Virus record (IMG/VR): IMGVR_UViG_3300048625_000174
Span: 1 to 40,557 of that record
Origin: a virus
DNA: 40,557 nucleotides
Reading direction: 5' to 3' (one strand)
The translations under genes and the position numbers were made by a program. Positions within the stretch are counted from its first letter, which is position 1. Each line of letters begins with the position of its first letter. Below, piece by piece: positions 1 through 40,557 of this stretch. The notes under the pieces were generated by a model. That model was not told the origin of the DNA. It made no database searches and worked only from the letters and a program-made list of their open reading frames with translations.

Positions 1-7
1 GTTTTTA

Positions 8-36
8 TTGCGAACTGGATTTTTCGAGGGCATAAT
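8..36 (+). promoter_or_regulatory. possible promoter for the packaging genes
   Basis: TTGCGA (8-13) and CATAAT (31-36) are separated by 17 bases, a fair sigma-70 match just upstream of the small terminase gene. The predicted transcript would begin close to the ribosome binding site, which is awkward. The window edge hides anything further upstream. Weak call from sequence only. Confidence 0.28.
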
Positions 37-55
37 CTTCACAAGGATGAAGCAA

Positions 56-520
56 ATGGCAAAAAAACAACCATCAAACACCGTCAAATCAGCCGTCAGC
101 GCAATGCTCAACGCTGCGCTCCCAGAATTCACGCCTCCAGCCCACGTTCGTGTGCGCGAGAAAGACCAACCATTCTGGTCGGCTATCATGTCTTCCCGCG
201 CGCGCGAGGAATGGTCGAAAACTGACTTCGTTGTTGCGGCGCAGCTGGCGCGTTGTCAGGCAGACATCGAAACTGAGTCCTGCCTGCTGGAAGGCGAAGG
301 CAGCGTCATGGAAAATTTCCGTGGCACGATGGTGATGAACCCTCGGCATTCGGTTCTGGAGCAGTTGGCCAGGCGTGAATTGGCATTGATGCGCTCGCTC
401 GGTCTGACTGGCGTGTCAACTCGCGGCAACAAGGAAGATGTCGAGAAGGCCCGTAAGGTACAACGTCAGGCAGCTGCCGCACGAGATGAGTTGCAAGAAG
501 ACGATCTTCTGGCAAGCTGA
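56..520 (+). CDS. terS: terminase small subunit, P27-like
   Basis: Small subunit of the DNA packaging motor, which binds the packaging site and hands DNA to the large subunit. The protein (154 residues from this start) has the layout of P27-type subunits: a basic N-terminus, a helical middle (FWSAIMSSRAREEWSK, then VAAQLARCQADIE), an NPRHSVLEQLARRELALMRSLGL stretch split over two helices, and an acidic C-terminus. Start ATG at 56 is chosen because AAGG at 43-46 is then 9 bases upstream; the in-frame ATG at 47 would be too close to it. The stop overlaps the next start as TGATG, and the neighbour is the large subunit, which supports the call. Confidence 0.85.
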   Translation: MAKKQPSNTVKSAVSAMLNAALPEFTPPAHVRVREKDQPFWSAIMSSRAREEWSKTDFVVAAQLARCQADIETESCLLEGEGSVMENFRGTMVMNPRHSVLEQLARRELALMRSLGLTGVSTRGNKEDVEKARKVQRQAAAARDELQEDDLLAS

Positions 521-2061
521 TGGCCACCAAGAAACAAAAGAAGCTGACTCGCGGTGAACGAGTCATTGCTTTTATTGAACGTCATTGCCGAGCTCCAGAG
601 GGCGAGCACGTTGGCAAGCCGATTGTCCTGAGTGAATTTCAGCGAAAATTTATTCTTGACATATACGACAACAAGCATGGTACGCGCAGAGCATTCCTAA
701 GCATTGGTCGTAAAAACGGAAAGACAGCTTTAATTGCTGGCATACTTCTTGCACACATTGCAGGGCCAGAGGCGGTAATTAACAGCCAGATCATTTCAGG
801 CGCGTTGAGCCGAGAACAAGCATCGGTTGTGTTTGCTCTGGCCAGCAAGATGATTCAGATGTCTCCTGAGCTGACCAAGGTGACGCGAATCGTTCCGTCA
901 TCCAAGCGCATCATAGGACTGGCCCGAAACGTAGAGTTCAGGGCGCTGTCAGCTGACGGTAGGACGGCTCACGGTTTGTCTCCGATTCTGGCGATTCTTG
1001 ATGAGACTGGACAGGTGCGCGGCCCACAGTCGGACTTCATTGACGCGATCACTACGGCGCAAGGTGCGCACAAAGACCCGCTTTTGATTTGCATCAGCAC
1101 TCAGGCTCCGAATGACAACGATCTGCTATCCATCTGGCTGGACGATGCGCGTGAGAGCAATGACCCGCGCATTGTTTGCCACGTTTACGAGGCTCCAAAG
1201 GATGCTGACATCATGGATCGTGATGGCTGGAAGGCATCCAACCCTGCAATTGGCGTGTTCCGCAGCTTGAAGGACGTTGAGGAGCAAGCTGAAAGGGCAC
1301 AGCGGATGCCGTCATTCGAGCCAACATTCAGAAACTTGGTGCTAAACCAGCGCGTCGAGATGTCCGCGCCGTTCATCTCCAAGGGTGTTTGGCTGCTTAA
1401 CAGCATGGAAGCCGACGATTCGGTCTTCTACAAATACCCCGTCTACGGCGGTTTGGACTTGTCGGCCAAGAATGACTTGACCGCAATGGTTCTGATCGCG
1501 CACGACACAGAACGCTGGCACGTTAAACCGATCTTCTGGACTCCAGATAAGGGATTGCGTGATCGAGCCAAACGTGACCGAGCGCCGTATGACATCTGGG
1601 CAGACCAAGGGTTCATCCGAGCCTTGCCTGGCGCGTCAATCGACTACGAGATCGTTGCGCACGAGATTGTTGATACCATTTCTGACATGAACATTGTCTC
1701 GATGGCTTTTGACCGCTGGCGCTTTGACTTGCTCAAGAAGGAGTTTGACAAGATGGGCATTGAGCTACCATTGCATCCGTTCGGTCAAGGCTTCAAGGAT
1801 ATGGCTCCGGCGATTGACTCGCTTGAAACGCTGCTGCTGAATGAACAAATGGCGCATTCCGCACACCCAGTTTTGACTATGTGCATGGCAAATGCTAAGA
1901 TTGAACAAGATGCAGCCGGAAACCGCAAGCTGAACAAGCAAAAGGCGACTGGACGCATTGACGGCGCGGTTGCATTGGCGATGGCCGTAGGTGTAACCCC
2001 ACAGATAAGTACCGAAGGGGATTTCGATGGCTTTCTGTCTAATCCGGTGACGTTCAAATGA
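520..2061 (+). CDS. terL: terminase large subunit
   Basis: Packaging ATPase and headful/cos nuclease acting at the portal. The 513 residues are the usual length. A Walker A motif of the phage type GRKNGKT lies at residues 63-69, the Walker B pair LAILDE ends at residues 161-162, and the RNase H-like nuclease domain starts with GGLDLSAKNDL, with the first metal-binding Asp near residue 313. The pattern fits the Terminase_1 (HK97-like) family. The start overlaps the TerS stop by one base and the stop overlaps the portal start as ATGA, so the packaging and portal genes are translationally coupled. Confidence 0.95.
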   Translation: MATKKQKKLTRGERVIAFIERHCRAPEGEHVGKPIVLSEFQRKFILDIYDNKHGTRRAFLSIGRKNGKTALIAGILLAHIAGPEAVINSQIISGALSREQASVVFALASKMIQMSPELTKVTRIVPSSKRIIGLARNVEFRALSADGRTAHGLSPILAILDETGQVRGPQSDFIDAITTAQGAHKDPLLICISTQAPNDNDLLSIWLDDARESNDPRIVCHVYEAPKDADIMDRDGWKASNPAIGVFRSLKDVEEQAERAQRMPSFEPTFRNLVLNQRVEMSAPFISKGVWLLNSMEADDSVFYKYPVYGGLDLSAKNDLTAMVLIAHDTERWHVKPIFWTPDKGLRDRAKRDRAPYDIWADQGFIRALPGASIDYEIVAHEIVDTISDMNIVSMAFDRWRFDLLKKEFDKMGIELPLHPFGQGFKDMAPAIDSLETLLLNEQMAHSAHPVLTMCMANAKIEQDAAGNRKLNKQKATGRIDGAVALAMAVGVTPQISTEGDFDGFLSNPVTFK

Positions 2062-3731
2062 ACATGTTTTACAGCTTCTCCAATTGGGTGATCGGTGGTC
2101 TGCGCCGATCAAAAGGCATCCAGTATTCAACCCCGTCTAGCTACGCCGAAGATGCAGCATCCACAGTCACCTACGACAGTGCAATGCAGCTATCTGCGGT
2201 CTGGGCCTGCGTGAAACTGCTCGCTGAGACAGTCTCATCGCTCCCTCTCACGATCTACAAGAAGACTCCAGATGGTCGAGTTGTGTATGAAACACACGCT
2301 TTGACCACGCTTTTTGAAGGAAAAGTGAACCGATACCAGACAAAAATTGAGTTTTTTGAGACTGTTTTGCTGAATTTGGTCATCAACGGCAACTCTTACT
2401 GCAAGATTGAGCGAGTGGGCGACAGAATCGTTAGTTTGTTGCCAATCATGGCCGCGCAGGTCGAGCCGATGATGCTTGACGATGGTTCGATGGTTTACAA
2501 CTACACGAACGACCAAGGTGTTGCTGTATTCGCATCAGAGAGCATTTGGCATCTGAAATTGATGGGCAACGGAACGATTGGCATGTCTCCTTTGGCATAC
2601 CAACGCAATTCGTTGGGCATCGCACAGGCTGCTGAGAGTGCAGTCACGAAAATCTATCGCAACGGCGCAAAACCATCTGGTGTTTTGAGTATGGATCGCG
2701 TGTTGACTGATGCTCAGCGCACTGCTGTTCGCGCCAACTTCAATACATTGACCACAAGCTCTGATGATCGCTTGATGGTTCTCGAAGGTGGCATGAAGTT
2801 TGATGCCATTTCATTGTCTCCACAAGACATTGAATTGCTGGCAAGCCGTAAATTCCAAATCGCTGAAGTTTGCCGCTGGTACGGTGTGCCATCTGTGATG
2901 ATTAACGACTCGTCTGGCACGAGCGTCTGGGGTTCTGGCATTGAACAGGTGATGCAGGGCTTCTACAAGCTGACTTTGCGCCCATTGCTTGAGAAGATTG
3001 AGGCCAGCATGATGGTCAACCTGCTGACACCGGCAGAGCGCAACCGCATGGACATTGCTTTTGATTTTGATGCACTGCTTCGCGCTGATGTGAAGTCTCG
3101 CTACGAGTCATATCGCATCGCCATCACAAATGGCTTGATGACTCCGAACGAAGCTCGCGCAATGGAGCACTTGCCAGAGAAAGAAGGCGGCGATCAGTTG
3201 TTGATTCAGGGCGCTATGGCTCCTGTCGACGGCCTTGGACAGCAGAATGTTGTTGCGCCTGCTGTAGACCCTATTGCTCAAGCACAAACTGCTATTGACG
3301 AGGCTCAGAAGGATGCTCGCATGACTGCGATGTTTGAAGAGATGAAGTCTTTGAAGACATTGGTTCAGTTGAGCACAAAGAATCAGCCTGCACCAGCTCC
3401 TCAGCCAATCTCTGTTCGCATGGATGTGGATGGCAAGCAATTCTCCGATGCAGCATTGCAGATGAAGAAAACGACTGAGCACATGAACGACACGATGATT
3501 AAAGCGATGGATCGCTTCACTGACACGATGAGAAACATGCCAGCACCTAGCGTGACGGTTGAAGCCATCATGCCAGAGCTCAAGCAGATTAATCCGACAG
3601 TAACTGTTGTGAACGAAGTTGCCCCTGCTGCTGTAACTGTGGTTGATAATCATCCATCACGAGCAGTTCAAACCGTTGACAGAGATGCAAACGGAGAAAT
3701 CTTGCGCACAGTAATCAATTACGAGAAATGA
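2058..3731 (+). CDS. portal protein, HK97 family
   Basis: Dodecameric portal at the head vertex through which DNA is packaged. Residues 1-400 resemble HK97-type portals: an N-terminal SAVWACVKLLAETVSSLPL helix, a GNSYCKIER segment, WHLKLMGNGTIGMSPL, and EVCRWYGVPSVMI with the helical stem after it. At 557 residues it is about 150 longer than the core family. The extra C-terminus is rich in Gln, Met, Pro and Val (for example SVTVEAIMPELKQINPTVTV) and probably forms an extended accessory domain. ATGA overlap with the terminase. Confident on family; the role of the tail extension is unknown. Confidence 0.93.
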   Translation: MNMFYSFSNWVIGGLRRSKGIQYSTPSSYAEDAASTVTYDSAMQLSAVWACVKLLAETVSSLPLTIYKKTPDGRVVYETHALTTLFEGKVNRYQTKIEFFETVLLNLVINGNSYCKIERVGDRIVSLLPIMAAQVEPMMLDDGSMVYNYTNDQGVAVFASESIWHLKLMGNGTIGMSPLAYQRNSLGIAQAAESAVTKIYRNGAKPSGVLSMDRVLTDAQRTAVRANFNTLTTSSDDRLMVLEGGMKFDAISLSPQDIELLASRKFQIAEVCRWYGVPSVMINDSSGTSVWGSGIEQVMQGFYKLTLRPLLEKIEASMMVNLLTPAERNRMDIAFDFDALLRADVKSRYESYRIAITNGLMTPNEARAMEHLPEKEGGDQLLIQGAMAPVDGLGQQNVVAPAVDPIAQAQTAIDEAQKDARMTAMFEEMKSLKTLVQLSTKNQPAPAPQPISVRMDVDGKQFSDAALQMKKTTEHMNDTMIKAMDRFTDTMRNMPAPSVTVEAIMPELKQINPTVTVVNEVAPAAVTVVDNHPSRAVQTVDRDANGEILRTVINYEK

Positions 3732-3732
3732 T

Positions 3733-4107
3733 ATGGCAGTGACGTACTCAACAACGGTAAAAAATGCGCGACTGAGCGCAGTTGTGACGGCTATTGGTCC
3801 AACTGGTGTGCTTGAGATCGGAACAGCTGGAATGGCCACGGTGCTGGCCAGCCTTAGCCTAAGCAATCCCGCCGGTACTGTCGCCTCTGGTGTTTTGACG
3901 TTCTCTGGCTTTCCAAAGTCTGACACTGAGGCAAATGCAAGCGGAACGGCTGCTGCTGCTCGCATCCGCACAGCAACTGGTGGTGTAGACCTGATTACTG
4001 GCCTCACGGTTGGTACATCTATGTCTGACATCATCATCGACAACGTGTCAATCGTTGCTGGCCAGACAATCACAATCAACAGCGCCTCTATTACCCACGC
4101 GCCATGA
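3733..4107 (+). CDS. small structural-type protein, unknown
   Basis: I do not recognise a named family. The 124 residues are rich in Gly, Ala, Ser, Thr and Val with no Cys, no membrane segment and no charged linker, and read as a beta-rich virion protein (LEIGTAGMATVLASLSL, then SDIIIDNVSIVAGQTITI). It sits one base after the portal stop and its own stop overlaps the next start (ATGA). Its place between portal and protease suggests a minor head or decoration protein. That role is inference from position and composition. Confidence 0.75.
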   Translation: MAVTYSTTVKNARLSAVVTAIGPTGVLEIGTAGMATVLASLSLSNPAGTVASGVLTFSGFPKSDTEANASGTAAAARIRTATGGVDLITGLTVGTSMSDIIIDNVSIVAGQTITINSASITHAP

Positions 4108-4442
4108 CCACAGGAACGATGTCCGCATTGGAGGGTGATGGCGACACTCTAGGTGGCATCGTTCAATCCAACTGGTTTTTCTATTTCACGCAGCAGCCTG
4201 AAGGCGTTGACGTTTTTCAGTCTCCTATTGCCTTTGCAATGCCTGCAAGTGGCGAAATGGCGGCTTCAGAAGCTGGCGAGGATAGCTTTACTGCCATTGC
4301 CGTTCATACGGCCAAGCCAACCGTAGTTACTGGTGGAAGACGCAACGAAAACCTTGTTTGGGGCGAGTGGCCAGCCCTAGATGACGAGGAAGCGCGTAAA
4401 ATTAAGCGCAAACGCAACGAATTGTTGCTGTTGCTTCACTGA
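4104..4442 (+). CDS. small head-region protein, unknown
   Basis: A 112-residue protein of unknown function. It has a hydrophobic aromatic patch (SNWFFYFTQQPEG), an Ala/Gly/Glu-rich middle and a basic C-terminal end, RKIKRKRNELLLLLH. It is translationally coupled to the preceding gene by ATGA and lies 32 bases before the prohead protease. Context suggests a virion or assembly accessory role; nothing in the sequence identifies it. Confidence 0.7.
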   Translation: MTTGTMSALEGDGDTLGGIVQSNWFFYFTQQPEGVDVFQSPIAFAMPASGEMAASEAGEDSFTAIAVHTAKPTVVTGGRRNENLVWGEWPALDDEEARKIKRKRNELLLLLH

Positions 4443-4474
4443 AACCTTACAATTCCGTGAAAAGGGATATGCAA

Positions 4475-5110
4475 ATGGAAACAAAACGTCTTGCTGTAAA
4501 TTCGCTCGACCTGAAATTTGTCGGCGACGATATGTCGTTTTCTGGTTACGCCTCAGTGTTTGGCGGCGTGGATGCTTATGGCGACACGATTGACCCGAAG
4601 GCGTATGACCGCACACTCATCAACCGTGATCGTCCGATTCGATTGCGTTGGAACCACTATGGCCCTGTAATTGGCAAGTGGAAAAACATGTTTGTTGATG
4701 ACAAGGGTTTGTTTGTTGAGGGTCAATTGACACCTGGCCATTCAACCGCAATGGATGTCTATGCTTCGATGAAGCACGGCGCTATCGACGGTATGTCCAT
4801 TGGTTACATCCCGACAAAGAGCGAGCAGATTGATGACAATCGTCGCTTGTTGAAAGAAATTGATTTGTTTGAGATCAGTGTTGTTGAAGAGCCTGCCGAT
4901 TTGAACGCTACGATCAATAGCGTGAAGTCAGCTCTCGAAACTGCCTCAAGCATTCGTGAAGTTGAAGCTGTGCTGAGGGAGTCAGGCGGCTTTAGTCGGA
5001 ATGATGCGTGTATGCTGGTATCGCGTATCAAGTCCTTGCTGAAAGGCGATCTTTTGGCAGAAGAAGATGCCAAGCGAGAAATTGCTCGGCTGTTCCAGAT
5101 TAAAGCGTAA
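4475..5110 (+). CDS. prohead maturation protease, HK97 U35/S78 family
   Basis: Serine protease that cleaves the delta domain from the capsid protein and then itself during head maturation. The family His is visible in RWNHYGPVIGKW (His 61 from this start) and the nucleophile Ser in GAIDGMSIGY (Ser 108). The GYASVFGGVDAYGDTIDP opening and LFEISVVEEPA core are typical. The 211-residue length is normal. Start ATG 4475 is preferred over GTG 4457 and ATG 4469 because AAAGGG at 4461-4466 then lies 8 bases upstream. The gene directly precedes the capsid gene, as expected. Confidence 0.93.
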   Translation: METKRLAVNSLDLKFVGDDMSFSGYASVFGGVDAYGDTIDPKAYDRTLINRDRPIRLRWNHYGPVIGKWKNMFVDDKGLFVEGQLTPGHSTAMDVYASMKHGAIDGMSIGYIPTKSEQIDDNRRLLKEIDLFEISVVEEPADLNATINSVKSALETASSIREVEAVLRESGGFSRNDACMLVSRIKSLLKGDLLAEEDAKREIARLFQIKA

Positions 5111-5132
5111 CCACTCCTTAAAGGAAATCATC

Positions 5133-6281
5133 ATGGAATTGAAAGACATCATCGAAGCTGGTTTGAAGTCGCAAGAAGTCAAACTGCAAGCTGCCATCGA
5201 CAAGTTCGAAGGCCAATTGAAAGACAAAGGCAATGTTGACACCGAAGTCAAAGGCGAAGTGAAAGAACTGTCTGAGCAGTTCAAGTCTTTGTCTACTCAA
5301 ATGACTGAGTTGGCACAAAAGCAAACCGTTGCTGCACAAATGGAAGCCAAGCCTGTTTCCGCTGCTGAAGAGTTCGTTAAGTCTGAGCAATTCAAACAGC
5401 TCGTGACTGGCAACACTCAACGCGCTCGCTTTGAAGTTAAGAACACTGTGACCTCTGGTTCTACAACTGTGTTCCCAGACCAAAAGCCTGGCATCATTCC
5501 TGGCAACTTCTTGCCCACTAGCATCCGCGCTGCTTTGACTAGCATCGCTGTGTCTACCAACATGGTCAACGCTTTGCGTGAAGCCACTTGGACAAACTCT
5601 GCTGCTGAAGTATCTCAAGGCGCTTCCAAGGCTGAGTCTGATGCGACTTTTGAGCAATACAACGTGCCAATCACAACCGTTGCTCACTGGATAAAAATCT
5701 CAAATCAGCTATTGGCTGACGCTCCTGCTGTTGTGGCTTATATTGAGTCTCGCTTGCGTGACGGTTTGGCTCAACGCATCGACGCTCAGTTGCTTAACGG
5801 CAATGGCACTAGCCCTAACCTGTCTGGCTTGACTGACAGCGGTAACTTCACTGCCTACAGTGCTTCTAGCGATGACTTGTTGGTTGACGCAATCTCTCGT
5901 GCAAAATACGCTTTGTGGGCAACCGGCAACGCTCCTGACACTGTAATCGTGAACCCTGCGGACTGGGGCGCAATGGAGCGTACACGCGAGACTTACACAG
6001 GCGGCAAAGGCGAATACCTGTACGGTATGCCTGGCATGGCTGCTGGCATGAACCCATTTGGCGTGAATGTGATTCTTTCGAACCACATGGCTTCTGGCAA
6101 GTTCCTGATCGGCGCATTGCGTACTTCTGCAATCCTTTACAATCGCAGCGGTGCTGTAATTGAAATGGGTTACATTAACGAAGATTTCACCAAAAACTTA
6201 ATTACAATTCGCGCAGAAGAGCGTTTGGGCTTAGGCACCGAGCGTCCTGCTGGCATTTTGTACGGTGACTATTCCGCTTAA
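5133..6281 (+). CDS. major capsid protein, HK97 fold
   Basis: Main shell protein. The first ~100 residues from ATG 5133 are a Lys/Glu/Gln-rich coiled coil (the delta or scaffold domain normally removed by the protease), and the rest is the HK97-type shell: TSIRAALTSIAVSTNMVNALREA, spread over two segments here, then NGNGTSPNLSGL, and the conserved end NLITIRAEERLGLGTERPAGI. Start 5133 has AAGGAA at 5120-5125 at good spacing; an in-frame ATG at 5067 lies inside the protease gene and is unlikely. Codon use is strongly biased (GCT, CGC, AAG), fitting a highly expressed gene. A strong terminator follows. Confidence 0.95.
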   Translation: MELKDIIEAGLKSQEVKLQAAIDKFEGQLKDKGNVDTEVKGEVKELSEQFKSLSTQMTELAQKQTVAAQMEAKPVSAAEEFVKSEQFKQLVTGNTQRARFEVKNTVTSGSTTVFPDQKPGIIPGNFLPTSIRAALTSIAVSTNMVNALREATWTNSAAEVSQGASKAESDATFEQYNVPITTVAHWIKISNQLLADAPAVVAYIESRLRDGLAQRIDAQLLNGNGTSPNLSGLTDSGNFTAYSASSDDLLVDAISRAKYALWATGNAPDTVIVNPADWGAMERTRETYTGGKGEYLYGMPGMAAGMNPFGVNVILSNHMASGKFLIGALRTSAILYNRSGAVIEMGYINEDFTKNLITIRAEERLGLGTERPAGILYGDYSA

Positions 6282-6297
6282 GGTGTAAAGTTTTAAG

Positions 6298-6320
6298 AAG
6301 CCCTCTTCGGAGGGCTTTTT
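6298..6320 (+). terminator. rho-independent terminator after capsid gene
   Basis: Perfect 8-bp stem AAGCCCTC/GAGGGCTT closed by a TTCG tetraloop and followed by further T residues, 17 bases after the capsid stop. It should end or weaken head-gene transcription before the HNH gene. Confidence 0.9.
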
Positions 6321-6363
6321 AACGTCCAAAATAAACCGAGTAAAATATGCAAAAGGAGATTTT

Positions 6364-7044
6364 ATGGAAGTCAAATTTTGCAATAAATGCTCAACTAAAA
6401 AGTCATTGTTTGAGTTTGGCAAATCGAACAGGAGTAAGGATGGATTGCAGTCTAAGTGTAAGGAATGCGACAAAGATTACCGAAATAAAAATAAAAGCAA
6501 GATTGCCAAGTACATGTCTGAGTACAACATAAAAAACAGAGATTTACTGGTCAAGAAAAAAAGACAGTACAGAATAGAAAACATAGACGAAATAAGAAGA
6601 CGAGACAGGCTGTGGTCTATAAAAAATAAAGAAAAGGTAAGAGCAAACCAAGAAAAGCAATGGTCACTAAACAGGAAGAAATATTACGCTAAGGCTGTTG
6701 AAAGATGCAAGTTGAGAAGGTCGAGCGATGATATTTATTACTTGAAAGGGAAAATATCTCATAGAGTGCGTATGGCCATGAAAGGAATTGGTCTAAGAAA
6801 AGGTTCAGCAACATCAGAAATGATCGGATGCACTTGGGAAGAGTTTCATTTGCATATTGAGCGCCAATTCCAAAAAGGCATGACTTGGAAAAACAGAAAC
6901 CTATGGCATATCGACCACATAATTCCACTAGCCACAGCAACTTGTGAAGATGACATAATCCGACTTAACCATTTCACAAACCTTCGTCCGTTGTGGGCTG
7001 AAGACAACCTTCGCAAAAGCGACAAACTGGAGTACATCTTATGA
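6364..7044 (+). CDS. HNH homing-type endonuclease with zinc ribbon
   Basis: Probable selfish free-standing endonuclease. The N-terminus has a Cys4 zinc ribbon (Cys 6, 9, 32, 35), the middle is Lys/Arg-rich DNA-binding helix, and the C-terminal nuclease has WHIDHIIPL (His 182, Asp 184, His 185) followed by NHFTNLRPLWAEDNLRKSDK with the Asn residues of the HNH fold. It is AT-rich in codon choice (AAA, AGA, ATA) unlike the capsid gene before it, a sign of separate origin. AGGAG at 6354-6358 sets the start. It sits between the capsid terminator and the next structural gene, whose start it overlaps (ATGA). Confidence 0.9.
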   Translation: MEVKFCNKCSTKKSLFEFGKSNRSKDGLQSKCKECDKDYRNKNKSKIAKYMSEYNIKNRDLLVKKKRQYRIENIDEIRRRDRLWSIKNKEKVRANQEKQWSLNRKKYYAKAVERCKLRRSSDDIYYLKGKISHRVRMAMKGIGLRKGSATSEMIGCTWEEFHLHIERQFQKGMTWKNRNLWHIDHIIPLATATCEDDIIRLNHFTNLRPLWAEDNLRKSDKLEYIL

Positions 7045-7331
7045 AAATCGTAATCACATCAAAGAAGCCAATCATGGCTGTCGGCTATGGTCGCTTGCCA
7101 GCTGGTGTGCCAGTTGAAGTCAAGGACTCATTGGCTATGTTTTTTATCGAACGAGGGGAAGCTGTTCGTTTTGAGACAAAGGAGTTGGCAGATCGCCCTT
7201 TAGTGGAAGATGGCGAGGAGGAACAGTCGTCGTCCTTGCCAGCGGCCCAAGCCTCAACGGAGGAGACATCGAGCGAGTCAGAAACTGGCGTTTCGATGAG
7301 CAAGCGCGGACGCAAGAAAAAAGGGCAGTAA
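7041..7331 (+). CDS. small head-region protein; probable frameshift donor
   Basis: The 0-frame product has 96 residues. Residues 1-54 form a compact, folded-looking domain (MKIVITSKKPIMAVGYGRL, later MFFIERGEAVRFETKEL). Residues 55-96 are low-complexity acidic/Ser-rich sequence ending SKRGRKKKGQ. That tail is exactly the part that overlaps conserved codons of the next gene in the -1 frame, so it looks like overprinted filler. GGAG about 8 bases upstream supports ATG 7041. Function not recognised. Two products are likely: this 96-residue form and a -1 fusion of about 248 residues. Confidence 0.8.
   Translation: MKIVITSKKPIMAVGYGRLPAGVPVEVKDSLAMFFIERGEAVRFETKELADRPLVEDGEEEQSSSLPAAQASTEETSSESETGVSMSKRGRKKKGQ
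7178..7241 (+). other. candidate programmed -1 frameshift cassette
   Basis: The heptamer CCCTTTA at 7196-7202 is read C CCT TTA in the upstream gene, the canonical X XXY YYZ arrangement. An SD-like AAAGGAG (7178-7184) ends 11 bases before it, as in bacterial dnaX-type sites. After an 8-base spacer comes a 9-bp stem (7211-7219 with 7233-7241, one G-U pair). Slipping by -1 enters the frame that encodes the next gene, which is open from 7175 but has no ATG, GTG or TTG before its conserved region. All elements are seen in the sequence; function is inferred. Confidence 0.7.
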
Positions 7332-7786
7332 TTGTTGCCAACACCACGTTCAGAGCCGCGCCTTGGGCGGATGCTCTGTTTGCTCTTGATGAGCCTTGGT
7401 GGTCGTTGCATCTTGATGAAGTGAACCGTGACTTCGTTGGCCAGAGGTTCTGCACGAACAATCTGCCAGCGAAGTATATGACGACATATCTGAATCCTGC
7501 GAAATTCAACGCCTACGGAAATTCTGGTGCTGGCGGAGTGTCTTTGGCGCTGTTCGGAGATGCTGAGCGCGTGATCATGCTTGGGTTTGATTGTCAGCAC
7601 ACATACGGCAAGGCTCACTGGCACGGAAACCACCCCAGAGGGCTCGCAAACGCGAAACAGATAGACAGGTGGCCTGCGCTATTTAAACGACTCAGAGACG
7701 ACCATCCTGACGCTGAAATCATCAATGCAAGCCGAGTGACGGCGCTTGATATGTTTCCGAGACGAAATCTTGAGGATCTGCTGTGA
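7202..7786 (+). CDS. MptE/glycosyltransferase-like phage protein, likely frameshift-expressed
   Basis: The conserved reading frame begins FSGRWRGGTVVVLASGPSL just after the slippery heptamer and runs to 7786; RAVIVANTTFRAAPWADALF and a GFDCQHTYGKAHWHGNHP segment follow. The VVVLASGPSL beta-loop near the start resembles the nucleotide-binding opening of MptE/DUF115-like proteins seen beside glycosyltransferases in phage head modules. The first in-frame ATG (7455 or later region; a TTG at 7406 also exists) would delete this conserved N-terminus. I therefore infer synthesis as a fusion to the first 54 residues of the upstream gene, about 248 residues in all. An unusual start codon is the alternative. 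The stop overlaps the next GTG start. Confidence 0.65.
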   Translation, partial: SGRWRGGTVVVLASGPSLNGGDIERVRNWRFDEQARTQEKRAVIVANTTFRAAPWADALFALDEPWWSLHLDEVNRDFVGQRFCTNNLPAKYMTTYLNPAKFNAYGNSGAGGVSLALFGDAERVIMLGFDCQHTYGKAHWHGNHPRGLANAKQIDRWPALFKRLRDDHPDAEIINASRVTALDMFPRRNLEDLL

Positions 7787-8370
7787 GAATTTGCGTTTTA
7801 AGAAGCGGAAAAGAGTACGGGCCGAAGCACGTACAGTGGCTTGCGCGACAGGTTCCTGATTTGGTTTGCCTTTCTGATGTTGAGGTTGAGGGTGTGCACA
7901 CCATAAGGCTCAAACACGATTGGCCAGGCTGGTGGGCGAAGATGGAGCTGTTTCGGCCTGACATTCAGGAAGATCTGCTGTTTTTCGACCTTGACACAGT
8001 TGTCATCGGTGGCATTGAGCAGCTTGAGTCTCTTGAGCACACTACGCTGCTCAGTGATTTTTACAAGCCTCACTTGCCCGCTTCCGGCTTGATGTTGATC
8101 AAGAATCGCGACAAAGACAGGGTTTGGTCTGACTGGATGGAAAACCCAGAGGCACACATGAGGCGCTGCGTGACACGCGAGCATTGGGGTGATCAGGGTT
8201 ATCTGCGTGACGTTTTGCCGTGCAAGCGCTGGCAGATTGAGCTGCCGAACAAGATTTTCAGCTACAAGGCGCATTCATTGAAAATCGTGCCGGTAGGCGC
8301 AAGCGTGATCTGCTTCCATGGCAACCCACGACCATGGGATGTCAAAAAGAGTTGGATTCCTGAGCTTTGA
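7783..8370 (+). CDS. glycosyltransferase-like protein (DxD type)
   Basis: A 195-residue protein with a GT-A style core: RICVLRSGKEYGPKHVQWLARQ opening (shown in full length 22 only as parts: RICVLRSG and HVQWLARQ), KHDWPGWWAKMELF, and LLFFDLDTVVIGG carrying a DxD motif at Asp 69/Asp 71, then HWGDQGYLRDVL and a closing VICFHGNPRPW. These features match the nucleotide-sugar transferases of the GT8-like group. GTG start with GAGG about 9 bases upstream; overlaps the previous stop (GTGA). Placed in the head module with the MptE-like gene, it may modify virion proteins or a host glycan; the substrate cannot be read from sequence. Confidence 0.78.
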   Translation: MRICVLRSGKEYGPKHVQWLARQVPDLVCLSDVEVEGVHTIRLKHDWPGWWAKMELFRPDIQEDLLFFDLDTVVIGGIEQLESLEHTTLLSDFYKPHLPASGLMLIKNRDKDRVWSDWMENPEAHMRRCVTREHWGDQGYLRDVLPCKRWQIELPNKIFSYKAHSLKIVPVGASVICFHGNPRPWDVKKSWIPEL

Positions 8371-8386
8371 AAGGTAAACTCTGGGC

Positions 8387-9007
8387 ATGAGCAATACAAA
8401 CTTTCCTTTCTGGCAGGGCTTGAAGAAGCTCCTCGTTGACCGAGGGGATGGAACGCACGCTGAGCGCGTTGAGGCTTACCCGCCGGTGAAATTGATGACT
8501 CAGGATGACAGCGATCACGCTCGATTAAAAGTTGATACTGGTAATACAGGGTTCTTTTCTGGTCATGAGTTTCGTACCTTCTACGAATTCAGCATCCCAT
8601 CTGGCCAGACTCGCGTGATAAAGGTTGTTGCACCGATTGACACCATCGTTCAAATGTTCGCTACCGAGCTTGATCTGGCCGAGCTTCGAGTCGAACTTCG
8701 CGCAGGTGGAACTGAGGGTGGAACTTTCTCGACTGCCATACCATCGCTTCCAGCTAACGGTATGAGCACAACATCTGGCTACGCAGGTCAGGTTGCAATG
8801 AGTACAGGTGGCACACACACTGGCGGAACCGTTTACGACTTGCTGACGTTATACAGCGGAGCAAATGCAAACAAGGCTGTTGCTTCTACAGCTTCTGAAA
8901 GTCTTCCACAAGGCTTTCCAGCTGGAACCTATTACATTTCATTGCAGAATACTGATGGCGCAACTGCCACTGGCATATTCCGCGCACGTTGGGAAGAAAG
9001 ACCATGA
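8387..9007 (+). CDS. beta-rich virion protein, unknown
   Basis: The 206 residues lack Cys and are rich in Gly, Thr, Ser and Ala, with alternating hydrophobic strands (FRTFYEFSIPSGQTRVIKV, then LRVELRAGGTEGGTF, and GTYYISLQNTDGATATGIF at the end). This is typical of jelly-roll or Ig-like decoration proteins. Start ATG 8387 has only a distant AAAGG. The stop overlaps the next ATG (ATGA), tying it to the connector genes. A head decoration or small fibre role is inferred; no named family recognised. Confidence 0.72.
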   Translation: MSNTNFPFWQGLKKLLVDRGDGTHAERVEAYPPVKLMTQDDSDHARLKVDTGNTGFFSGHEFRTFYEFSIPSGQTRVIKVVAPIDTIVQMFATELDLAELRVELRAGGTEGGTFSTAIPSLPANGMSTTSGYAGQVAMSTGGTHTGGTVYDLLTLYSGANANKAVASTASESLPQGFPAGTYYISLQNTDGATATGIFRARWEERP

Positions 9008-9327
9008 GCATCATTACATTGGCAACAGCTAAACTCCACCTTCGCGTGGATCACACAGACGAAGACACGCTTATCCAGATTTATCTGGATGGCTGCGAGA
9101 AGGCTGCGTCAAACTATCTTGGCCGCAATCTGTACGCCTCAAGCATCGGTAGCGACTTGGACGGATTGGTCATGGATGATGCAGTTAAGAGCGCCATCTT
9201 GCTCCAAGTGGGCAACCTCTATGCGAACCGCGAGGCCACGGTGCAACCAATGCGCTCTGCAATTGTTGAGTTGCCTCTTGGTGTAAAGTGGTTGCTTGAT
9301 CCATATCGCATCAACTTGGGCATGTAA
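9004..9327 (+). CDS. head-tail connector protein, gp6-like
   Basis: A 107-residue protein with the short all-helical plan of HK97 gp6/SPP1 gp15 connectors: TLATAKLHLRVDHTDEDTLI, a helix with YLDGCEKAASNYLGRNLY, AILLQVGNLYANREA, and the end LPLGVKWLLDPYR. This family ring binds under the portal. ATG 9004 is chosen because it overlaps the previous stop as ATGA; an in-frame ATG at 8989 also exists. It begins the standard connector-gene order seen downstream. Confidence 0.85.
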   Translation: MSIITLATAKLHLRVDHTDEDTLIQIYLDGCEKAASNYLGRNLYASSIGSDLDGLVMDDAVKSAILLQVGNLYANREATVQPMRSAIVELPLGVKWLLDPYRINLGM

Positions 9328-9328
9328 T

Positions 9329-9649
9329 ATGCAAGCAGGCCGCTTAAAAAATCGTGTTGTAATTCAGCAACAATCGACGACTCAGGACTCGATTGGCCAG
9401 CCTGTAAACACTTGGACGACTTACGCGACAGTCTGGGCAAACATCATTCACCAGAAGGGCGCTGAGGCGATCAAAGCAGACCAAGTGATGTCTACGCTTC
9501 GAGCCAGTATTCGCGTTCGTTACAAGGCCGGTATCACAACCGCAATGCGAGTGTCTTACGCATCGAAGATTTACCAGATCATCTCCATCATTCCTGATGC
9601 TGAAAGCAAGGATTACATGGATTTGGTTTGTGAGGTATACGGTGGCTAG
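9329..9649 (+). CDS. head-tail adaptor / head closure protein
   Basis: The 106-residue protein begins MQAGRLKNRVVIQQQSTTQD and continues GQPVNTWTTYATVWANI, GAEAIKADQVMS and IRVRYKAGITTAMRVSY. This is the characteristic pattern of the Phage_H_T_join family (SPP1 gp16/HK97 gp7-like), a small beta-barrel ring that closes the head exit and joins the tail. ATG 9329 follows the previous stop directly and matches the family's usual N-terminus. Confidence 0.9.
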   Translation: MQAGRLKNRVVIQQQSTTQDSIGQPVNTWTTYATVWANIIHQKGAEAIKADQVMSTLRASIRVRYKAGITTAMRVSYASKIYQIISIIPDAESKDYMDLVCEVYGG

Positions 9650-10133
9650 AGGCCAGAATTCCATTACGATTTCAATTGATACATCATCTGTTCAGAGGAT
9701 GATGACTGAGCTTGCCGAAAATGCAAGAGATGCCATCAGACCTGCGGCTCAGGCTGGTGCTCAAGTGATTTACGAGGAAGCAAAGAGGCTGGCCGGACGC
9801 AGCGCTAAGTCACATTACTTCTATGGAACTTCATGGAAGAGTGGTAGCGAGAGCAAGGCTGGACGGTACAAATTCAATCCTGGAAACCTTCAGAGATCAA
9901 TCTATCAGGTCTACTCGAAGGATAATTCTAGTCAAGACCTCGCAACTTACCATGTGAGTTGGAATATGGAGAAAGCTCCATACGGCTTGTTTGTTGAGTA
10001 CGGTATTAGCCCGTACATCAAAAAAGGAACAGCATCTCAGCAGTCGTTCATTCGTGCGGCTGCTTTAAACAAGAGCGAGGAAGCTGCTCTTGCAATTGAA
10101 GGTGAACTTGCTAAAAGGTTGGGCAATTTATGA
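9642..10133 (+). CDS. tail completion protein, HK97 gp10-like
   Basis: A 163-residue protein of the HK97 gp10 family type, needed to complete the tail end that meets the head. Typical parts are ISIDTSSVQRMMTELAENA, AAQAGAQVIYEEAKRLAG, GNLQRSIYQVYSKD, and the Gly/Phe-Val-Glu-Tyr-Gly box YGLFVEYGISPYIKKG. Start GTG 9642 is preferred: GAGG at 9632-9635 is well spaced and the overlap with the adaptor stop is 8 bases. An in-frame ATG at 9597 would overlap the adaptor gene much more. ATGA overlap with the next gene. Confidence 0.85.
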   Translation: MARGQNSITISIDTSSVQRMMTELAENARDAIRPAAQAGAQVIYEEAKRLAGRSAKSHYFYGTSWKSGSESKAGRYKFNPGNLQRSIYQVYSKDNSSQDLATYHVSWNMEKAPYGLFVEYGISPYIKKGTASQQSFIRAAALNKSEEAALAIEGELAKRLGNL

Positions 10134-10483
10134 GTCTCGAATCAAATGTTTATACGGTCTTGAAGACTGTTTGCGATAACGTCTACCCAGATTTTGCGCC
10201 AGAAGATGCCCCAAAGCCATTTGTCACATGGACTCAGATTGGCGGCTCGGCAATTAAACCGCTTGGCAAGGACGTTCCGAACATTCGAGAATCTGTGATT
10301 CAGGTAAACGCATGGTCTTTATCTCGCATTACGACCACTCAATTGATCTTGGGCATTGATGCCGCCATGCGAACTGCCACGCAGTTTTCAGCGCAGCCAG
10401 TTGCAGAGATGATGTCGGTCACAGACCAAGATACGGGAATGCGTGGCGCGATTCAGGATTTTGTTATTCGCGACTTACGATAG
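10130..10483 (+). CDS. tail terminator/completion protein, DUF3168-like
   Basis: The 117 residues show the DUF3168-type plan: an N-terminal helix LESNVYTVLKTVCDNVYPDF, PKPFVTWTQIGG, SVIQVNAWSLSRITTTQLI and the closing QDFVIRDLR strand. Such proteins cap the tail tube and join it to the connector. It is coupled to the gp10-like gene by ATGA and ends the connector block before the GIY-YIG insertion. Confidence 0.83.
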   Translation: MSLESNVYTVLKTVCDNVYPDFAPEDAPKPFVTWTQIGGSAIKPLGKDVPNIRESVIQVNAWSLSRITTTQLILGIDAAMRTATQFSAQPVAEMMSVTDQDTGMRGAIQDFVIRDLR

Positions 10484-10559
10484 ACTTAAAGCGCAACGGC
10501 CCGATGTACCACCATCGAGCCGTCACTTCTCAATCATTGCCAATAGGGGTAGCAACAGC

Positions 10560-11285
10560 ATGAGCAACTTCAAATTCTACACATACGCGCACTACAAGGC
10601 CGATACCAAAGAGATTTTTTATATTGGAAAAGGTAGTGGTAATCGCGCCTTTGTGAGGAACAAGAGATCAATCCACTGGAACTCAATAGTGGACAAACAT
10701 GGGCTTCACGTTGAAATACTTGCCAAGTGGGAGTCTGAAAAAGATGCGCTTACTCACGAGAAATTTCTCATATCGACATTTAGATCAATGGGATTCAGTC
10801 TATGCAATATGACTGAAGGTGGAGATGGAATCACAAGTGAGTCTTGGACGCCAGAACTCAGACAAGTCCTGTCAAAATCTAGACTTGGAAAGAAGTTATC
10901 TGACGAAACCAGGAAGAGAATGTCTATCTCGGCCACTGGAAGGCCAATGAGTAAAGAGGCCATTGAGAAAAGTGCGAAATTTCATCGCGGAAGAAAAAGA
11001 AGTTCAGAGACTACTCGCAAGATGTCAGAGTCCTTGAAGGGGAAAAATCTTGGGATAAAAAGACCAAAGGATGTTGTTGACAAGATAGCAAAAATACTCA
11101 CTGGCAAGAAAAGAAGTGATGAATCGAGAGCAAGAATGAGTGCTGCAGCCATTGGCAAAAAGAAAAAGCCGCAGAGTAAAGAGCATAGGATGAAAATATC
11201 TGAGAAAAGAAAAGAATACTGGAAGCGATGGAGGGATGCAAAAGTGCTTGCATCCTTAAATAAACATGATCTAGAATCTAACTAG
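10560..11285 (+). CDS. GIY-YIG homing endonuclease with NUMOD3 repeats
   Basis: Probable selfish endonuclease of 241 residues. The N-terminal catalytic domain has the two GIY-YIG strands as FYTYA and FYIGKG (Tyr 21-Gly 23), with Arg 29, catalytic Glu 67 in THEKFLI, and Asn 83 in LCNMTEGGDG. Residues ~105-225 hold a row of NUMOD3-type DNA-binding repeats (GKKLSDETRKRMS, then GRPMSKEAIEKS, GRKRSSETTRKMS, GKKRSDESRARMS and a last SKEHRMKIS). Lys/Arg-rich, AT-rich codons contrast with both neighbours. ATG 10560 begins the recognisable domain; a weak AGGGG lies 12 bases upstream. It sits between tail completion and tail tube genes. Confidence 0.92.
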   Translation: MSNFKFYTYAHYKADTKEIFYIGKGSGNRAFVRNKRSIHWNSIVDKHGLHVEILAKWESEKDALTHEKFLISTFRSMGFSLCNMTEGGDGITSESWTPELRQVLSKSRLGKKLSDETRKRMSISATGRPMSKEAIEKSAKFHRGRKRSSETTRKMSESLKGKNLGIKRPKDVVDKIAKILTGKKRSDESRARMSAAAIGKKKKPQSKEHRMKISEKRKEYWKRWRDAKVLASLNKHDLESN

Positions 11286-11356
11286 AAAAGATTCTCTTTT
11301 CATGGTGCGTGTAAAAGCGCGTTTCGTCCGGCCGGACAAGTTCAAAAGGAATACTT

Positions 11357-12004
11357 ATGGCTTACTTTTTCCCTGAGGGGTCAAAATTTTATTTTTCCCA
11401 ATCTTTTGCTTCTGCAAAAACAATCACAGCGTTGACCAACGCTAACCCTGCTGTGGCAACATCCACATCGCATGGTTATTCCGATGGCGATGAAGTCATT
11501 CTGACCTCTGGTTGGGAAGATGCCACTGACACTGTGTACAAAGTCGACCAACTGACGACTGACACGTTCAGCCTGACTGGTTTGAACTCTACTGACACTG
11601 ATTTCTATTCAGCTGGTGGTGGCGTTGGTTCTGCTCAGAAAGTTTCTAGCTGGACTGAAATCCCTCAAGTCTTGACTATTGCCACTTCTGGCGGTGACGC
11701 TCGTTTCACTACGATCAACCCTATCGCTCGTCGCAACAGCATCAACATCCCTACTGGCTTCAACGCCACTAGCATCACGTTGACTCTGGGCCATGACCCA
11801 TCAAACGCTAACTACATCACAATGTTGGACATCAGCCGCACATTGTCTAAAGTCGCGTTCAAGATGGTCTTGTCTGGTGGCGCTGTGACTTACGGTTACG
11901 GCTACATGAGCGTTTCTGAGGCTCCTACATTGAACGTGAACCAAGCAAACAGCGTCACTGCTGCTTTGACTTTGTTGGGTCGTTCGATCTCTTACGCCAG
12001 CTAA
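11357..12004 (+). CDS. major tail tube protein
   Basis: A 215-residue protein in the position of the tail tube gene, before the chaperone and tape measure genes. The mix of short beta strands (EVILTSGWEDATDTVYKVD, TDTFSLTGLNSTDTDF, QVLTIATSGGD, SITLTLGHDP) and codon use resembling the capsid gene fit an abundant tube protein of the lambda gpV/TTP type. AAAAGGA lies just upstream of ATG 11357. A strong terminator follows the stop. Family call is by context and fold-like pattern. Confidence 0.82.
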   Translation: MAYFFPEGSKFYFSQSFASAKTITALTNANPAVATSTSHGYSDGDEVILTSGWEDATDTVYKVDQLTTDTFSLTGLNSTDTDFYSAGGGVGSAQKVSSWTEIPQVLTIATSGGDARFTTINPIARRNSINIPTGFNATSITLTLGHDPSNANYITMLDISRTLSKVAFKMVLSGGAVTYGYGYMSVSEAPTLNVNQANSVTAALTLLGRSISYAS

Positions 12005-12020
12005 TCACTGACGACTCAGA

Positions 12021-12045
12021 AAGGCCACCTTCGGGTGGCTTTTTT
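12021..12045 (+). terminator. rho-independent terminator after tail tube gene
   Basis: Nine paired bases (12021-12029 with 12034-12042, one G-U) around a TTCG loop, followed by T residues. It lies 16 bases after the tail tube stop and matches the design of the capsid terminator at 6298. Confidence 0.9.
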
Positions 12046-12057
12046 GTTTCTGTGACA

Positions 12058-12087
12058 TTCACAACTGAAAAGTTTTTAGATTACAAT
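12058..12087 (+). promoter_or_regulatory. possible promoter for tail assembly genes
   Basis: TTCACA (12058-12063) and TACAAT (12082-12087) are 18 bases apart, directly after a terminator and 32 bases before the next start codon. TGTGACATTCACA at 12051-12063 forms an inverted repeat over the -35 element, built from the TGTGA/TCACA half-sites found at the early promoters but in the opposite order. Confidence 0.45.
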
Positions 12088-12119
12088 GAAATTGTTTTTA
12101 ACCCTTTAAGGAACTACAA

Positions 12120-12512
12120 ATGGCAAAAATCGTACTTGGCTCTCGCCCTAAGAACTTCAAATCTCTGGTCACTATTCCAATGCTTGAAGGCGGCGAAGGA
12201 ACGATTGAGGTTAGCTACATTTACCGCACACGCACCGACTTTGGAAAGCTAATTGACGGTTTGATGGATGATGCGAAGGTTGTACCAACCAGCGAAGCTG
12301 CTGAAGACCAGGCTTTCTCTTTGGAAGACGCTCTGAACAAGACCAAAGAAACCAATGCTGACTACATTATGAAAGTTGCTGACGGCTGGAATTTGGACAT
12401 TGAGTTCAGCCGAAATGCCGTTGCTCAGTTGTGCGATGAGTTGCCAGCCGCTGCTTTGGCCATCATGAGCACCTACCGCAACGCTATCACTGAAGGCCGT
12501 TCGGGAAACTAA
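12120..12512 (+). CDS. tail assembly chaperone, short form (gpG-like)
   Basis: A 130-residue chaperone candidate that would coat the tape measure during tail assembly. Position between tube and tape measure genes, size, and the helical Asp/Glu-rich make-up (LEDALNKTKETNADYIMKVADG) fit the gpG class. AAGGA lies 8 bases upstream of ATG 12120. The last two sense codons are part of a GGGAAAC slippery heptamer, so a minority of ribosomes should shift -1 and make a longer form. The functional class follows from this arrangement more than from sequence similarity. Confidence 0.83.
   Translation: MAKIVLGSRPKNFKSLVTIPMLEGGEGTIEVSYIYRTRTDFGKLIDGLMDDAKVVPTSEAAEDQAFSLEDALNKTKETNADYIMKVADGWNLDIEFSRNAVAQLCDELPAAALAIMSTYRNAITEGRSGN
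12503..12509 (+). other. -1 frameshift slippery site GGGAAAC
   Basis: The heptamer is read G GGA AAC directly before the TAA stop (12510-12512) of the short chaperone. A -1 shift gives GGG AAA CTA and enters the frame of the next gene. Lambda-type G/GT pairs use GGGAAAG at the same place, so this is the expected device. Confidence 0.88.
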
Positions 12513-12823
12513 AACAGGTCGCTTCAGCTCTTTACACACCAGAGCCGAAAGGTCAAGCCACAACAGGGTTTGACCTTTCTCACTTGATTGCCTCTCAAGT
12601 GGTTGAAGTTTGGCCTGAAAACTGGCAAACTGTAGACCTGTTCATATCTGTCGCAACTCAGTGGCGAATTGGTATGGGTGGCCCTACAGGATTGGATTAC
12701 AACGTCTTATTCCGTGTGCTGGATAGCAAGGGTCTATCTGCTGATGATTGGGAACTCTCATTCGGCGACATTCGTATAATGGAATCGGCGGCATTGGAGG
12801 CGATGCGCCAATCTAACAGTTAG
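12509..12823 (+). CDS. tail chaperone frameshift extension (gpT-like, DUF1799-type)
   Basis: The -1 frame product adds 104 residues after the slippery site, giving a fusion of about 234 residues. It reads LKQVASALYTPEPKG, then LIASQVVEVWPENWQTVDLF, TQWRIGMGGPTGLDYNVLF and ends MESAALEAMRQSNS, which resembles DUF1799 proteins found before tape measure genes. There is no ATG near its 5' end; only a TTG at 12584 exists, without a clear ribosome binding site, and using it would lose the upstream residues. Expression by frameshift is well established for this gene pair in other phages. Confidence 0.82.
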   Translation, partial: LKQVASALYTPEPKGQATTGFDLSHLIASQVVEVWPENWQTVDLFISVATQWRIGMGGPTGLDYNVLFRVLDSKGLSADDWELSFGDIRIMESAALEAMRQSNS

Positions 12824-12830
12824 GTGTTGC

Positions 12831-15800
12831 ATGTCTACATACTCAAAAGTTCAAGTTGGAATCTCGGTAAGCACTGAGCAACTGGAACAGGATATTGCCA
12901 AAACGAAGGCTATATTCGAGGAATTGCCAAAGTCGATGGCTGAGAAAGCCCTGCGAGCTGGAAAGAGTTTTGACAACATCGCTCTTTCTGCTCGCAAGGC
13001 TGGCGTCGATCTGAATGAGTACATCAACACGTTAGCTACTACTGGCGTTACTATTGAGGAGTCTGCTCGCAAGCAAGAAAACGCAACAAAGCGGTTTACT
13101 GATGCGATTACACGACAAACTATTGCTCTGAAGGCTGGCGGCAAGGCTACTGCTGATTACCTTGAGCAGACAGCTTACATGAAGGGCGCAGACCCGAAGG
13201 TTATTGCTCCACTGGCTGATGAGTTGCGCAAAATTGAGGCAGCTCAGAAACTTGCCAATGCAGCAACCATGCAAGGCACGAAGCAACTCAATGAGTATGG
13301 CATGTCAGCCAAGGCTACGGCTGCGGCTCTGCGCTCTGTTCCGGCTCAATTTACCGACATTGTTGTTTCATTGCAAGGTGGCCAGGCTCCATTGACTGTG
13401 CTGCTGCAACAGGGTGGCCAGTTAAAGGACATGTTTGGTGGCATCGGTGGTGCTGCTCGCGCCCTTGGCGGGTACATTGCCAGCTTGGTAAACCCATTCA
13501 CGCTTGCTGCTGCTGCGGCTGGTGGCTTGTATTTGGCCTATGAAAGCGGCCAAAAATCAGTTCGCGAGTTCAATAAACTCCTGATTGATACAAATAATGC
13601 AGTTGGCTATACGACAAATCAGCTTCTTGGCATGTCTGAGGCATTGTCTTCTCAAGGCTTTTCTCGTAACGATGCTGCGGTTGCGATCTCAACTATTGCA
13701 AAAAGCTCACTGGTTGCAACAACAAACCTTAAAGAGTTTACAAAAATAGCTCTTGATCTTGAGAAGTATGTTGGCGTTCCAATTGAGAAGACCGCACAGG
13801 CTTTTGCAAAGATGGCTGAAGAGCCATCAAAGGCTGCAAAGTCGATGAGTGGCCTAACGGTTGCTCAGTATGAATTGGTCAAGTCTCTCGAAGAGACTGG
13901 CAACAAGACAGAAGCAGCTAAGATCGTTATGAATGCGTTTGGAGAAGACTCCAAGCGTGTGATTGCTGGCTACAAGGCAGACATGGATGCGCTTGATGTG
14001 GCCGCATCATTCTGGACTGAAAAGTTCAAGTTAATGTGGGATGCCATTAGCGGCACAACAATGGCAGACACTGCCGCAGTGAGAATTGACAATCTTAAAA
14101 AGAAGATTGCAGAACTCAGTGGCCCAAACCCATTCAAGAATGTTGGACTTGTTGATGCTGCTAAAGCATCAATTGACCCAGAGGGAACTAAGGCTCGTCT
14201 GATTGCGCAATACAGCGAAGAACTGAACTACATCACTCGAATCAATCAAGAGATGGAGCGAAGCGCTAAGGCTCGCAAGGATGAAGAAGAAATCAAGAGC
14301 AAGGGTAAGTCTGCCATTGATGCTTTGACATCTGCGAACGACAAGTACGCCTCATCTCAGCAGAAAGCAAACAAAGAGCTTGAGGATTACCGTAGAAATA
14401 TTGAGGCTCTTAGAAAGTCTGCACCTAACAGCGAGCTTCTCAATCCAGCCACGATCAGACGCACAGAGCAAGGGATCATGGCCAAGGCTGAAGACAAGTC
14501 AAACGATGCGATTAAAAATCAAATCGCAAGTCTGAAGGCTCGTGTAAATGCCGAAGAGGAATACCTTGGCCGTCTGGTTATTCAAGGCGACTTGGCTGAC
14601 AAGCTCACTGAAGGTGAAAAGGAAGTCCTGAAGATTCAAGAGATGATCTTGAAATCTAAGAACGAGCAGGAAAAGGCTGGACTTCGCATTGCTGAAGGTG
14701 TTGCAAAGGAATTAGCTGTTGTTCAGCAGCAGATTCAAGAGCGTAAAAATGCCGTTGAACTCGGTAAGGATGAACGAAGAAAAGCACTTGAAAGCGCAAA
14801 GGGTGACTTGAGTGAATTTACTCAGTCAATGCGTGACATCGACATCTCAAAGATGAATGGCATGTTTAATGGCGCGATTGATGGCGCATTGAAATTTGCT
14901 ACAGCTCTAAATACTGTTGTTGAGACACAGACTGGACTTGCAAAAGCGCTTGAAGCCAACAAAATTGTCAACGCTGGCGATGCCGCAAAAATGGCAAAGA
15001 CAGAGGCAGAGTTGATTCGCAAGGCAGAAGACGCAACTATAAATTCATACGGCAACATGGCCGCAGGACTGAAGTCATACGCAAAAGAAGGCACGAAGGC
15101 ATACGATGCTCTGTATAACGCAGAGAAGATATTCCGCGCGTTTGAGCTGGCAAGTGCTGTGTCAAACATGGCTACTAAGTCAGGATTGGTTGACTTCTTT
15201 GTGGCCAAGAAGGTTGCTGGCGATGCGTTGATGACTACAAGCGCGACAGCTAGTGCTTCTGCTGAGGTGGCTGCAAACGCTGCTGTTGGATCATCCAATG
15301 CTATTGTTGGTGTGACAAACCAGTCGAAGGGCGATCCATACACAGCGTTTCCACGAATGGCTGCTATGGCTGCAATCATGGCCAGCCTTGGCTTTGCTGT
15401 TGGCGCTTTTGGTGGCGGCTCTGGTGGAGGTGCTGCACCAACAAATTCTGGAACTGGAACTGTACTTGGAGATAGTTCTGCAAAAAGCGAATCGCTTAAA
15501 AACAGTCTTGATATTTTGAACAGCACTCAAGATATTGCTCTTGATTTCACCAAGCAGATGGCTCAGAGTCTGAAAACCATTGAGTCAAACATTGGTGGCT
15601 TGACTAATATTTACTTGCGCACTGGTGGAGCCTCTGGACTTGAGTCAACCATTGCTACTGGTAAGTTCGATACCGCACTTAGTAAGACTGTTGCTACAGT
15701 TACGAACTTCGCAATCGGCGTTATGAATCCTTTGGTTGCTGTTGCAGACTTCTTGCTTGGTGGAGGCAAGATGTCTGGAGGCCCAATTACAGGCGCTGTA

Positions 15801-17921
15801 AATAAGGTATCTCAGGCGCTTTTTGGAAGCAGTACGAGCATCACAGGTAGTGGCATCTTAGCTAATAAGCAGACGCTTGCTGACATTGGTGAGCTTGGCT
15901 TTCAGGGTAACTACTACGCTGACGTTCAGACCAAGAAGAAATTCCTTGGAATGACTACTAGCACAAGCAACTCAACATTGCTCAATGCTCTTGACCCAGT
16001 TCTTGAGCAGCAATTCGGTGCTGTATTTACAGGTATTGGAAAAGCTGTAAGCAGCGCAGCTGATTTGCTCGGTCAAGATACCGCTGCAACAAACAAACGC
16101 CTTCAAGAATTTATTGTTGACATTGGTCGCATTGACTTGAAGGGATTGACTGGAGCGCAAGTAACAGAAAAACTTTCTGCCGTGTTCGGTCAACAAGCCG
16201 ATCTGATTGCTCAGGCTGTTGTGCCAGGCTTTGAAAAGCTGCAAATGGTTGGCGAAGGTTATTCAGAAACGCTGTCTCGCGTTGCTCTTGAGTTTGAGTT
16301 GGTTCGCACATACGCAGAACGTCTTGGTGATACTTTCTCAGCTACTGGAGTTGCTGGTGGAGCATTGGCGGACACAATCGTTCAAGCGTTTGGAGGAATT
16401 GAGGCTTACCAGTCTTCAATCCAACAATATTACGAAGACTTTTTCACTGAAGAGGAGCGCAATGCTCAGTCAATGACCGAGTTGACGCGAGCTTTCGGTA
16501 GATTGAATCTTGCATTGCCAACGACAATTGAAGGTTATAAAGCATTAGTAAATGCGCAAGATACAAACACAGAGTCTGGTCTTTTGGCCTACAGGTCTTT
16601 GATTCAGCTGAGTGGTGCATTTGCAGACCTTACATCCTCAGCAAAAGATGCAGCTGATGAATTGTATTCAAATGCTCAAGACGCTACTGATTTGGCATTT
16701 GATGCTGTTAAGCGATCAATTGATGCTGCTTCTAAGTCGGCTGAGAAGTCAATTACAGACGCATACGAAGCAGCAAGCAATGTGTTGAAGGGTCAAAAAG
16801 ACTTGGCAACCACAGCAGCTCAGGTTGCTCAAGAAAACGTCAACGCATTTAAGGGTGTGTTTGATCTGTTGAAGACTGAGATTGAGTCGCTGATCGGCGA
16901 TACGACAGCATCAATGTCTGCACTGAAAGGTCGTCAGTTCATTGAACAGTCGATTGCTACGGCTCAGGCTACGGGTTACTTGCCAGAGAAAGAGCAGCTG
17001 TCTCAAGCAATCAGCGCAGTCAAGACTGGCATGGAGAAGACTGCTTACTCCAGCGCATTTGAGCAACAACGTGATCGTTTGGTTCTGGCTAACCGTCTTG
17101 GCGTATTGAAGGAAGTTGCTGGTGAGCAACTGACTACGGCTGAGCTGCAGTTAAAGGCATCTCAGGATCAGGTTAAATTGCTTGAAGAGCAGATCAGTCA
17201 GGCTAAGACTAAGTTCGACACAGACATTGAAACCAACCGTAAATATTACTCAGATGCACTTGATGCCGCCCAATCTCAGCTTGACGTTCTTCGTGGGATT
17301 GACGCCTCAATTCTTAGCGTTTCTGATGCAATGTCTAAACTTGCATCTGCAATTTCTTCGGAGGTAAATGTAAATCCTGCGGCTCAAGTTGCAGCAACTC
17401 AGCAGCAACCTGCAACGATGTCAAGTTCATCAATCGTTCAGCAGGCTTACGCCAGCATTGGTCGCGTTGGAATTGGTACTGACATAAACACTATCGACCA
17501 AGCCGGTTACGATTATTGGAAAAACGCGATTGATACTGGGGCTGTTTCTGCATCAAACTTCTCGTCCGTCTTTAACAATGCGGTTGATGAATACGTCAAA
17601 GCCAAGCCAGAAGACCCATATTCAGTATATGTAAAGAGTATTCGCGGATACGCTTCTGGAGGTTTTTACAAAGGCGGCATGGCTTTGGTTGGCGAGCAAG
17701 GCCCAGAGATCATCAACTTTAAGAATCCTGGCCAAGTATATACAGCCGGTCAAACAGATTCGCTTTTAGGCGGAGGACAGGCTATGATTGAGGAAGTTCG
17801 CGGATTGCGCGAAGACAACCAAGCTCAGGCTCGTGCAATGGTTCAATTGCAAGCCAAAATGAATAAACTCATGGAGCGTTGGGACTCAGATGGACTTCCA
17901 GAAGTGAGGGCGGTGGCATGA
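12831..17921 (+). CDS. tail tape measure protein
   Basis: Sets tail length and is ejected with the DNA. It has 1696 residues, which by the usual 0.15 nm per residue predicts a tail of roughly 250 nm. Features in order: helical N-terminus; QFTDIVVSLQGGQAPLTVLL and a Gly/Ala-rich hydrophobic stretch (residues ~195-240) typical of lambda-type tape measures; long coiled coils (~440-660 and ~1390-1570); a second hydrophobic Gly/Ala zone near 850; and a C-terminal box FYKGGMALVGEQGPEIINF. ATG 12831 follows the chaperone stop by 7 bases. The stop overlaps the next start (ATGA). Siphovirus-type assignment rests mainly on this gene. Confidence 0.95.
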   Translation: MSTYSKVQVGISVSTEQLEQDIAKTKAIFEELPKSMAEKALRAGKSFDNIALSARKAGVDLNEYINTLATTGVTIEESARKQENATKRFTDAITRQTIALKAGGKATADYLEQTAYMKGADPKVIAPLADELRKIEAAQKLANAATMQGTKQLNEYGMSAKATAAALRSVPAQFTDIVVSLQGGQAPLTVLLQQGGQLKDMFGGIGGAARALGGYIASLVNPFTLAAAAAGGLYLAYESGQKSVREFNKLLIDTNNAVGYTTNQLLGMSEALSSQGFSRNDAAVAISTIAKSSLVATTNLKEFTKIALDLEKYVGVPIEKTAQAFAKMAEEPSKAAKSMSGLTVAQYELVKSLEETGNKTEAAKIVMNAFGEDSKRVIAGYKADMDALDVAASFWTEKFKLMWDAISGTTMADTAAVRIDNLKKKIAELSGPNPFKNVGLVDAAKASIDPEGTKARLIAQYSEELNYITRINQEMERSAKARKDEEEIKSKGKSAIDALTSANDKYASSQQKANKELEDYRRNIEALRKSAPNSELLNPATIRRTEQGIMAKAEDKSNDAIKNQIASLKARVNAEEEYLGRLVIQGDLADKLTEGEKEVLKIQEMILKSKNEQEKAGLRIAEGVAKELAVVQQQIQERKNAVELGKDERRKALESAKGDLSEFTQSMRDIDISKMNGMFNGAIDGALKFATALNTVVETQTGLAKALEANKIVNAGDAAKMAKTEAELIRKAEDATINSYGNMAAGLKSYAKEGTKAYDALYNAEKIFRAFELASAVSNMATKSGLVDFFVAKKVAGDALMTTSATASASAEVAANAAVGSSNAIVGVTNQSKGDPYTAFPRMAAMAAIMASLGFAVGAFGGGSGGGAAPTNSGTGTVLGDSSAKSESLKNSLDILNSTQDIALDFTKQMAQSLKTIESNIGGLTNIYLRTGGASGLESTIATGKFDTALSKTVATVTNFAIGVMNPLVAVADFLLGGGKMSGGPITGAVNKVSQALFGSSTSITGSGILANKQTLADIGELGFQGNYYADVQTKKKFLGMTTSTSNSTLLNALDPVLEQQFGAVFTGIGKAVSSAADLLGQDTAATNKRLQEFIVDIGRIDLKGLTGAQVTEKLSAVFGQQADLIAQAVVPGFEKLQMVGEGYSETLSRVALEFELVRTYAERLGDTFSATGVAGGALADTIVQAFGGIEAYQSSIQQYYEDFFTEEERNAQSMTELTRAFGRLNLALPTTIEGYKALVNAQDTNTESGLLAYRSLIQLSGAFADLTSSAKDAADELYSNAQDATDLAFDAVKRSIDAASKSAEKSITDAYEAASNVLKGQKDLATTAAQVAQENVNAFKGVFDLLKTEIESLIGDTTASMSALKGRQFIEQSIATAQATGYLPEKEQLSQAISAVKTGMEKTAYSSAFEQQRDRLVLANRLGVLKEVAGEQLTTAELQLKASQDQVKLLEEQISQAKTKFDTDIETNRKYYSDALDAAQSQLDVLRGIDASILSVSDAMSKLASAISSEVNVNPAAQVAATQQQPATMSSSSIVQQAYASIGRVGIGTDINTIDQAGYDYWKNAIDTGAVSASNFSSVFNNAVDEYVKAKPEDPYSVYVKSIRGYASGGFYKGGMALVGEQGPEIINFKNPGQVYTAGQTDSLLGGGQAMIEEVRGLREDNQAQARAMVQLQAKMNKLMERWDSDGLPEVRAVA

Positions 17922-18835
17922 CGGCAACAAGTTACGCATTGACGGTTGTAAAACCGTTGACGCTCACTGACGACATGTTGGTGGATACGGACGTTCCAGA
18001 AACGGACTATTCCGCTTGGAGTAGCGCGACTACCTATGCCTTGGGTGCTCGCGTCATTCTGGTTAGCACTCACAAGGTCTATGAGTCGCTTCAGGCTGGA
18101 AATCTAAACAAAGATCCAGTCACTGAAGCTGCGTTCTGGATCGAGGTAAGTGCCACGAACAGGTGGAAGTGCTTCGATACGTCAAACAGCACCCAGACTG
18201 CTCAGGCCAATGCAATCAGCTATGAAATTACGCCAGGCGTGGCCATCACGAGCTTTGCTGCTCTGAACCTAACCAATGCCTCGTCGATCAGGATTCGCCT
18301 CGTCGACGATACCTATGGAACGGTTTACGACAAAACCACAGACCTAAGTGCATTGCCTGCTGACTCATACTGGTGGGACTGGTTCTTTGGAATACGTATT
18401 GCCCCTGAGCTTTCTGTATTTACCGACTTGCCAGCATATCCAAATGCGACTTTAATGATCGACCTGACTGGCGGTACAGAGTTGGCCGTTGGCGTATTTT
18501 TGTTTGGCCAGGCGCGTCAGATTGGTCTTGGTGTAAATCTCGGAGCCAATGTTGGCATCCAGGATTACAGCCGAAAAGAGACAAACGAATTTGGCGACAC
18601 GGTTTTAGTACAAAGAGCCTTTTCAAAACGAGCCAGTTTTGATATGCTACTGGACAAATCAGACGTTGATGCAACTCAGTCTTACTTGGCTGGTGTGCGA
18701 GCAGTTCCTTGCTTGTGGATTGGCCATAAAGACTATGAATCAACAGTCGTATTTGGAATCTACAAAGATTTCCAGATCACAATCGCATACGCAACTCACT
18801 CAGATTGCAACCTATCACTTGAAGGCTTGACATGA
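17918..18835 (+). CDS. tail tip-region protein with carbohydrate-binding-like segment
   Basis: The 305-residue protein follows the tape measure gene by ATGA overlap, the place of distal or minor tail proteins. Residues ~25-75 (YSAWSSATTYALGARVILV, then HKVYESLQAGNLNKDP, AAFWIEV) match the short Trp/Tyr-rich carbohydrate-binding module common in phage tips. The rest is beta-rich and ends with a domain like lambda-family minor tail proteins (RKETNEFGDTVLVQRAF, then VPCLWIGHKDYESTVVFGIY). ATG 17918 chosen by the overlap. Probably part of the baseplate-like tip; exact role uncertain. Confidence 0.78.
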   Translation: MTATSYALTVVKPLTLTDDMLVDTDVPETDYSAWSSATTYALGARVILVSTHKVYESLQAGNLNKDPVTEAAFWIEVSATNRWKCFDTSNSTQTAQANAISYEITPGVAITSFAALNLTNASSIRIRLVDDTYGTVYDKTTDLSALPADSYWWDWFFGIRIAPELSVFTDLPAYPNATLMIDLTGGTELAVGVFLFGQARQIGLGVNLGANVGIQDYSRKETNEFGDTVLVQRAFSKRASFDMLLDKSDVDATQSYLAGVRAVPCLWIGHKDYESTVVFGIYKDFQITIAYATHSDCNLSLEGLT

Positions 18836-19767
18836 CCATTCCAGCATTACCCGCAGCGCCATCCCCAACGGATACGCCAGCAGAATTTAACACGAAGGCT
18901 TTTGCTTTCTTGGCTGCACTTGACCCTTGGGGTGATGCAGCTGATGCGCTGGCAGTCACTATGGACGGCTATGCTGATGCTGCTATTGCTGCCGCAGCTT
19001 CTGCTGATACAGATGCCGGTACAGCGACAACACAAGCTGGCATTGCCACAACGAAGGCTGGAGAAGCTGCTGCAAGCGCTGTAACAGCAGGTAATGCTGC
19101 AACCAGTGCTGCGGCTTCATTTGATTCGTTTGATGACCGATATTTGGGCGCTAAGACCAGCGATCCATCGCTGGATAATGACGGAAACGCATTGATTACT
19201 GGTGCGCTTTATTTCAACAGCTCAGTCGGTGAAATGCGTGTTCGTACAGCTGGTGGAACTTGGGTTGCGGCTTATATTCCTGCCAGTGGGTATTTGACTA
19301 CTGGGGATATTGGCTCGACTGTCCAGGCTTACGACGCTGACTTGACTACTTGGGCTGGTAAGACTGCTCCATCGGGTACTGTCGTAGGCACGTCAGACTC
19401 ACAAACATTAACTGCTAAGACAATTGAAGCTGGTACGTTCACTAACGGCTACACAGAAGAAGTCGCTACTGCTAACACTTCTACTGCTTACACTATTGAC
19501 TTAGCTAACGGTTCAATTCAGATCCTGACTCTCACAGGTAACTGTACTTTCACATTCCCAACAGCAGCGGCTGGTAAGTCCTTTATCATGCTCTTGAAGC
19601 AAGACGGTACAGGCTCACGCACTGCTACTTGGCCTTCAGCGGTTAAGTGGCCTGCTGGCACAGCTCCTACAATTACCTCTACCGCATCCAAGCTCGATAA
19701 GTACATCTTCACATCGGATGGTACTAACTGGTATGGCTCCGATGCCGGTAAGAACTACACTGTTTAA
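18832..19767 (+). CDS. tail fibre-like protein with Ala-rich stalk
   Basis: A 311-residue protein in three parts: a short N-terminal piece (PAEFNTKAFAFLAALDPWG) typical of fibre attachment, an Ala/Thr-rich coiled-coil stalk (~45-95), and a head that begins DRYLGAKTSDPSLDNDGN and LYFNSSVGEMRVRTAGGTW, a module frequent in phage fibres, followed by beta-rich TYTIDLANGS-type repeats ending TSDGTNWYGSDAGKNYTV. ATGA overlap with the preceding gene. Likely a tip fibre that reaches the host surface. Confidence 0.8.
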   Translation: MTIPALPAAPSPTDTPAEFNTKAFAFLAALDPWGDAADALAVTMDGYADAAIAAAASADTDAGTATTQAGIATTKAGEAAASAVTAGNAATSAAASFDSFDDRYLGAKTSDPSLDNDGNALITGALYFNSSVGEMRVRTAGGTWVAAYIPASGYLTTGDIGSTVQAYDADLTTWAGKTAPSGTVVGTSDSQTLTAKTIEAGTFTNGYTEEVATANTSTAYTIDLANGSIQILTLTGNCTFTFPTAAAGKSFIMLLKQDGTGSRTATWPSAVKWPAGTAPTITSTASKLDKYIFTSDGTNWYGSDAGKNYTV

Positions 19768-19778
19768 GGATAACACTG

Positions 19779-21752
19779 ATGCTATCAAGTAATACTTCAG
19801 CGGTGTCAGGAGATGCCAACTACATCGAGGATGTGTTCTCGACTTGGCTTTATACGGGTAATGGCTCTACGCAGAACATTATAAATGGTATTGACTTATC
19901 TACTAAAGGTGGTTTAGTTTGGTTAAAAGGTAGAAATTCATCAAGCGCAAACAATGCCCATGTTGTATATGACACAGTAAGGGGTAGAAGCGCACTTCAA
20001 ACATATTCAAGAGATGGTGCAGCTGCTAGTTCTGCAGGATACGATTTAACCAGTTTTAATACAGACGGATTTTCCGTTGGCCCTGTTGAAAATTATGCAT
20101 TAAATAGTTCTTCAATTGGCGCTTACGCCTCATGGACATTCCGCAAGCAGCCTAAGTTCTTTGATGTTCAAACCATTACACATACAAGCGGTACTGCAAA
20201 TACAGTTGATTTATCTGGATTAGGAACTGTAGGGTGTGTAATTGTCAAACAAACAAACGGCGTTCAAGACTGGTTTGTATGGCATCGTAGCCTAACCGCA
20301 GGAAACTTACTGTATTTAAACGGAACAGTAGGTCAGACCGCAGATAACAACATTTCTGTATCGGGCACTACGCTTACAATGGCGTCTGGCGCAACAACTG
20401 GAACTTATATTGTTTACGCTTACGCCCATAACGCAGGAGGCTTTGGCTTAACTGGCACAGACAATGTGATTAGCTGTGGGTCTTTTACTACTGGTCAAGC
20501 AGTTACATTAGGTTATGAACCTCAATGGCTTCTTATAAAAGATGCTGGAACAGGTGGTGATTGGTATTTGCTAGATGCTATGCGAGGTCTTACGGCTGAT
20601 GGTACTTATGAAGGTTATTTAACAGCTAATAATTCAACTGGAGAAGCAACCTTTGGTGGTACGGCTCTTTGTAAAATAAACGCAACAGGATTTAATGCGG
20701 TTGGATTTGGTAGTGGTGGGCCTTACATCTACATAGCCATACGCCGTGGTCCGATGAAAGTGCCTACTGATGCGACTAAGGTGTTTAGTCCTAATGTATT
20801 TGCAGCAGCCGCTGGAACTCAGATAAATACAGGGTTTCCTGTTGATATGCAATTTCTTTTTCCTAGAGACGGCGGTTTTTCAACAAAAGCTATTGATAGG
20901 TTGCGTGGAGTAAATTCAACTACTGGAACAGTATCAACACCTTGGTTGGCGACTGCAAACACAGCCGCAGAAACAAACGGGGCAAACACATTAAGTTGGA
21001 ATAACACAGGTTTTCAAATGCCTACTGATTGGCAATACAACCTAATGTCGTTTAACAACTTCAGACGCGCCCCATCATTCTTTGATGAGGTTTGCTATAC
21101 AGGTGATGGAACAACAACTGCGACCCAAAATCACAATCTGACTGTCACACCTGAACTTGTGATTCTTAAGTGCAGAAGCTCAGCCACGGATGGAGATTCT
21201 GCATGGGGTGGCTGGTGGGTTGTCGCCCACGGTTCTTCAAGTGACTATCTGTTTGGCCCTTCTGTTAGCAGCGGTCTGAATTCTTCTGGGGCTGGCACAT
21301 CACTTGGTGCAGGGTGGTTAGCGTCTCCAAATTTCACGGCTACAACTTTCAAACCATTTTATGTTACGGCGTCATCTGGAAGCGAAGGCATAGCCGGAAA
21401 CGTAACCGGAAAAACATACGCAGCCCTCCTATTCGCTACCTGCCCCGGTGTTTCCAAGGTTGGCAGCTACACAGGAACAGGAACAACGCAACAGATCGCT
21501 TGTGGCTTTGCTGCGGGTGCTCGCTTCGTGCTGATCAAGCGCACTGACAGCGCCGGCGACTGGTATGTGTGGGATACGGCTCGCGGCATCGTCAGCGGCA
21601 ATGACCCGCACTTGAGCTTGAATACCACATCCACGGAAGTAACCACGGACGACACCATTGACCCTGACAGCTCTGGCTTCATCGTGAACCAGCTCTCTGC
21701 CACCAACGTGAACGTCAGCTCTGCAACCTATATTTTCTTGGCAATCGCATAA
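19779..21752 (+). CDS. large receptor-binding/fibre protein with internal repeats
   Basis: The 657-residue protein consists of about five related modules, each with a strand like VxxKxxxxxxDWyvwDtxRG: near residues 47 (HVVYDTVRG), 152 (DWFVWHRSL), 249 (DWYLLDAMRGL), 455 (WWVVAHGSSSDY) and 580 (DWYVWDTARGI). Gly, Ser, Thr and Asn are abundant; Cys is rare. The first three quarters use AT-richer codons, while the last ~330 bases switch to GC-richer host-like codons, suggesting module exchange. The upstream stop merges with the ribosome binding site (TAAGGA). Function is inferred from position and repeat style. Confidence 0.8.
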   Translation: MLSSNTSAVSGDANYIEDVFSTWLYTGNGSTQNIINGIDLSTKGGLVWLKGRNSSSANNAHVVYDTVRGRSALQTYSRDGAAASSAGYDLTSFNTDGFSVGPVENYALNSSSIGAYASWTFRKQPKFFDVQTITHTSGTANTVDLSGLGTVGCVIVKQTNGVQDWFVWHRSLTAGNLLYLNGTVGQTADNNISVSGTTLTMASGATTGTYIVYAYAHNAGGFGLTGTDNVISCGSFTTGQAVTLGYEPQWLLIKDAGTGGDWYLLDAMRGLTADGTYEGYLTANNSTGEATFGGTALCKINATGFNAVGFGSGGPYIYIAIRRGPMKVPTDATKVFSPNVFAAAAGTQINTGFPVDMQFLFPRDGGFSTKAIDRLRGVNSTTGTVSTPWLATANTAAETNGANTLSWNNTGFQMPTDWQYNLMSFNNFRRAPSFFDEVCYTGDGTTTATQNHNLTVTPELVILKCRSSATDGDSAWGGWWVVAHGSSSDYLFGPSVSSGLNSSGAGTSLGAGWLASPNFTATTFKPFYVTASSGSEGIAGNVTGKTYAALLFATCPGVSKVGSYTGTGTTQQIACGFAAGARFVLIKRTDSAGDWYVWDTARGIVSGNDPHLSLNTTSTEVTTDDTIDPDSSGFIVNQLSATNVNVSSATYIFLAIA

Positions 21753-21761
21753 GGACAAATC

Positions 21762-22256
21762 ATGCAAATTCGTATTCAATCAACAGGTCAAGTCATGTAC
21801 GAAGGAGAGTTCCGCGCTCTCTTTCCTAATACTTCCCTGCCACAACAGCTCACAGAAGCTCTCATCAATGAACTTGGAGGTGCTGTAGTTTTTGAAGGCC
21901 CACAAGCAACTGGTGGAACTGTGTATCAGTACAGCCAAGCAGATGGAGTTGAGCAGATCAGCGGTAAGTGGTACACCAAGTACATCATTGGCCCAGTGTT
22001 TACAGACACCACCGCAGAAGACGGCACGGTGACGACTGCTGCCCAGCACGACGCTGCGTACAAGGCTGGCAAGGATGCTGAGCGGGCTGCCTCTATTCGC
22101 AAACAGCGCGATGAGAAGCTGACAGAAACTGATTGGTGCTTTCGCTCAGATATGACTCCATCGCAGCAGTGGATTGACTATTGTCAAGCACTGCGCGATG
22201 TTCCATCACAAGCTGGCTTCCCCTGGGAAGTTGAGTGGCCAACACAACCAGAGTAA
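21762..22256 (+). CDS. tail fibre assembly-type protein
   Basis: The 164-residue protein has a beta-rich N-terminus (MQIRIQSTGQVMYEGEFRAL) and a C-terminus with RDEKLTETDWCFRSDM, SQQWIDYCQALRDVP and FPWEVEWPTQPE. The DW...W..YRQALRDvp...fp....P signature is that of the phage tail-assembly-chaperone family (Phage_tail_APC type) encoded next to fibres. AAGGA stands 6 bases upstream of ATG 21762. It probably helps fold or attach the preceding fibre. Confidence 0.85.
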   Translation: MQIRIQSTGQVMYEGEFRALFPNTSLPQQLTEALINELGGAVVFEGPQATGGTVYQYSQADGVEQISGKWYTKYIIGPVFTDTTAEDGTVTTAAQHDAAYKAGKDAERAASIRKQRDEKLTETDWCFRSDMTPSQQWIDYCQALRDVPSQAGFPWEVEWPTQPE

Positions 22257-22259
22257 AGC

Positions 22260-22469
22260 ATGGAACAACCTGAAATTGACCCAGTGAAGTATGGCGTTCT
22301 TTGGGAGCGTGTGCAAAACATGGATAAAAAAATTGACAGAATGGAAAATCAGATTGAACAGCTGCTTGAGCTTGCCAATCGCGGCAAGGGTGGCCTTTGG
22401 TTTGGCATGGCCGTTGCGTCTATGTTTTCTGGCTTGATCGGTTTTGTATTGGCTTGGATGAAAAAGTAA
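22260..22469 (+). CDS. small coiled-coil membrane protein (holin/XhlA-like)
   Basis: A 69-residue protein: residues ~14-42 form a coiled coil (WERVQNMDKKIDRMENQIEQ), and residues ~47-66 a single membrane helix (LWFGMAVASMFSGLIGFVLA) closed by MKK. This is the plan of XhlA/hemolysin-type accessory lysis proteins. It starts 3 bases after the previous stop and opens the lysis module. Whether it is a holin or a holin partner cannot be told. Confidence 0.72.
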   Translation: MEQPEIDPVKYGVLWERVQNMDKKIDRMENQIEQLLELANRGKGGLWFGMAVASMFSGLIGFVLAWMKK

Positions 22470-23156
22470 GTGCCTATCGGGACGGCTTTATTCGCGGCGA
22501 CCACTGCGTTTCAACTCGTCAAGGAAGGTTGCGCACTTTACAAGGAAGTCAAAGGGGTTGCTGGTAACGTCCAGCAAATCTATGATGAGATTTCTGGCCA
22601 GTTCGCTGGAAAGAAAGTCTCGAAGGCTCAAGCTGAAAAGATTCAGGAAGAGAAAAAACGTGTTGCCGAGGTAGCCAAAGCCAATCCAGATGAAGTCATC
22701 TTCAAGATTGGCGATGAGCTTGGCAACATGTTTGATGCGTTTGACAGGCTAGAAGCCTTGTTCTGGGAGCAAGAGCGCGAGGCAAAGAAACTGCAAGGCA
22801 AAGATGTATCCCTGAAGCGAATGGCGCTCAAGAGGATTCTGGTTCGTCAGAAGTTGCTGGCCATGCAGGTTGAGTTAAGAGAGCAGATGGTGTATCACTC
22901 ACCGCCTGAGCTTGGCGCTCTATGGAGTCAATTTGAAGAGATGCGAGAGCAGATCGAGGAAGAGCAACGTATTGCAAGAGAGAAGCAGTCAAGGGAAGAT
23001 ATGATTGCTCGCAGGGAGCACGAAGACCTGATGGAAGAGATTCGTGTCAAGTCTATGGATGCTGGTATAGCTTTGGTAATGTTGCTTTTTTTGGGGTTTA
23101 TATTGTGGCTAGTAAGAGATCAAGCGATAGCACGAGCGTCTTTCTGGCGCATTTGA
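22470..23156 (+). CDS. helical protein with C-terminal membrane anchor, unknown
   Basis: The 228-residue protein starts at GTG 22470, immediately after the previous TAA. It is almost all helical with long Glu/Lys/Arg-rich coiled coils (AQAEKIQEEKKRVAEVAK, later QIEEEQRIAREKQSREDMI) and one membrane segment near the C-terminus (AGIALVMLLFLGFILWLV). I recognise no family. Located between holin candidates, it may act in lysis or in the membrane at the end of infection. An antisense reading of this kind of coiled coil is not open, so the gene itself is well supported. Confidence 0.72.
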   Translation: MPIGTALFAATTAFQLVKEGCALYKEVKGVAGNVQQIYDEISGQFAGKKVSKAQAEKIQEEKKRVAEVAKANPDEVIFKIGDELGNMFDAFDRLEALFWEQEREAKKLQGKDVSLKRMALKRILVRQKLLAMQVELREQMVYHSPPELGALWSQFEEMREQIEEEQRIAREKQSREDMIARREHEDLMEEIRVKSMDAGIALVMLLFLGFILWLVRDQAIARASFWRI

Positions 23157-23293
23157 TCGTACTGGTCGTCCTGCTAGTCGTTTTCACATTTTCTTTCATG
23201 GCTTACGTTGACACCCTTTGGATGAAGGCTGAGATCAAGAAGGAAGCTCGTGAGCTTAGGAAACTTAAACAAGAGATGAAAAAGGAAAAATAA
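23105..23293 (+). CDS. small single-pass membrane protein (spanin-like layout)
   Basis: A 62-residue protein from GTG 23105, overlapping the previous gene by 52 bases. It has a membrane helix at residues ~13-35 (VFLAHLIVLVVLLVVFTFSF) followed by a charged coiled coil (KAEIKKEARELRKLKQEMKK). The layout resembles inner-membrane spanins or small lysis regulators. The stop overlaps the next start as TAATG. The functional label is only a suggestion. Confidence 0.6.
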   Translation: MASKRSSDSTSVFLAHLIVLVVLLVVFTFSFMAYVDTLWMKAEIKKEARELRKLKQEMKKEK

Positions 23294-23796
23294 TGTTATC
23301 TTTATTTTCAACACTCGGCGGACTTTTGCTATCGTCCCTACCAAAATTGCTTGAGCTATTTCAAAGCAAGGCAGATCAATCGCATGAACGAGAGCTTGCA
23401 AAAATTCAGGCCGATCGAGAAATGCAGCTGGCGGCTCAGGGATTTGCAGCTCAAGCTAAGGTTGAAGAAATTCGAACAGATCAAGTATCAATTCAAGCTG
23501 ATGCCGCAATGACTCAAGCCGCTTACCAGCATGAGGTAAAGATCCTGGAAAAAGCATCCCCTTGGGTTTCTACTTTCGTTGGAACAGTCCGACCAGTAAT
23601 TACATATCTTTTTGTTTTTGAGCTACTATTCATCAACGTTGGTCTTGGATATTATGTTTGGAGCCATCCGGAGATGATTAAAGGCGTTGAGGACTTAATC
23701 AAGATCGGTAACGAAATTTTTAGCGATGATGAGATGGCCATGTTGGGAGGCATCATCGGATACTGGTTTGGCTCTCGTGGTCAGAGCAAAAAATGA
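23293..23796 (+). CDS. holin of the 3TM type
   Basis: A 167-residue protein with an N-terminal hydrophobic helix, an amphipathic Gln/Ala-rich middle, then ASPWVSTFVGTVRPVITYLF, a second hydrophobic run (FELLFINVGLGYYVW), and the C-terminal IIGYWFGSRGQSKK. The W..T..RPv.ty and GYWFGSRG motifs match the three-membrane-segment holin family (gene-transfer-agent/phage type). It overlaps the endolysin start by ATGA, the classic holin-endolysin order. It should form the membrane lesions that release the endolysin. Confidence 0.85.
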   Translation: MLSLFSTLGGLLLSSLPKLLELFQSKADQSHERELAKIQADREMQLAAQGFAAQAKVEEIRTDQVSIQADAAMTQAAYQHEVKILEKASPWVSTFVGTVRPVITYLFVFELLFINVGLGYYVWSHPEMIKGVEDLIKIGNEIFSDDEMAMLGGIIGYWFGSRGQSKK

Positions 23797-24317
23797 GACT
23801 GAGCGAAAAAGGTGCATTGATGATGCACAAGTACGAAGGCTTTCGAGATAAGCCGTACTTGTGCCCAGCGCATATTTGGACGATTGGTTGGGGCCATGTT
23901 CTATACCAAGAGCAAATTCGTTTGCCGATGATGCGAGTAGAAGGCAAGGAAATTCCGATGATTCGCAAAGAGTTTCCGTTGAAACAAGCAGATAGCAGAG
24001 TGTGGTCAAAAGATGAAATCAAAGCTCTATTCGCGCAGGACATCGCAAGTTTTGAACGCGGTGTTCTTCGACTTGCTCCCAATCTTGCTGGTCATCAGGG
24101 TGCGTTCGACGCTTGCGTTTCTTTTTCCTTCAACGCTGGATTGGGGAATTTTCAGCGCTCTACCATTCGCATAAAGATAGGCAGAGAGGACTGGGAAGGC
24201 GCAGCTAAATCGTTCAAAGACTGGACAAAAGGTGGCGGAAAAGTTCTTCCAGGTCTTGTGAAGCGCAGGGATGAAGAAATAGCTTTATTTACGGATGATT
24301 TCAAGGATGGCGAATAA
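23793..24317 (+). CDS. endolysin, GH24 T4-type lysozyme
   Basis: Muramidase that cuts peptidoglycan at lysis. The E-x8-(D/C)-x5-T triad is present as Glu 15, Cys 24 and Thr 30 (YEGFRDKPYLCPAHIWTIGWGH split here at residue 24). Cys stands where T4 lysozyme has Asp, a substitution known to keep activity in T4 mutants. FDACVSFSFNAGLGNFQRS and GLVKRRDEEIALF are the other family boxes. There is no signal or SAR segment in the first 30 residues, so export should depend on the holin. Start overlaps the holin gene (ATGA). The 3' end overlaps a small minus-strand gene. Confidence 0.95.
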   Translation: MRLSEKGALMMHKYEGFRDKPYLCPAHIWTIGWGHVLYQEQIRLPMMRVEGKEIPMIRKEFPLKQADSRVWSKDEIKALFAQDIASFERGVLRLAPNLAGHQGAFDACVSFSFNAGLGNFQRSTIRIKIGREDWEGAAKSFKDWTKGGGKVLPGLVKRRDEEIALFTDDFKDGE

Positions 24318-24455
24318 TTTTTCTTGCTGAATTTTGTGCGCAATAGTAAAACCCCTGATGAAGAATTCTTTCTCCATCGGGGTGCATTTAACGCCAGCCA
24401 GCATTGATTGAAGCGCACTGCGAGCTTCATTGAGTGTGTCTTTTTGGTCAGTCAT
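24285..24455 (-). CDS. small helical protein, unknown
   Basis: A 56-residue protein starting MTDQKDTLNEARSALQSM and ending EKLFAILEIIRK, with one Cys (VKCTPMEKEFF). It is the last gene of the minus-strand early operon, and its 3' end overlaps the convergent endolysin gene by 33 bases. Start ATG 24455 overlaps the stop of the upstream membrane peptide by 8 bases (ATGACTGA). Unknown function; protein-like composition and tight coupling support it. Confidence 0.6.
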   Translation of the reverse strand: MTDQKDTLNEARSALQSMLAGVKCTPMEKEFFIRGFTIAHKIQQEKLFAILEIIRK

Positions 24456-24561
24456 TCATAAACTCGACAACGTAAATAAATCCGATCAGTACGGCAACAG
24501 TCAGGCCAACACCAAGAGCCAGCAAGAAAATTATCAGAGCGATGTTTTCTATAGCGTCCAT
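24448..24561 (-). CDS. 37-residue membrane peptide
   Basis: Begins MDAIENIALIIFLLALGVGL and continues TVAVLIGFIYVVEFMND: one membrane helix with acidic ends. It overlaps the upstream two-helix membrane gene by 13 bases and the downstream gene by 8. Too short for a family call, but codon order and overlap pattern match the rest of the operon. Confidence 0.55.
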   Translation of the reverse strand: MDAIENIALIIFLLALGVGLTVAVLIGFIYVVEFMND

Positions 24562-24749
24562 GTTACTTTCCCATTCTCACGAAGTATGCGCAGGCGTAGC
24601 GCAAAGCCCCATGCAAGCGCCCAAACGATCCAGAGGATGCGATGCTCCATGCTCCAGTTTGCAGGGCTTCTATCCCAATTTACCAAGCCAATGAGCACAT
24701 AGATTACGGCCAGCATGATTGGATATGCAATGTGGTCGATGTATTTCAT
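24549..24749 (-). CDS. small two-helix membrane protein
   Basis: The 66-residue protein has two hydrophobic segments, residues ~7-24 (AYPIMLAVIYVLIGLVNW) and ~36-52 (HRILWIVWALAWGFAL), with a basic C-terminal end. No family recognised. Its start overlaps the upstream stop (ATGA). Membrane location is predicted from hydrophobicity only. Confidence 0.65.
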   Translation of the reverse strand: MKYIDHIAYPIMLAVIYVLIGLVNWDRSPANWSMEHRILWIVWALAWGFALRLRILRENGKVTWTL

Positions 24750-24940
24750 TTTGTAATCCCGTTCTTTTCAAGAAATGATCTGATGATTTCACGAGCCGCG
24801 CCCATTCGGTGCGGATTCGGAGCCATGTTGTAGTCACTGAGAATCTCCGTGATCTCTTGGTCTGTTAGGTCAAGCAGTTTTAGTTTTTCCTTGTACCCAA
24901 CCTCACGGTAAGGTACGGTGATGCCAATGGGCTTTCTCAT
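24746..24940 (-). CDS. small early protein, unknown
   Basis: A 64-residue soluble protein: MRKPIGITVPYREVGYKEKL, a helix LLDLTDQEITEILSDYN, then RMGAAREIIRSFLEKNG. Compact and charged, it could be a small DNA- or protein-binding helix bundle, but no motif decides this. ATGA overlaps on both sides place it firmly in the operon. Confidence 0.65.
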   Translation of the reverse strand: MRKPIGITVPYREVGYKEKLKLLDLTDQEITEILSDYNMAPNPHRMGAAREIIRSFLEKNGITK

Positions 24941-25023
24941 TTTTCGTCTCTCATGCTTGCTATTTCAAAACAGAAATAAGTCAGCGCAATACCGAACCAC
25001 ATTCCATAAATAAATGTCATCAT
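24937..25023 (-). CDS. 28-residue membrane peptide
   Basis: MMTFIYGMWFGIALTYFCFE followed by IASMRDEK: a hydrophobic helix with a short charged tail. A strong GGAGG stands 6 bases before ATG 25023, and both ends form ATGA overlaps. The strong ribosome binding site is the main reason to accept so short a gene. Confidence 0.55.
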   Translation of the reverse strand: MMTFIYGMWFGIALTYFCFEIASMRDEK

Positions 25024-25058
25024 TTCCTGCCTCCACCACGTTTACGCCAGCCACTCAT
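25020..25058 (-). CDS. 12-residue basic minigene
   Basis: MSGWRKRGGGRK, joined to the gene before and the gene after by ATGA overlaps, with GGAGAAG about 6 bases before its ATG. Its GGTGGAGGC codons also create the ribosome binding site of the next gene. It may be a coupling element rather than a functional peptide. Confidence 0.35.
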   Translation of the reverse strand: MSGWRKRGGGRK

Positions 25059-25864
25059 GTGTTCTTCTCCTTGAGTTTGGCTTCAATACTTTCATGTAAA
25101 GGTATGCCCTTGTACACACCTGCATAGGCTTGATTTATTTCATCATCCGTCAACCCTCCCCACGGCTTCTGTGCTGGTTGTGGTGTGGTGTACTCAACAT
25201 CAATCATTTCATGCACTGGGCAGTTTGGGCAGCGTCTTTTACTGTATTCAAAGTATGGTTTGTAACCACAACTGTCCATGTTGCACCGAGATTCGCATTC
25301 GGCGTTGTGGTTAAGCACCAAGGCTTTCCAATCAGGCTCACCCTGCTCTTGCTTTGGTTGCCCAAAATTACGTTGGTCTTTCAGCGCTTTGCACGTTTCT
25401 GTCTTTCGGCAGTATTTGCAATTCCATGTGTCGCTGTTGGTGCATTGCGCCACAGGCTCACCCTGCTCTTGCTTTGGTTGTGATGTGATTAACTTTTCAG
25501 AATGGATGATTCCTTTATGCAAAACACCATCCCATTTTTCTTCAGTTGCCACGGCCTGCTGTTCTAACTGCTCATCCATCCCATATATTTTCATGTGTTT
25601 ATCACCTTCCAATTTCATCAAAATACCAATTGGTTCCAGCATACTAATCACAGGCTTACCCTGCTCTTGCTTGATAACAGGGTCAAACACAATGCCTCCA
25701 CATCGAGCGCATACATTGCCATCCTGCTCTTGCTTGGCTAGTGCTTCTTTGCCTAGTCTTAATGCTTCATGAAAATCGTCACCATCAAAAGGAATTTTGT
25801 CTTCATTGATGCAAGACAAAACATATTCCATTTCAAAAATCAATGCTTGTAATGCTTGTTTCAT
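25055..25864 (-). CDS. Cys-containing early protein with KQEQG repeats
   Basis: The 269-residue protein starts MKQALQALIFEMEYVLSCIN and then contains four copies of a KQEQ(G)(E/K)P linker between short domains. Cys pairs occur in VCARCGG, WNCKYCRKTETC, and ESRCNMDSCGY with RRCPNCPVH, so metal binding is plausible. The C-terminus (PWGGLTDDEINQAY) is a motif common in small accessory phage proteins. The linker copies are also direct DNA repeats. ATG 25864 is chosen because it overlaps the upstream stop; a longer reading from 25972 would run over two other genes. Confidence 0.7.
   Translation of the reverse strand: MKQALQALIFEMEYVLSCINEDKIPFDGDDFHEALRLGKEALAKQEQDGNVCARCGGIVFDPVIKQEQGKPVISMLEPIGILMKLEGDKHMKIYGMDEQLEQQAVATEEKWDGVLHKGIIHSEKLITSQPKQEQGEPVAQCTNSDTWNCKYCRKTETCKALKDQRNFGQPKQEQGEPDWKALVLNHNAECESRCNMDSCGYKPYFEYSKRRCPNCPVHEMIDVEYTTPQPAQKPWGGLTDDEINQAYAGVYKGIPLHESIEAKLKEKNT
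25333..25745. repeat. four dispersed repeats encoding EQG linkers
   Basis: The core CCTGCTCTTGCTT occurs near 25342, 25462, 25660 and 25733. The first two copies share 28 identical bases (25333-25360 and 25453-25480); the other two are degenerate. On the minus strand they encode the KQEQG linkers of the gene at 25055-25864, so recombination between copies could shuffle or delete its small domains. Confidence 0.75.
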
Positions 25865-25965
25865 AGCGGGGCATCCTCTGTTTGAGCGCGTTGTTGTTGC
25901 GCGTATTCTTTGATTTGCTTGGCAGTCCAAGGCGTTGGTGGGCAGGTGGGGAAGGGCCAGCTCAT
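25861..25965 (-). CDS. 34-residue early protein (WPFP...PWTAKQI type)
   Basis: MSWPFPTCPPTPWTAKQIKE then YAQQQRAQTEDAPL. I know this WPFP...W(T)..QI.eYa...r..aP pattern from small proteins of Burkholderiales prophages; no function is known to me. ATGA overlaps at both ends. High Pro content at the N-terminus and a helix at the C-terminus. Confidence 0.6.
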   Translation of the reverse strand: MSWPFPTCPPTPWTAKQIKEYAQQQRAQTEDAPL

Positions 25966-26192
25966 GCTTCACCTCTTGATCGAATTAACTTGGCGCACCA
26001 TTCATATTGCACATCGTTGTTATCAAAAGCATCTTCTGCTTCTTTTTCACAAATCTTTGCACACGCCTCACGCTCTTTAGCTGCTACCAGTTTGGCAAAG
26101 GCTTTGAAGTGCTCTCCCAATCCTTCGTAAACAGACAAGTCTTGCCAGAATCCAGCTTCTTTAGCCATCTCAATGATTTCATTCTGAGTCAT
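25962..26192 (-). CDS. small early protein, unknown
   Basis: The 76-residue protein starts MTQNEIIEMAKEAGFWQDL and contains HFKAFAKLVAAKEREACAKI and EWCAKLIRSRGEA, a combination common in small phage proteins of unknown function. ATG 26192 is chosen because AAGGGG lies 9 bases upstream. Longer in-frame starts (26201, 26315) would run through the separate zinc-finger gene and give an unnatural N-terminus. Confidence 0.7.
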   Translation of the reverse strand: MTQNEIIEMAKEAGFWQDLSVYEGLGEHFKAFAKLVAAKEREACAKICEKEAEDAFDNNDVQYEWCAKLIRSRGEA

Positions 26193-26340
26193 AACAGTCA
26201 TCCCCTTCTTTTTCAACAGGCTCAACACCAGAGCCGTGGCACTTACGGCAAGTTGAGCCGTCATACATTCCTTCACCAGAGCCGCTGCACCATGAGCAGA
26301 TTTCGTCTTCGTCATCAATGTCTTCTCCTAGTTCATCCAA
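26179..26340 (-). CDS. small zinc-finger protein (CxxCxGxG type)
   Basis: The core reads DDEDEICSWCSGSGEGMYDG, then STCRKCHGSGVEPVEKEGDD. Two CxxCxGSG knuckles resemble DnaJ-type zinc fingers and a common class of ~50-residue phage proteins. The start is uncertain. TTG 26340 is the outer limit used here and an ATG at 26358 lies further out, but the only good ribosome binding site (AGGAG 26329-26325) points to an ATT at 26319, right where relatives normally begin. It overlaps both neighbours in other frames. Confidence 0.68.
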   Translation of the reverse strand: MDELGEDIDDEDEICSWCSGSGEGMYDGSTCRKCHGSGVEPVEKEGDDCYDSE

Positions 26341-26660
26341 GGAGGAGGAAATACCCATTGAGTTTTTTTTGGTGTGTAAATTTCTCTAGGCTTTTCTGGC
26401 TCAAACTTTGACTTGCGCAGCTCAAGTCCAGCTTCTGTCTTTGGTCGCTCCGCGCTGACAGGCTTTGGAATAATTTTCCAAACAGCAGACATTGGGCCTT
26501 GTCGAGACTTAACCCAATGATCGACATAAACCAAGTCCATTCTTGAAATTGCATCCCTAGCAACCTTGTCATCAATTCCAGATGCAAGACAGATTTCTCT
26601 CATGGTTAATCCATCTGGGTTCTCGGTTAGCAGTTTGCTGATCCAGTCTTTTGCTCTCAT
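26328..26660 (-). CDS. winged-helix DNA-binding protein
   Basis: The 110-residue protein begins MRAKDWISKLLTENPDGLTM, then REICLASGIDDKVARDAISR, MDLVYVDHWV. Residues ~15-60 follow a winged helix-turn-helix layout (helix, turn, recognition helix, beta wing with a Lys-Ser-Arg-Gln tip). The C-terminus is Pro/Lys/Glu-rich and flexible. A transcription or replication accessory role within the early operon is likely. ATGA overlap with the upstream gene. Confidence 0.7.
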   Translation of the reverse strand: MRAKDWISKLLTENPDGLTMREICLASGIDDKVARDAISRMDLVYVDHWVKSRQGPMSAVWKIIPKPVSAERPKTEAGLELRKSKFEPEKPREIYTPKKTQWVFPPPWMN

Positions 26661-26818
26661 AGGATTGACAGTGCAACAAGCATCACCAACATGAAGGCAG
26701 ATGCGATATTCATCAAGCGCTCAGTCAAGCAAACTTTGCGACCAAATGGGCCTTCAATCGCTGGCATATATGGATGCTTCAACCCAATAAATTCTTTACC
26801 AACTAGGTAAATGTTCAT
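26657..26818 (-). CDS. small protein with C-terminal membrane helix
   Basis: 53 residues: a soluble part (MNIYLVGKEFIGLKHPYMPA, then IEGPFGRKVC) and a hydrophobic C-terminal helix (LMNIASAFMLVMLVALSIL). AAGGAG 6 bases before ATG 26818 fixes the start; a longer open frame upstream is a shadow of the next gene. Function unknown. Confidence 0.68.
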   Translation of the reverse strand: MNIYLVGKEFIGLKHPYMPAIEGPFGRKVCLTERLMNIASAFMLVMLVALSIL

Positions 26819-27015
26819 TTTTGCTCCTTGTCGATTTCCTGCATTGCCCTGCGCAAGTACACGGCTTGATCGAGACACTCTTCGTATGCGTGTTGAAGCC
26901 ACTCGCGCAGCTCTAACGGGTTGTTCTGTACGCTGACTCCGTACTTGGACATGCCAAGCATCTGACGCGCAGCGATGTCGGCGCAGACTTTTGCTTCGAT
27001 TCCTTCTGCCGTCAT
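26815..27015 (-). CDS. conserved small early phage protein
   Basis: The 66 residues from ATG 27015 include VCADIAARQMLGMSKYGVSV and ELREWLQHAYEECLDQAVYL, then RRAMQEIDKEQK. This R.Q.G..KYG....(N)PL.LREWLqHAYEE.LDqavYlrra signature is common in phages infecting proteobacteria; it is helical and of unknown function. ATGA overlap with the upstream HTH gene supports the start. Confidence 0.78.
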   Translation of the reverse strand: MTAEGIEAKVCADIAARQMLGMSKYGVSVQNNPLELREWLQHAYEECLDQAVYLRRAMQEIDKEQK

Positions 27016-27212
27016 ACAACCACCACATCGCTGCGTTTCTGGTTGGCCAGCCAAGTCTTTACGTCCTCTTCATCCCAGACGACACGGTTTGAGCCTGGCA
27101 TCACAATACGCGGAGGCAAAGTCTCTGGACGGCGCGAAACATCCACGCGAACAGTCACCGGAGAACGGCCAAGAATCTCAGCCAAGTCTTTGATTTTCAA
27201 TAATTTTTTCAA
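27012..27212 (-). CDS. AlpA/excisionase-like HTH protein
   Basis: A 66-residue DNA-binding protein: LLKIKDLAEILGRSPVTVRV is a MerR/AlpA-type helix-turn-helix, followed by PPRIVMPGSNRVVWDEEDVK and WLANQ, the wing and dimerisation part usual for excisionase-like regulators. It is the first gene after an intergenic gap with promoter-like sequence, so it may regulate that promoter. No integrase was found for it to partner, so a transcriptional role is more likely than excision. Confidence 0.78.
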   Translation of the reverse strand: MKKLLKIKDLAEILGRSPVTVRVDVSRRPETLPPRIVMPGSNRVVWDEEDVKTWLANQKRSDVVVV

Positions 27213-27246
27213 TTTATTTCCTATCTATCGTTGTTGCGATGAAAAG

Positions 27247-27277
27247 AGTATATCACAGAATGTTAAACATACTCACA
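27247..27277 (-). promoter_or_regulatory. possible promoter/operator for distal early genes
   Basis: On the minus strand TATACT (27252-27247) is preceded directly by CTGTGA, the half-site seen beside the -10 box at 31681 and 35652. A palindrome ATGTTAAACAT (27260-27270) and a second TGTGA lie upstream. The -35 element is poor, so activation or regulation is likely if this is used. Confidence 0.45.
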
Positions 27278-27283
27278 AATTTT

Positions 27284-27589
27284 TTATTCTTTGACGAAGA
27301 TGCCGTCTGGAGTCAGATAGCCCTTGCGGTCTTTGATTTCGTTGTAAGCCAATTCAAGGCATGACACCAAGTCAATGTCAGCCGTGGCGCAACCCATAAT
27401 CAAAGTCACCAAGATGTCTCCATAGGCATCCTTCATTGCAGCATCATCCTTCATGCGAATGGCATCGCGCAATTCCATGACTTCCTCAATAGTCTTCTTC
27501 AGTTGCGCCTTTGGGTTGCTGTTCTGCACGATTCCTCGCGCTTCGCCCCATTGGATAACCTTCATCTCTAATTCGCGGTATGTGCTCAT
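27284..27589 (-). CDS. mazG: MazG-like nucleotide pyrophosphohydrolase
   Basis: 101 residues of the all-alpha NTP pyrophosphohydrolase type. The metal-binding pattern is visible as KTIEEVMELRDAI (Glu 35, 36, 39) and KDAYGDILVTLIMG (Asp 54, Asp 58). Phage MazG proteins hydrolyse (d)NTPs or (p)ppGpp-like alarmones and may keep the host in a growth-like state; which substrate applies here is not visible. Start overlaps the upstream HTH gene stop (ATGA). Confidence 0.83.
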   Translation of the reverse strand: MSTYRELEMKVIQWGEARGIVQNSNPKAQLKKTIEEVMELRDAIRMKDDAAMKDAYGDILVTLIMGCATADIDLVSCLELAYNEIKDRKGYLTPDGIFVKE

Positions 27590-27777
27590 TTTCTGACTCC
27601 AAAAACGTCAATGTCTGCTTTCAATTTGCCACGGCTCAACTTCTGAATCTTCAGCTGTGCCATTGCGGGGATACGGCCACGAGTGCGCCAGTTGCTGATG
27701 CAAGGCTCGCAGACCTCTAAGACCTCAGCCAGCTTGCGCTGTGTCTTGTAATGTTTTATTGCTTGTTCCAAGGTCAT
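27586..27777 (-). CDS. Cro/YdaS-like HTH protein
   Basis: A 63-residue protein: LEQAIKHYKTQRKLAEVLEV followed by CEPCISNWRTRGRIPAMAQL. This is the helix-turn-helix of small Cro or YdaS-like regulators, with the W..RG.IP box after the recognition helix. The C-terminus (KADIDVFGVRK) is short and basic. It lies between the helicase and mazG with ATGA overlaps at both ends. It is a candidate for the protein that binds the TCACA-NN-TGTGA sites. Confidence 0.8.
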   Translation of the reverse strand: MTLEQAIKHYKTQRKLAEVLEVCEPCISNWRTRGRIPAMAQLKIQKLSRGKLKADIDVFGVRK

Positions 27778-30356
27778 ACAGACTCCAAATTGTTCACAGT
27801 TGTGATTGTAGCATTCAGCTCCTTAAGCTGTTTAGGCTTCATGCGCAAGATTTCCGAGCGAGTGTGGCCACAGGTGTCGAGTGGGCCAAATCCAGTTTTG
27901 GCTTGTATGGCCATCAATTTATCGAAAACCAAGTTCTGTAACTCCTGCTTAGCAAGCCTAGCCTCAATGATCTTCTCGGCCCTGCCACGACTCATTCCTT
28001 GAGCAACCAGCTCATGAACAGTCTGAGCCTTGCCTTGCTGCACGAATCTGTCACGGCGCATCTTCTCGATCTGAGCCTGCTCAATTTCCTTCAGCTCTCC
28101 GTCAACGTGCTCAATCTTTCGAGCTTTGATCTCGTATTCATGGCCACAGGCTGGACAAAACGGCGCTGGAGCGTGAATTGCAAAGCACTTGGGGCATGAC
28201 TTCACTTTTACATCGTCTTCGTCGTCAAAGTCTGATTTACGCTTCTTTTTCTTTACGCCTTCCAGCGTCCAGACTCGCTCCTCATCTGGCAAGCCATGAC
28301 GCATTACGTTGCCAGCATGGTCGAGAATGATTGCAGTCTTTCCAACCGCAGGACGCAAGGCTCTGCCCCATCTTTGCATGGCATTCACCAGCGACTGAGT
28401 GGGAGCCAGATCAATCACGCAATCAATGGTCACATCCTTTTGCGCAATGCTGGCCAGATCGAAGCCCTCGCTCAAGATATTGACGTTGGTGATGACAGAA
28501 ATACTGCCGTCAGCGAAGTCAATGATCGCCTTGTCACGCTCAGAATCGTCAGTGCCACCGTCAATGTGAGCCGCAGGTATGCCATTGGCATTGAACTCGG
28601 CTGCAACGTGTTTGCTATGCTCCACAGACACGCAGAAGATGGCCGTCTTCTTGCCCATTGCATGTTTGCGCCAATGCATGATCGCGTCACCCGTGATCTT
28701 TGGCTTGTCAACAACATCTTGGAGTTCTTTTGTCGCGAAATCACCCATCCGTGTTTTTACCGATGAGACATCAATCTGATGCTGCGCGGTGAATACTCGG
28801 TACGGAGACAGGAACCCGCTTTCTATCAGCCAAGTCATGGGCGGAGCCTCGATGATCGTGTCGGCATAACCTCCGTGACCTTTGCCTAAACCCTTGCCAT
28901 CAAGACGCTCTGGTGAGGCTGTAACTATCAGGCCGACATTGCCTGACTCAACAACATATTTATCCATAATTTTTCCCCACATCGTGCCTTCTGTGACGTG
29001 ATGGCAGTTATGAACAAGAATGTCATTTGCAAAATAATTATGGTTTCCTTCTACTTCAATGTTGTAGACAAAACCGTCTGAAAGCAATCCTCCAAATTTT
29101 CCGTCACTTGTTTGTTCGTGAATCTCAACACTTTCCACCCAAACGATTGAAGAAGCTCTGTCTTTTTCGCGTCTTGAGCCTTTCTCTCCAAAGACAGATG
29201 ACTCAAGCCATCCACCTCGATTGCAATCATTAACTGTGGAATCGCAACATCCACCTTGTAGCACGGCGGATAACCCATTCCTCTTGCTATTCCAGTGGTT
29301 ACAACATGTTCCGATACAACTCCGCTGAACTCCTCCTTGAGCCTCAGAAATATTGCAGCTTGAGCATCCGTCATTCCGCGACCATTCCCGCCACGAGAAA
29401 CTGGCTTGTGGCCCATAGCAATCAATGTTGCTCTCATCTTCTGACGCGCTTCTATTGACCTCATAGGATTTCTTGCCTTCATCCTGTCTGATGCATACTT
29501 CCTGTTTGTCTTTGCCATCGTTTCCGACGATAGCTTTGATCTGTAAGCATTCGAACAAATCTTTCCGCAAAAAACCCATCCTGGTTTTTTCATTCTCTCT
29601 ACCTGGTATTTGGTTTCTATCTTTACAGTCGCTCCGCATTGTTTGCAGTTTGAAAATTGGCATGCCTGGTTTAAGTTCTTTTGCATTGAAATATCCGTAA
29701 GAAGGAATAAAAAATGGATGTCCATCAGTACATGAAACATTGCTTCCATCGCTGAAATTAATGGTGCACATAGACTTTGGACGACTTTTAAAAAGTTTAA
29801 TGATGCGCTTTGACTCAACTATACCAGTTAAGTGATTGACAGACCTCACCATGTCACCAATTTTTAAAGAATCTATGCTTTTTCCATCAATTTTTGTTCC
29901 AGCAGGAAAGCATTCATCCTGTATTACGATAGTTTTTGCTTTTCTCCCAAGTTTTTTTGATAGGTTATTTAATGCTGAATCAATGACATCAAACCTTCCA
30001 ACCATTGTTTGAACCGAGCCAACCATCGTTGAAGATGATGAATCAACAAACGAAGCGCCAAATGCCTTGAACTGCGCAATCTTGATCTGACGAACCAGCG
30101 ATGAGGGCGCGATGACGTTGTGAGGCAATGCGAACCTGGCCAGCGACAAGCTGATCTGGCGGATGATCTCTTTGCGGTGAGCTGCAATGATGATGGCGCT
30201 ACCTTTTTCAGCTGCATTTTTTGCAATGTAGCTAAACATGACAGTCTTGCCAGCGCCAGTTGCGGCGACAACCAGAGGGCATTTGTAGCCTTCAGAGTAT
30301 GCGACTCGAACCTCATTGACTACATCTTGCTGGTATGGACGGAGGGAGATTGTCAT
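27774..30356 (-). CDS. SF2 DEAD/DEAH-type helicase interrupted by an intein
   Basis: The precursor has 860 residues: N-extein 1-148, intein 149-450, C-extein 451-860; the spliced helicase would have 558. Helicase motifs: LRPYQQDVV, Walker A AATGAGKT (31-38), AHRKEI (motif Ia), motif II DE|CHH split by the intein, TASPERLDGKGLG (III), then NVNILSEGFDLASI (V) and MQRWGRALRP (VI). A CPKC...CPAC zinc knuckle follows the helicase core. It probably unwinds or remodels DNA in replication or recombination. Without splicing, motif II is broken, so the enzyme should be inactive until the intein is removed. ATGA overlaps link it to genes on either side. Confidence 0.92.
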   Translation of the reverse strand: MTISLRPYQQDVVNEVRVAYSEGYKCPLVVAATGAGKTVMFSYIAKNAAEKGSAIIIAAHRKEIIRQISLSLARFALPHNVIAPSSLVRQIKIAQFKAFGASFVDSSSSTMVGSVQTMVGRFDVIDSALNNLSKKLGRKAKTIVIQDECFPAGTKIDGKSIDSLKIGDMVRSVNHLTGIVESKRIIKLFKSRPKSMCTINFSDGSNVSCTDGHPFFIPSYGYFNAKELKPGMPIFKLQTMRSDCKDRNQIPGRENEKTRMGFLRKDLFECLQIKAIVGNDGKDKQEVCIRQDEGKKSYEVNRSASEDESNIDCYGPQASFSWREWSRNDGCSSCNISEAQGGVQRSCIGTCCNHWNSKRNGLSAVLQGGCCDSTVNDCNRGGWLESSVFGEKGSRREKDRASSIVWVESVEIHEQTSDGKFGGLLSDGFVYNIEVEGNHNYFANDILVHNCHHVTEGTMWGKIMDKYVVESGNVGLIVTASPERLDGKGLGKGHGGYADTIIEAPPMTWLIESGFLSPYRVFTAQHQIDVSSVKTRMGDFATKELQDVVDKPKITGDAIMHWRKHAMGKKTAIFCVSVEHSKHVAAEFNANGIPAAHIDGGTDDSERDKAIIDFADGSISVITNVNILSEGFDLASIAQKDVTIDCVIDLAPTQSLVNAMQRWGRALRPAVGKTAIILDHAGNVMRHGLPDEERVWTLEGVKKKKRKSDFDDEDDVKVKSCPKCFAIHAPAPFCPACGHEYEIKARKIEHVDGELKEIEQAQIEKMRRDRFVQQGKAQTVHELVAQGMSRGRAEKIIEARLAKQELQNLVFDKLMAIQAKTGFGPLDTCGHTRSEILRMKPKQLKELNATITTVNNLESV
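29007..29912 (-). mobile_element. intein in helicase motif II, with endonuclease gene overprinted inside
   Basis: 302 codons. Block A is CFPAGTKIDGKSIDSLKIGD with Cys1 at helicase residue 149. Block B is SCTDGHPFF with the TxxH pair (Thr 210, His 213). Block F is GFVYNIEVEGNHNYFAND. Block G is ILVHN with the penultimate His and terminal Asn 450, followed by Cys +1. All splicing residues are present. Residues ~241-404 are Cys/Ser/Gly-rich and show no family pattern; they are the shadow translation of a homing endonuclease gene that uses the +1 frame of the same strand. No LAGLIDADG domain exists in the intein frame. Confidence 0.9.
29051..29686 (-). CDS. Vsr/EDxHD-type homing endonuclease nested in the intein
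   Basis: 211 residues read in the +1 frame relative to the helicase. In order: Cys4 zinc finger (Cys 14, 17, 40, 44), an NPMRSIEARQKMRATLIAMG segment, GHKPVSRGGNGRGMT, and a Vsr-like nuclease YKVDVAIPQLMIAIEVDGLS with Glu 157, Asp 159, His 163 and Asp 172 (the EDxHD pattern), closing GWKVLRFTNKQVTENLED. This is the family I know from I-Bth0305I and the endonucleases of fractured, split-intein genes. ATG 29686 has a weak GGA upstream; an earlier in-frame ATG (29818) adds unrelated residues. The last ~20 codons overlap intein block F. Confidence 0.87.
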   Translation of the reverse strand: MQKNLNQACQFSNCKQCGATVKIETKYQVERMKKPGWVFCGKICSNAYRSKLSSETMAKTNRKYASDRMKARNPMRSIEARQKMRATLIAMGHKPVSRGGNGRGMTDAQAAIFLRLKEEFSGVVSEHVVTTGIARGMGYPPCYKVDVAIPQLMIAIEVDGLSHLSLERKAQDAKKTELLQSFGWKVLRFTNKQVTENLEDCFQTVLSTTLK

Positions 30357-30823
30357 TTATCCACCACCACAGTAATCTTGTTAGCCTTACCAGCTCGCTT
30401 CACGCGCTGAACGTAATCCATCGCAATCTCAAGCTGCTTTACGCTGCAATGAGCCAACTGCTCGTCATGCACATCCATAGCAAGTTTTACGCTCTGCATC
30501 TCTTCTCCTTTGAATACAAATCGGCTTCCGCTGACACCTCGTTGGCCAAGACTGCGCAAAGCCTCTTGAGCATCAAGAATCTCAGGCAACCAATCTTTGC
30601 CGAGGTTGAGTCTGGCCAGCGCCTCGGCAATGTTCATCGCCTCAATCAAAATATCAACGTGCTCGAAAGTGCCACGACCAAACATCACCTCATCAAGTGC
30701 TGCTCGGTTCGTGGTTAGCAGCTTCACGCCAGCAATCGGCAGTGAGCCTACTTTTTTAAATCCAGACAAAACCCAGTTCATATTGTCTGGGTTGACCGGC
30801 TTTGGCTTGTACTTCTTGCGCAT
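30353..30823 (-). CDS. conserved early phage protein, unknown
   Basis: 156 residues from ATG 30823: MRKKYKPKPVNPDNMNWVLS, then LTTNRAALDEVMFGRGTFEH, a helix VDILIEAMNIAEALARLNLG and VHDEQLAHCSVKQLEIAMDY. I recall this RKKYRPKPV...N..A...GeAt..dvd.Li.alNm.EAL pattern from Burkholderiales prophage genes of unknown function. Mostly helical and soluble. Start and stop overlap both neighbours (TGATG and ATGA). A longer reading from 31108 would run across two other genes. Confidence 0.78.
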   Translation of the reverse strand: MRKKYKPKPVNPDNMNWVLSGFKKVGSLPIAGVKLLTTNRAALDEVMFGRGTFEHVDILIEAMNIAEALARLNLGKDWLPEILDAQEALRSLGQRGVSGSRFVFKGEEMQSVKLAMDVHDEQLAHCSVKQLEIAMDYVQRVKRAGKANKITVVVDK

Positions 30824-30972
30824 CAATGAAACCAGAGATAAAAACCGTGAAGGATTCCGATTGGAAAGAAGATCGCGCCAGCTACTAAGAATCCCCAAAA
30901 GCCTTGAGCGAAGCAAGTAAAGATGTGCGTGAGCCAAGCGGCAGCACACAAAAGTCCGATGATTTGAGCCAT
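30823..30972 (-). CDS. 49-residue two-helix membrane protein
   Basis: MAQIIGLLCAAAWLTHIFTC, FAQGFWGFLVAGAIFFPIGI, LHGFYLWFH: two membrane helices with little else. The (A)W.TH..tC...w..l.aGAiffPiGi.HG pattern is familiar from phage early regions. Start overlaps the upstream stop (TAATG) and the stop overlaps the next start (TGATG). Confidence 0.72.
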   Translation of the reverse strand: MAQIIGLLCAAAWLTHIFTCFAQGFWGFLVAGAIFFPIGILHGFYLWFH

Positions 30973-31184
30973 TATTTTTGTTCCTCTTGAGTTGTTTTAA
31001 GCATGTGTGTATTGAGTCGGCGCAGTCTATCCATGTTGTACTCAACCATTCGGCTTGAGTAGTCCTTGGCTGTTTGCATTTGCAAAAGCTGTCGCTTTGC
31101 CTCCTCAATTTCGATGAGTATTAGCTGCTCTGCCGTTGGCATGGCAAACGCTTTTTTGATTGATTCGATTAGATTGCGGATCAT
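30972..31184 (-). CDS. small coiled-coil protein, unknown
   Basis: A 70-residue helical protein: MIRNLIESIKKAFAMPTAEQ, then LILIEIEEAKRQLLQMQTAK and YNMDRLRRLNTHML. Amphipathic heptads suggest a coiled-coil hairpin. Small proteins with this F(A)mP(s/t)AE..a..EleeAkr.Ll pattern recur in phage early operons. ATGA and TAATG overlaps at its ends. Confidence 0.72.
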   Translation of the reverse strand: MIRNLIESIKKAFAMPTAEQLILIEIEEAKRQLLQMQTAKDYSSRMVEYNMDRLRRLNTHMLKTTQEEQK

Positions 31185-31369
31185 TTTTTTCTTGCCTCTA
31201 GCATTAGGTCTGCAATATCGTAAGACTCATCACATGCACCAATTCTTGTAAAGCAATTTTTCAAACAATACGGAAGCGCATTGGCAGCAAAGTAGTCACG
31301 CAGGGTCGCGTTTCTCGCATAAAGTGTCAGGTCGGGCTTGGAAGCAGGAGGTGGCGGCGGGAATTTCAT
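31181..31369 (-). CDS. small early protein with TLRDYFA motif
   Basis: 62 residues: a Pro-rich start (MKFPPPPPASKPDL), TLRDYFAANALPYCLKNCFT and a C-terminal helix YDIADLMLEARKK. The lRDYFAA.aL...(Y)..AD.ML.aR pattern is common in small prophage proteins; its function is unknown to me. ATGA overlaps on both sides. Confidence 0.75.
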   Translation of the reverse strand: MKFPPPPPASKPDLTLYARNATLRDYFAANALPYCLKNCFTRIGACDESYDIADLMLEARKK

Positions 31370-31650
31370 GACTTTTCTCCAATACGCATCAACTCAGAAA
31401 TCATCATTCCAACAAGGTTTTTATGCAATTCGTACTCGTAAACGTACACCATAAAAGTCCTGTCTGCGCCTCTTATGCTTGTCGCAACATATCTGTCTGA
31501 TTCGCATTGAGTGGCAATCTGATCAGAGCCTTCTCCATGCAAAACGGTGCTTAGAGGAATCTGTTTTGGCATTTTTAATACGTGCCCTACGTCCGGCATT
31601 TGCTTACCGGAGTGAGGGCCACCCAACAATAAATATTTCATTGCTTTCAT
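31366..31650 (-). CDS. first gene of the minus-strand early operon, unknown
   Basis: 94 residues starting MKAMKYLLLGGPHSGKQMPD. The GGPHSGK loop is P-loop-like but the rest is too short for an ATPase, and similar openings occur in small phage proteins. Later segments (DRYVATSIRGADRTFMVYVY) are beta-rich. AGGA lies 8 bases before ATG 31650; an alternative ATG at 31641 is possible. It lies about 25 bases after the proposed early promoter. Confidence 0.72.
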   Translation of the reverse strand: MKAMKYLLLGGPHSGKQMPDVGHVLKMPKQIPLSTVLHGEGSDQIATQCESDRYVATSIRGADRTFMVYVYEYELHKNLVGMMISELMRIGEKS

Positions 31651-31675
31651 TGCTTTTTCCTGTTGTGAAAACTGA

Positions 31676-31703
31676 ACTGTATCACAGTTGTGAAGTATTG
31701 CAA
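31676..31703 (-). promoter_or_regulatory. early leftward promoter with operator in the spacer
   Basis: On the minus strand TTGCAA (31703-31698), a 16-base spacer and TACAGT (31681-31676). Twelve spacer bases are the palindrome TCACAACTGTGA (31693-31682), touching the -10 box. A bound regulator would block polymerase. Confidence 0.68.
31682..31693. promoter_or_regulatory. operator TCACA-NN-TGTGA, site 1
   Basis: Perfect inverted repeat with arms TCACA and TGTGA around GT. Identical arms occur at 35640-35651, and a related repeat at 31725-31738. Confidence 0.7.
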
Positions 31704-31724
31704 GAAATATTTTTAAATTATTTT

Positions 31725-31753
31725 TTCACAGCCGTGAAGTTGTGTGCTACACT
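31725..31753 (+). promoter_or_regulatory. rightward recombination-gene promoter with operator over -35
   Basis: TTCACA (31725-31730), a 17-base spacer and TACACT (31748-31753) with the extended -10 TGC just before it. The palindrome TTCACAGCCGTGAA (31725-31738) covers the -35 element. The first start codon is the GTG at 31783, so the leader is short. Confidence 0.68.
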
Positions 31754-31782
31754 GAGTTCTCATCAACAACGAAAGTAAAGCC

Positions 31783-32637
31783 GTGAACTACATCACCGCC
31801 AACCTCAGCAATGAGGAATACCACTCAATGGCTGGCATCTCTAGCAGTCATTTCAAACTTATGGAGCGATCTCCGCTTCACTACTGGCAGGCATACGTCA
31901 ATCCAGAGCGTGAGAAGCGAGAGCCAACAGCCGCAATGCTGATTGGTACAGCTTGGCACACTGCTGTTTTCGAGCCTGAGCATTTCAAACGTGATTTTGT
32001 TGAAGTGCCAGAAGGCATTGACCGCAGAACCAAAGAGGGCAAAGCATTTTTTGCCGAGATTGAAGCCAGCGGAAAGACACCGTTTAAGCCAGATGAGTTT
32101 CAACAGGTTGTGCGCATGGCTAACCTGGCCAGCTCTCATCCAGTTATGTCGATGCTGCTTTCTCACGAGCAGTGCATCATCGAGAACTCAATCTTTATCG
32201 TTGACGAAGAGACATCGCTCACTCTAAAGATTCGACCTGACTTGGCCATCATGCCTTGCGATCAGTTTCCACACGGACTTATTCTGGACGGAAAGACAAC
32301 TCAAGACGCATCACCAGCCGAGTTTGGCCGTTCATACTGGAATCTCAGCTATCACTATCAAGCAGCGTTCTACTGCGATGTTTGGCAACGATTCTGGAAG
32401 ACTGAGCAACGCCCACCGTTTCTGTACTTCTGCCAAGAAAAAGACGCGCCACACGCCACGGCAATGTATTCAGCGCCAGCAAAAATGATTGACTTTGGCC
32501 ATAAGCGTTACCGCGAGCAACTGATAAAAATCGTCGAGTGCCACCGCGCACAAGAGTGGCCAAGCTACTCGAAAGAAATCACCAACTTAACTTTGCCTGT
32601 ATGGGCTGAGAAGGAAATTGAAGGAGAAACAAAATGA
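31783..32637 (+). CDS. RecE-like PD-(D/E)XK exonuclease
   Basis: 284 residues. The family opening NLSNEEYHSMAGISSSHFKL, the AMLIGTAWHTAVFEP helix with His 59, and the catalytic set IRPDLAI (Asp 153) and ILDGKTTQ (Asp 169, Lys 171) are those of phage RecE/exodeoxyribonuclease VIII-like nucleases. It should resect double-stranded DNA ends for annealing. GTG 31783 is used; no ATG fits the conserved start, and only a weak GAAAG lies upstream. ATGA overlap with the Sak4-like gene below supports a joint recombination role. Confidence 0.88.
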   Translation: MNYITANLSNEEYHSMAGISSSHFKLMERSPLHYWQAYVNPEREKREPTAAMLIGTAWHTAVFEPEHFKRDFVEVPEGIDRRTKEGKAFFAEIEASGKTPFKPDEFQQVVRMANLASSHPVMSMLLSHEQCIIENSIFIVDEETSLTLKIRPDLAIMPCDQFPHGLILDGKTTQDASPAEFGRSYWNLSYHYQAAFYCDVWQRFWKTEQRPPFLYFCQEKDAPHATAMYSAPAKMIDFGHKRYREQLIKIVECHRAQEWPSYSKEITNLTLPVWAEKEIEGETK

Positions 32638-33581
32638 GTTTTGAAATTCGTAAAGCGCGTCGAGAAGGCGCAAAACTGTTGATTCAATTATCTGGAATTT
32701 CTGGTTCTGGTAAAACATACACAGCCTTGCAATTGGCTTATGGCCTGGCTGGTAAAGATGCAGACAAAATTGTAATGATAGATTCAGAGAACCGCCGAGG
32801 CTCGCTTTACGCCAATGCGCTTCCACAGCCATTCAACATCATCGACTTCTATGCTCCATTCAGCCCTGATCGCTACATTGAGGCAATCGAAGCCGCCTGT
32901 AATGCTGGCGCTGAAGTTATCGTGATTGACTCAGTTACACACGAATGGGAGTCAGAAGGCGGTTGCGAATGGATTGCAAACCAGTCTCGCTTTCCAGATT
33001 GGAAAAATGCCAAGCGTCTGCACAAGCGTTTCATGACCTATATGCTGCAATGTCCAGCACACATCATTGCTTGTACTCGCGCTCGTGAGAAGGTTGATTT
33101 CACGAATCCGAAAGAGCCAATCAAGCTCGGCATCCAGCCAATCCAAGAAAAAAACTTCTCATACGAAGCCACCGTGTCATTGATGATGCACAACCAAGGC
33201 TACTCGCAGCAGGTTCTTAAATGTCCAGCCGAGTTGCAAAGCATCCTTGGTCGCGGAGAAGGTTATGTCACTTCACAAGATGGTTTAGACTTACGTCATT
33301 GGGTCGATGGCGCTGCTCAAGTCGATCCAGAGATTGAGAAGTGTCGCGGTCTGTTGCTTAACTCTGCTGAAGGTGGTGTTGAAGGTCTTCGTAAACAATG
33401 GACTTTCACGCCAACACACATTCAAAAAGCACTTGGCAAGGCGTTCATAGATTCTGTGAAGGCCAGTGCCGAAGCGTTTGATAAGCAGCGAGCAACAGGC
33501 ACAGCCAATGAAGACGAGAGCATTGCTTCACTTAATGCACTCACTAAACCTCAACCAGAGCAAGACAATGGAATCTTTTGA
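32634..33581 (+). CDS. Sak4-like RecA-type ATPase
   Basis: 315 residues. Walker A GISGSGKT at 21-28, acidic IVMIDSENRRGS near 47-57, and Walker B EVIVIDSVTHEWE with Asp 99 followed by a Trp, as in Sak4/AAA_24 phage ATPases. The C-terminal third is a charged, less ordered tail ending in QPEQDNGIF. These proteins promote single-strand annealing with a phage SSB. Gene order exonuclease, ATPase, SSB supports this. Confidence 0.88.
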   Translation: MSFEIRKARREGAKLLIQLSGISGSGKTYTALQLAYGLAGKDADKIVMIDSENRRGSLYANALPQPFNIIDFYAPFSPDRYIEAIEAACNAGAEVIVIDSVTHEWESEGGCEWIANQSRFPDWKNAKRLHKRFMTYMLQCPAHIIACTRAREKVDFTNPKEPIKLGIQPIQEKNFSYEATVSLMMHNQGYSQQVLKCPAELQSILGRGEGYVTSQDGLDLRHWVDGAAQVDPEIEKCRGLLLNSAEGGVEGLRKQWTFTPTHIQKALGKAFIDSVKASAEAFDKQRATGTANEDESIASLNALTKPQPEQDNGIF

Positions 33582-33765
33582 CATCCACAAAGTCCGAGTT
33601 AATTTCAACCTCGGCATCCACGAAATCGAAATGATATTGAAGGGTCTGACATGTCTTCCGAAAGAAGACGCAGAAGCACTGTTCAATTTCATCAGATCAG
33701 CAGCAGTCGATGAGATTGAGGCTGCAAAACAACCAACCAAGGAGTTAGAAAATGGCAACCCGTAA
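33568..33765 (+). CDS. small protein between Sak4-like and SSB genes
   Basis: 65 residues from ATG 33568: MESFDIHKVRVNFNLGIHEI, EMILKGLTCLPKEDAEALFN, FIRSAAVDEIEAAKQ. It is helical and acidic, with no known motif. It overlaps the Sak4-like gene by 14 bases and the SSB gene by 14 bases. Lack of a clear ribosome binding site suggests translational coupling. Possibly a partner of the recombination proteins; unproven. Confidence 0.65.
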   Translation: MESFDIHKVRVNFNLGIHEIEMILKGLTCLPKEDAEALFNFIRSAAVDEIEAAKQPTKELENGNP

Positions 33766-34078
33766 GACACACGATCTCGCAGTAAAGACTGGCGAGTACA
33801 CAAATGCACAAGGCGAGAAAAAAGGTCGCTATCAAAACGTAGGCGCTGTCATGCAGGGTGACAACGGCCAGTTCATCATGCTTGCCAAATGGTTCAATCC
33901 AGCTGGCGTTGTTGATGCTCGCGGCGGTGAGTCGATCATCCTGTCTATGTTTGAGCCACGCCAAGAAGGTCAACAACAGCCTGCACAGCGTCCTGCGGCT
34001 CCAGCTCCGCAGGATCGTCCACGATATCAGCCTCCAGCTCCTCGCAATGACGACTTCGAAGGGGATGTACCTTTTTAA
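33752..34078 (+). CDS. ssb: single-stranded DNA-binding protein, small phage type
   Basis: 108 residues: a short beta-rich OB-like core (LAVKTGEYTNAQGEKKGRYQ, FIMLAKWFNPAGV, SIILSMFEP), a Gln/Pro-rich linker, and an acidic tip ending DDFEGDVPF, the usual SSB protein-interaction tail. It binds and protects single strands and recruits partners. AAGGAG stands 7 bases before ATG 33752. It closes the recombination cluster before a hairpin. Confidence 0.87.
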   Translation: MATRKTHDLAVKTGEYTNAQGEKKGRYQNVGAVMQGDNGQFIMLAKWFNPAGVVDARGGESIILSMFEPRQEGQQQPAQRPAAPAPQDRPRYQPPAPRNDDFEGDVPF

Positions 34079-34085
34079 GCAAAAA

Positions 34086-34115
34086 AAATGCCGCAGTTTT
34101 AAGGCTGCGGCATTT
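34086..34115. terminator. terminator-like hairpin after ssb
   Basis: An 11-bp perfect stem AAATGCCGCAG/CTGCGGCATTT with an 8-base loop. On the plus strand only three T residues follow within the stem end; on the minus strand the hairpin is followed by eight T residues, so it would work better against antisense transcription. May be bidirectional. Confidence 0.7.
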
Positions 34116-34174
34116 AAAGTTTCAACCCAACAAAGGAGAACCAAAAACCAGCCTTCATTCTAAGAGGAGTTTTT

Positions 34175-34549
34175 GTGTTCGTCAAAGAGAAAAATATACA
34201 AAATGCGTCACTACTTGCAGTTGGCACTGACAAAGATGTACTCGCTATGCGGCTCCATTCGGGCGTTTTTCGTTCAATGGATGATCCTTCGCGCATTGTC
34301 AAAGTCGGAACGCCAGGTGTCTCAGACTCAATTGCAATCGTCCGAGTTGTCATTACGCCGGATATGGTCGGTAAGTCCATCGCGGTATGCGCAGCAGCTG
34401 AGTTCAAAACACTCAAAGGCAAGCAGCGAGATGCACAAAAGAATTGGCAAGCGGCGTTTGAGAAACGTGGCGGTAAATATCGCCTCATCCGTTCTGCCGA
34501 GGAAATGAAGGATTTCATTGATGGAATCAAGCAAAACCCATGCAGCTGA
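34175..34549 (+). CDS. VRR-NUC domain nuclease
   Basis: 124 residues. The segment GVSDSIAIVRVVI (Asp 51), then AAAEFKTLKGKQRDAQ (Glu 76, Lys 78, Gln 84) is the VRR-NUC active site (D, ExK, then Q), and KYRLIRSAEEMKDFI follows. Proteins of this family act on branched DNA or Holliday junctions in phages. Start GTG 34175 has AGGAG 6 bases upstream. It opens a group of small genes between ssb and the primase. Confidence 0.85.
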   Translation: MFVKEKNIQNASLLAVGTDKDVLAMRLHSGVFRSMDDPSRIVKVGTPGVSDSIAIVRVVITPDMVGKSIAVCAAAEFKTLKGKQRDAQKNWQAAFEKRGGKYRLIRSAEEMKDFIDGIKQNPCS

Positions 34550-34706
34550 GGACGAACTACTAAAGTTTCTGTCGCGTAAAAGCAACACTTCGCTTTACGT
34601 TTTCAGAGTTGTCCAGTGGTTGAAAGAAAAGTATCCGGCATCGCATGACAAGCTACTGCCTCAACTTCGAGAAATTTATAAGGAAAAGCGAAATGCAGAG
34701 AGATGA
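34521..34706 (+). CDS. small helical protein, unknown
   Basis: 61 residues from ATG 34521 (AAGGA 8 bases upstream): MESSKTHAAEDELLKFLSRK, then SLYVFRVVQWLKEKYPASHD and LREIYKEKRNAER. It is basic and helical, overlapping the nuclease gene by 29 bases and the next gene by 14. Function unknown. Confidence 0.65.
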   Translation: MESSKTHAAEDELLKFLSRKSNTSLYVFRVVQWLKEKYPASHDKLLPQLREIYKEKRNAER

Positions 34707-34839
34707 AATTAAAGAGGCAGTTAAGGCAGAACGCATCGAAATGCTACGCCTACTCAAAGAAGCCTGCAAGCCATACGGCAAGGCTGGAGAGTGCGTTTAC
34801 AGCACATTCAAGCACTCGCTTGAGAAGGCAAAGAAATGA
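34693..34839 (+). CDS. 48-residue helical protein, unknown
   Basis: MQRDEIKEAVKAERIEMLRL, LKEACKPYGKAGECVYSTFK, HSLEKAKK. Two Cys residues, mostly helix. AAGGA lies 7-8 bases before ATG 34693, and the stop overlaps the next start as ATGA. A longer in-frame reading from 34645 is a shadow of the previous gene. Confidence 0.6.
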   Translation: MQRDEIKEAVKAERIEMLRLLKEACKPYGKAGECVYSTFKHSLEKAKK

Positions 34840-34949
34840 AGCAAATCAAAATTATGTATACCTGTTGCAATTTGTGCCACACAGCGCATAGGAACAAAAT
34901 CACAGCTTGGTTTCATTGGGCGTGGTTGCGAGCGAGAGGTTTGGCATGA
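34836..34949 (+). CDS. 37-residue Cys/His-rich peptide
   Basis: MKQIKIMYTCCNLCHTAHRN, KITAWFHWAWLRARGLA. CCxxCHxxH could hold one zinc. ATGA overlaps at both ends make it part of the small-gene chain. No family recognised. Confidence 0.5.
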   Translation: MKQIKIMYTCCNLCHTAHRNKITAWFHWAWLRARGLA

Positions 34950-35146
34950 CAAGCCAGCTGGATAGTACTGGCGTTGCAGCTGTTGACCACAACTACTTTT
35001 GGCAACCGATTGACACCTGCCCTCGTGGTGTAAAAGTTCAGCTTCTCGGCTCTGGGGGAGTCGCGATGTATGGCCAATACAACGGAAAAGATACGTTTTA
35101 TACGCATTGGCAAAAACTTCCAACCATTAAGAAGGATATGAAATGA
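34946..35146 (+). CDS. DUF551-like small protein
   Basis: 66 residues. YFWQPIDTCPRGVKVQLLGS, GGVAMYGQYNG, FYTHWQKLPTIK follows the DUF551 pattern W.pv...P.....vl.........a.y.......THWmplP, found widely in phages with unknown function. ATG 34946 is set by the ATGA overlap. Confidence 0.75.
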   Translation: MTSQLDSTGVAAVDHNYFWQPIDTCPRGVKVQLLGSGGVAMYGQYNGKDTFYTHWQKLPTIKKDMK

Positions 35147-35637
35147 CAAAACCAGATCAAGATAGTATTAAGAAAATGTTTTGGCTTGATGATAATTCTG
35201 GTCTTCTTTACTGGAGATTTTCTCCATCAAAAAACGTTAAGCCTTGGCAGAAAGCCGGATTTACTCAAAGTGACAGAATGAGACTAAAAGTAAAAATAAA
35301 TTCAAAAGATCATATGGCTCACAATATTGTCTGGATATACAAGCATGGAAAAATAGATGATGGAATGGTTGTAGACCACATAGATAGAAATGAAGGAAAC
35401 AACAGGCCAGAAAATCTAAGACTTGTTACAAGAAGCATGAATTGTCAAAATAGAATTTATAAAAAATCAAAAAATAGTCATGTTGGAGTCTATGACCATC
35501 TTGGAGGGTGGATTGCAAGGATCACTATTCAAGGAAAGATGAAGCATCTTGGATTTTTTAAAAATAAAGAAGATGCGATAAAGGCAAGGGAATTTGCTGT
35601 TATAAATTGTAGTCAGCTTCATTTAATTGAAAAATAG
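35143..35637 (+). CDS. HNH homing endonuclease with AP2-like domain
   Basis: 164 residues. The nuclease has AHNIVWIYKHGKI (His 60), GMVVDHIDRNEGNN (Asp 78, His 79) and RPENLRLVTRSMNCQNR (Asn 91), the HNH_3 pattern. Residues ~105-164 (SHVGVYDHLGGWIARITIQG, then HLGFFKNKEDAIKAREFAVI) are an AP2-like DNA-binding fold. Strong AT bias (AAA, ATA, AGA) differs from the flanking genes, so it is probably a recent insertion. It overlaps the DUF551-like stop by ATGA. Confidence 0.92.
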   Translation: MTKPDQDSIKKMFWLDDNSGLLYWRFSPSKNVKPWQKAGFTQSDRMRLKVKINSKDHMAHNIVWIYKHGKIDDGMVVDHIDRNEGNNRPENLRLVTRSMNCQNRIYKKSKNSHVGVYDHLGGWIARITIQGKMKHLGFFKNKEDAIKAREFAVINCSQLHLIEK

Positions 35638-35657
35638 ATTCACAAGTGTGATATAGT
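35627..35657 (+). promoter_or_regulatory. promoter with operator for the small RNA and primase gene
   Basis: TTGAAA (35627-35632) and TATAGT (35652-35657), 19 bases apart. The palindrome TCACAAGTGTGA (35640-35651) touches the -10 box, the same geometry as the leftward promoter at 31676-31703. Confidence 0.6.
35640..35651. promoter_or_regulatory. operator TCACA-NN-TGTGA, site 2
   Basis: Perfect 5-bp arms TCACA/TGTGA around AG, inside the promoter spacer upstream of the C4-like RNA and primase gene. Confidence 0.65.
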
Positions 35658-35662
35658 TTTTG

Positions 35663-35732
35663 AGACACGGCTAGATAGAGGGTAGCTCCCCGAGTCGAAA
35701 AGCGACTGACCATCGCCTGCCGCCGTCTTTTT
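35663..35732 (+). ncRNA. C4 antisense RNA-like structured RNA
   Basis: Three stems can be drawn: a closing stem ACGGC (35667-35671)/GCCGT (35722-35726), a small GGG/CCC hairpin with a TAGCT loop (35680-35690), and AGTCG/CGACT around AAAAG (35693-35707). A T-run ends it at 35728-35732. The GGGTAGCTCCCC and CTGACCATCGCC strings match what I remember of the phage P1/P7 C4 antisense RNA family, which silences a phage mRNA by pairing near its ribosome binding site. TGACC at 35707-35711 can pair with GGTCA at 35746-35750, which overlaps the primase ribosome binding site. Confidence 0.58.
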
Positions 35733-35754
35733 GGTCATCTCGCAAGGTCAAACG

Positions 35755-38052
35755 ATGAAAACAACATTAGCACCAACATTCAAATCTATTTTTAAGGGCC
35801 ATGAGGCTCTTGAAATCCGAATTAAATCCAAGTCCGGAATGTCCGGCTGGTTCTTTGGTAAAGGCAGCGGCCCTGACATCATCAAGCTGGTAGAAGAACA
35901 TGACGGAAAGGCTGAGGCAATTTATGTCACGCTGAATCCAATCAACACATCCGCACTGACACGGACTGGTCAGCAAACATCGCAGCTCACGACTGACAAA
36001 GACATCTCGCGCCGAGCCTTCATCCTCATTGACGTTGACCCTGTGCGTCCAGCTGATATGTCCAGCACTGACGAGGAAAAGGAACAGGCTTATCAGCTGA
36101 TCTTGCGCATCAAAGATCACCTCGAAGGCATTGGATTTCCACCACCTCACTTCGCAGATTCAGGAAACGGATACCACCTGTTGTTTCCATGCAACATGGA
36201 AAACAGCGAGGACTCCAAGCAACTCGTTCGCAGCTTTCTCAACGAGTTGGCCAAGCAATTCAACACGGCATGGGCCAAGGTAGATACGGTGGTCTACAAC
36301 GCAGCTCGCATCGTTAAGCTGTACGGAACCATTGCCAAGAAGGGCGAAGACACTGCGGCGACACCACACCGCCGGTCTGCCTTAATCAGTACAGGCTCAC
36401 ATGATGAGCTAGTCACGCCTGAAATGCTGCGCGACTTTCTGCCAATAGAAGCTCAAGTGGCAATTCAGGTAAAGAAAAAACCAACTGAATCAGTCGGGAA
36501 TAGGAAATACGTCCTGTCGGCGCTTGATGATGCCATCCAGAAGATTCAGAACGCACCCTCTGGCGAGCGCAACAACACGCTGAACTCGCAGGCGTTCTCA
36601 ATTGCTCAATTCGTAGGCGCTGGCGAGCTGAACGAGCACCTTGCATGGTCATCGCTGTCAGAAGCTGCTGAGCACAATGGTTTGGATACCCAAGAGATTG
36701 ATGCAACGCTGCACAGCGCCTTTCAAAAAGGCAAGATGCAACCCAGACATGCACCAGAGGTAAAACAGCGCTCTGTGGCTCCTGTGGTGGCTCGCAATGA
36801 GACAATCGACGAAGACACGGGTGAGATCATTCAAGGTGGCGATTCGGTTGATTGGTACAGTCCACTTCCTGATGTCAACGGTAAGGGAAAACCCTTATCA
36901 ACGATTCAAAACATAGCTGCGGCTGCTCATCGTCTTGGCGTGACCATTCGTTACAACATCATCAAGAAAAAGCGCGAGATCATCATCCCGAATCAGAGCT
37001 TCAGCATGGACAACGAGGCTGAGGCTGCATTCGCTTGGTTTACGTCAAGCTGCAAGAAGCTGGAACTTTCATCAGCAGACCTTGATGCCTACACTTGGTA
37101 TATCGCAGACAGCAACATCTACAACCCCGTTACAACGTGGGTTACGAGCAAGCCTTGGGATGGTCGATCACGCTTGAATGAGTTCTACAACACAGTAACG
37201 GCAGAGAACCAGGACTCAGACGCAAAGGTAAAAAGCCTCAAGGAAGCCATGATGTCGAAATGGCTGCTGTCTGCTGTTGCTGCTGCATTTGAGCCAAACG
37301 GAGCATCTACAGCTGGTGTTCTGGTATTTACTGGCGCTCAGTACATGGGCAAGACCAAGTGGTTTAAATCCCTTGCTCCAAAGACCTTGGATGTCATCAA
37401 AGACGGCCTAAGTCTGCGCCCTGATGACCGTGACAGCGTGAAACGTGCAGTGAGCTATTGGATGGTTGAACTCGGCGAGCTTGATGCAACCTTTCGCAAA
37501 GCTGACATAGCTGCGCTGAAGGCTTTTATCACCAGTGACCGCGATGTGATGAGACTGTCGTATGGCCGTGAAGAGAGAACCTTTGCCAGACGAACAGTTT
37601 TCTTTGGATCGGTCAACGACGACCAATTCTTGAAGGATAAGACTGGCAACAGGCGTTTTTGGACAATCAACTGTAAATCCATCGAATGCGATCACAAAAT
37701 TGATATGCAGCAGCTTTGGGCTGAGGTTTATGAAAGCATGTATCTCAAAGGCATGAGCTGGTTCTTATCGAATGATGAGGTTGCAGAGCTGAATGAGCAC
37801 AATGACAACCACACTGAGATCGACCCGATTGATGAGCGCTTGTCGTTCCGTTTGGAGTGGAAGACTGATGAGTCCAACTGGAGATGGGTAACGGCCACGC
37901 AGATGCTGATGGAGTGCGGCATCGACAGGCCAACCAGCAGTGACACTAAGACAGCTGGATTGTTCCTGCGCAAGATGAACGTGCAAAAACGCAAGAGCAG
38001 CGGAAAGAGCCTTGTTTTTGTGCCGCCAGCATTGAGAATCGGTCAATTTTGA
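35755..38052 (+). CDS. primase / VapE-type SF3 helicase
   Basis: 765 residues. The N-terminal half looks like an archaeo-eukaryotic-type primase: RAFILIDVDPVRP (metal-binding Asp pair), ADSGNGYHLLFP, VVYNAARIVKLYGTIAKKG and TPHRRSAL. The C-terminal half is the VapE family helicase: VLVFTGAQYMGKTKWF (Walker A), SYWMVELGELDATFRKADI, ITSDRDVMRLSYGREERTF and FFGSVNDDQFLKDKTGNRRF. It is probably the main replication initiation enzyme. ATG 35755 has AAGG 7 bases upstream; an in-frame TTG at 35731 lies in the RNA terminator. A repeat array follows directly, as expected for an origin next to its initiator. Confidence 0.9.
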   Translation: MKTTLAPTFKSIFKGHEALEIRIKSKSGMSGWFFGKGSGPDIIKLVEEHDGKAEAIYVTLNPINTSALTRTGQQTSQLTTDKDISRRAFILIDVDPVRPADMSSTDEEKEQAYQLILRIKDHLEGIGFPPPHFADSGNGYHLLFPCNMENSEDSKQLVRSFLNELAKQFNTAWAKVDTVVYNAARIVKLYGTIAKKGEDTAATPHRRSALISTGSHDELVTPEMLRDFLPIEAQVAIQVKKKPTESVGNRKYVLSALDDAIQKIQNAPSGERNNTLNSQAFSIAQFVGAGELNEHLAWSSLSEAAEHNGLDTQEIDATLHSAFQKGKMQPRHAPEVKQRSVAPVVARNETIDEDTGEIIQGGDSVDWYSPLPDVNGKGKPLSTIQNIAAAAHRLGVTIRYNIIKKKREIIIPNQSFSMDNEAEAAFAWFTSSCKKLELSSADLDAYTWYIADSNIYNPVTTWVTSKPWDGRSRLNEFYNTVTAENQDSDAKVKSLKEAMMSKWLLSAVAAAFEPNGASTAGVLVFTGAQYMGKTKWFKSLAPKTLDVIKDGLSLRPDDRDSVKRAVSYWMVELGELDATFRKADIAALKAFITSDRDVMRLSYGREERTFARRTVFFGSVNDDQFLKDKTGNRRFWTINCKSIECDHKIDMQQLWAEVYESMYLKGMSWFLSNDEVAELNEHNDNHTEIDPIDERLSFRLEWKTDESNWRWVTATQMLMECGIDRPTSSDTKTAGLFLRKMNVQKRKSSGKSLVFVPPALRIGQF

Positions 38053-38345
38053 TCTATACCCTCTCTACCCTCATCTCTACCCTATACAAAAAACTCTTGA
38101 AACCAGCATGGTTACTGGGTTTCTCTTTACTATAGGGTAGAGAGGGTAGAGAGGGTAGGTAAATATAGAGACTTTGAGAAAGTAGTAAATATAGGAGTTT
38201 GCATGGAATTCATACGATTTTTTTGTACTCTAGGAATTTGCGTCACTCACCTACCCTCTCTACCCTATTTCGCTGGCAAGCCAGCAACCATGCGGCTTGC
38301 GGGGAGGGTAGGTGGTTCACATTCACCTACCCTCGGAGGGTAGTG
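38053..38345. repeat. TACCC/GGGTA iteron array, candidate replication origin
   Basis: Eleven copies of TACCC or its complement, several on a 9-base period: plus orientation at 38057, 38066, 38078, 38252, 38261 and 38328; minus orientation at 38135, 38144, 38153, 38306 and 38338. Copies at 38053-38086 and 38131-38160 form a long inverted repeat, and GAGGGTAGGTG/CACCTACCCTC (38304-38334) a perfect 11-bp one. The last copy supplies the ribosome binding site of the next gene. The location beside the primase/helicase gene suggests an origin or initiator binding region. Confidence 0.7.
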
Positions 38346-38627
38346 ATGAGCCAACATTCATGGATGTATCAAAACAACGCCTGGCGAGCACTGAGGCTTG
38401 AGCAACTCAAGAGAGAGCCACTTTGTAGGTTCTGCAAGAGCCGTGGAGTGATTACAGTGGCCACCGTTTGTGATCACATTGAGCCACATCGAGGTGATTT
38501 GGAGAAGTTCTGGGCTGAGGGAAATTTTCAGTCGTTGTGTGCCGATTGTCATAACGTCACGAAAAAACGCATGGAGAACGGCTGGAAGGAAAAGCCACAC
38601 ATCGGACTGGATGGCTGGCCGGAATAG
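38346..38627 (+). CDS. HNH endonuclease, packaging-associated type
   Basis: 93 residues with CRFCKSRG (Cys 27, 30), TVCDHIEPHRGD (Asp 43, His 44), WAEGNFQSLCADCHNVTKKR (Asn 60, Cys 65, Cys 68, His 69). This compact HNH form is the one found next to terS in cos phages, where it assists terminase cutting. If the genome is circular in the cell, terS lies about 2 kb downstream, with an extra gene block in between. ATG 38346 has GGAGG 6 bases upstream, within the repeat array. Confidence 0.9.
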   Translation: MSQHSWMYQNNAWRALRLEQLKREPLCRFCKSRGVITVATVCDHIEPHRGDLEKFWAEGNFQSLCADCHNVTKKRMENGWKEKPHIGLDGWPE

Positions 38628-38820
38628 TCTGGCGCAAAATTTGGTTTTCAGCCAAACCCAAGTCTATTTTTAGTTTTAAATTGCACGGGGAGGGGGTATT
38701 TGCATCACTTTTTCCAGTGAACCTTACAAAACTTACAAAATGTTTCACGAAATATGTTTCACGGCGAGAAATTTTTTATGAATCGGCGCTAAGTCGTTGA
38801 TTCATATACGATTTTTTAAA
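38628..38820. other. non-coding stretch with G-rich tract and short direct repeats
   Basis: No convincing gene. It contains a G-rich tract (CACGGGGAGGGGGTAT, 38685-38699), CTTACAAAA twice near 38721-38740, and ATGTTTCACG twice near 38740-38763. The G-rich tract between an HNH gene and terS is a possible cos or packaging site; evidence is positional only. Confidence 0.4.
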
Positions 38821-38879
38821 ATGCTTTACATCATGCAACAAACCGCGCTACTAAGCAATCACGGAGCAACGACAAACCG

Positions 38880-39062
38880 CCTACAAACCCGCCGCGCCCG
38901 TATATGCACCGCATACACCGCCGCCGCCCGTATCGGATAGCCGCCCCGATAATTCGCCGCCGGTATCCGGTGCACCGCTGGAAAGTAACCCCGCCAGTTT
39001 TGCCCGTATCGGGCCGCATACGCGCCGCCCCGATACAGTCACCAAAACGCCGCCCAAGGGAC
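38880..39062. repeat. GC-rich short-repeat cluster
   Basis: Non-coding and packed with related words: GCCGCCGCCCGTATCGG (38920-38936), GCCGCCCCGATA twice (38940-38951 and 39024-39035), GCCGCCGGTATCCGG (38956-38970) and the palindrome GCCCGTATCGGGC (39002-39014). CCGCATAC also recurs. Composition differs sharply from the rest of the window. Related words reappear at 40510-40539, so the cluster flanks the minus-strand operon on both sides. Confidence 0.65.
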
Positions 39063-39127
39063 TCACTTATCTTTTAGGTGTACCGCATACGCAAAGCAAA
39101 ACGAAGCGCATACGGGCCGTTTTACTT

Positions 39128-39143
39128 AAGTGAGTACTCACTT
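39128..39143. promoter_or_regulatory. perfect 16-bp palindrome, possible operator
   Basis: AAGTGAGTACTCACTT is fully self-complementary. A half-site ACTCACTT recurs at 39061-39068. It lies just downstream of the minus-strand operon terminator; no adjacent start codon is clear, so its target is unknown. Confidence 0.4.
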
Positions 39144-39160
39144 CACAAATAGGCAAAAGA

Positions 39161-39181
39161 AAAAGGGCGTTAACCCCTTTT
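39161..39181 (-). terminator. terminator of the distal minus-strand operon
   Basis: Stem AAAAGGG/CCCTTTT with a 7-base loop; on the minus strand it is followed by a T-rich run (TTTTTCTTTT). It lies 20 bases after the last gene of the operon. Confidence 0.72.
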
Positions 39182-39200
39182 CTTTTATCCATGCATTAAG

Positions 39201-39368
39201 CTAATCGAATGATTCAAGCAATACCCAAAAATAGGCGGCTTTGCATACGCGATAAAACGGCTTATCCCCTAGTGTTTGGCAATAAATTAGCCCAGCTTCA
39301 TCGATTGACGTTATGCGGTGCAACTCTTTCCCGTGCGTGGTAATTACCCCAATATTTCCCGTTTTCAT
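39201..39368 (-). CDS. 55-residue protein, unknown (operon gene 6)
   Basis: MKTGNIGVITTHGKELHRIT, SIDEAGLIYCQTLGDKPFYR, VCKAAYFWVLLESFD. A small beta-rich protein with no family I can name. AAGGGG is exactly 6 bases before ATG 39368. It is the last gene before the terminator. Confidence 0.62.
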   Translation of the reverse strand: MKTGNIGVITTHGKELHRITSIDEAGLIYCQTLGDKPFYRVCKAAYFWVLLESFD

Positions 39369-39378
39369 GTTTTGCCCC

Positions 39379-39591
39379 TTACATGCTTAAAATTCGCACA
39401 TGTGCCATGTATGCGCGGAATGCCTCACGCTCCGCACGATACCGCGCCGCGCCGCGCGTTTTGCACAATTCGCGGTGAATTAAACTTTCCGTATTTGTTT
39501 CTCGGCGTGTAGCCACGGCAACAAACCCGCCCGCTTCTTTTTTAGTGCCGCTATTGAATGACACGCCCGTTTTTTGGTTTGTTAGTTGCAT
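39379..39591 (-). CDS. 70-residue protein, unknown (operon gene 5)
   Basis: MQLTNQKTGVSFNSGTKKEA, then an Arg/Glu/Ala-rich helix (CKTRGAARYRAEREAFRAYM). AAAAGG lies 7 bases before the start, which overlaps the upstream stop by a few bases. Its TAA is part of the TAAGGGG that begins the next gene. Confidence 0.62.
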   Translation of the reverse strand: MQLTNQKTGVSFNSGTKKEAGGFVAVATRRETNTESLIHRELCKTRGAARYRAEREAFRAYMAHVRILSM

Positions 39592-39728
39592 GGTTGAACC
39601 TTTTCATTGTTTGAGAAATAGAAAACGCGCCCGTATGCGATAAGTAAGGCGGTTCGGTTTGATTGTTTGCGGCATTCGTTGCCGTTGCACTGAAAAATAG
39701 CGCCCACGGGTAATTGTGAAAAAATCAT
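39582..39728 (-). CDS. 48-residue protein, unknown (operon gene 4)
   Basis: MIFSQLPVGAIFQCNGNECR, KQSNRTALLIAYGRVFYFSN, NEKVQPCN. The F.qLPvGa.F...g...rK.s...A layout resembles small phage proteins with an SH3-like beta fold; function unknown. TAAGGGG lies 5 bases before ATG 39728. Confidence 0.62.
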   Translation of the reverse strand: MIFSQLPVGAIFQCNGNECRKQSNRTALLIAYGRVFYFSNNEKVQPCN

Positions 39729-39737
39729 GGTTTCCCC

Positions 39738-40019
39738 TTATCTGTAATACCTAAGCCCGTCAATCGGGCAAACAATGAATTTTTTAATGTGTCGTTCAAT
39801 AGAGCAAAACACACCCGATTTTTTTTGCACCGCGTTTGCATAATCTACCGCTTCGCACTGGGTAGAAAATCGGCGCTTACCGCCCACAATGAAACATTCA
39901 AACAATGAAACGGGTATTTCCTTGTAATGTGTCGCACCGTGGCCAAAACGAATCTCCGAAGCGGTAGGGTTTCTATGCGAGGTTAAGCGCGGGCCGGTGC
40001 ATGAGTAATCGAATTGCAT
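39738..40019 (-). CDS. 93-residue protein, unknown (operon gene 3)
   Basis: MQFDYSCTGPRLTSHRNPTA, later FGHGATHYKEIPVSLFECFI and AVDYANAVQKKSGVFCSIER. No family recognised. ATG 40019 is preferred over ATG 40025 because AAGGGG is then 6 bases upstream, the same spacing as its neighbours. Confidence 0.62.
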   Translation of the reverse strand: MQFDYSCTGPRLTSHRNPTASEIRFGHGATHYKEIPVSLFECFIVGGKRRFSTQCEAVDYANAVQKKSGVFCSIERHIKKFIVCPIDGLRYYR

Positions 40020-40029
40020 TTTCATCCCC

Positions 40030-40296
40030 TTAAACTTTTGAACAATCAAAGCAATAACAAAATCCGCGCCCGTCGGCACTGTCTCCGTATCGCATACCAT
40101 CTAAGTTCCAATCAAGGCAATTTTTCTTAACTAACGCCTTAACCGCCTCAAAGTGGCATTGCTCACCGCTTAATTGATACGGGTAAGGTATCGTTGCAGT
40201 AAAGCCTTTTCTATCGCCCAAATCGGCGGTGTAAGCCTTAATGCGCGCCCCGCGCGTATTTGTAGGCCCGATAAATTTTGTGTGAATTGCAATCAT
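40030..40296 (-). CDS. MIAIHTK-type small phage/plasmid protein (operon gene 2)
   Basis: 88 residues: MIAIHTKFIGPTNTRGARIK, AYTADLGDRKGFTATIPYPY, QLSGEQCHFEAVKALVKKNC. The MIAIHTK.l..TNtRG.RiKA...g......i.y.y.lSGe..H..Aa.aL pattern is one I know from many phages and plasmids of proteobacteria; no function is established to my knowledge. AAGGGG is 6 bases before ATG 40296. Confidence 0.78.
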   Translation of the reverse strand: MIAIHTKFIGPTNTRGARIKAYTADLGDRKGFTATIPYPYQLSGEQCHFEAVKALVKKNCLDWNLDGMRYGDSADGRGFCYCFDCSKV

Positions 40297-40306
40297 TCTT
40301 TTCCCC

Positions 40307-40390
40307 TTATTTTGTGAAAACGTCAAAAGTAGCAAGCATGAGACAAAGCCACGCCGAGAAAACAAAAAAACCGATACAAAAATTTTTCAT
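40307..40390 (-). CDS. 27-residue membrane peptide (operon gene 1)
   Basis: MKNFCIGFFVFSAWLCLMLA, TFDVFTK: one hydrophobic helix. AAGGGG stands 7 bases before ATG 40390, and its TAA is part of the TAAGGGG of the next gene. First gene after the promoter. Confidence 0.55.
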   Translation of the reverse strand: MKNFCIGFFVFSAWLCLMLATFDVFTK

Positions 40391-40436
40391 TTTTAACCCC
40401 TTGATTTTGCGAAAAACTATTTTTTCGCATGTGTTT

Positions 40437-40464
40437 ATTATACACAATTTTTAACATTTTGCAA
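40437..40464 (-). promoter_or_regulatory. strong promoter of the distal minus-strand operon
   Basis: On the minus strand TTGCAA (40464-40459), a 16-base spacer and a perfect TATAAT (40442-40437). An inverted repeat ATAGGG/CCCTAT (40473-40489) lies just upstream and could be an operator or UP-region site. Confidence 0.75.
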
Positions 40465-40509
40465 CAAATAACATAGGGACAAACCCTATATTTGTAAAAT
40501 ATTTTTTAC

Positions 40510-40539
40510 CCGATACCGCCGCGCCGCCGATACCGCCGC
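40510..40539. repeat. tandem GC-rich repeat at the window end
   Basis: CCGATACCGCCGC occurs twice (40510-40522 and 40527-40539) on a 17-base period. The word matches the cluster at 38880-39062 in reverse complement, bracketing the operon. Confidence 0.65.
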
Positions 40540-40557
40540 GCGGCCTCCGTTTTTCCC

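Follow-up and report, generated by a model that had tools for sequence, protein, structure and literature searches.

A conserved -1 programmed ribosomal frameshift very probably joins two genes in the head operon of the virus IMGVR_UViG_3300048625_000174 and of many related phages, as judged by comparative sequence analysis. The upstream gene, which we call gene A, follows the major capsid gene, and the downstream gene, gene B, encodes a domain that is predicted to adopt a glycosyltransferase fold. The A/B loci hold a start-less overlapping open reading frame (ORF) in the -1 frame, an in-phase slip motif and a downstream structure at a suitable distance. Frame relation, motif, hairpin, fixed spacing and selection agree across homologs, and together argue for the original prediction, made from this one genome, that a -1 frameshift connects two head-region genes.

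The window, which is the whole stretch of 40,557 nucleotides that was analysed, carries on its plus strand a major capsid protein (MCP) gene of the HK97 fold (5067..6281; Pfam Phage_capsid, E 5e-40), gene A (7041..7331), the gene B domain (7202..7786) and a gene for a glycosyltransferase-family protein (phrog_1962; 7783..8370). The 0-frame product of gene A has 96 residues and consists of a folded N-domain (residues 1–45) and a disordered basic tail. The gene B domain is in the -1 frame, would be read from position 7202 after the slip, has its stop at 7784-7786 and matches phrog_4603 with an E value of 1e-46. The phrog_1962 gene is the next gene after it, and its GTG start overlaps the gene B stop, which suggests translational coupling of two sugar-related genes. 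The MCP gene lies directly upstream of gene A in 10 of 10 relatives tested; in the window this adjacency is broken by an HNH/EndoVII-like gene (phrog_1035; 6364-7044), which is probably a homing endonuclease and whose TGA overlaps the gene A ATG (ATGA). The same insertion is found in locus L012 and is absent from the close relative L014, while L008 and L011 carry an ORF of similar size and spacing at this position.

The frameshift cassette of the window is located within gene A. The B frame has its final upstream stop, a TGA, at 7172..7174 and is then open from 7175 to 7786, and ahead of its conserved VVVLASGPSL segment (7226-7255) it contains no ATG, GTG or TTG, and no CTG, ATT, ATC or ATA either. 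Gene A is read here as GAT CGC CCT TTA GTG, which puts CCCTTTA (7196..7202) in X_XXY_YYZ phase, i.e. as a slippery heptamer C_CCU_UUA in phase for a -1 slip out of the A frame. A Shine-Dalgarno (SD)-like AAAGGAG (7178..7184) is found 11 nt 5' of the heptamer, and a hairpin with a 9-bp stem follows after a spacer of 8 nt. The 5' arm of the hairpin spans 7211..7219, and the 3' arm, at 7233..7241, overlaps codons of the gene B VLAS motif. All of these elements, from the open frame to the stem, are present where they had been predicted. The hairpin has a minimum free energy (MFE) of -17.7 kcal/mol (z -3.14), with 2 of 200 shuffles equally good, and AAAGGAG occurs once in the window with 0 expected from 100 shuffles. 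CCCTTTA by itself is common (2 in the window and 2.7 expected), and in-phase heptamers are found in 2.9% of 63-nt in-frame windows from other structural genes; when this gene A peptide is recoded synonymously, 5.9% of the recodings contain one. Thus, the case for frameshifting from this one genome is only suggestive, and it is the conservation among homologs that makes it decisive.

Tblastn searches with the B frame gave matches that include phage D3, Psp6, Tetraselmis virus S20, PAJU2 and P1 PmgO, and scanning viral contigs plus a single genome for each bacterial species yielded 313 gene B loci, which reduce to 130 non-redundant ones at 85% identity around the junction. In 105 of these 130 loci gene B overlaps a gene A and is -1 relative to it; in the other 25 it has its own start or no A overlap. 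The B frame is without any ATG, GTG or TTG after its last stop in 83 of the 105 loci; CTG, ATT, ATC and ATA are also absent upstream of the motif region in 62 of these 83. The shift state spans most of the B tree (105 shift and 25 own-start rows), with 10 state changes on a quick tree, a number as low as which was reached in 0 of 500 shuffles. In D3-like phages, Psp6 and S20 the homology to B starts upstream of the annotated gene, within the -1 frame of the preceding gene, and the slip motifs are C_CCA_AAG in D3, U_UUU_UUG in Psp6 and C_CCU_UUG in S20. Two divergent loci beyond the typical Pseudomonadota set, L129 from an Omnitrophota MAG and L007 from Tetraselmis virus S20, keep the A/B overlap, hinting that the arrangement is old. 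A search with phrog_4603 of 369 further genomes of one class found no new full-length member, a tblastn search with one gene A protein against the phage collection gave no match and so demonstrated no A genes without B, and none of the own-start loci contains an in-frame A-B fusion of the Rosetta-stone type. Two loci are irregular, either as assembly errors or as decaying copies: L265 has an apparent frame break within gene B, and in L298 about 10 nt are missing around the hairpin relative to the near-identical L279, probably by a local deletion.

Conservation of the frame relation and of the slip motif in homologs had been proposed as a check on the prediction, and the slip motif is conserved along with the frame. 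An in-phase CCC slip triplet is present in 99 of 106 overlap loci, versus 46 and 25 in the two control phases; the 106 include L199, a chance A/B overlap that was afterwards dropped and reassigned to the own-start class, which leaves 105. A full in-phase heptamer occurs in 52 of the 105 -1 loci, compared to 6 of 105 in each control phase. The slip tetramers are C_CCU (64 loci), C_CCC (23), C_CCA (9, of which 7 as C_CCA_AAG) and C_CCG (3); the last is rare here even though these genes use CCG more than any other proline codon. In E. coli the tetramers C_CC.U and C_CC.C are equally shift-prone with a stimulator, C_CCA and C_CCG are barely so, C_CCA_AAG is the best heptamer with up to 54% frameshifting, and a tetramer alone gives a shift of at most a few percent with a strong pseudoknot (Sharma et al. 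2014, PMC4066793). The ranking of tetramers in the A/B loci agrees with this measured hierarchy, and about half of the loci have the tetramer only. Loci without CCC use G_GGA_AAG, G_GGA_AAA, A_AAA_AAG, U_UUU or U_UUU_UUG, with the exception of L129, in which no clear slip motif was found. In 6 loci a stop of the B frame is located immediately 5' of the CCC, which pins the slip to that codon.

The composition of the cassette therefore differs in part from the original prediction. The heptamer is in phase as proposed, and the core of the signal is the tetramer C_CCY, which is often extended to a heptamer (C_CCA_AAG, C_CCU_UUG, C_CCU_UUA), rather than CCCTTTA itself. The SD-like element is specific to some families: it is present in 21 of 81 loci tested, against a background of 9% per window, and absent in the other 60. 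As an essential part of the cassette it is unsupported family-wide; in the window, where it could be a local stimulator, and in the group around it, AAAGGAG encodes the gene A residues T-K-E.

The downstream hairpin is maintained at a fixed position. The CCC and a conserved TGG codon in the 5' arm are 15 nt apart in 81 of 89 loci. This holds for slip sites 36 nt and for those 42 nt ahead of the B motif, despite a 6-nt indel in the loop, indicating that the spacer is fixed and the loop free. When the MFE is compared to same-length windows of the same locus, the mean z is -3.04 in shifting loci and -0.85 in own-start loci. In an ungapped alignment of 23 loci, standard pairs are found in 87% of stem pair cells, versus 20–56% in slid controls, and the covariation score is above all 500 shuffles; the covariation is real but thin, since the two arms also code for protein and double changes are therefore few. 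The own-start loci serve as natural controls in which the encoded residues (GRW and ASG) are kept and the hairpin is not, and in two of them, L127 and L128, the hairpin z is above 0. Homologs with an ATG and no heptamer had been named as evidence against the prediction; they form only a minority, in which slip motif and hairpin have been lost together, as expected of a real signal.

These data bear on three alternatives to a frameshift at this site. Gene B might be translated independently, from a non-canonical start or by re-initiation, with its overlap with A being incidental. This would fit the 23 overlapping loci that have some ATG, GTG or TTG in a long open B frame, such as D3, in which a GTG or TTG is located 60 nt before the B motif, and the minority of B genes that start with ATG (P1 pmgO, PAJU2 and others). 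However, start codons of the D3 type lie upstream of the slip site and vanish in the close relatives L080, L082, L083 and L085, and independent initiation does not predict the joint loss of slip motif and hairpin in own-start genes. The lack of start codons leads us to reject it for most loci, and overall we regard it as very improbable. Alternatively, the CCC and the hairpin might be kept only since both frames code for conserved residues, with B being expressed through another recoding event. The hairpin arms do encode conserved B residues, so that nucleotide conservation is in part driven by the protein, and the pairing excess over a swap null is small but consistent (10.58 versus 10.41, sd 0.05). 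Against this stand the own-start members, which retain these residues and not the structure, the position of the slip proline 15 nt from the tryptophan in shifting members only, and the avoidance of CCG as the slip proline codon, the exceptions to which carry other known slippery motifs; we find this alternative hardly credible.

A sequencing error or a pseudogene has a negligible probability. A lone environmental contig could carry an indel, and an error in this region had been foreseen as a way in which the prediction might fail, but the same frame relation is found in the finished genomes of D3, PMG1, Psp6 and S20 and in prophages of many genera, which excludes it. Moreover, dN/dS between the window and close relatives is 0.06–0.16 for gene B (from the motif onward) and 0.07–0.15 for gene A (before the slip), and pN/pS in the D3 group is about 0.1 for both. 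These low values indicate that both reading frames are maintained and argue against a pseudogene.

In the mechanism that we propose, ribosomes translating gene A would reach C_CCU_UUA, or more generally C_CCY with an optional second slippery codon, and would pause where a GC-rich hairpin follows at a short, constant distance (8 nt in the window). The prolyl-tRNA, together with the next tRNA where the heptamer is complete, would then re-pair one base back on the CCC, and a fraction of the ribosomes would go on in the B frame. That ribosomes slip at this site, and at what rate, we infer from the conserved signals. The presumed majority product would be A alone, with its folded domain of about 45 residues and a flexible basic tail, while in the second product the folded A domain would be retained and the tail swapped for a Maf/CstII-like glycosyltransferase-fold domain that starts at the slip site.

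Structure predictions are consistent with these two products. The AlphaFold model of gene B from the slip site on has a mean pLDDT of 91.8 and its first residues after the slip are well folded, which suggests that the B domain begins where the shift puts it. Re-alignment with VIA gave Z scores of 15.9 to Maf (5mu5), 12.2 to the archaeal MptE-like HPPK (8sd5) and 11.3 to CstII (1ro8), with matches that span 144–172 residues, and the model has the Rossmann-type fold of the MptE/DUF115, Maf and GT42 sialyltransferase superfamily. The window protein scores 14.3 bits against PF01973, which is below the gathering score of 34.6, and weak matches to this family are found in 12 of 27 relatives (best E 2e-4). 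Foldseek alone gave no convincing match for gene B against the PDB, profiles of A and B found nothing significant when the PDB was searched by sequence, and NCBIfam has no model for either protein.

In the predicted structure of gene A the 45-residue domain is followed by a disordered tail, with the slip site at the end of the folded domain. The tail had been described as low-complexity filler; it is indeed predicted to be disordered but does not look like mere filler, as it is basic and often AT-hook-like. In particular, the mean net charge over the last 25 residues is +4.6, a KR-G-RK-type motif is present in 58 of 105 loci, and the Pfam AT hook model matches two gene A members. Gene A tails such as those of L176, L273, L283 and L284 often end in a KRGRPRK-like AT-hook although they are encoded over a variable loop of B, and the 0-frame tail may therefore itself be under selection. 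The folded domain can be overlaid with the C-terminal domain of lambda gpFI (2lsm; Z 5.2, 44 residues, 1.3 Å), a match that is tied with GINS and ribosomal L9, and hhalign gives an E value of 0.0019 for gpFI but a probability of 14. Gene A and gpFI share the gene position directly after the major capsid gene (the lambda E-FI order), and each consists of a small folded domain plus a further, partly flexible part. In contrast to gpFI, the order of these parts is reversed in A; no frameshift is known in FI, and the sequence support is marginal.

gpFI, a chaperone of DNA packaging, binds the prohead lattice and has been proposed to act via DNA binding (PMC4856287). If the resemblance holds, we infer that the short product would be a packaging-chaperone-like protein with a DNA-binding tail. 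The A domain would act like the capsid-lattice-binding domain of gpFI, and the fusion would tether a small number of B domains to proheads or capsids, where they would probably act, for example in virion glycosylation. By analogy, such a tethering role is possible, at somewhat less than an even chance. Accepting the frameshift, the fusion could instead be a soluble accessory enzyme that acts on the host surface or LPS, as a moron, with A merely providing expression, a reading that deserves weight but that we do not expect to hold. It fits the location of P1 B homologs outside the capsid region and the glycosyltransferase-family gene that follows B. PmgO of P1, which is homologous to B but has no A partner, is dispensable (PMC10695390), and the function may thus be conditional. 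However, B is tied by the frameshift to a protein that is encoded right after the capsid gene in all relatives tested, which would be hard to explain with an irrelevant A domain, and ORF010 of PAJU2 was called a structural protein by its depositors. Returning to the tethered fusion, a wider reading that we put forward tentatively, and consider unlikely as a whole, is that of an old and widespread switch, in which most copies of a capsid-bound, packaging-chaperone-like protein would end in a basic tail that binds DNA, while a set minority would end in a glycosyltransferase domain and would modify the capsid, or what the capsid meets, from fixed low-copy sites on the lattice.

Neither frameshifting itself nor the addition of domains to head proteins by frameshifting is new (PMC5009743); not found in the literature searched were this pair of genes, the domain that is appended and conservation on such a scale. 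The original prediction had regarded frameshifting as unfamiliar for this gene pair, and we found no report of it in the open-access literature searched. The GenBank records inspected contain no joined A-B coding sequence and show A and B as two unrelated hypothetical proteins, with B truncated to an internal start or unannotated. If the frameshift is real, many phages of Pseudomonadota, among them D3, which has long been studied, have a conserved recoded gene pair in their head operon, such B genes are mis-started, the A-B fusion is missing from protein databases, and an enzyme-fold domain joins the short list of domains that are appended to phage head proteins by frameshifting. The A/B loci also form a natural collection of about 100 C_CCN tetramer or heptamer signals for studies of slip-site evolution, and D3 on Pseudomonas aeruginosa PAO1 is a system that allows a direct test.

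Among the closest parallels are frameshift-appended domains on phage capsid and tail proteins, which have been reviewed for Ig-like domains (PMC5009743). In T3/T7 gp10, Lactobacillus phage A2 and Listeria PSA/A118, as in A/B, a short and an extended head protein are made. The A/B fusion differs in that it appends a glycosyltransferase fold and not an Ig-like one, in that the domain is added to a protein other than the major capsid protein, and in that its signal is conserved across very divergent phages whereas theirs are scattered. With the bacterial -1 frameshift cassettes of IS3/IS1 elements and dnaX (Z_ZZN or X_XXZ_ZZN plus stimulators), A/B share the motif grammar, including C_CCU/C_CCC and C_CCA_AAG, a hairpin a short distance downstream and, in some members, an SD-like element; the genes differ, and in A/B a protein of the phage head operon gains an entire domain with an enzyme fold. 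P1 PmgO (phrog_4603, 'alpha-2,3-sialyltransferase') is a homolog of gene B that starts at an ATG of its own, with no fusion to gene A. A TTTTTTG between pmgN and pmgO in P1 (L005) is out of phase for a -1 shift into pmgO, which has upstream ATGs, and is not the A/B signal.

Like A/B, the lambda G/GT tail chaperone frameshift is a -1 shift in a small gene of a tailed-phage morphogenesis operon. A and B lie after the capsid gene and not, as G/GT genes do, between the major tail protein and the tape measure, and both the proteins and the slip motif differ. The window has a likely canonical G/GT-type tail assembly chaperone frameshift as well, at 12120-12824, with an in-phase G_GGA_AAC at 12503-12509 close to the end of ORF 12120-12512 and a -1 frame that stays open to just before the tape measure gene (12831).

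Follow-up and report, generated by a model that had tools for sequence, protein, structure and literature searches.

A homing endonuclease gene overprinted in the +1 frame of a predicted, apparently intact phage helicase intein

In a canonical bifunctional intein, which is mobile, the endonuclease lies between the two halves of the Hint splicing domain, is read in frame with them and is part of the intein. In the fractured genes reportedly described by Dassa et al. in 2009, the intein is split and a free-standing endonuclease stands between the halves, in the order IntN, EDxHD-type nuclease, IntC; the host frame is broken and the protein is trans-spliced. A 2025 study by Gosselin, Arsenault and Gogarten appears, to judge from its title ("Actinobacteriophage Inteins: ... 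Non-Canonical Architecture"), to concern unusual phage intein architectures, and it may be a precedent for an out-of-frame endonuclease in an intein. The sole close precedent that our literature search found is the ShiLan domain, which is out of frame but lacks an intein. With this domain and with the Pacc40 gp60 insertion, a phage host gene gains no stop codon and an HNH nuclease is encoded in a different frame; the insertion has neither intein motifs nor an intein fold and is thought to remain in the protein (Arsenault, Gosselin, and Gogarten 2025, PMC11855218). I-Bth0305I, an EDxHD enzyme, is the nuclease of a group I intron (PMC3943268).

Here we analyzed a 40,557-nucleotide stretch of viral DNA (IMG/VR record IMGVR_UViG_3300048625_000174, hereafter the window), which the terminase, portal, and tape measure genes identify as a tailed-phage record. 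On its minus strand, an ORF of 860 codons (30356..27774) runs with no interruption anywhere, through a helicase and the intein within it, and a second ORF lies inside the intein on the same strand. The features of the locus are as follows.

27774..30356, minus strand: helicase-intein precursor ORF, 860 codons, encoding a RadD-like SF2 helicase plus an intein (Pfam, NCBIfam)
29913..30356, minus strand: N-extein, 148 codons, terminating in the DE of helicase motif II
29007..29912, minus strand: predicted class 1 intein, 302 codons in an open frame, with C1, TxxH, HN, and +1 Cys and with intein/BIL fold matches
29637..29912, minus strand: N-terminal splicing half, intein residues ~1-92 (intN HMM and Hint model, pLDDT 96-98 over residues 1-90)
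29157..29636, minus strand: shadow linker, intein residues ~93-252, in the intein frame a mere shadow of the endonuclease (pLDDT; 0 stops)
29007..29156, minus strand: C-terminal splicing half, intein residues ~253-302, overlapping the 3' end of the endonuclease (intC HMM and Hint model, pLDDT 86-97)
27774..29006, minus strand: C-extein, from CHH (the remainder of motif II) to the stop codon
29051..29686, minus strand: EDxHD/DUF559 homing endonuclease ORF, 211 codons plus stop, +1 relative to the intein (Pfam, alignments, structure)
29684..29686, minus strand: likeliest endonuclease start, an ATG with a weak Shine-Dalgarno sequence; other in-frame starts lie as far as 29818
29171..29251, minus strand: catalytic-type residues D146, E157, D159, H163, and D172, invariant in endonuclease alignments A1 and A2

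The long ORF matches the Pfam families ResIII (1.6e-14) and Helicase_C (2e-13), and its NCBIfam RadD match is below the cut-off. The intein occupies precursor residues 149-450 and is inserted in helicase motif II (DE/CHH). It begins with the C1 residue (CFPAGT), carries CTDGHP in block B, and ends in ILVHN before the CHH of the extein. The residues expected of a class 1 intein (an initial Cys/Ser, the TxxH of block B, a C-terminal HN, and Cys/Ser/Thr at +1) are all in place, and the splicing residues are conserved. Profile matches to Intein_splicing (Pfam, 2.7e-10, above the cut-off) and to the intein C-terminal region (TIGR01443, 1.3e-8) agree with the motifs, and sequence matches in the PDB include the fractured-gene inteins gp41-1 and NrdJ-1. 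In the predicted structure, both splicing halves are modeled at pLDDT 86-98, while the linker lies mostly at 40-53 and is devoid of secondary structure. The top Foldseek matches of this model are intein and BIL domains (E 5e-6), and the window intein is thus predicted to have the Hint fold of a class 1 intein. By its motifs, the helicase-frame precursor probably splices.

The +1 ORF matches Pfam DUF559 (7.9e-12, above the cut-off) and is modeled with a mean pLDDT of 92. Its nearest solved structures are 3hrl (profile match 6e-11) and the I-Bth0305I catalytic domain 3r3p (profile match 0.0037; fold match with prob 1.00, E 6e-3). The five catalytic-type residues appear to fit the EDxHD active site, by pattern rather than by residue-level superposition. 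The original prediction had the helicase frame open through an intein with all splicing residues, which the 860-codon ORF and Pfam bear out with the intein coordinates (29912..29007) exact; it also placed a 211-codon endonuclease in the +1 frame of the same strand, which is the ORF at 29686..29051, and its "Vsr/EDxHD" label agrees with the two nearest structures.

Each of the described systems shares part of this layout. Like the ShiLan domain, the locus has an off-frame homing-type endonuclease in an open insertion of a phage gene, with a patchy distribution; unlike it, the insertion appears to be an intact intein, by motifs and fold, and the nuclease is of the EDxHD rather than the HNH type. 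The order of the parts is that of fractured genes, but here the host frame runs unbroken across the nuclease, and the two host ORFs and intein-frame stops of a split intein are found in 10 relatives and not in the window. As in canonical bifunctional inteins, a nuclease lies between the halves of the splicing domain of a mobile element, but it is in the +1 frame and would be a separate protein, not an in-frame part of the intein. With the endonuclease in +1 and no stop in the intein frame, the intein is neither fused nor split, as originally proposed. Finally, the nuclease shares the EDxHD catalytic domain of I-Bth0305I by profile and fold but is overprinted on an intein instead of residing in a group I intron.

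A nuclease ORF that lies off the host-gene frame is usual in group I introns, and the insertion could on that ground be read as a group I or group II intron, or as a non-splicing, ShiLan domain-like insertion with an internal ORF, leaving the intein frame irrelevant. We regard this as highly improbable in the face of intact intein motifs, the purifying selection on them described below, and the predicted Hint fold. For a group I intron specifically, Rfam gave no match in the whole window at the gathering threshold, i.e., no sign of catalytic intron RNA, and we reject that candidate.

The same layout recurs far beyond this phage. In all 40 phage records with a nuclease relative, that relative lies within an annotated gene at the helicase locus, and in the phage records with the layout that were inspected, the endonuclease has no CDS of its own. 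A first sample of 181 loci was drawn from IMG/VR and GTDB genome scans plus phage loci, and loci were classified using profile HMMs for the nuclease and for both splicing halves. The first scans gave 214 and 216 candidates and a second scan gave 127; 80 of each were taken in. Relatives with the same nested +1 gene, the search for which was part of the original prediction, made up 101 of the 111 first-scan loci with both halves, all with an unbroken intein frame; the other 10 were split. The number of intein-frame stops is bimodal among these 111 loci (0 in 101, 15-31 in nine, and 2 in L041), and none is nested in another frame. The second scan was seeded with the intein end and the first extein residues instead of the nuclease body, and 78 of 78 loci with both halves were again nested in +1, a result that does not depend on the nuclease body, although it is not fully free of the layout, as the seed overlaps the endonuclease C-terminus. 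In-frame fusion with an open intein frame occurred in 0 of 111 and 0 of 78 loci in the two scans. After shared contigs (manually) and three mini-inteins were removed, at least ~157 distinct full-length loci have the layout.

Among the sources of these loci are Vibrio, Pseudomonas, and Corynebacterium phages, Ktedonobacter racemifer DSM 44963, and metagenome bins labeled Chloroflexi, Clostridia, Acidobacteriota, Myxococcales, Acidimicrobiales, Epsilonproteobacteria, Acetobacteraceae, WWE3, and Elusimicrobia. One viral contig, IMGVR_UViG_3300049719_000183, holds two overprinted inteins in different genes (L094 and L212).

How likely is such a frame to stay open by chance? We used a codon null in which the endonuclease amino acids are held fixed and synonymous codons are drawn at local usage. 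Over the 169-codon shadow stretch of the window, 10.4 stops are expected and none is present (P=3.4e-6). The long open frame was originally put at roughly 1 in 2,000-10,000 by chance; its rarity holds, but that figure was too generous, the frame being rarer still. Across 76 clusters, the summed log10 P of all shadow frames being open is -384 under the same null. The avoidance can be seen codon by codon. A T-ending codon before AAN, AGN, or GAN creates a shadow stop, and such risky codons number 0 of 2,658 in nested loci but reach 38% among free-standing relatives and 40% among split ones; the zero itself follows from the loci being stop-free, and the weight lies in the contrast with the free-standing and split relatives. 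Among the differences that separate five independent close pairs, 179 are nuclease-synonymous; ~19 stops were expected from them and none arose, and because of this we reject shared descent as the cause of the missing stops.

Another reading is an accidental open frame, or indel errors masking an ordinary in-frame fusion, and at single GC-rich loci an open frame could arise by chance (P up to 0.27, in L066). For the family, this reading is scarcely credible: the layout is present in at least ~157 loci from independent assemblies and isolates, the joint probability is ~1e-384 under the codon null, and the close pairs show no stop among their synonymous changes. The codon null and the close-pair test rule out chance openness, and the number of loci in independent assemblies rules out an in-frame fusion hidden by indels.

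Synonymous and nonsynonymous change in each frame, a comparison that had also been proposed, gives a consistent picture. Within the shadow region, the nuclease frame has a pN/pS of 0.17-0.19 and the intein frame one of 1.20; the two splicing halves, read in their own frame, show 0.21 and 0.42. The first of these tests used non-independent pairs, and a repeat on the five independent pairs gave the same result. Taken together, these values show conservation of the nuclease sequence and of both splicing halves, with a linker that may change in any way short of a stop. The endonuclease frame in the shadow region is under purifying selection, and the intein frame need only stay open. The original prediction left open whether the locus is an intermediate or a stable new layout; with at least ~157 loci and selection against shadow stops, the stable layout is favored. 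Overprinting is the normal architecture of a widespread intein family.

Other layouts in the family bear on its history. Relatives with a stop-containing linker, which had been expected to speak against the overprinted reading, are present, but they are a minority clade inside overprinted diversity. Split members include L021, L022, L024, L092, L099, and L114. In the main split clade, the N-half meets a stop ~ten codons past the splicing HMM, and a separate ATG for the C-half lies within the 3' end of the nuclease. Three mini-inteins of 142-146 amino acids (L205:2707-3132, L224:2578-3003, and L253:2686-3123) retain the nuclease C-terminus in the +1 frame. In L253, both ends of the nuclease are joined (CHLCGKK, then FLNSFGWTVLRF), the trace of an internal deletion. 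At L041:3008-4497, the nuclease is in frame with the intein N-half and ends there, and the C-half is in another frame.

The overprinted layout looks like the source of the split copies and mini-inteins and not a step toward fusion. An in-frame deletion of the nuclease body would yield a mini-intein. A C-half that can be started separately would lose the no-stop constraint, and the split, or fractured, arrangement could follow. The opposite history, in which the split state is ancestral and the overprinted state arose by removal of stops, is allowed by the geometry, as 9 of 10 split loci retain the +1 register at both ends, which permits either direction. The nuclease tree behind the overprinted-to-split direction is unrooted, and most of its deep forks lack resolution. 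We nevertheless judge this history unlikely, considering that the main split clade (6 rows, SH-aLRT 100) is nested among the far larger diversity of overprinted rows and that 15-31 stops are far more easily gained than lost. The alternative bears on history only and leaves the mechanism unaffected.

Evidence for mobility comes from allele pairs. With the CP-T1 intein taken out, the helicases of the Vibrio phages CP-T1 and vB_VchM-138 align over 640 columns without a gap and agree at 631 of them. The two are an occupied and an empty allele of one site, which makes the insertion precise at the level of the family. The empty site reads DE/AHH in vB_VchM-138 versus DE/C...N/CHH in CP-T1, as would be expected if the element carries its +1 Cys codon with it by co-conversion. 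In Vibrio phages K391 and K459, the exteins are almost the same; K391 holds a 356-amino-acid overprinted intein, and at the same site K459 has a nuclease-free mini-intein of ~150 amino acids (L186:1643-3724). In distant pairs, the inteins are more alike than the exteins, e.g., 70% for the intein C-half versus 25% for the helicase C-part between the window and L013. This allele distribution is what points to site-specific cleavage as the probable driver of homing.

Close free-standing relatives of the nuclease lie immediately upstream of an intein-less DExx helicase gene at L050:3355-5626, L060:3944-6084, and L106:3965-6033, and overlap its start. This suggests a nuclease beside its target gene as the source of the element, and it is possible that these are cases of intronless homing. 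The L060 helicase (L060:4554-6084) has a frameshift exactly where motif II is encoded (the frame is lost after IIIDE), the presumed cut site, which is either a sequencing error or a repair scar.

Altogether, the best explanation, in which we have high confidence, is a mobile intein with a homing endonuclease gene overprinted on its linker in the +1 frame. One mRNA would be read in two ways. The helicase frame would give the 860-amino-acid precursor, whose Hint halves would fold together across the disordered linker and splice the intein out to leave a 558-amino-acid helicase. The +1 frame would give a separate EDxHD nuclease, with translation probably initiated internally, close to where the N splicing half ends. 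This nuclease would cut the motif II codons of helicase genes that lack the intein, and the break would be repaired by copying the intein from the occupied allele, together with the +1 Cys codon required for splicing, as the allele pairs suggest. Selection, as seen in the pattern of substitutions, keeps the nuclease sequence in one frame and bars only stops from the other, because a stop in the intein frame would truncate the helicase.

The main rival at the nuclease translation step keeps the same layout but makes the nuclease a fusion to the N-extein and N-intein, produced by programmed +1 ribosomal frameshifting. The two ORFs overlap on the N side in the right phase for this, and several loci have an open +1 frame that reaches far upstream of the nuclease domain. 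In 15 loci, however, the domain is preceded by an in-frame stop no more than 15 codons away, which leaves little room to shift, and many loci have strong Shine-Dalgarno sites, so we consider frameshifting quite unlikely. Strong Shine-Dalgarno sequences precede 32% of the best start candidates versus 5% of controls (p=0.014); this enrichment over the family is significant but modest, so internal initiation is a probable route rather than an established one. The nested endonucleases of L036:3986-4612 and L055:4028-4594 have no ATG, GTG, or TTG between the upstream stop and the domain, and they may reflect either frameshifting, an unusual start, or decay.

Overprinting with an entirely different nuclease is found in Xanthomonas phage FoX3 (L005:1528-3894), whose intein is also at DE/CHH and encodes a LAGLIDADG_2 nuclease (9e-22).

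L005:1959-2717: FoX3 LAGLIDADG_2 endonuclease, in the +2 frame, unrelated to the EDxHD nuclease

The FoX3 shadow frame is open for 210 codons, over which 3.6 stops are expected (P=4e-4). A search for relatives of this LAGLIDADG nuclease returned the FoX3 genome alone, and FoX3 is an apparent second, independent origin of overprinting, seen in one phage. It is fairly probable, in our view, that mobile inteins come in three stable architectures, namely in-frame fusion, fracture, and overprinting, the last with at least two origins (EDxHD in +1 and the FoX3 LAGLIDADG in +2), kept in phages and in bacterial genomes of many phyla by selection against shadow stops, and ancestral to EDxHD fractured genes and some mini-inteins.

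This would be a new architecture for a textbook mobile element, in which a separate nuclease protein shares its DNA with an intein and the nuclease gene rides in a host coding sequence without joining the host protein. It offers a concrete origin for fractured genes, with mini-intein fossils that display the step of loss. It is also a same-strand gene overlap of ~160 codons, conserved across deep divergence, in which one frame is kept solely for its openness. Annotation misses such overprinted genes.
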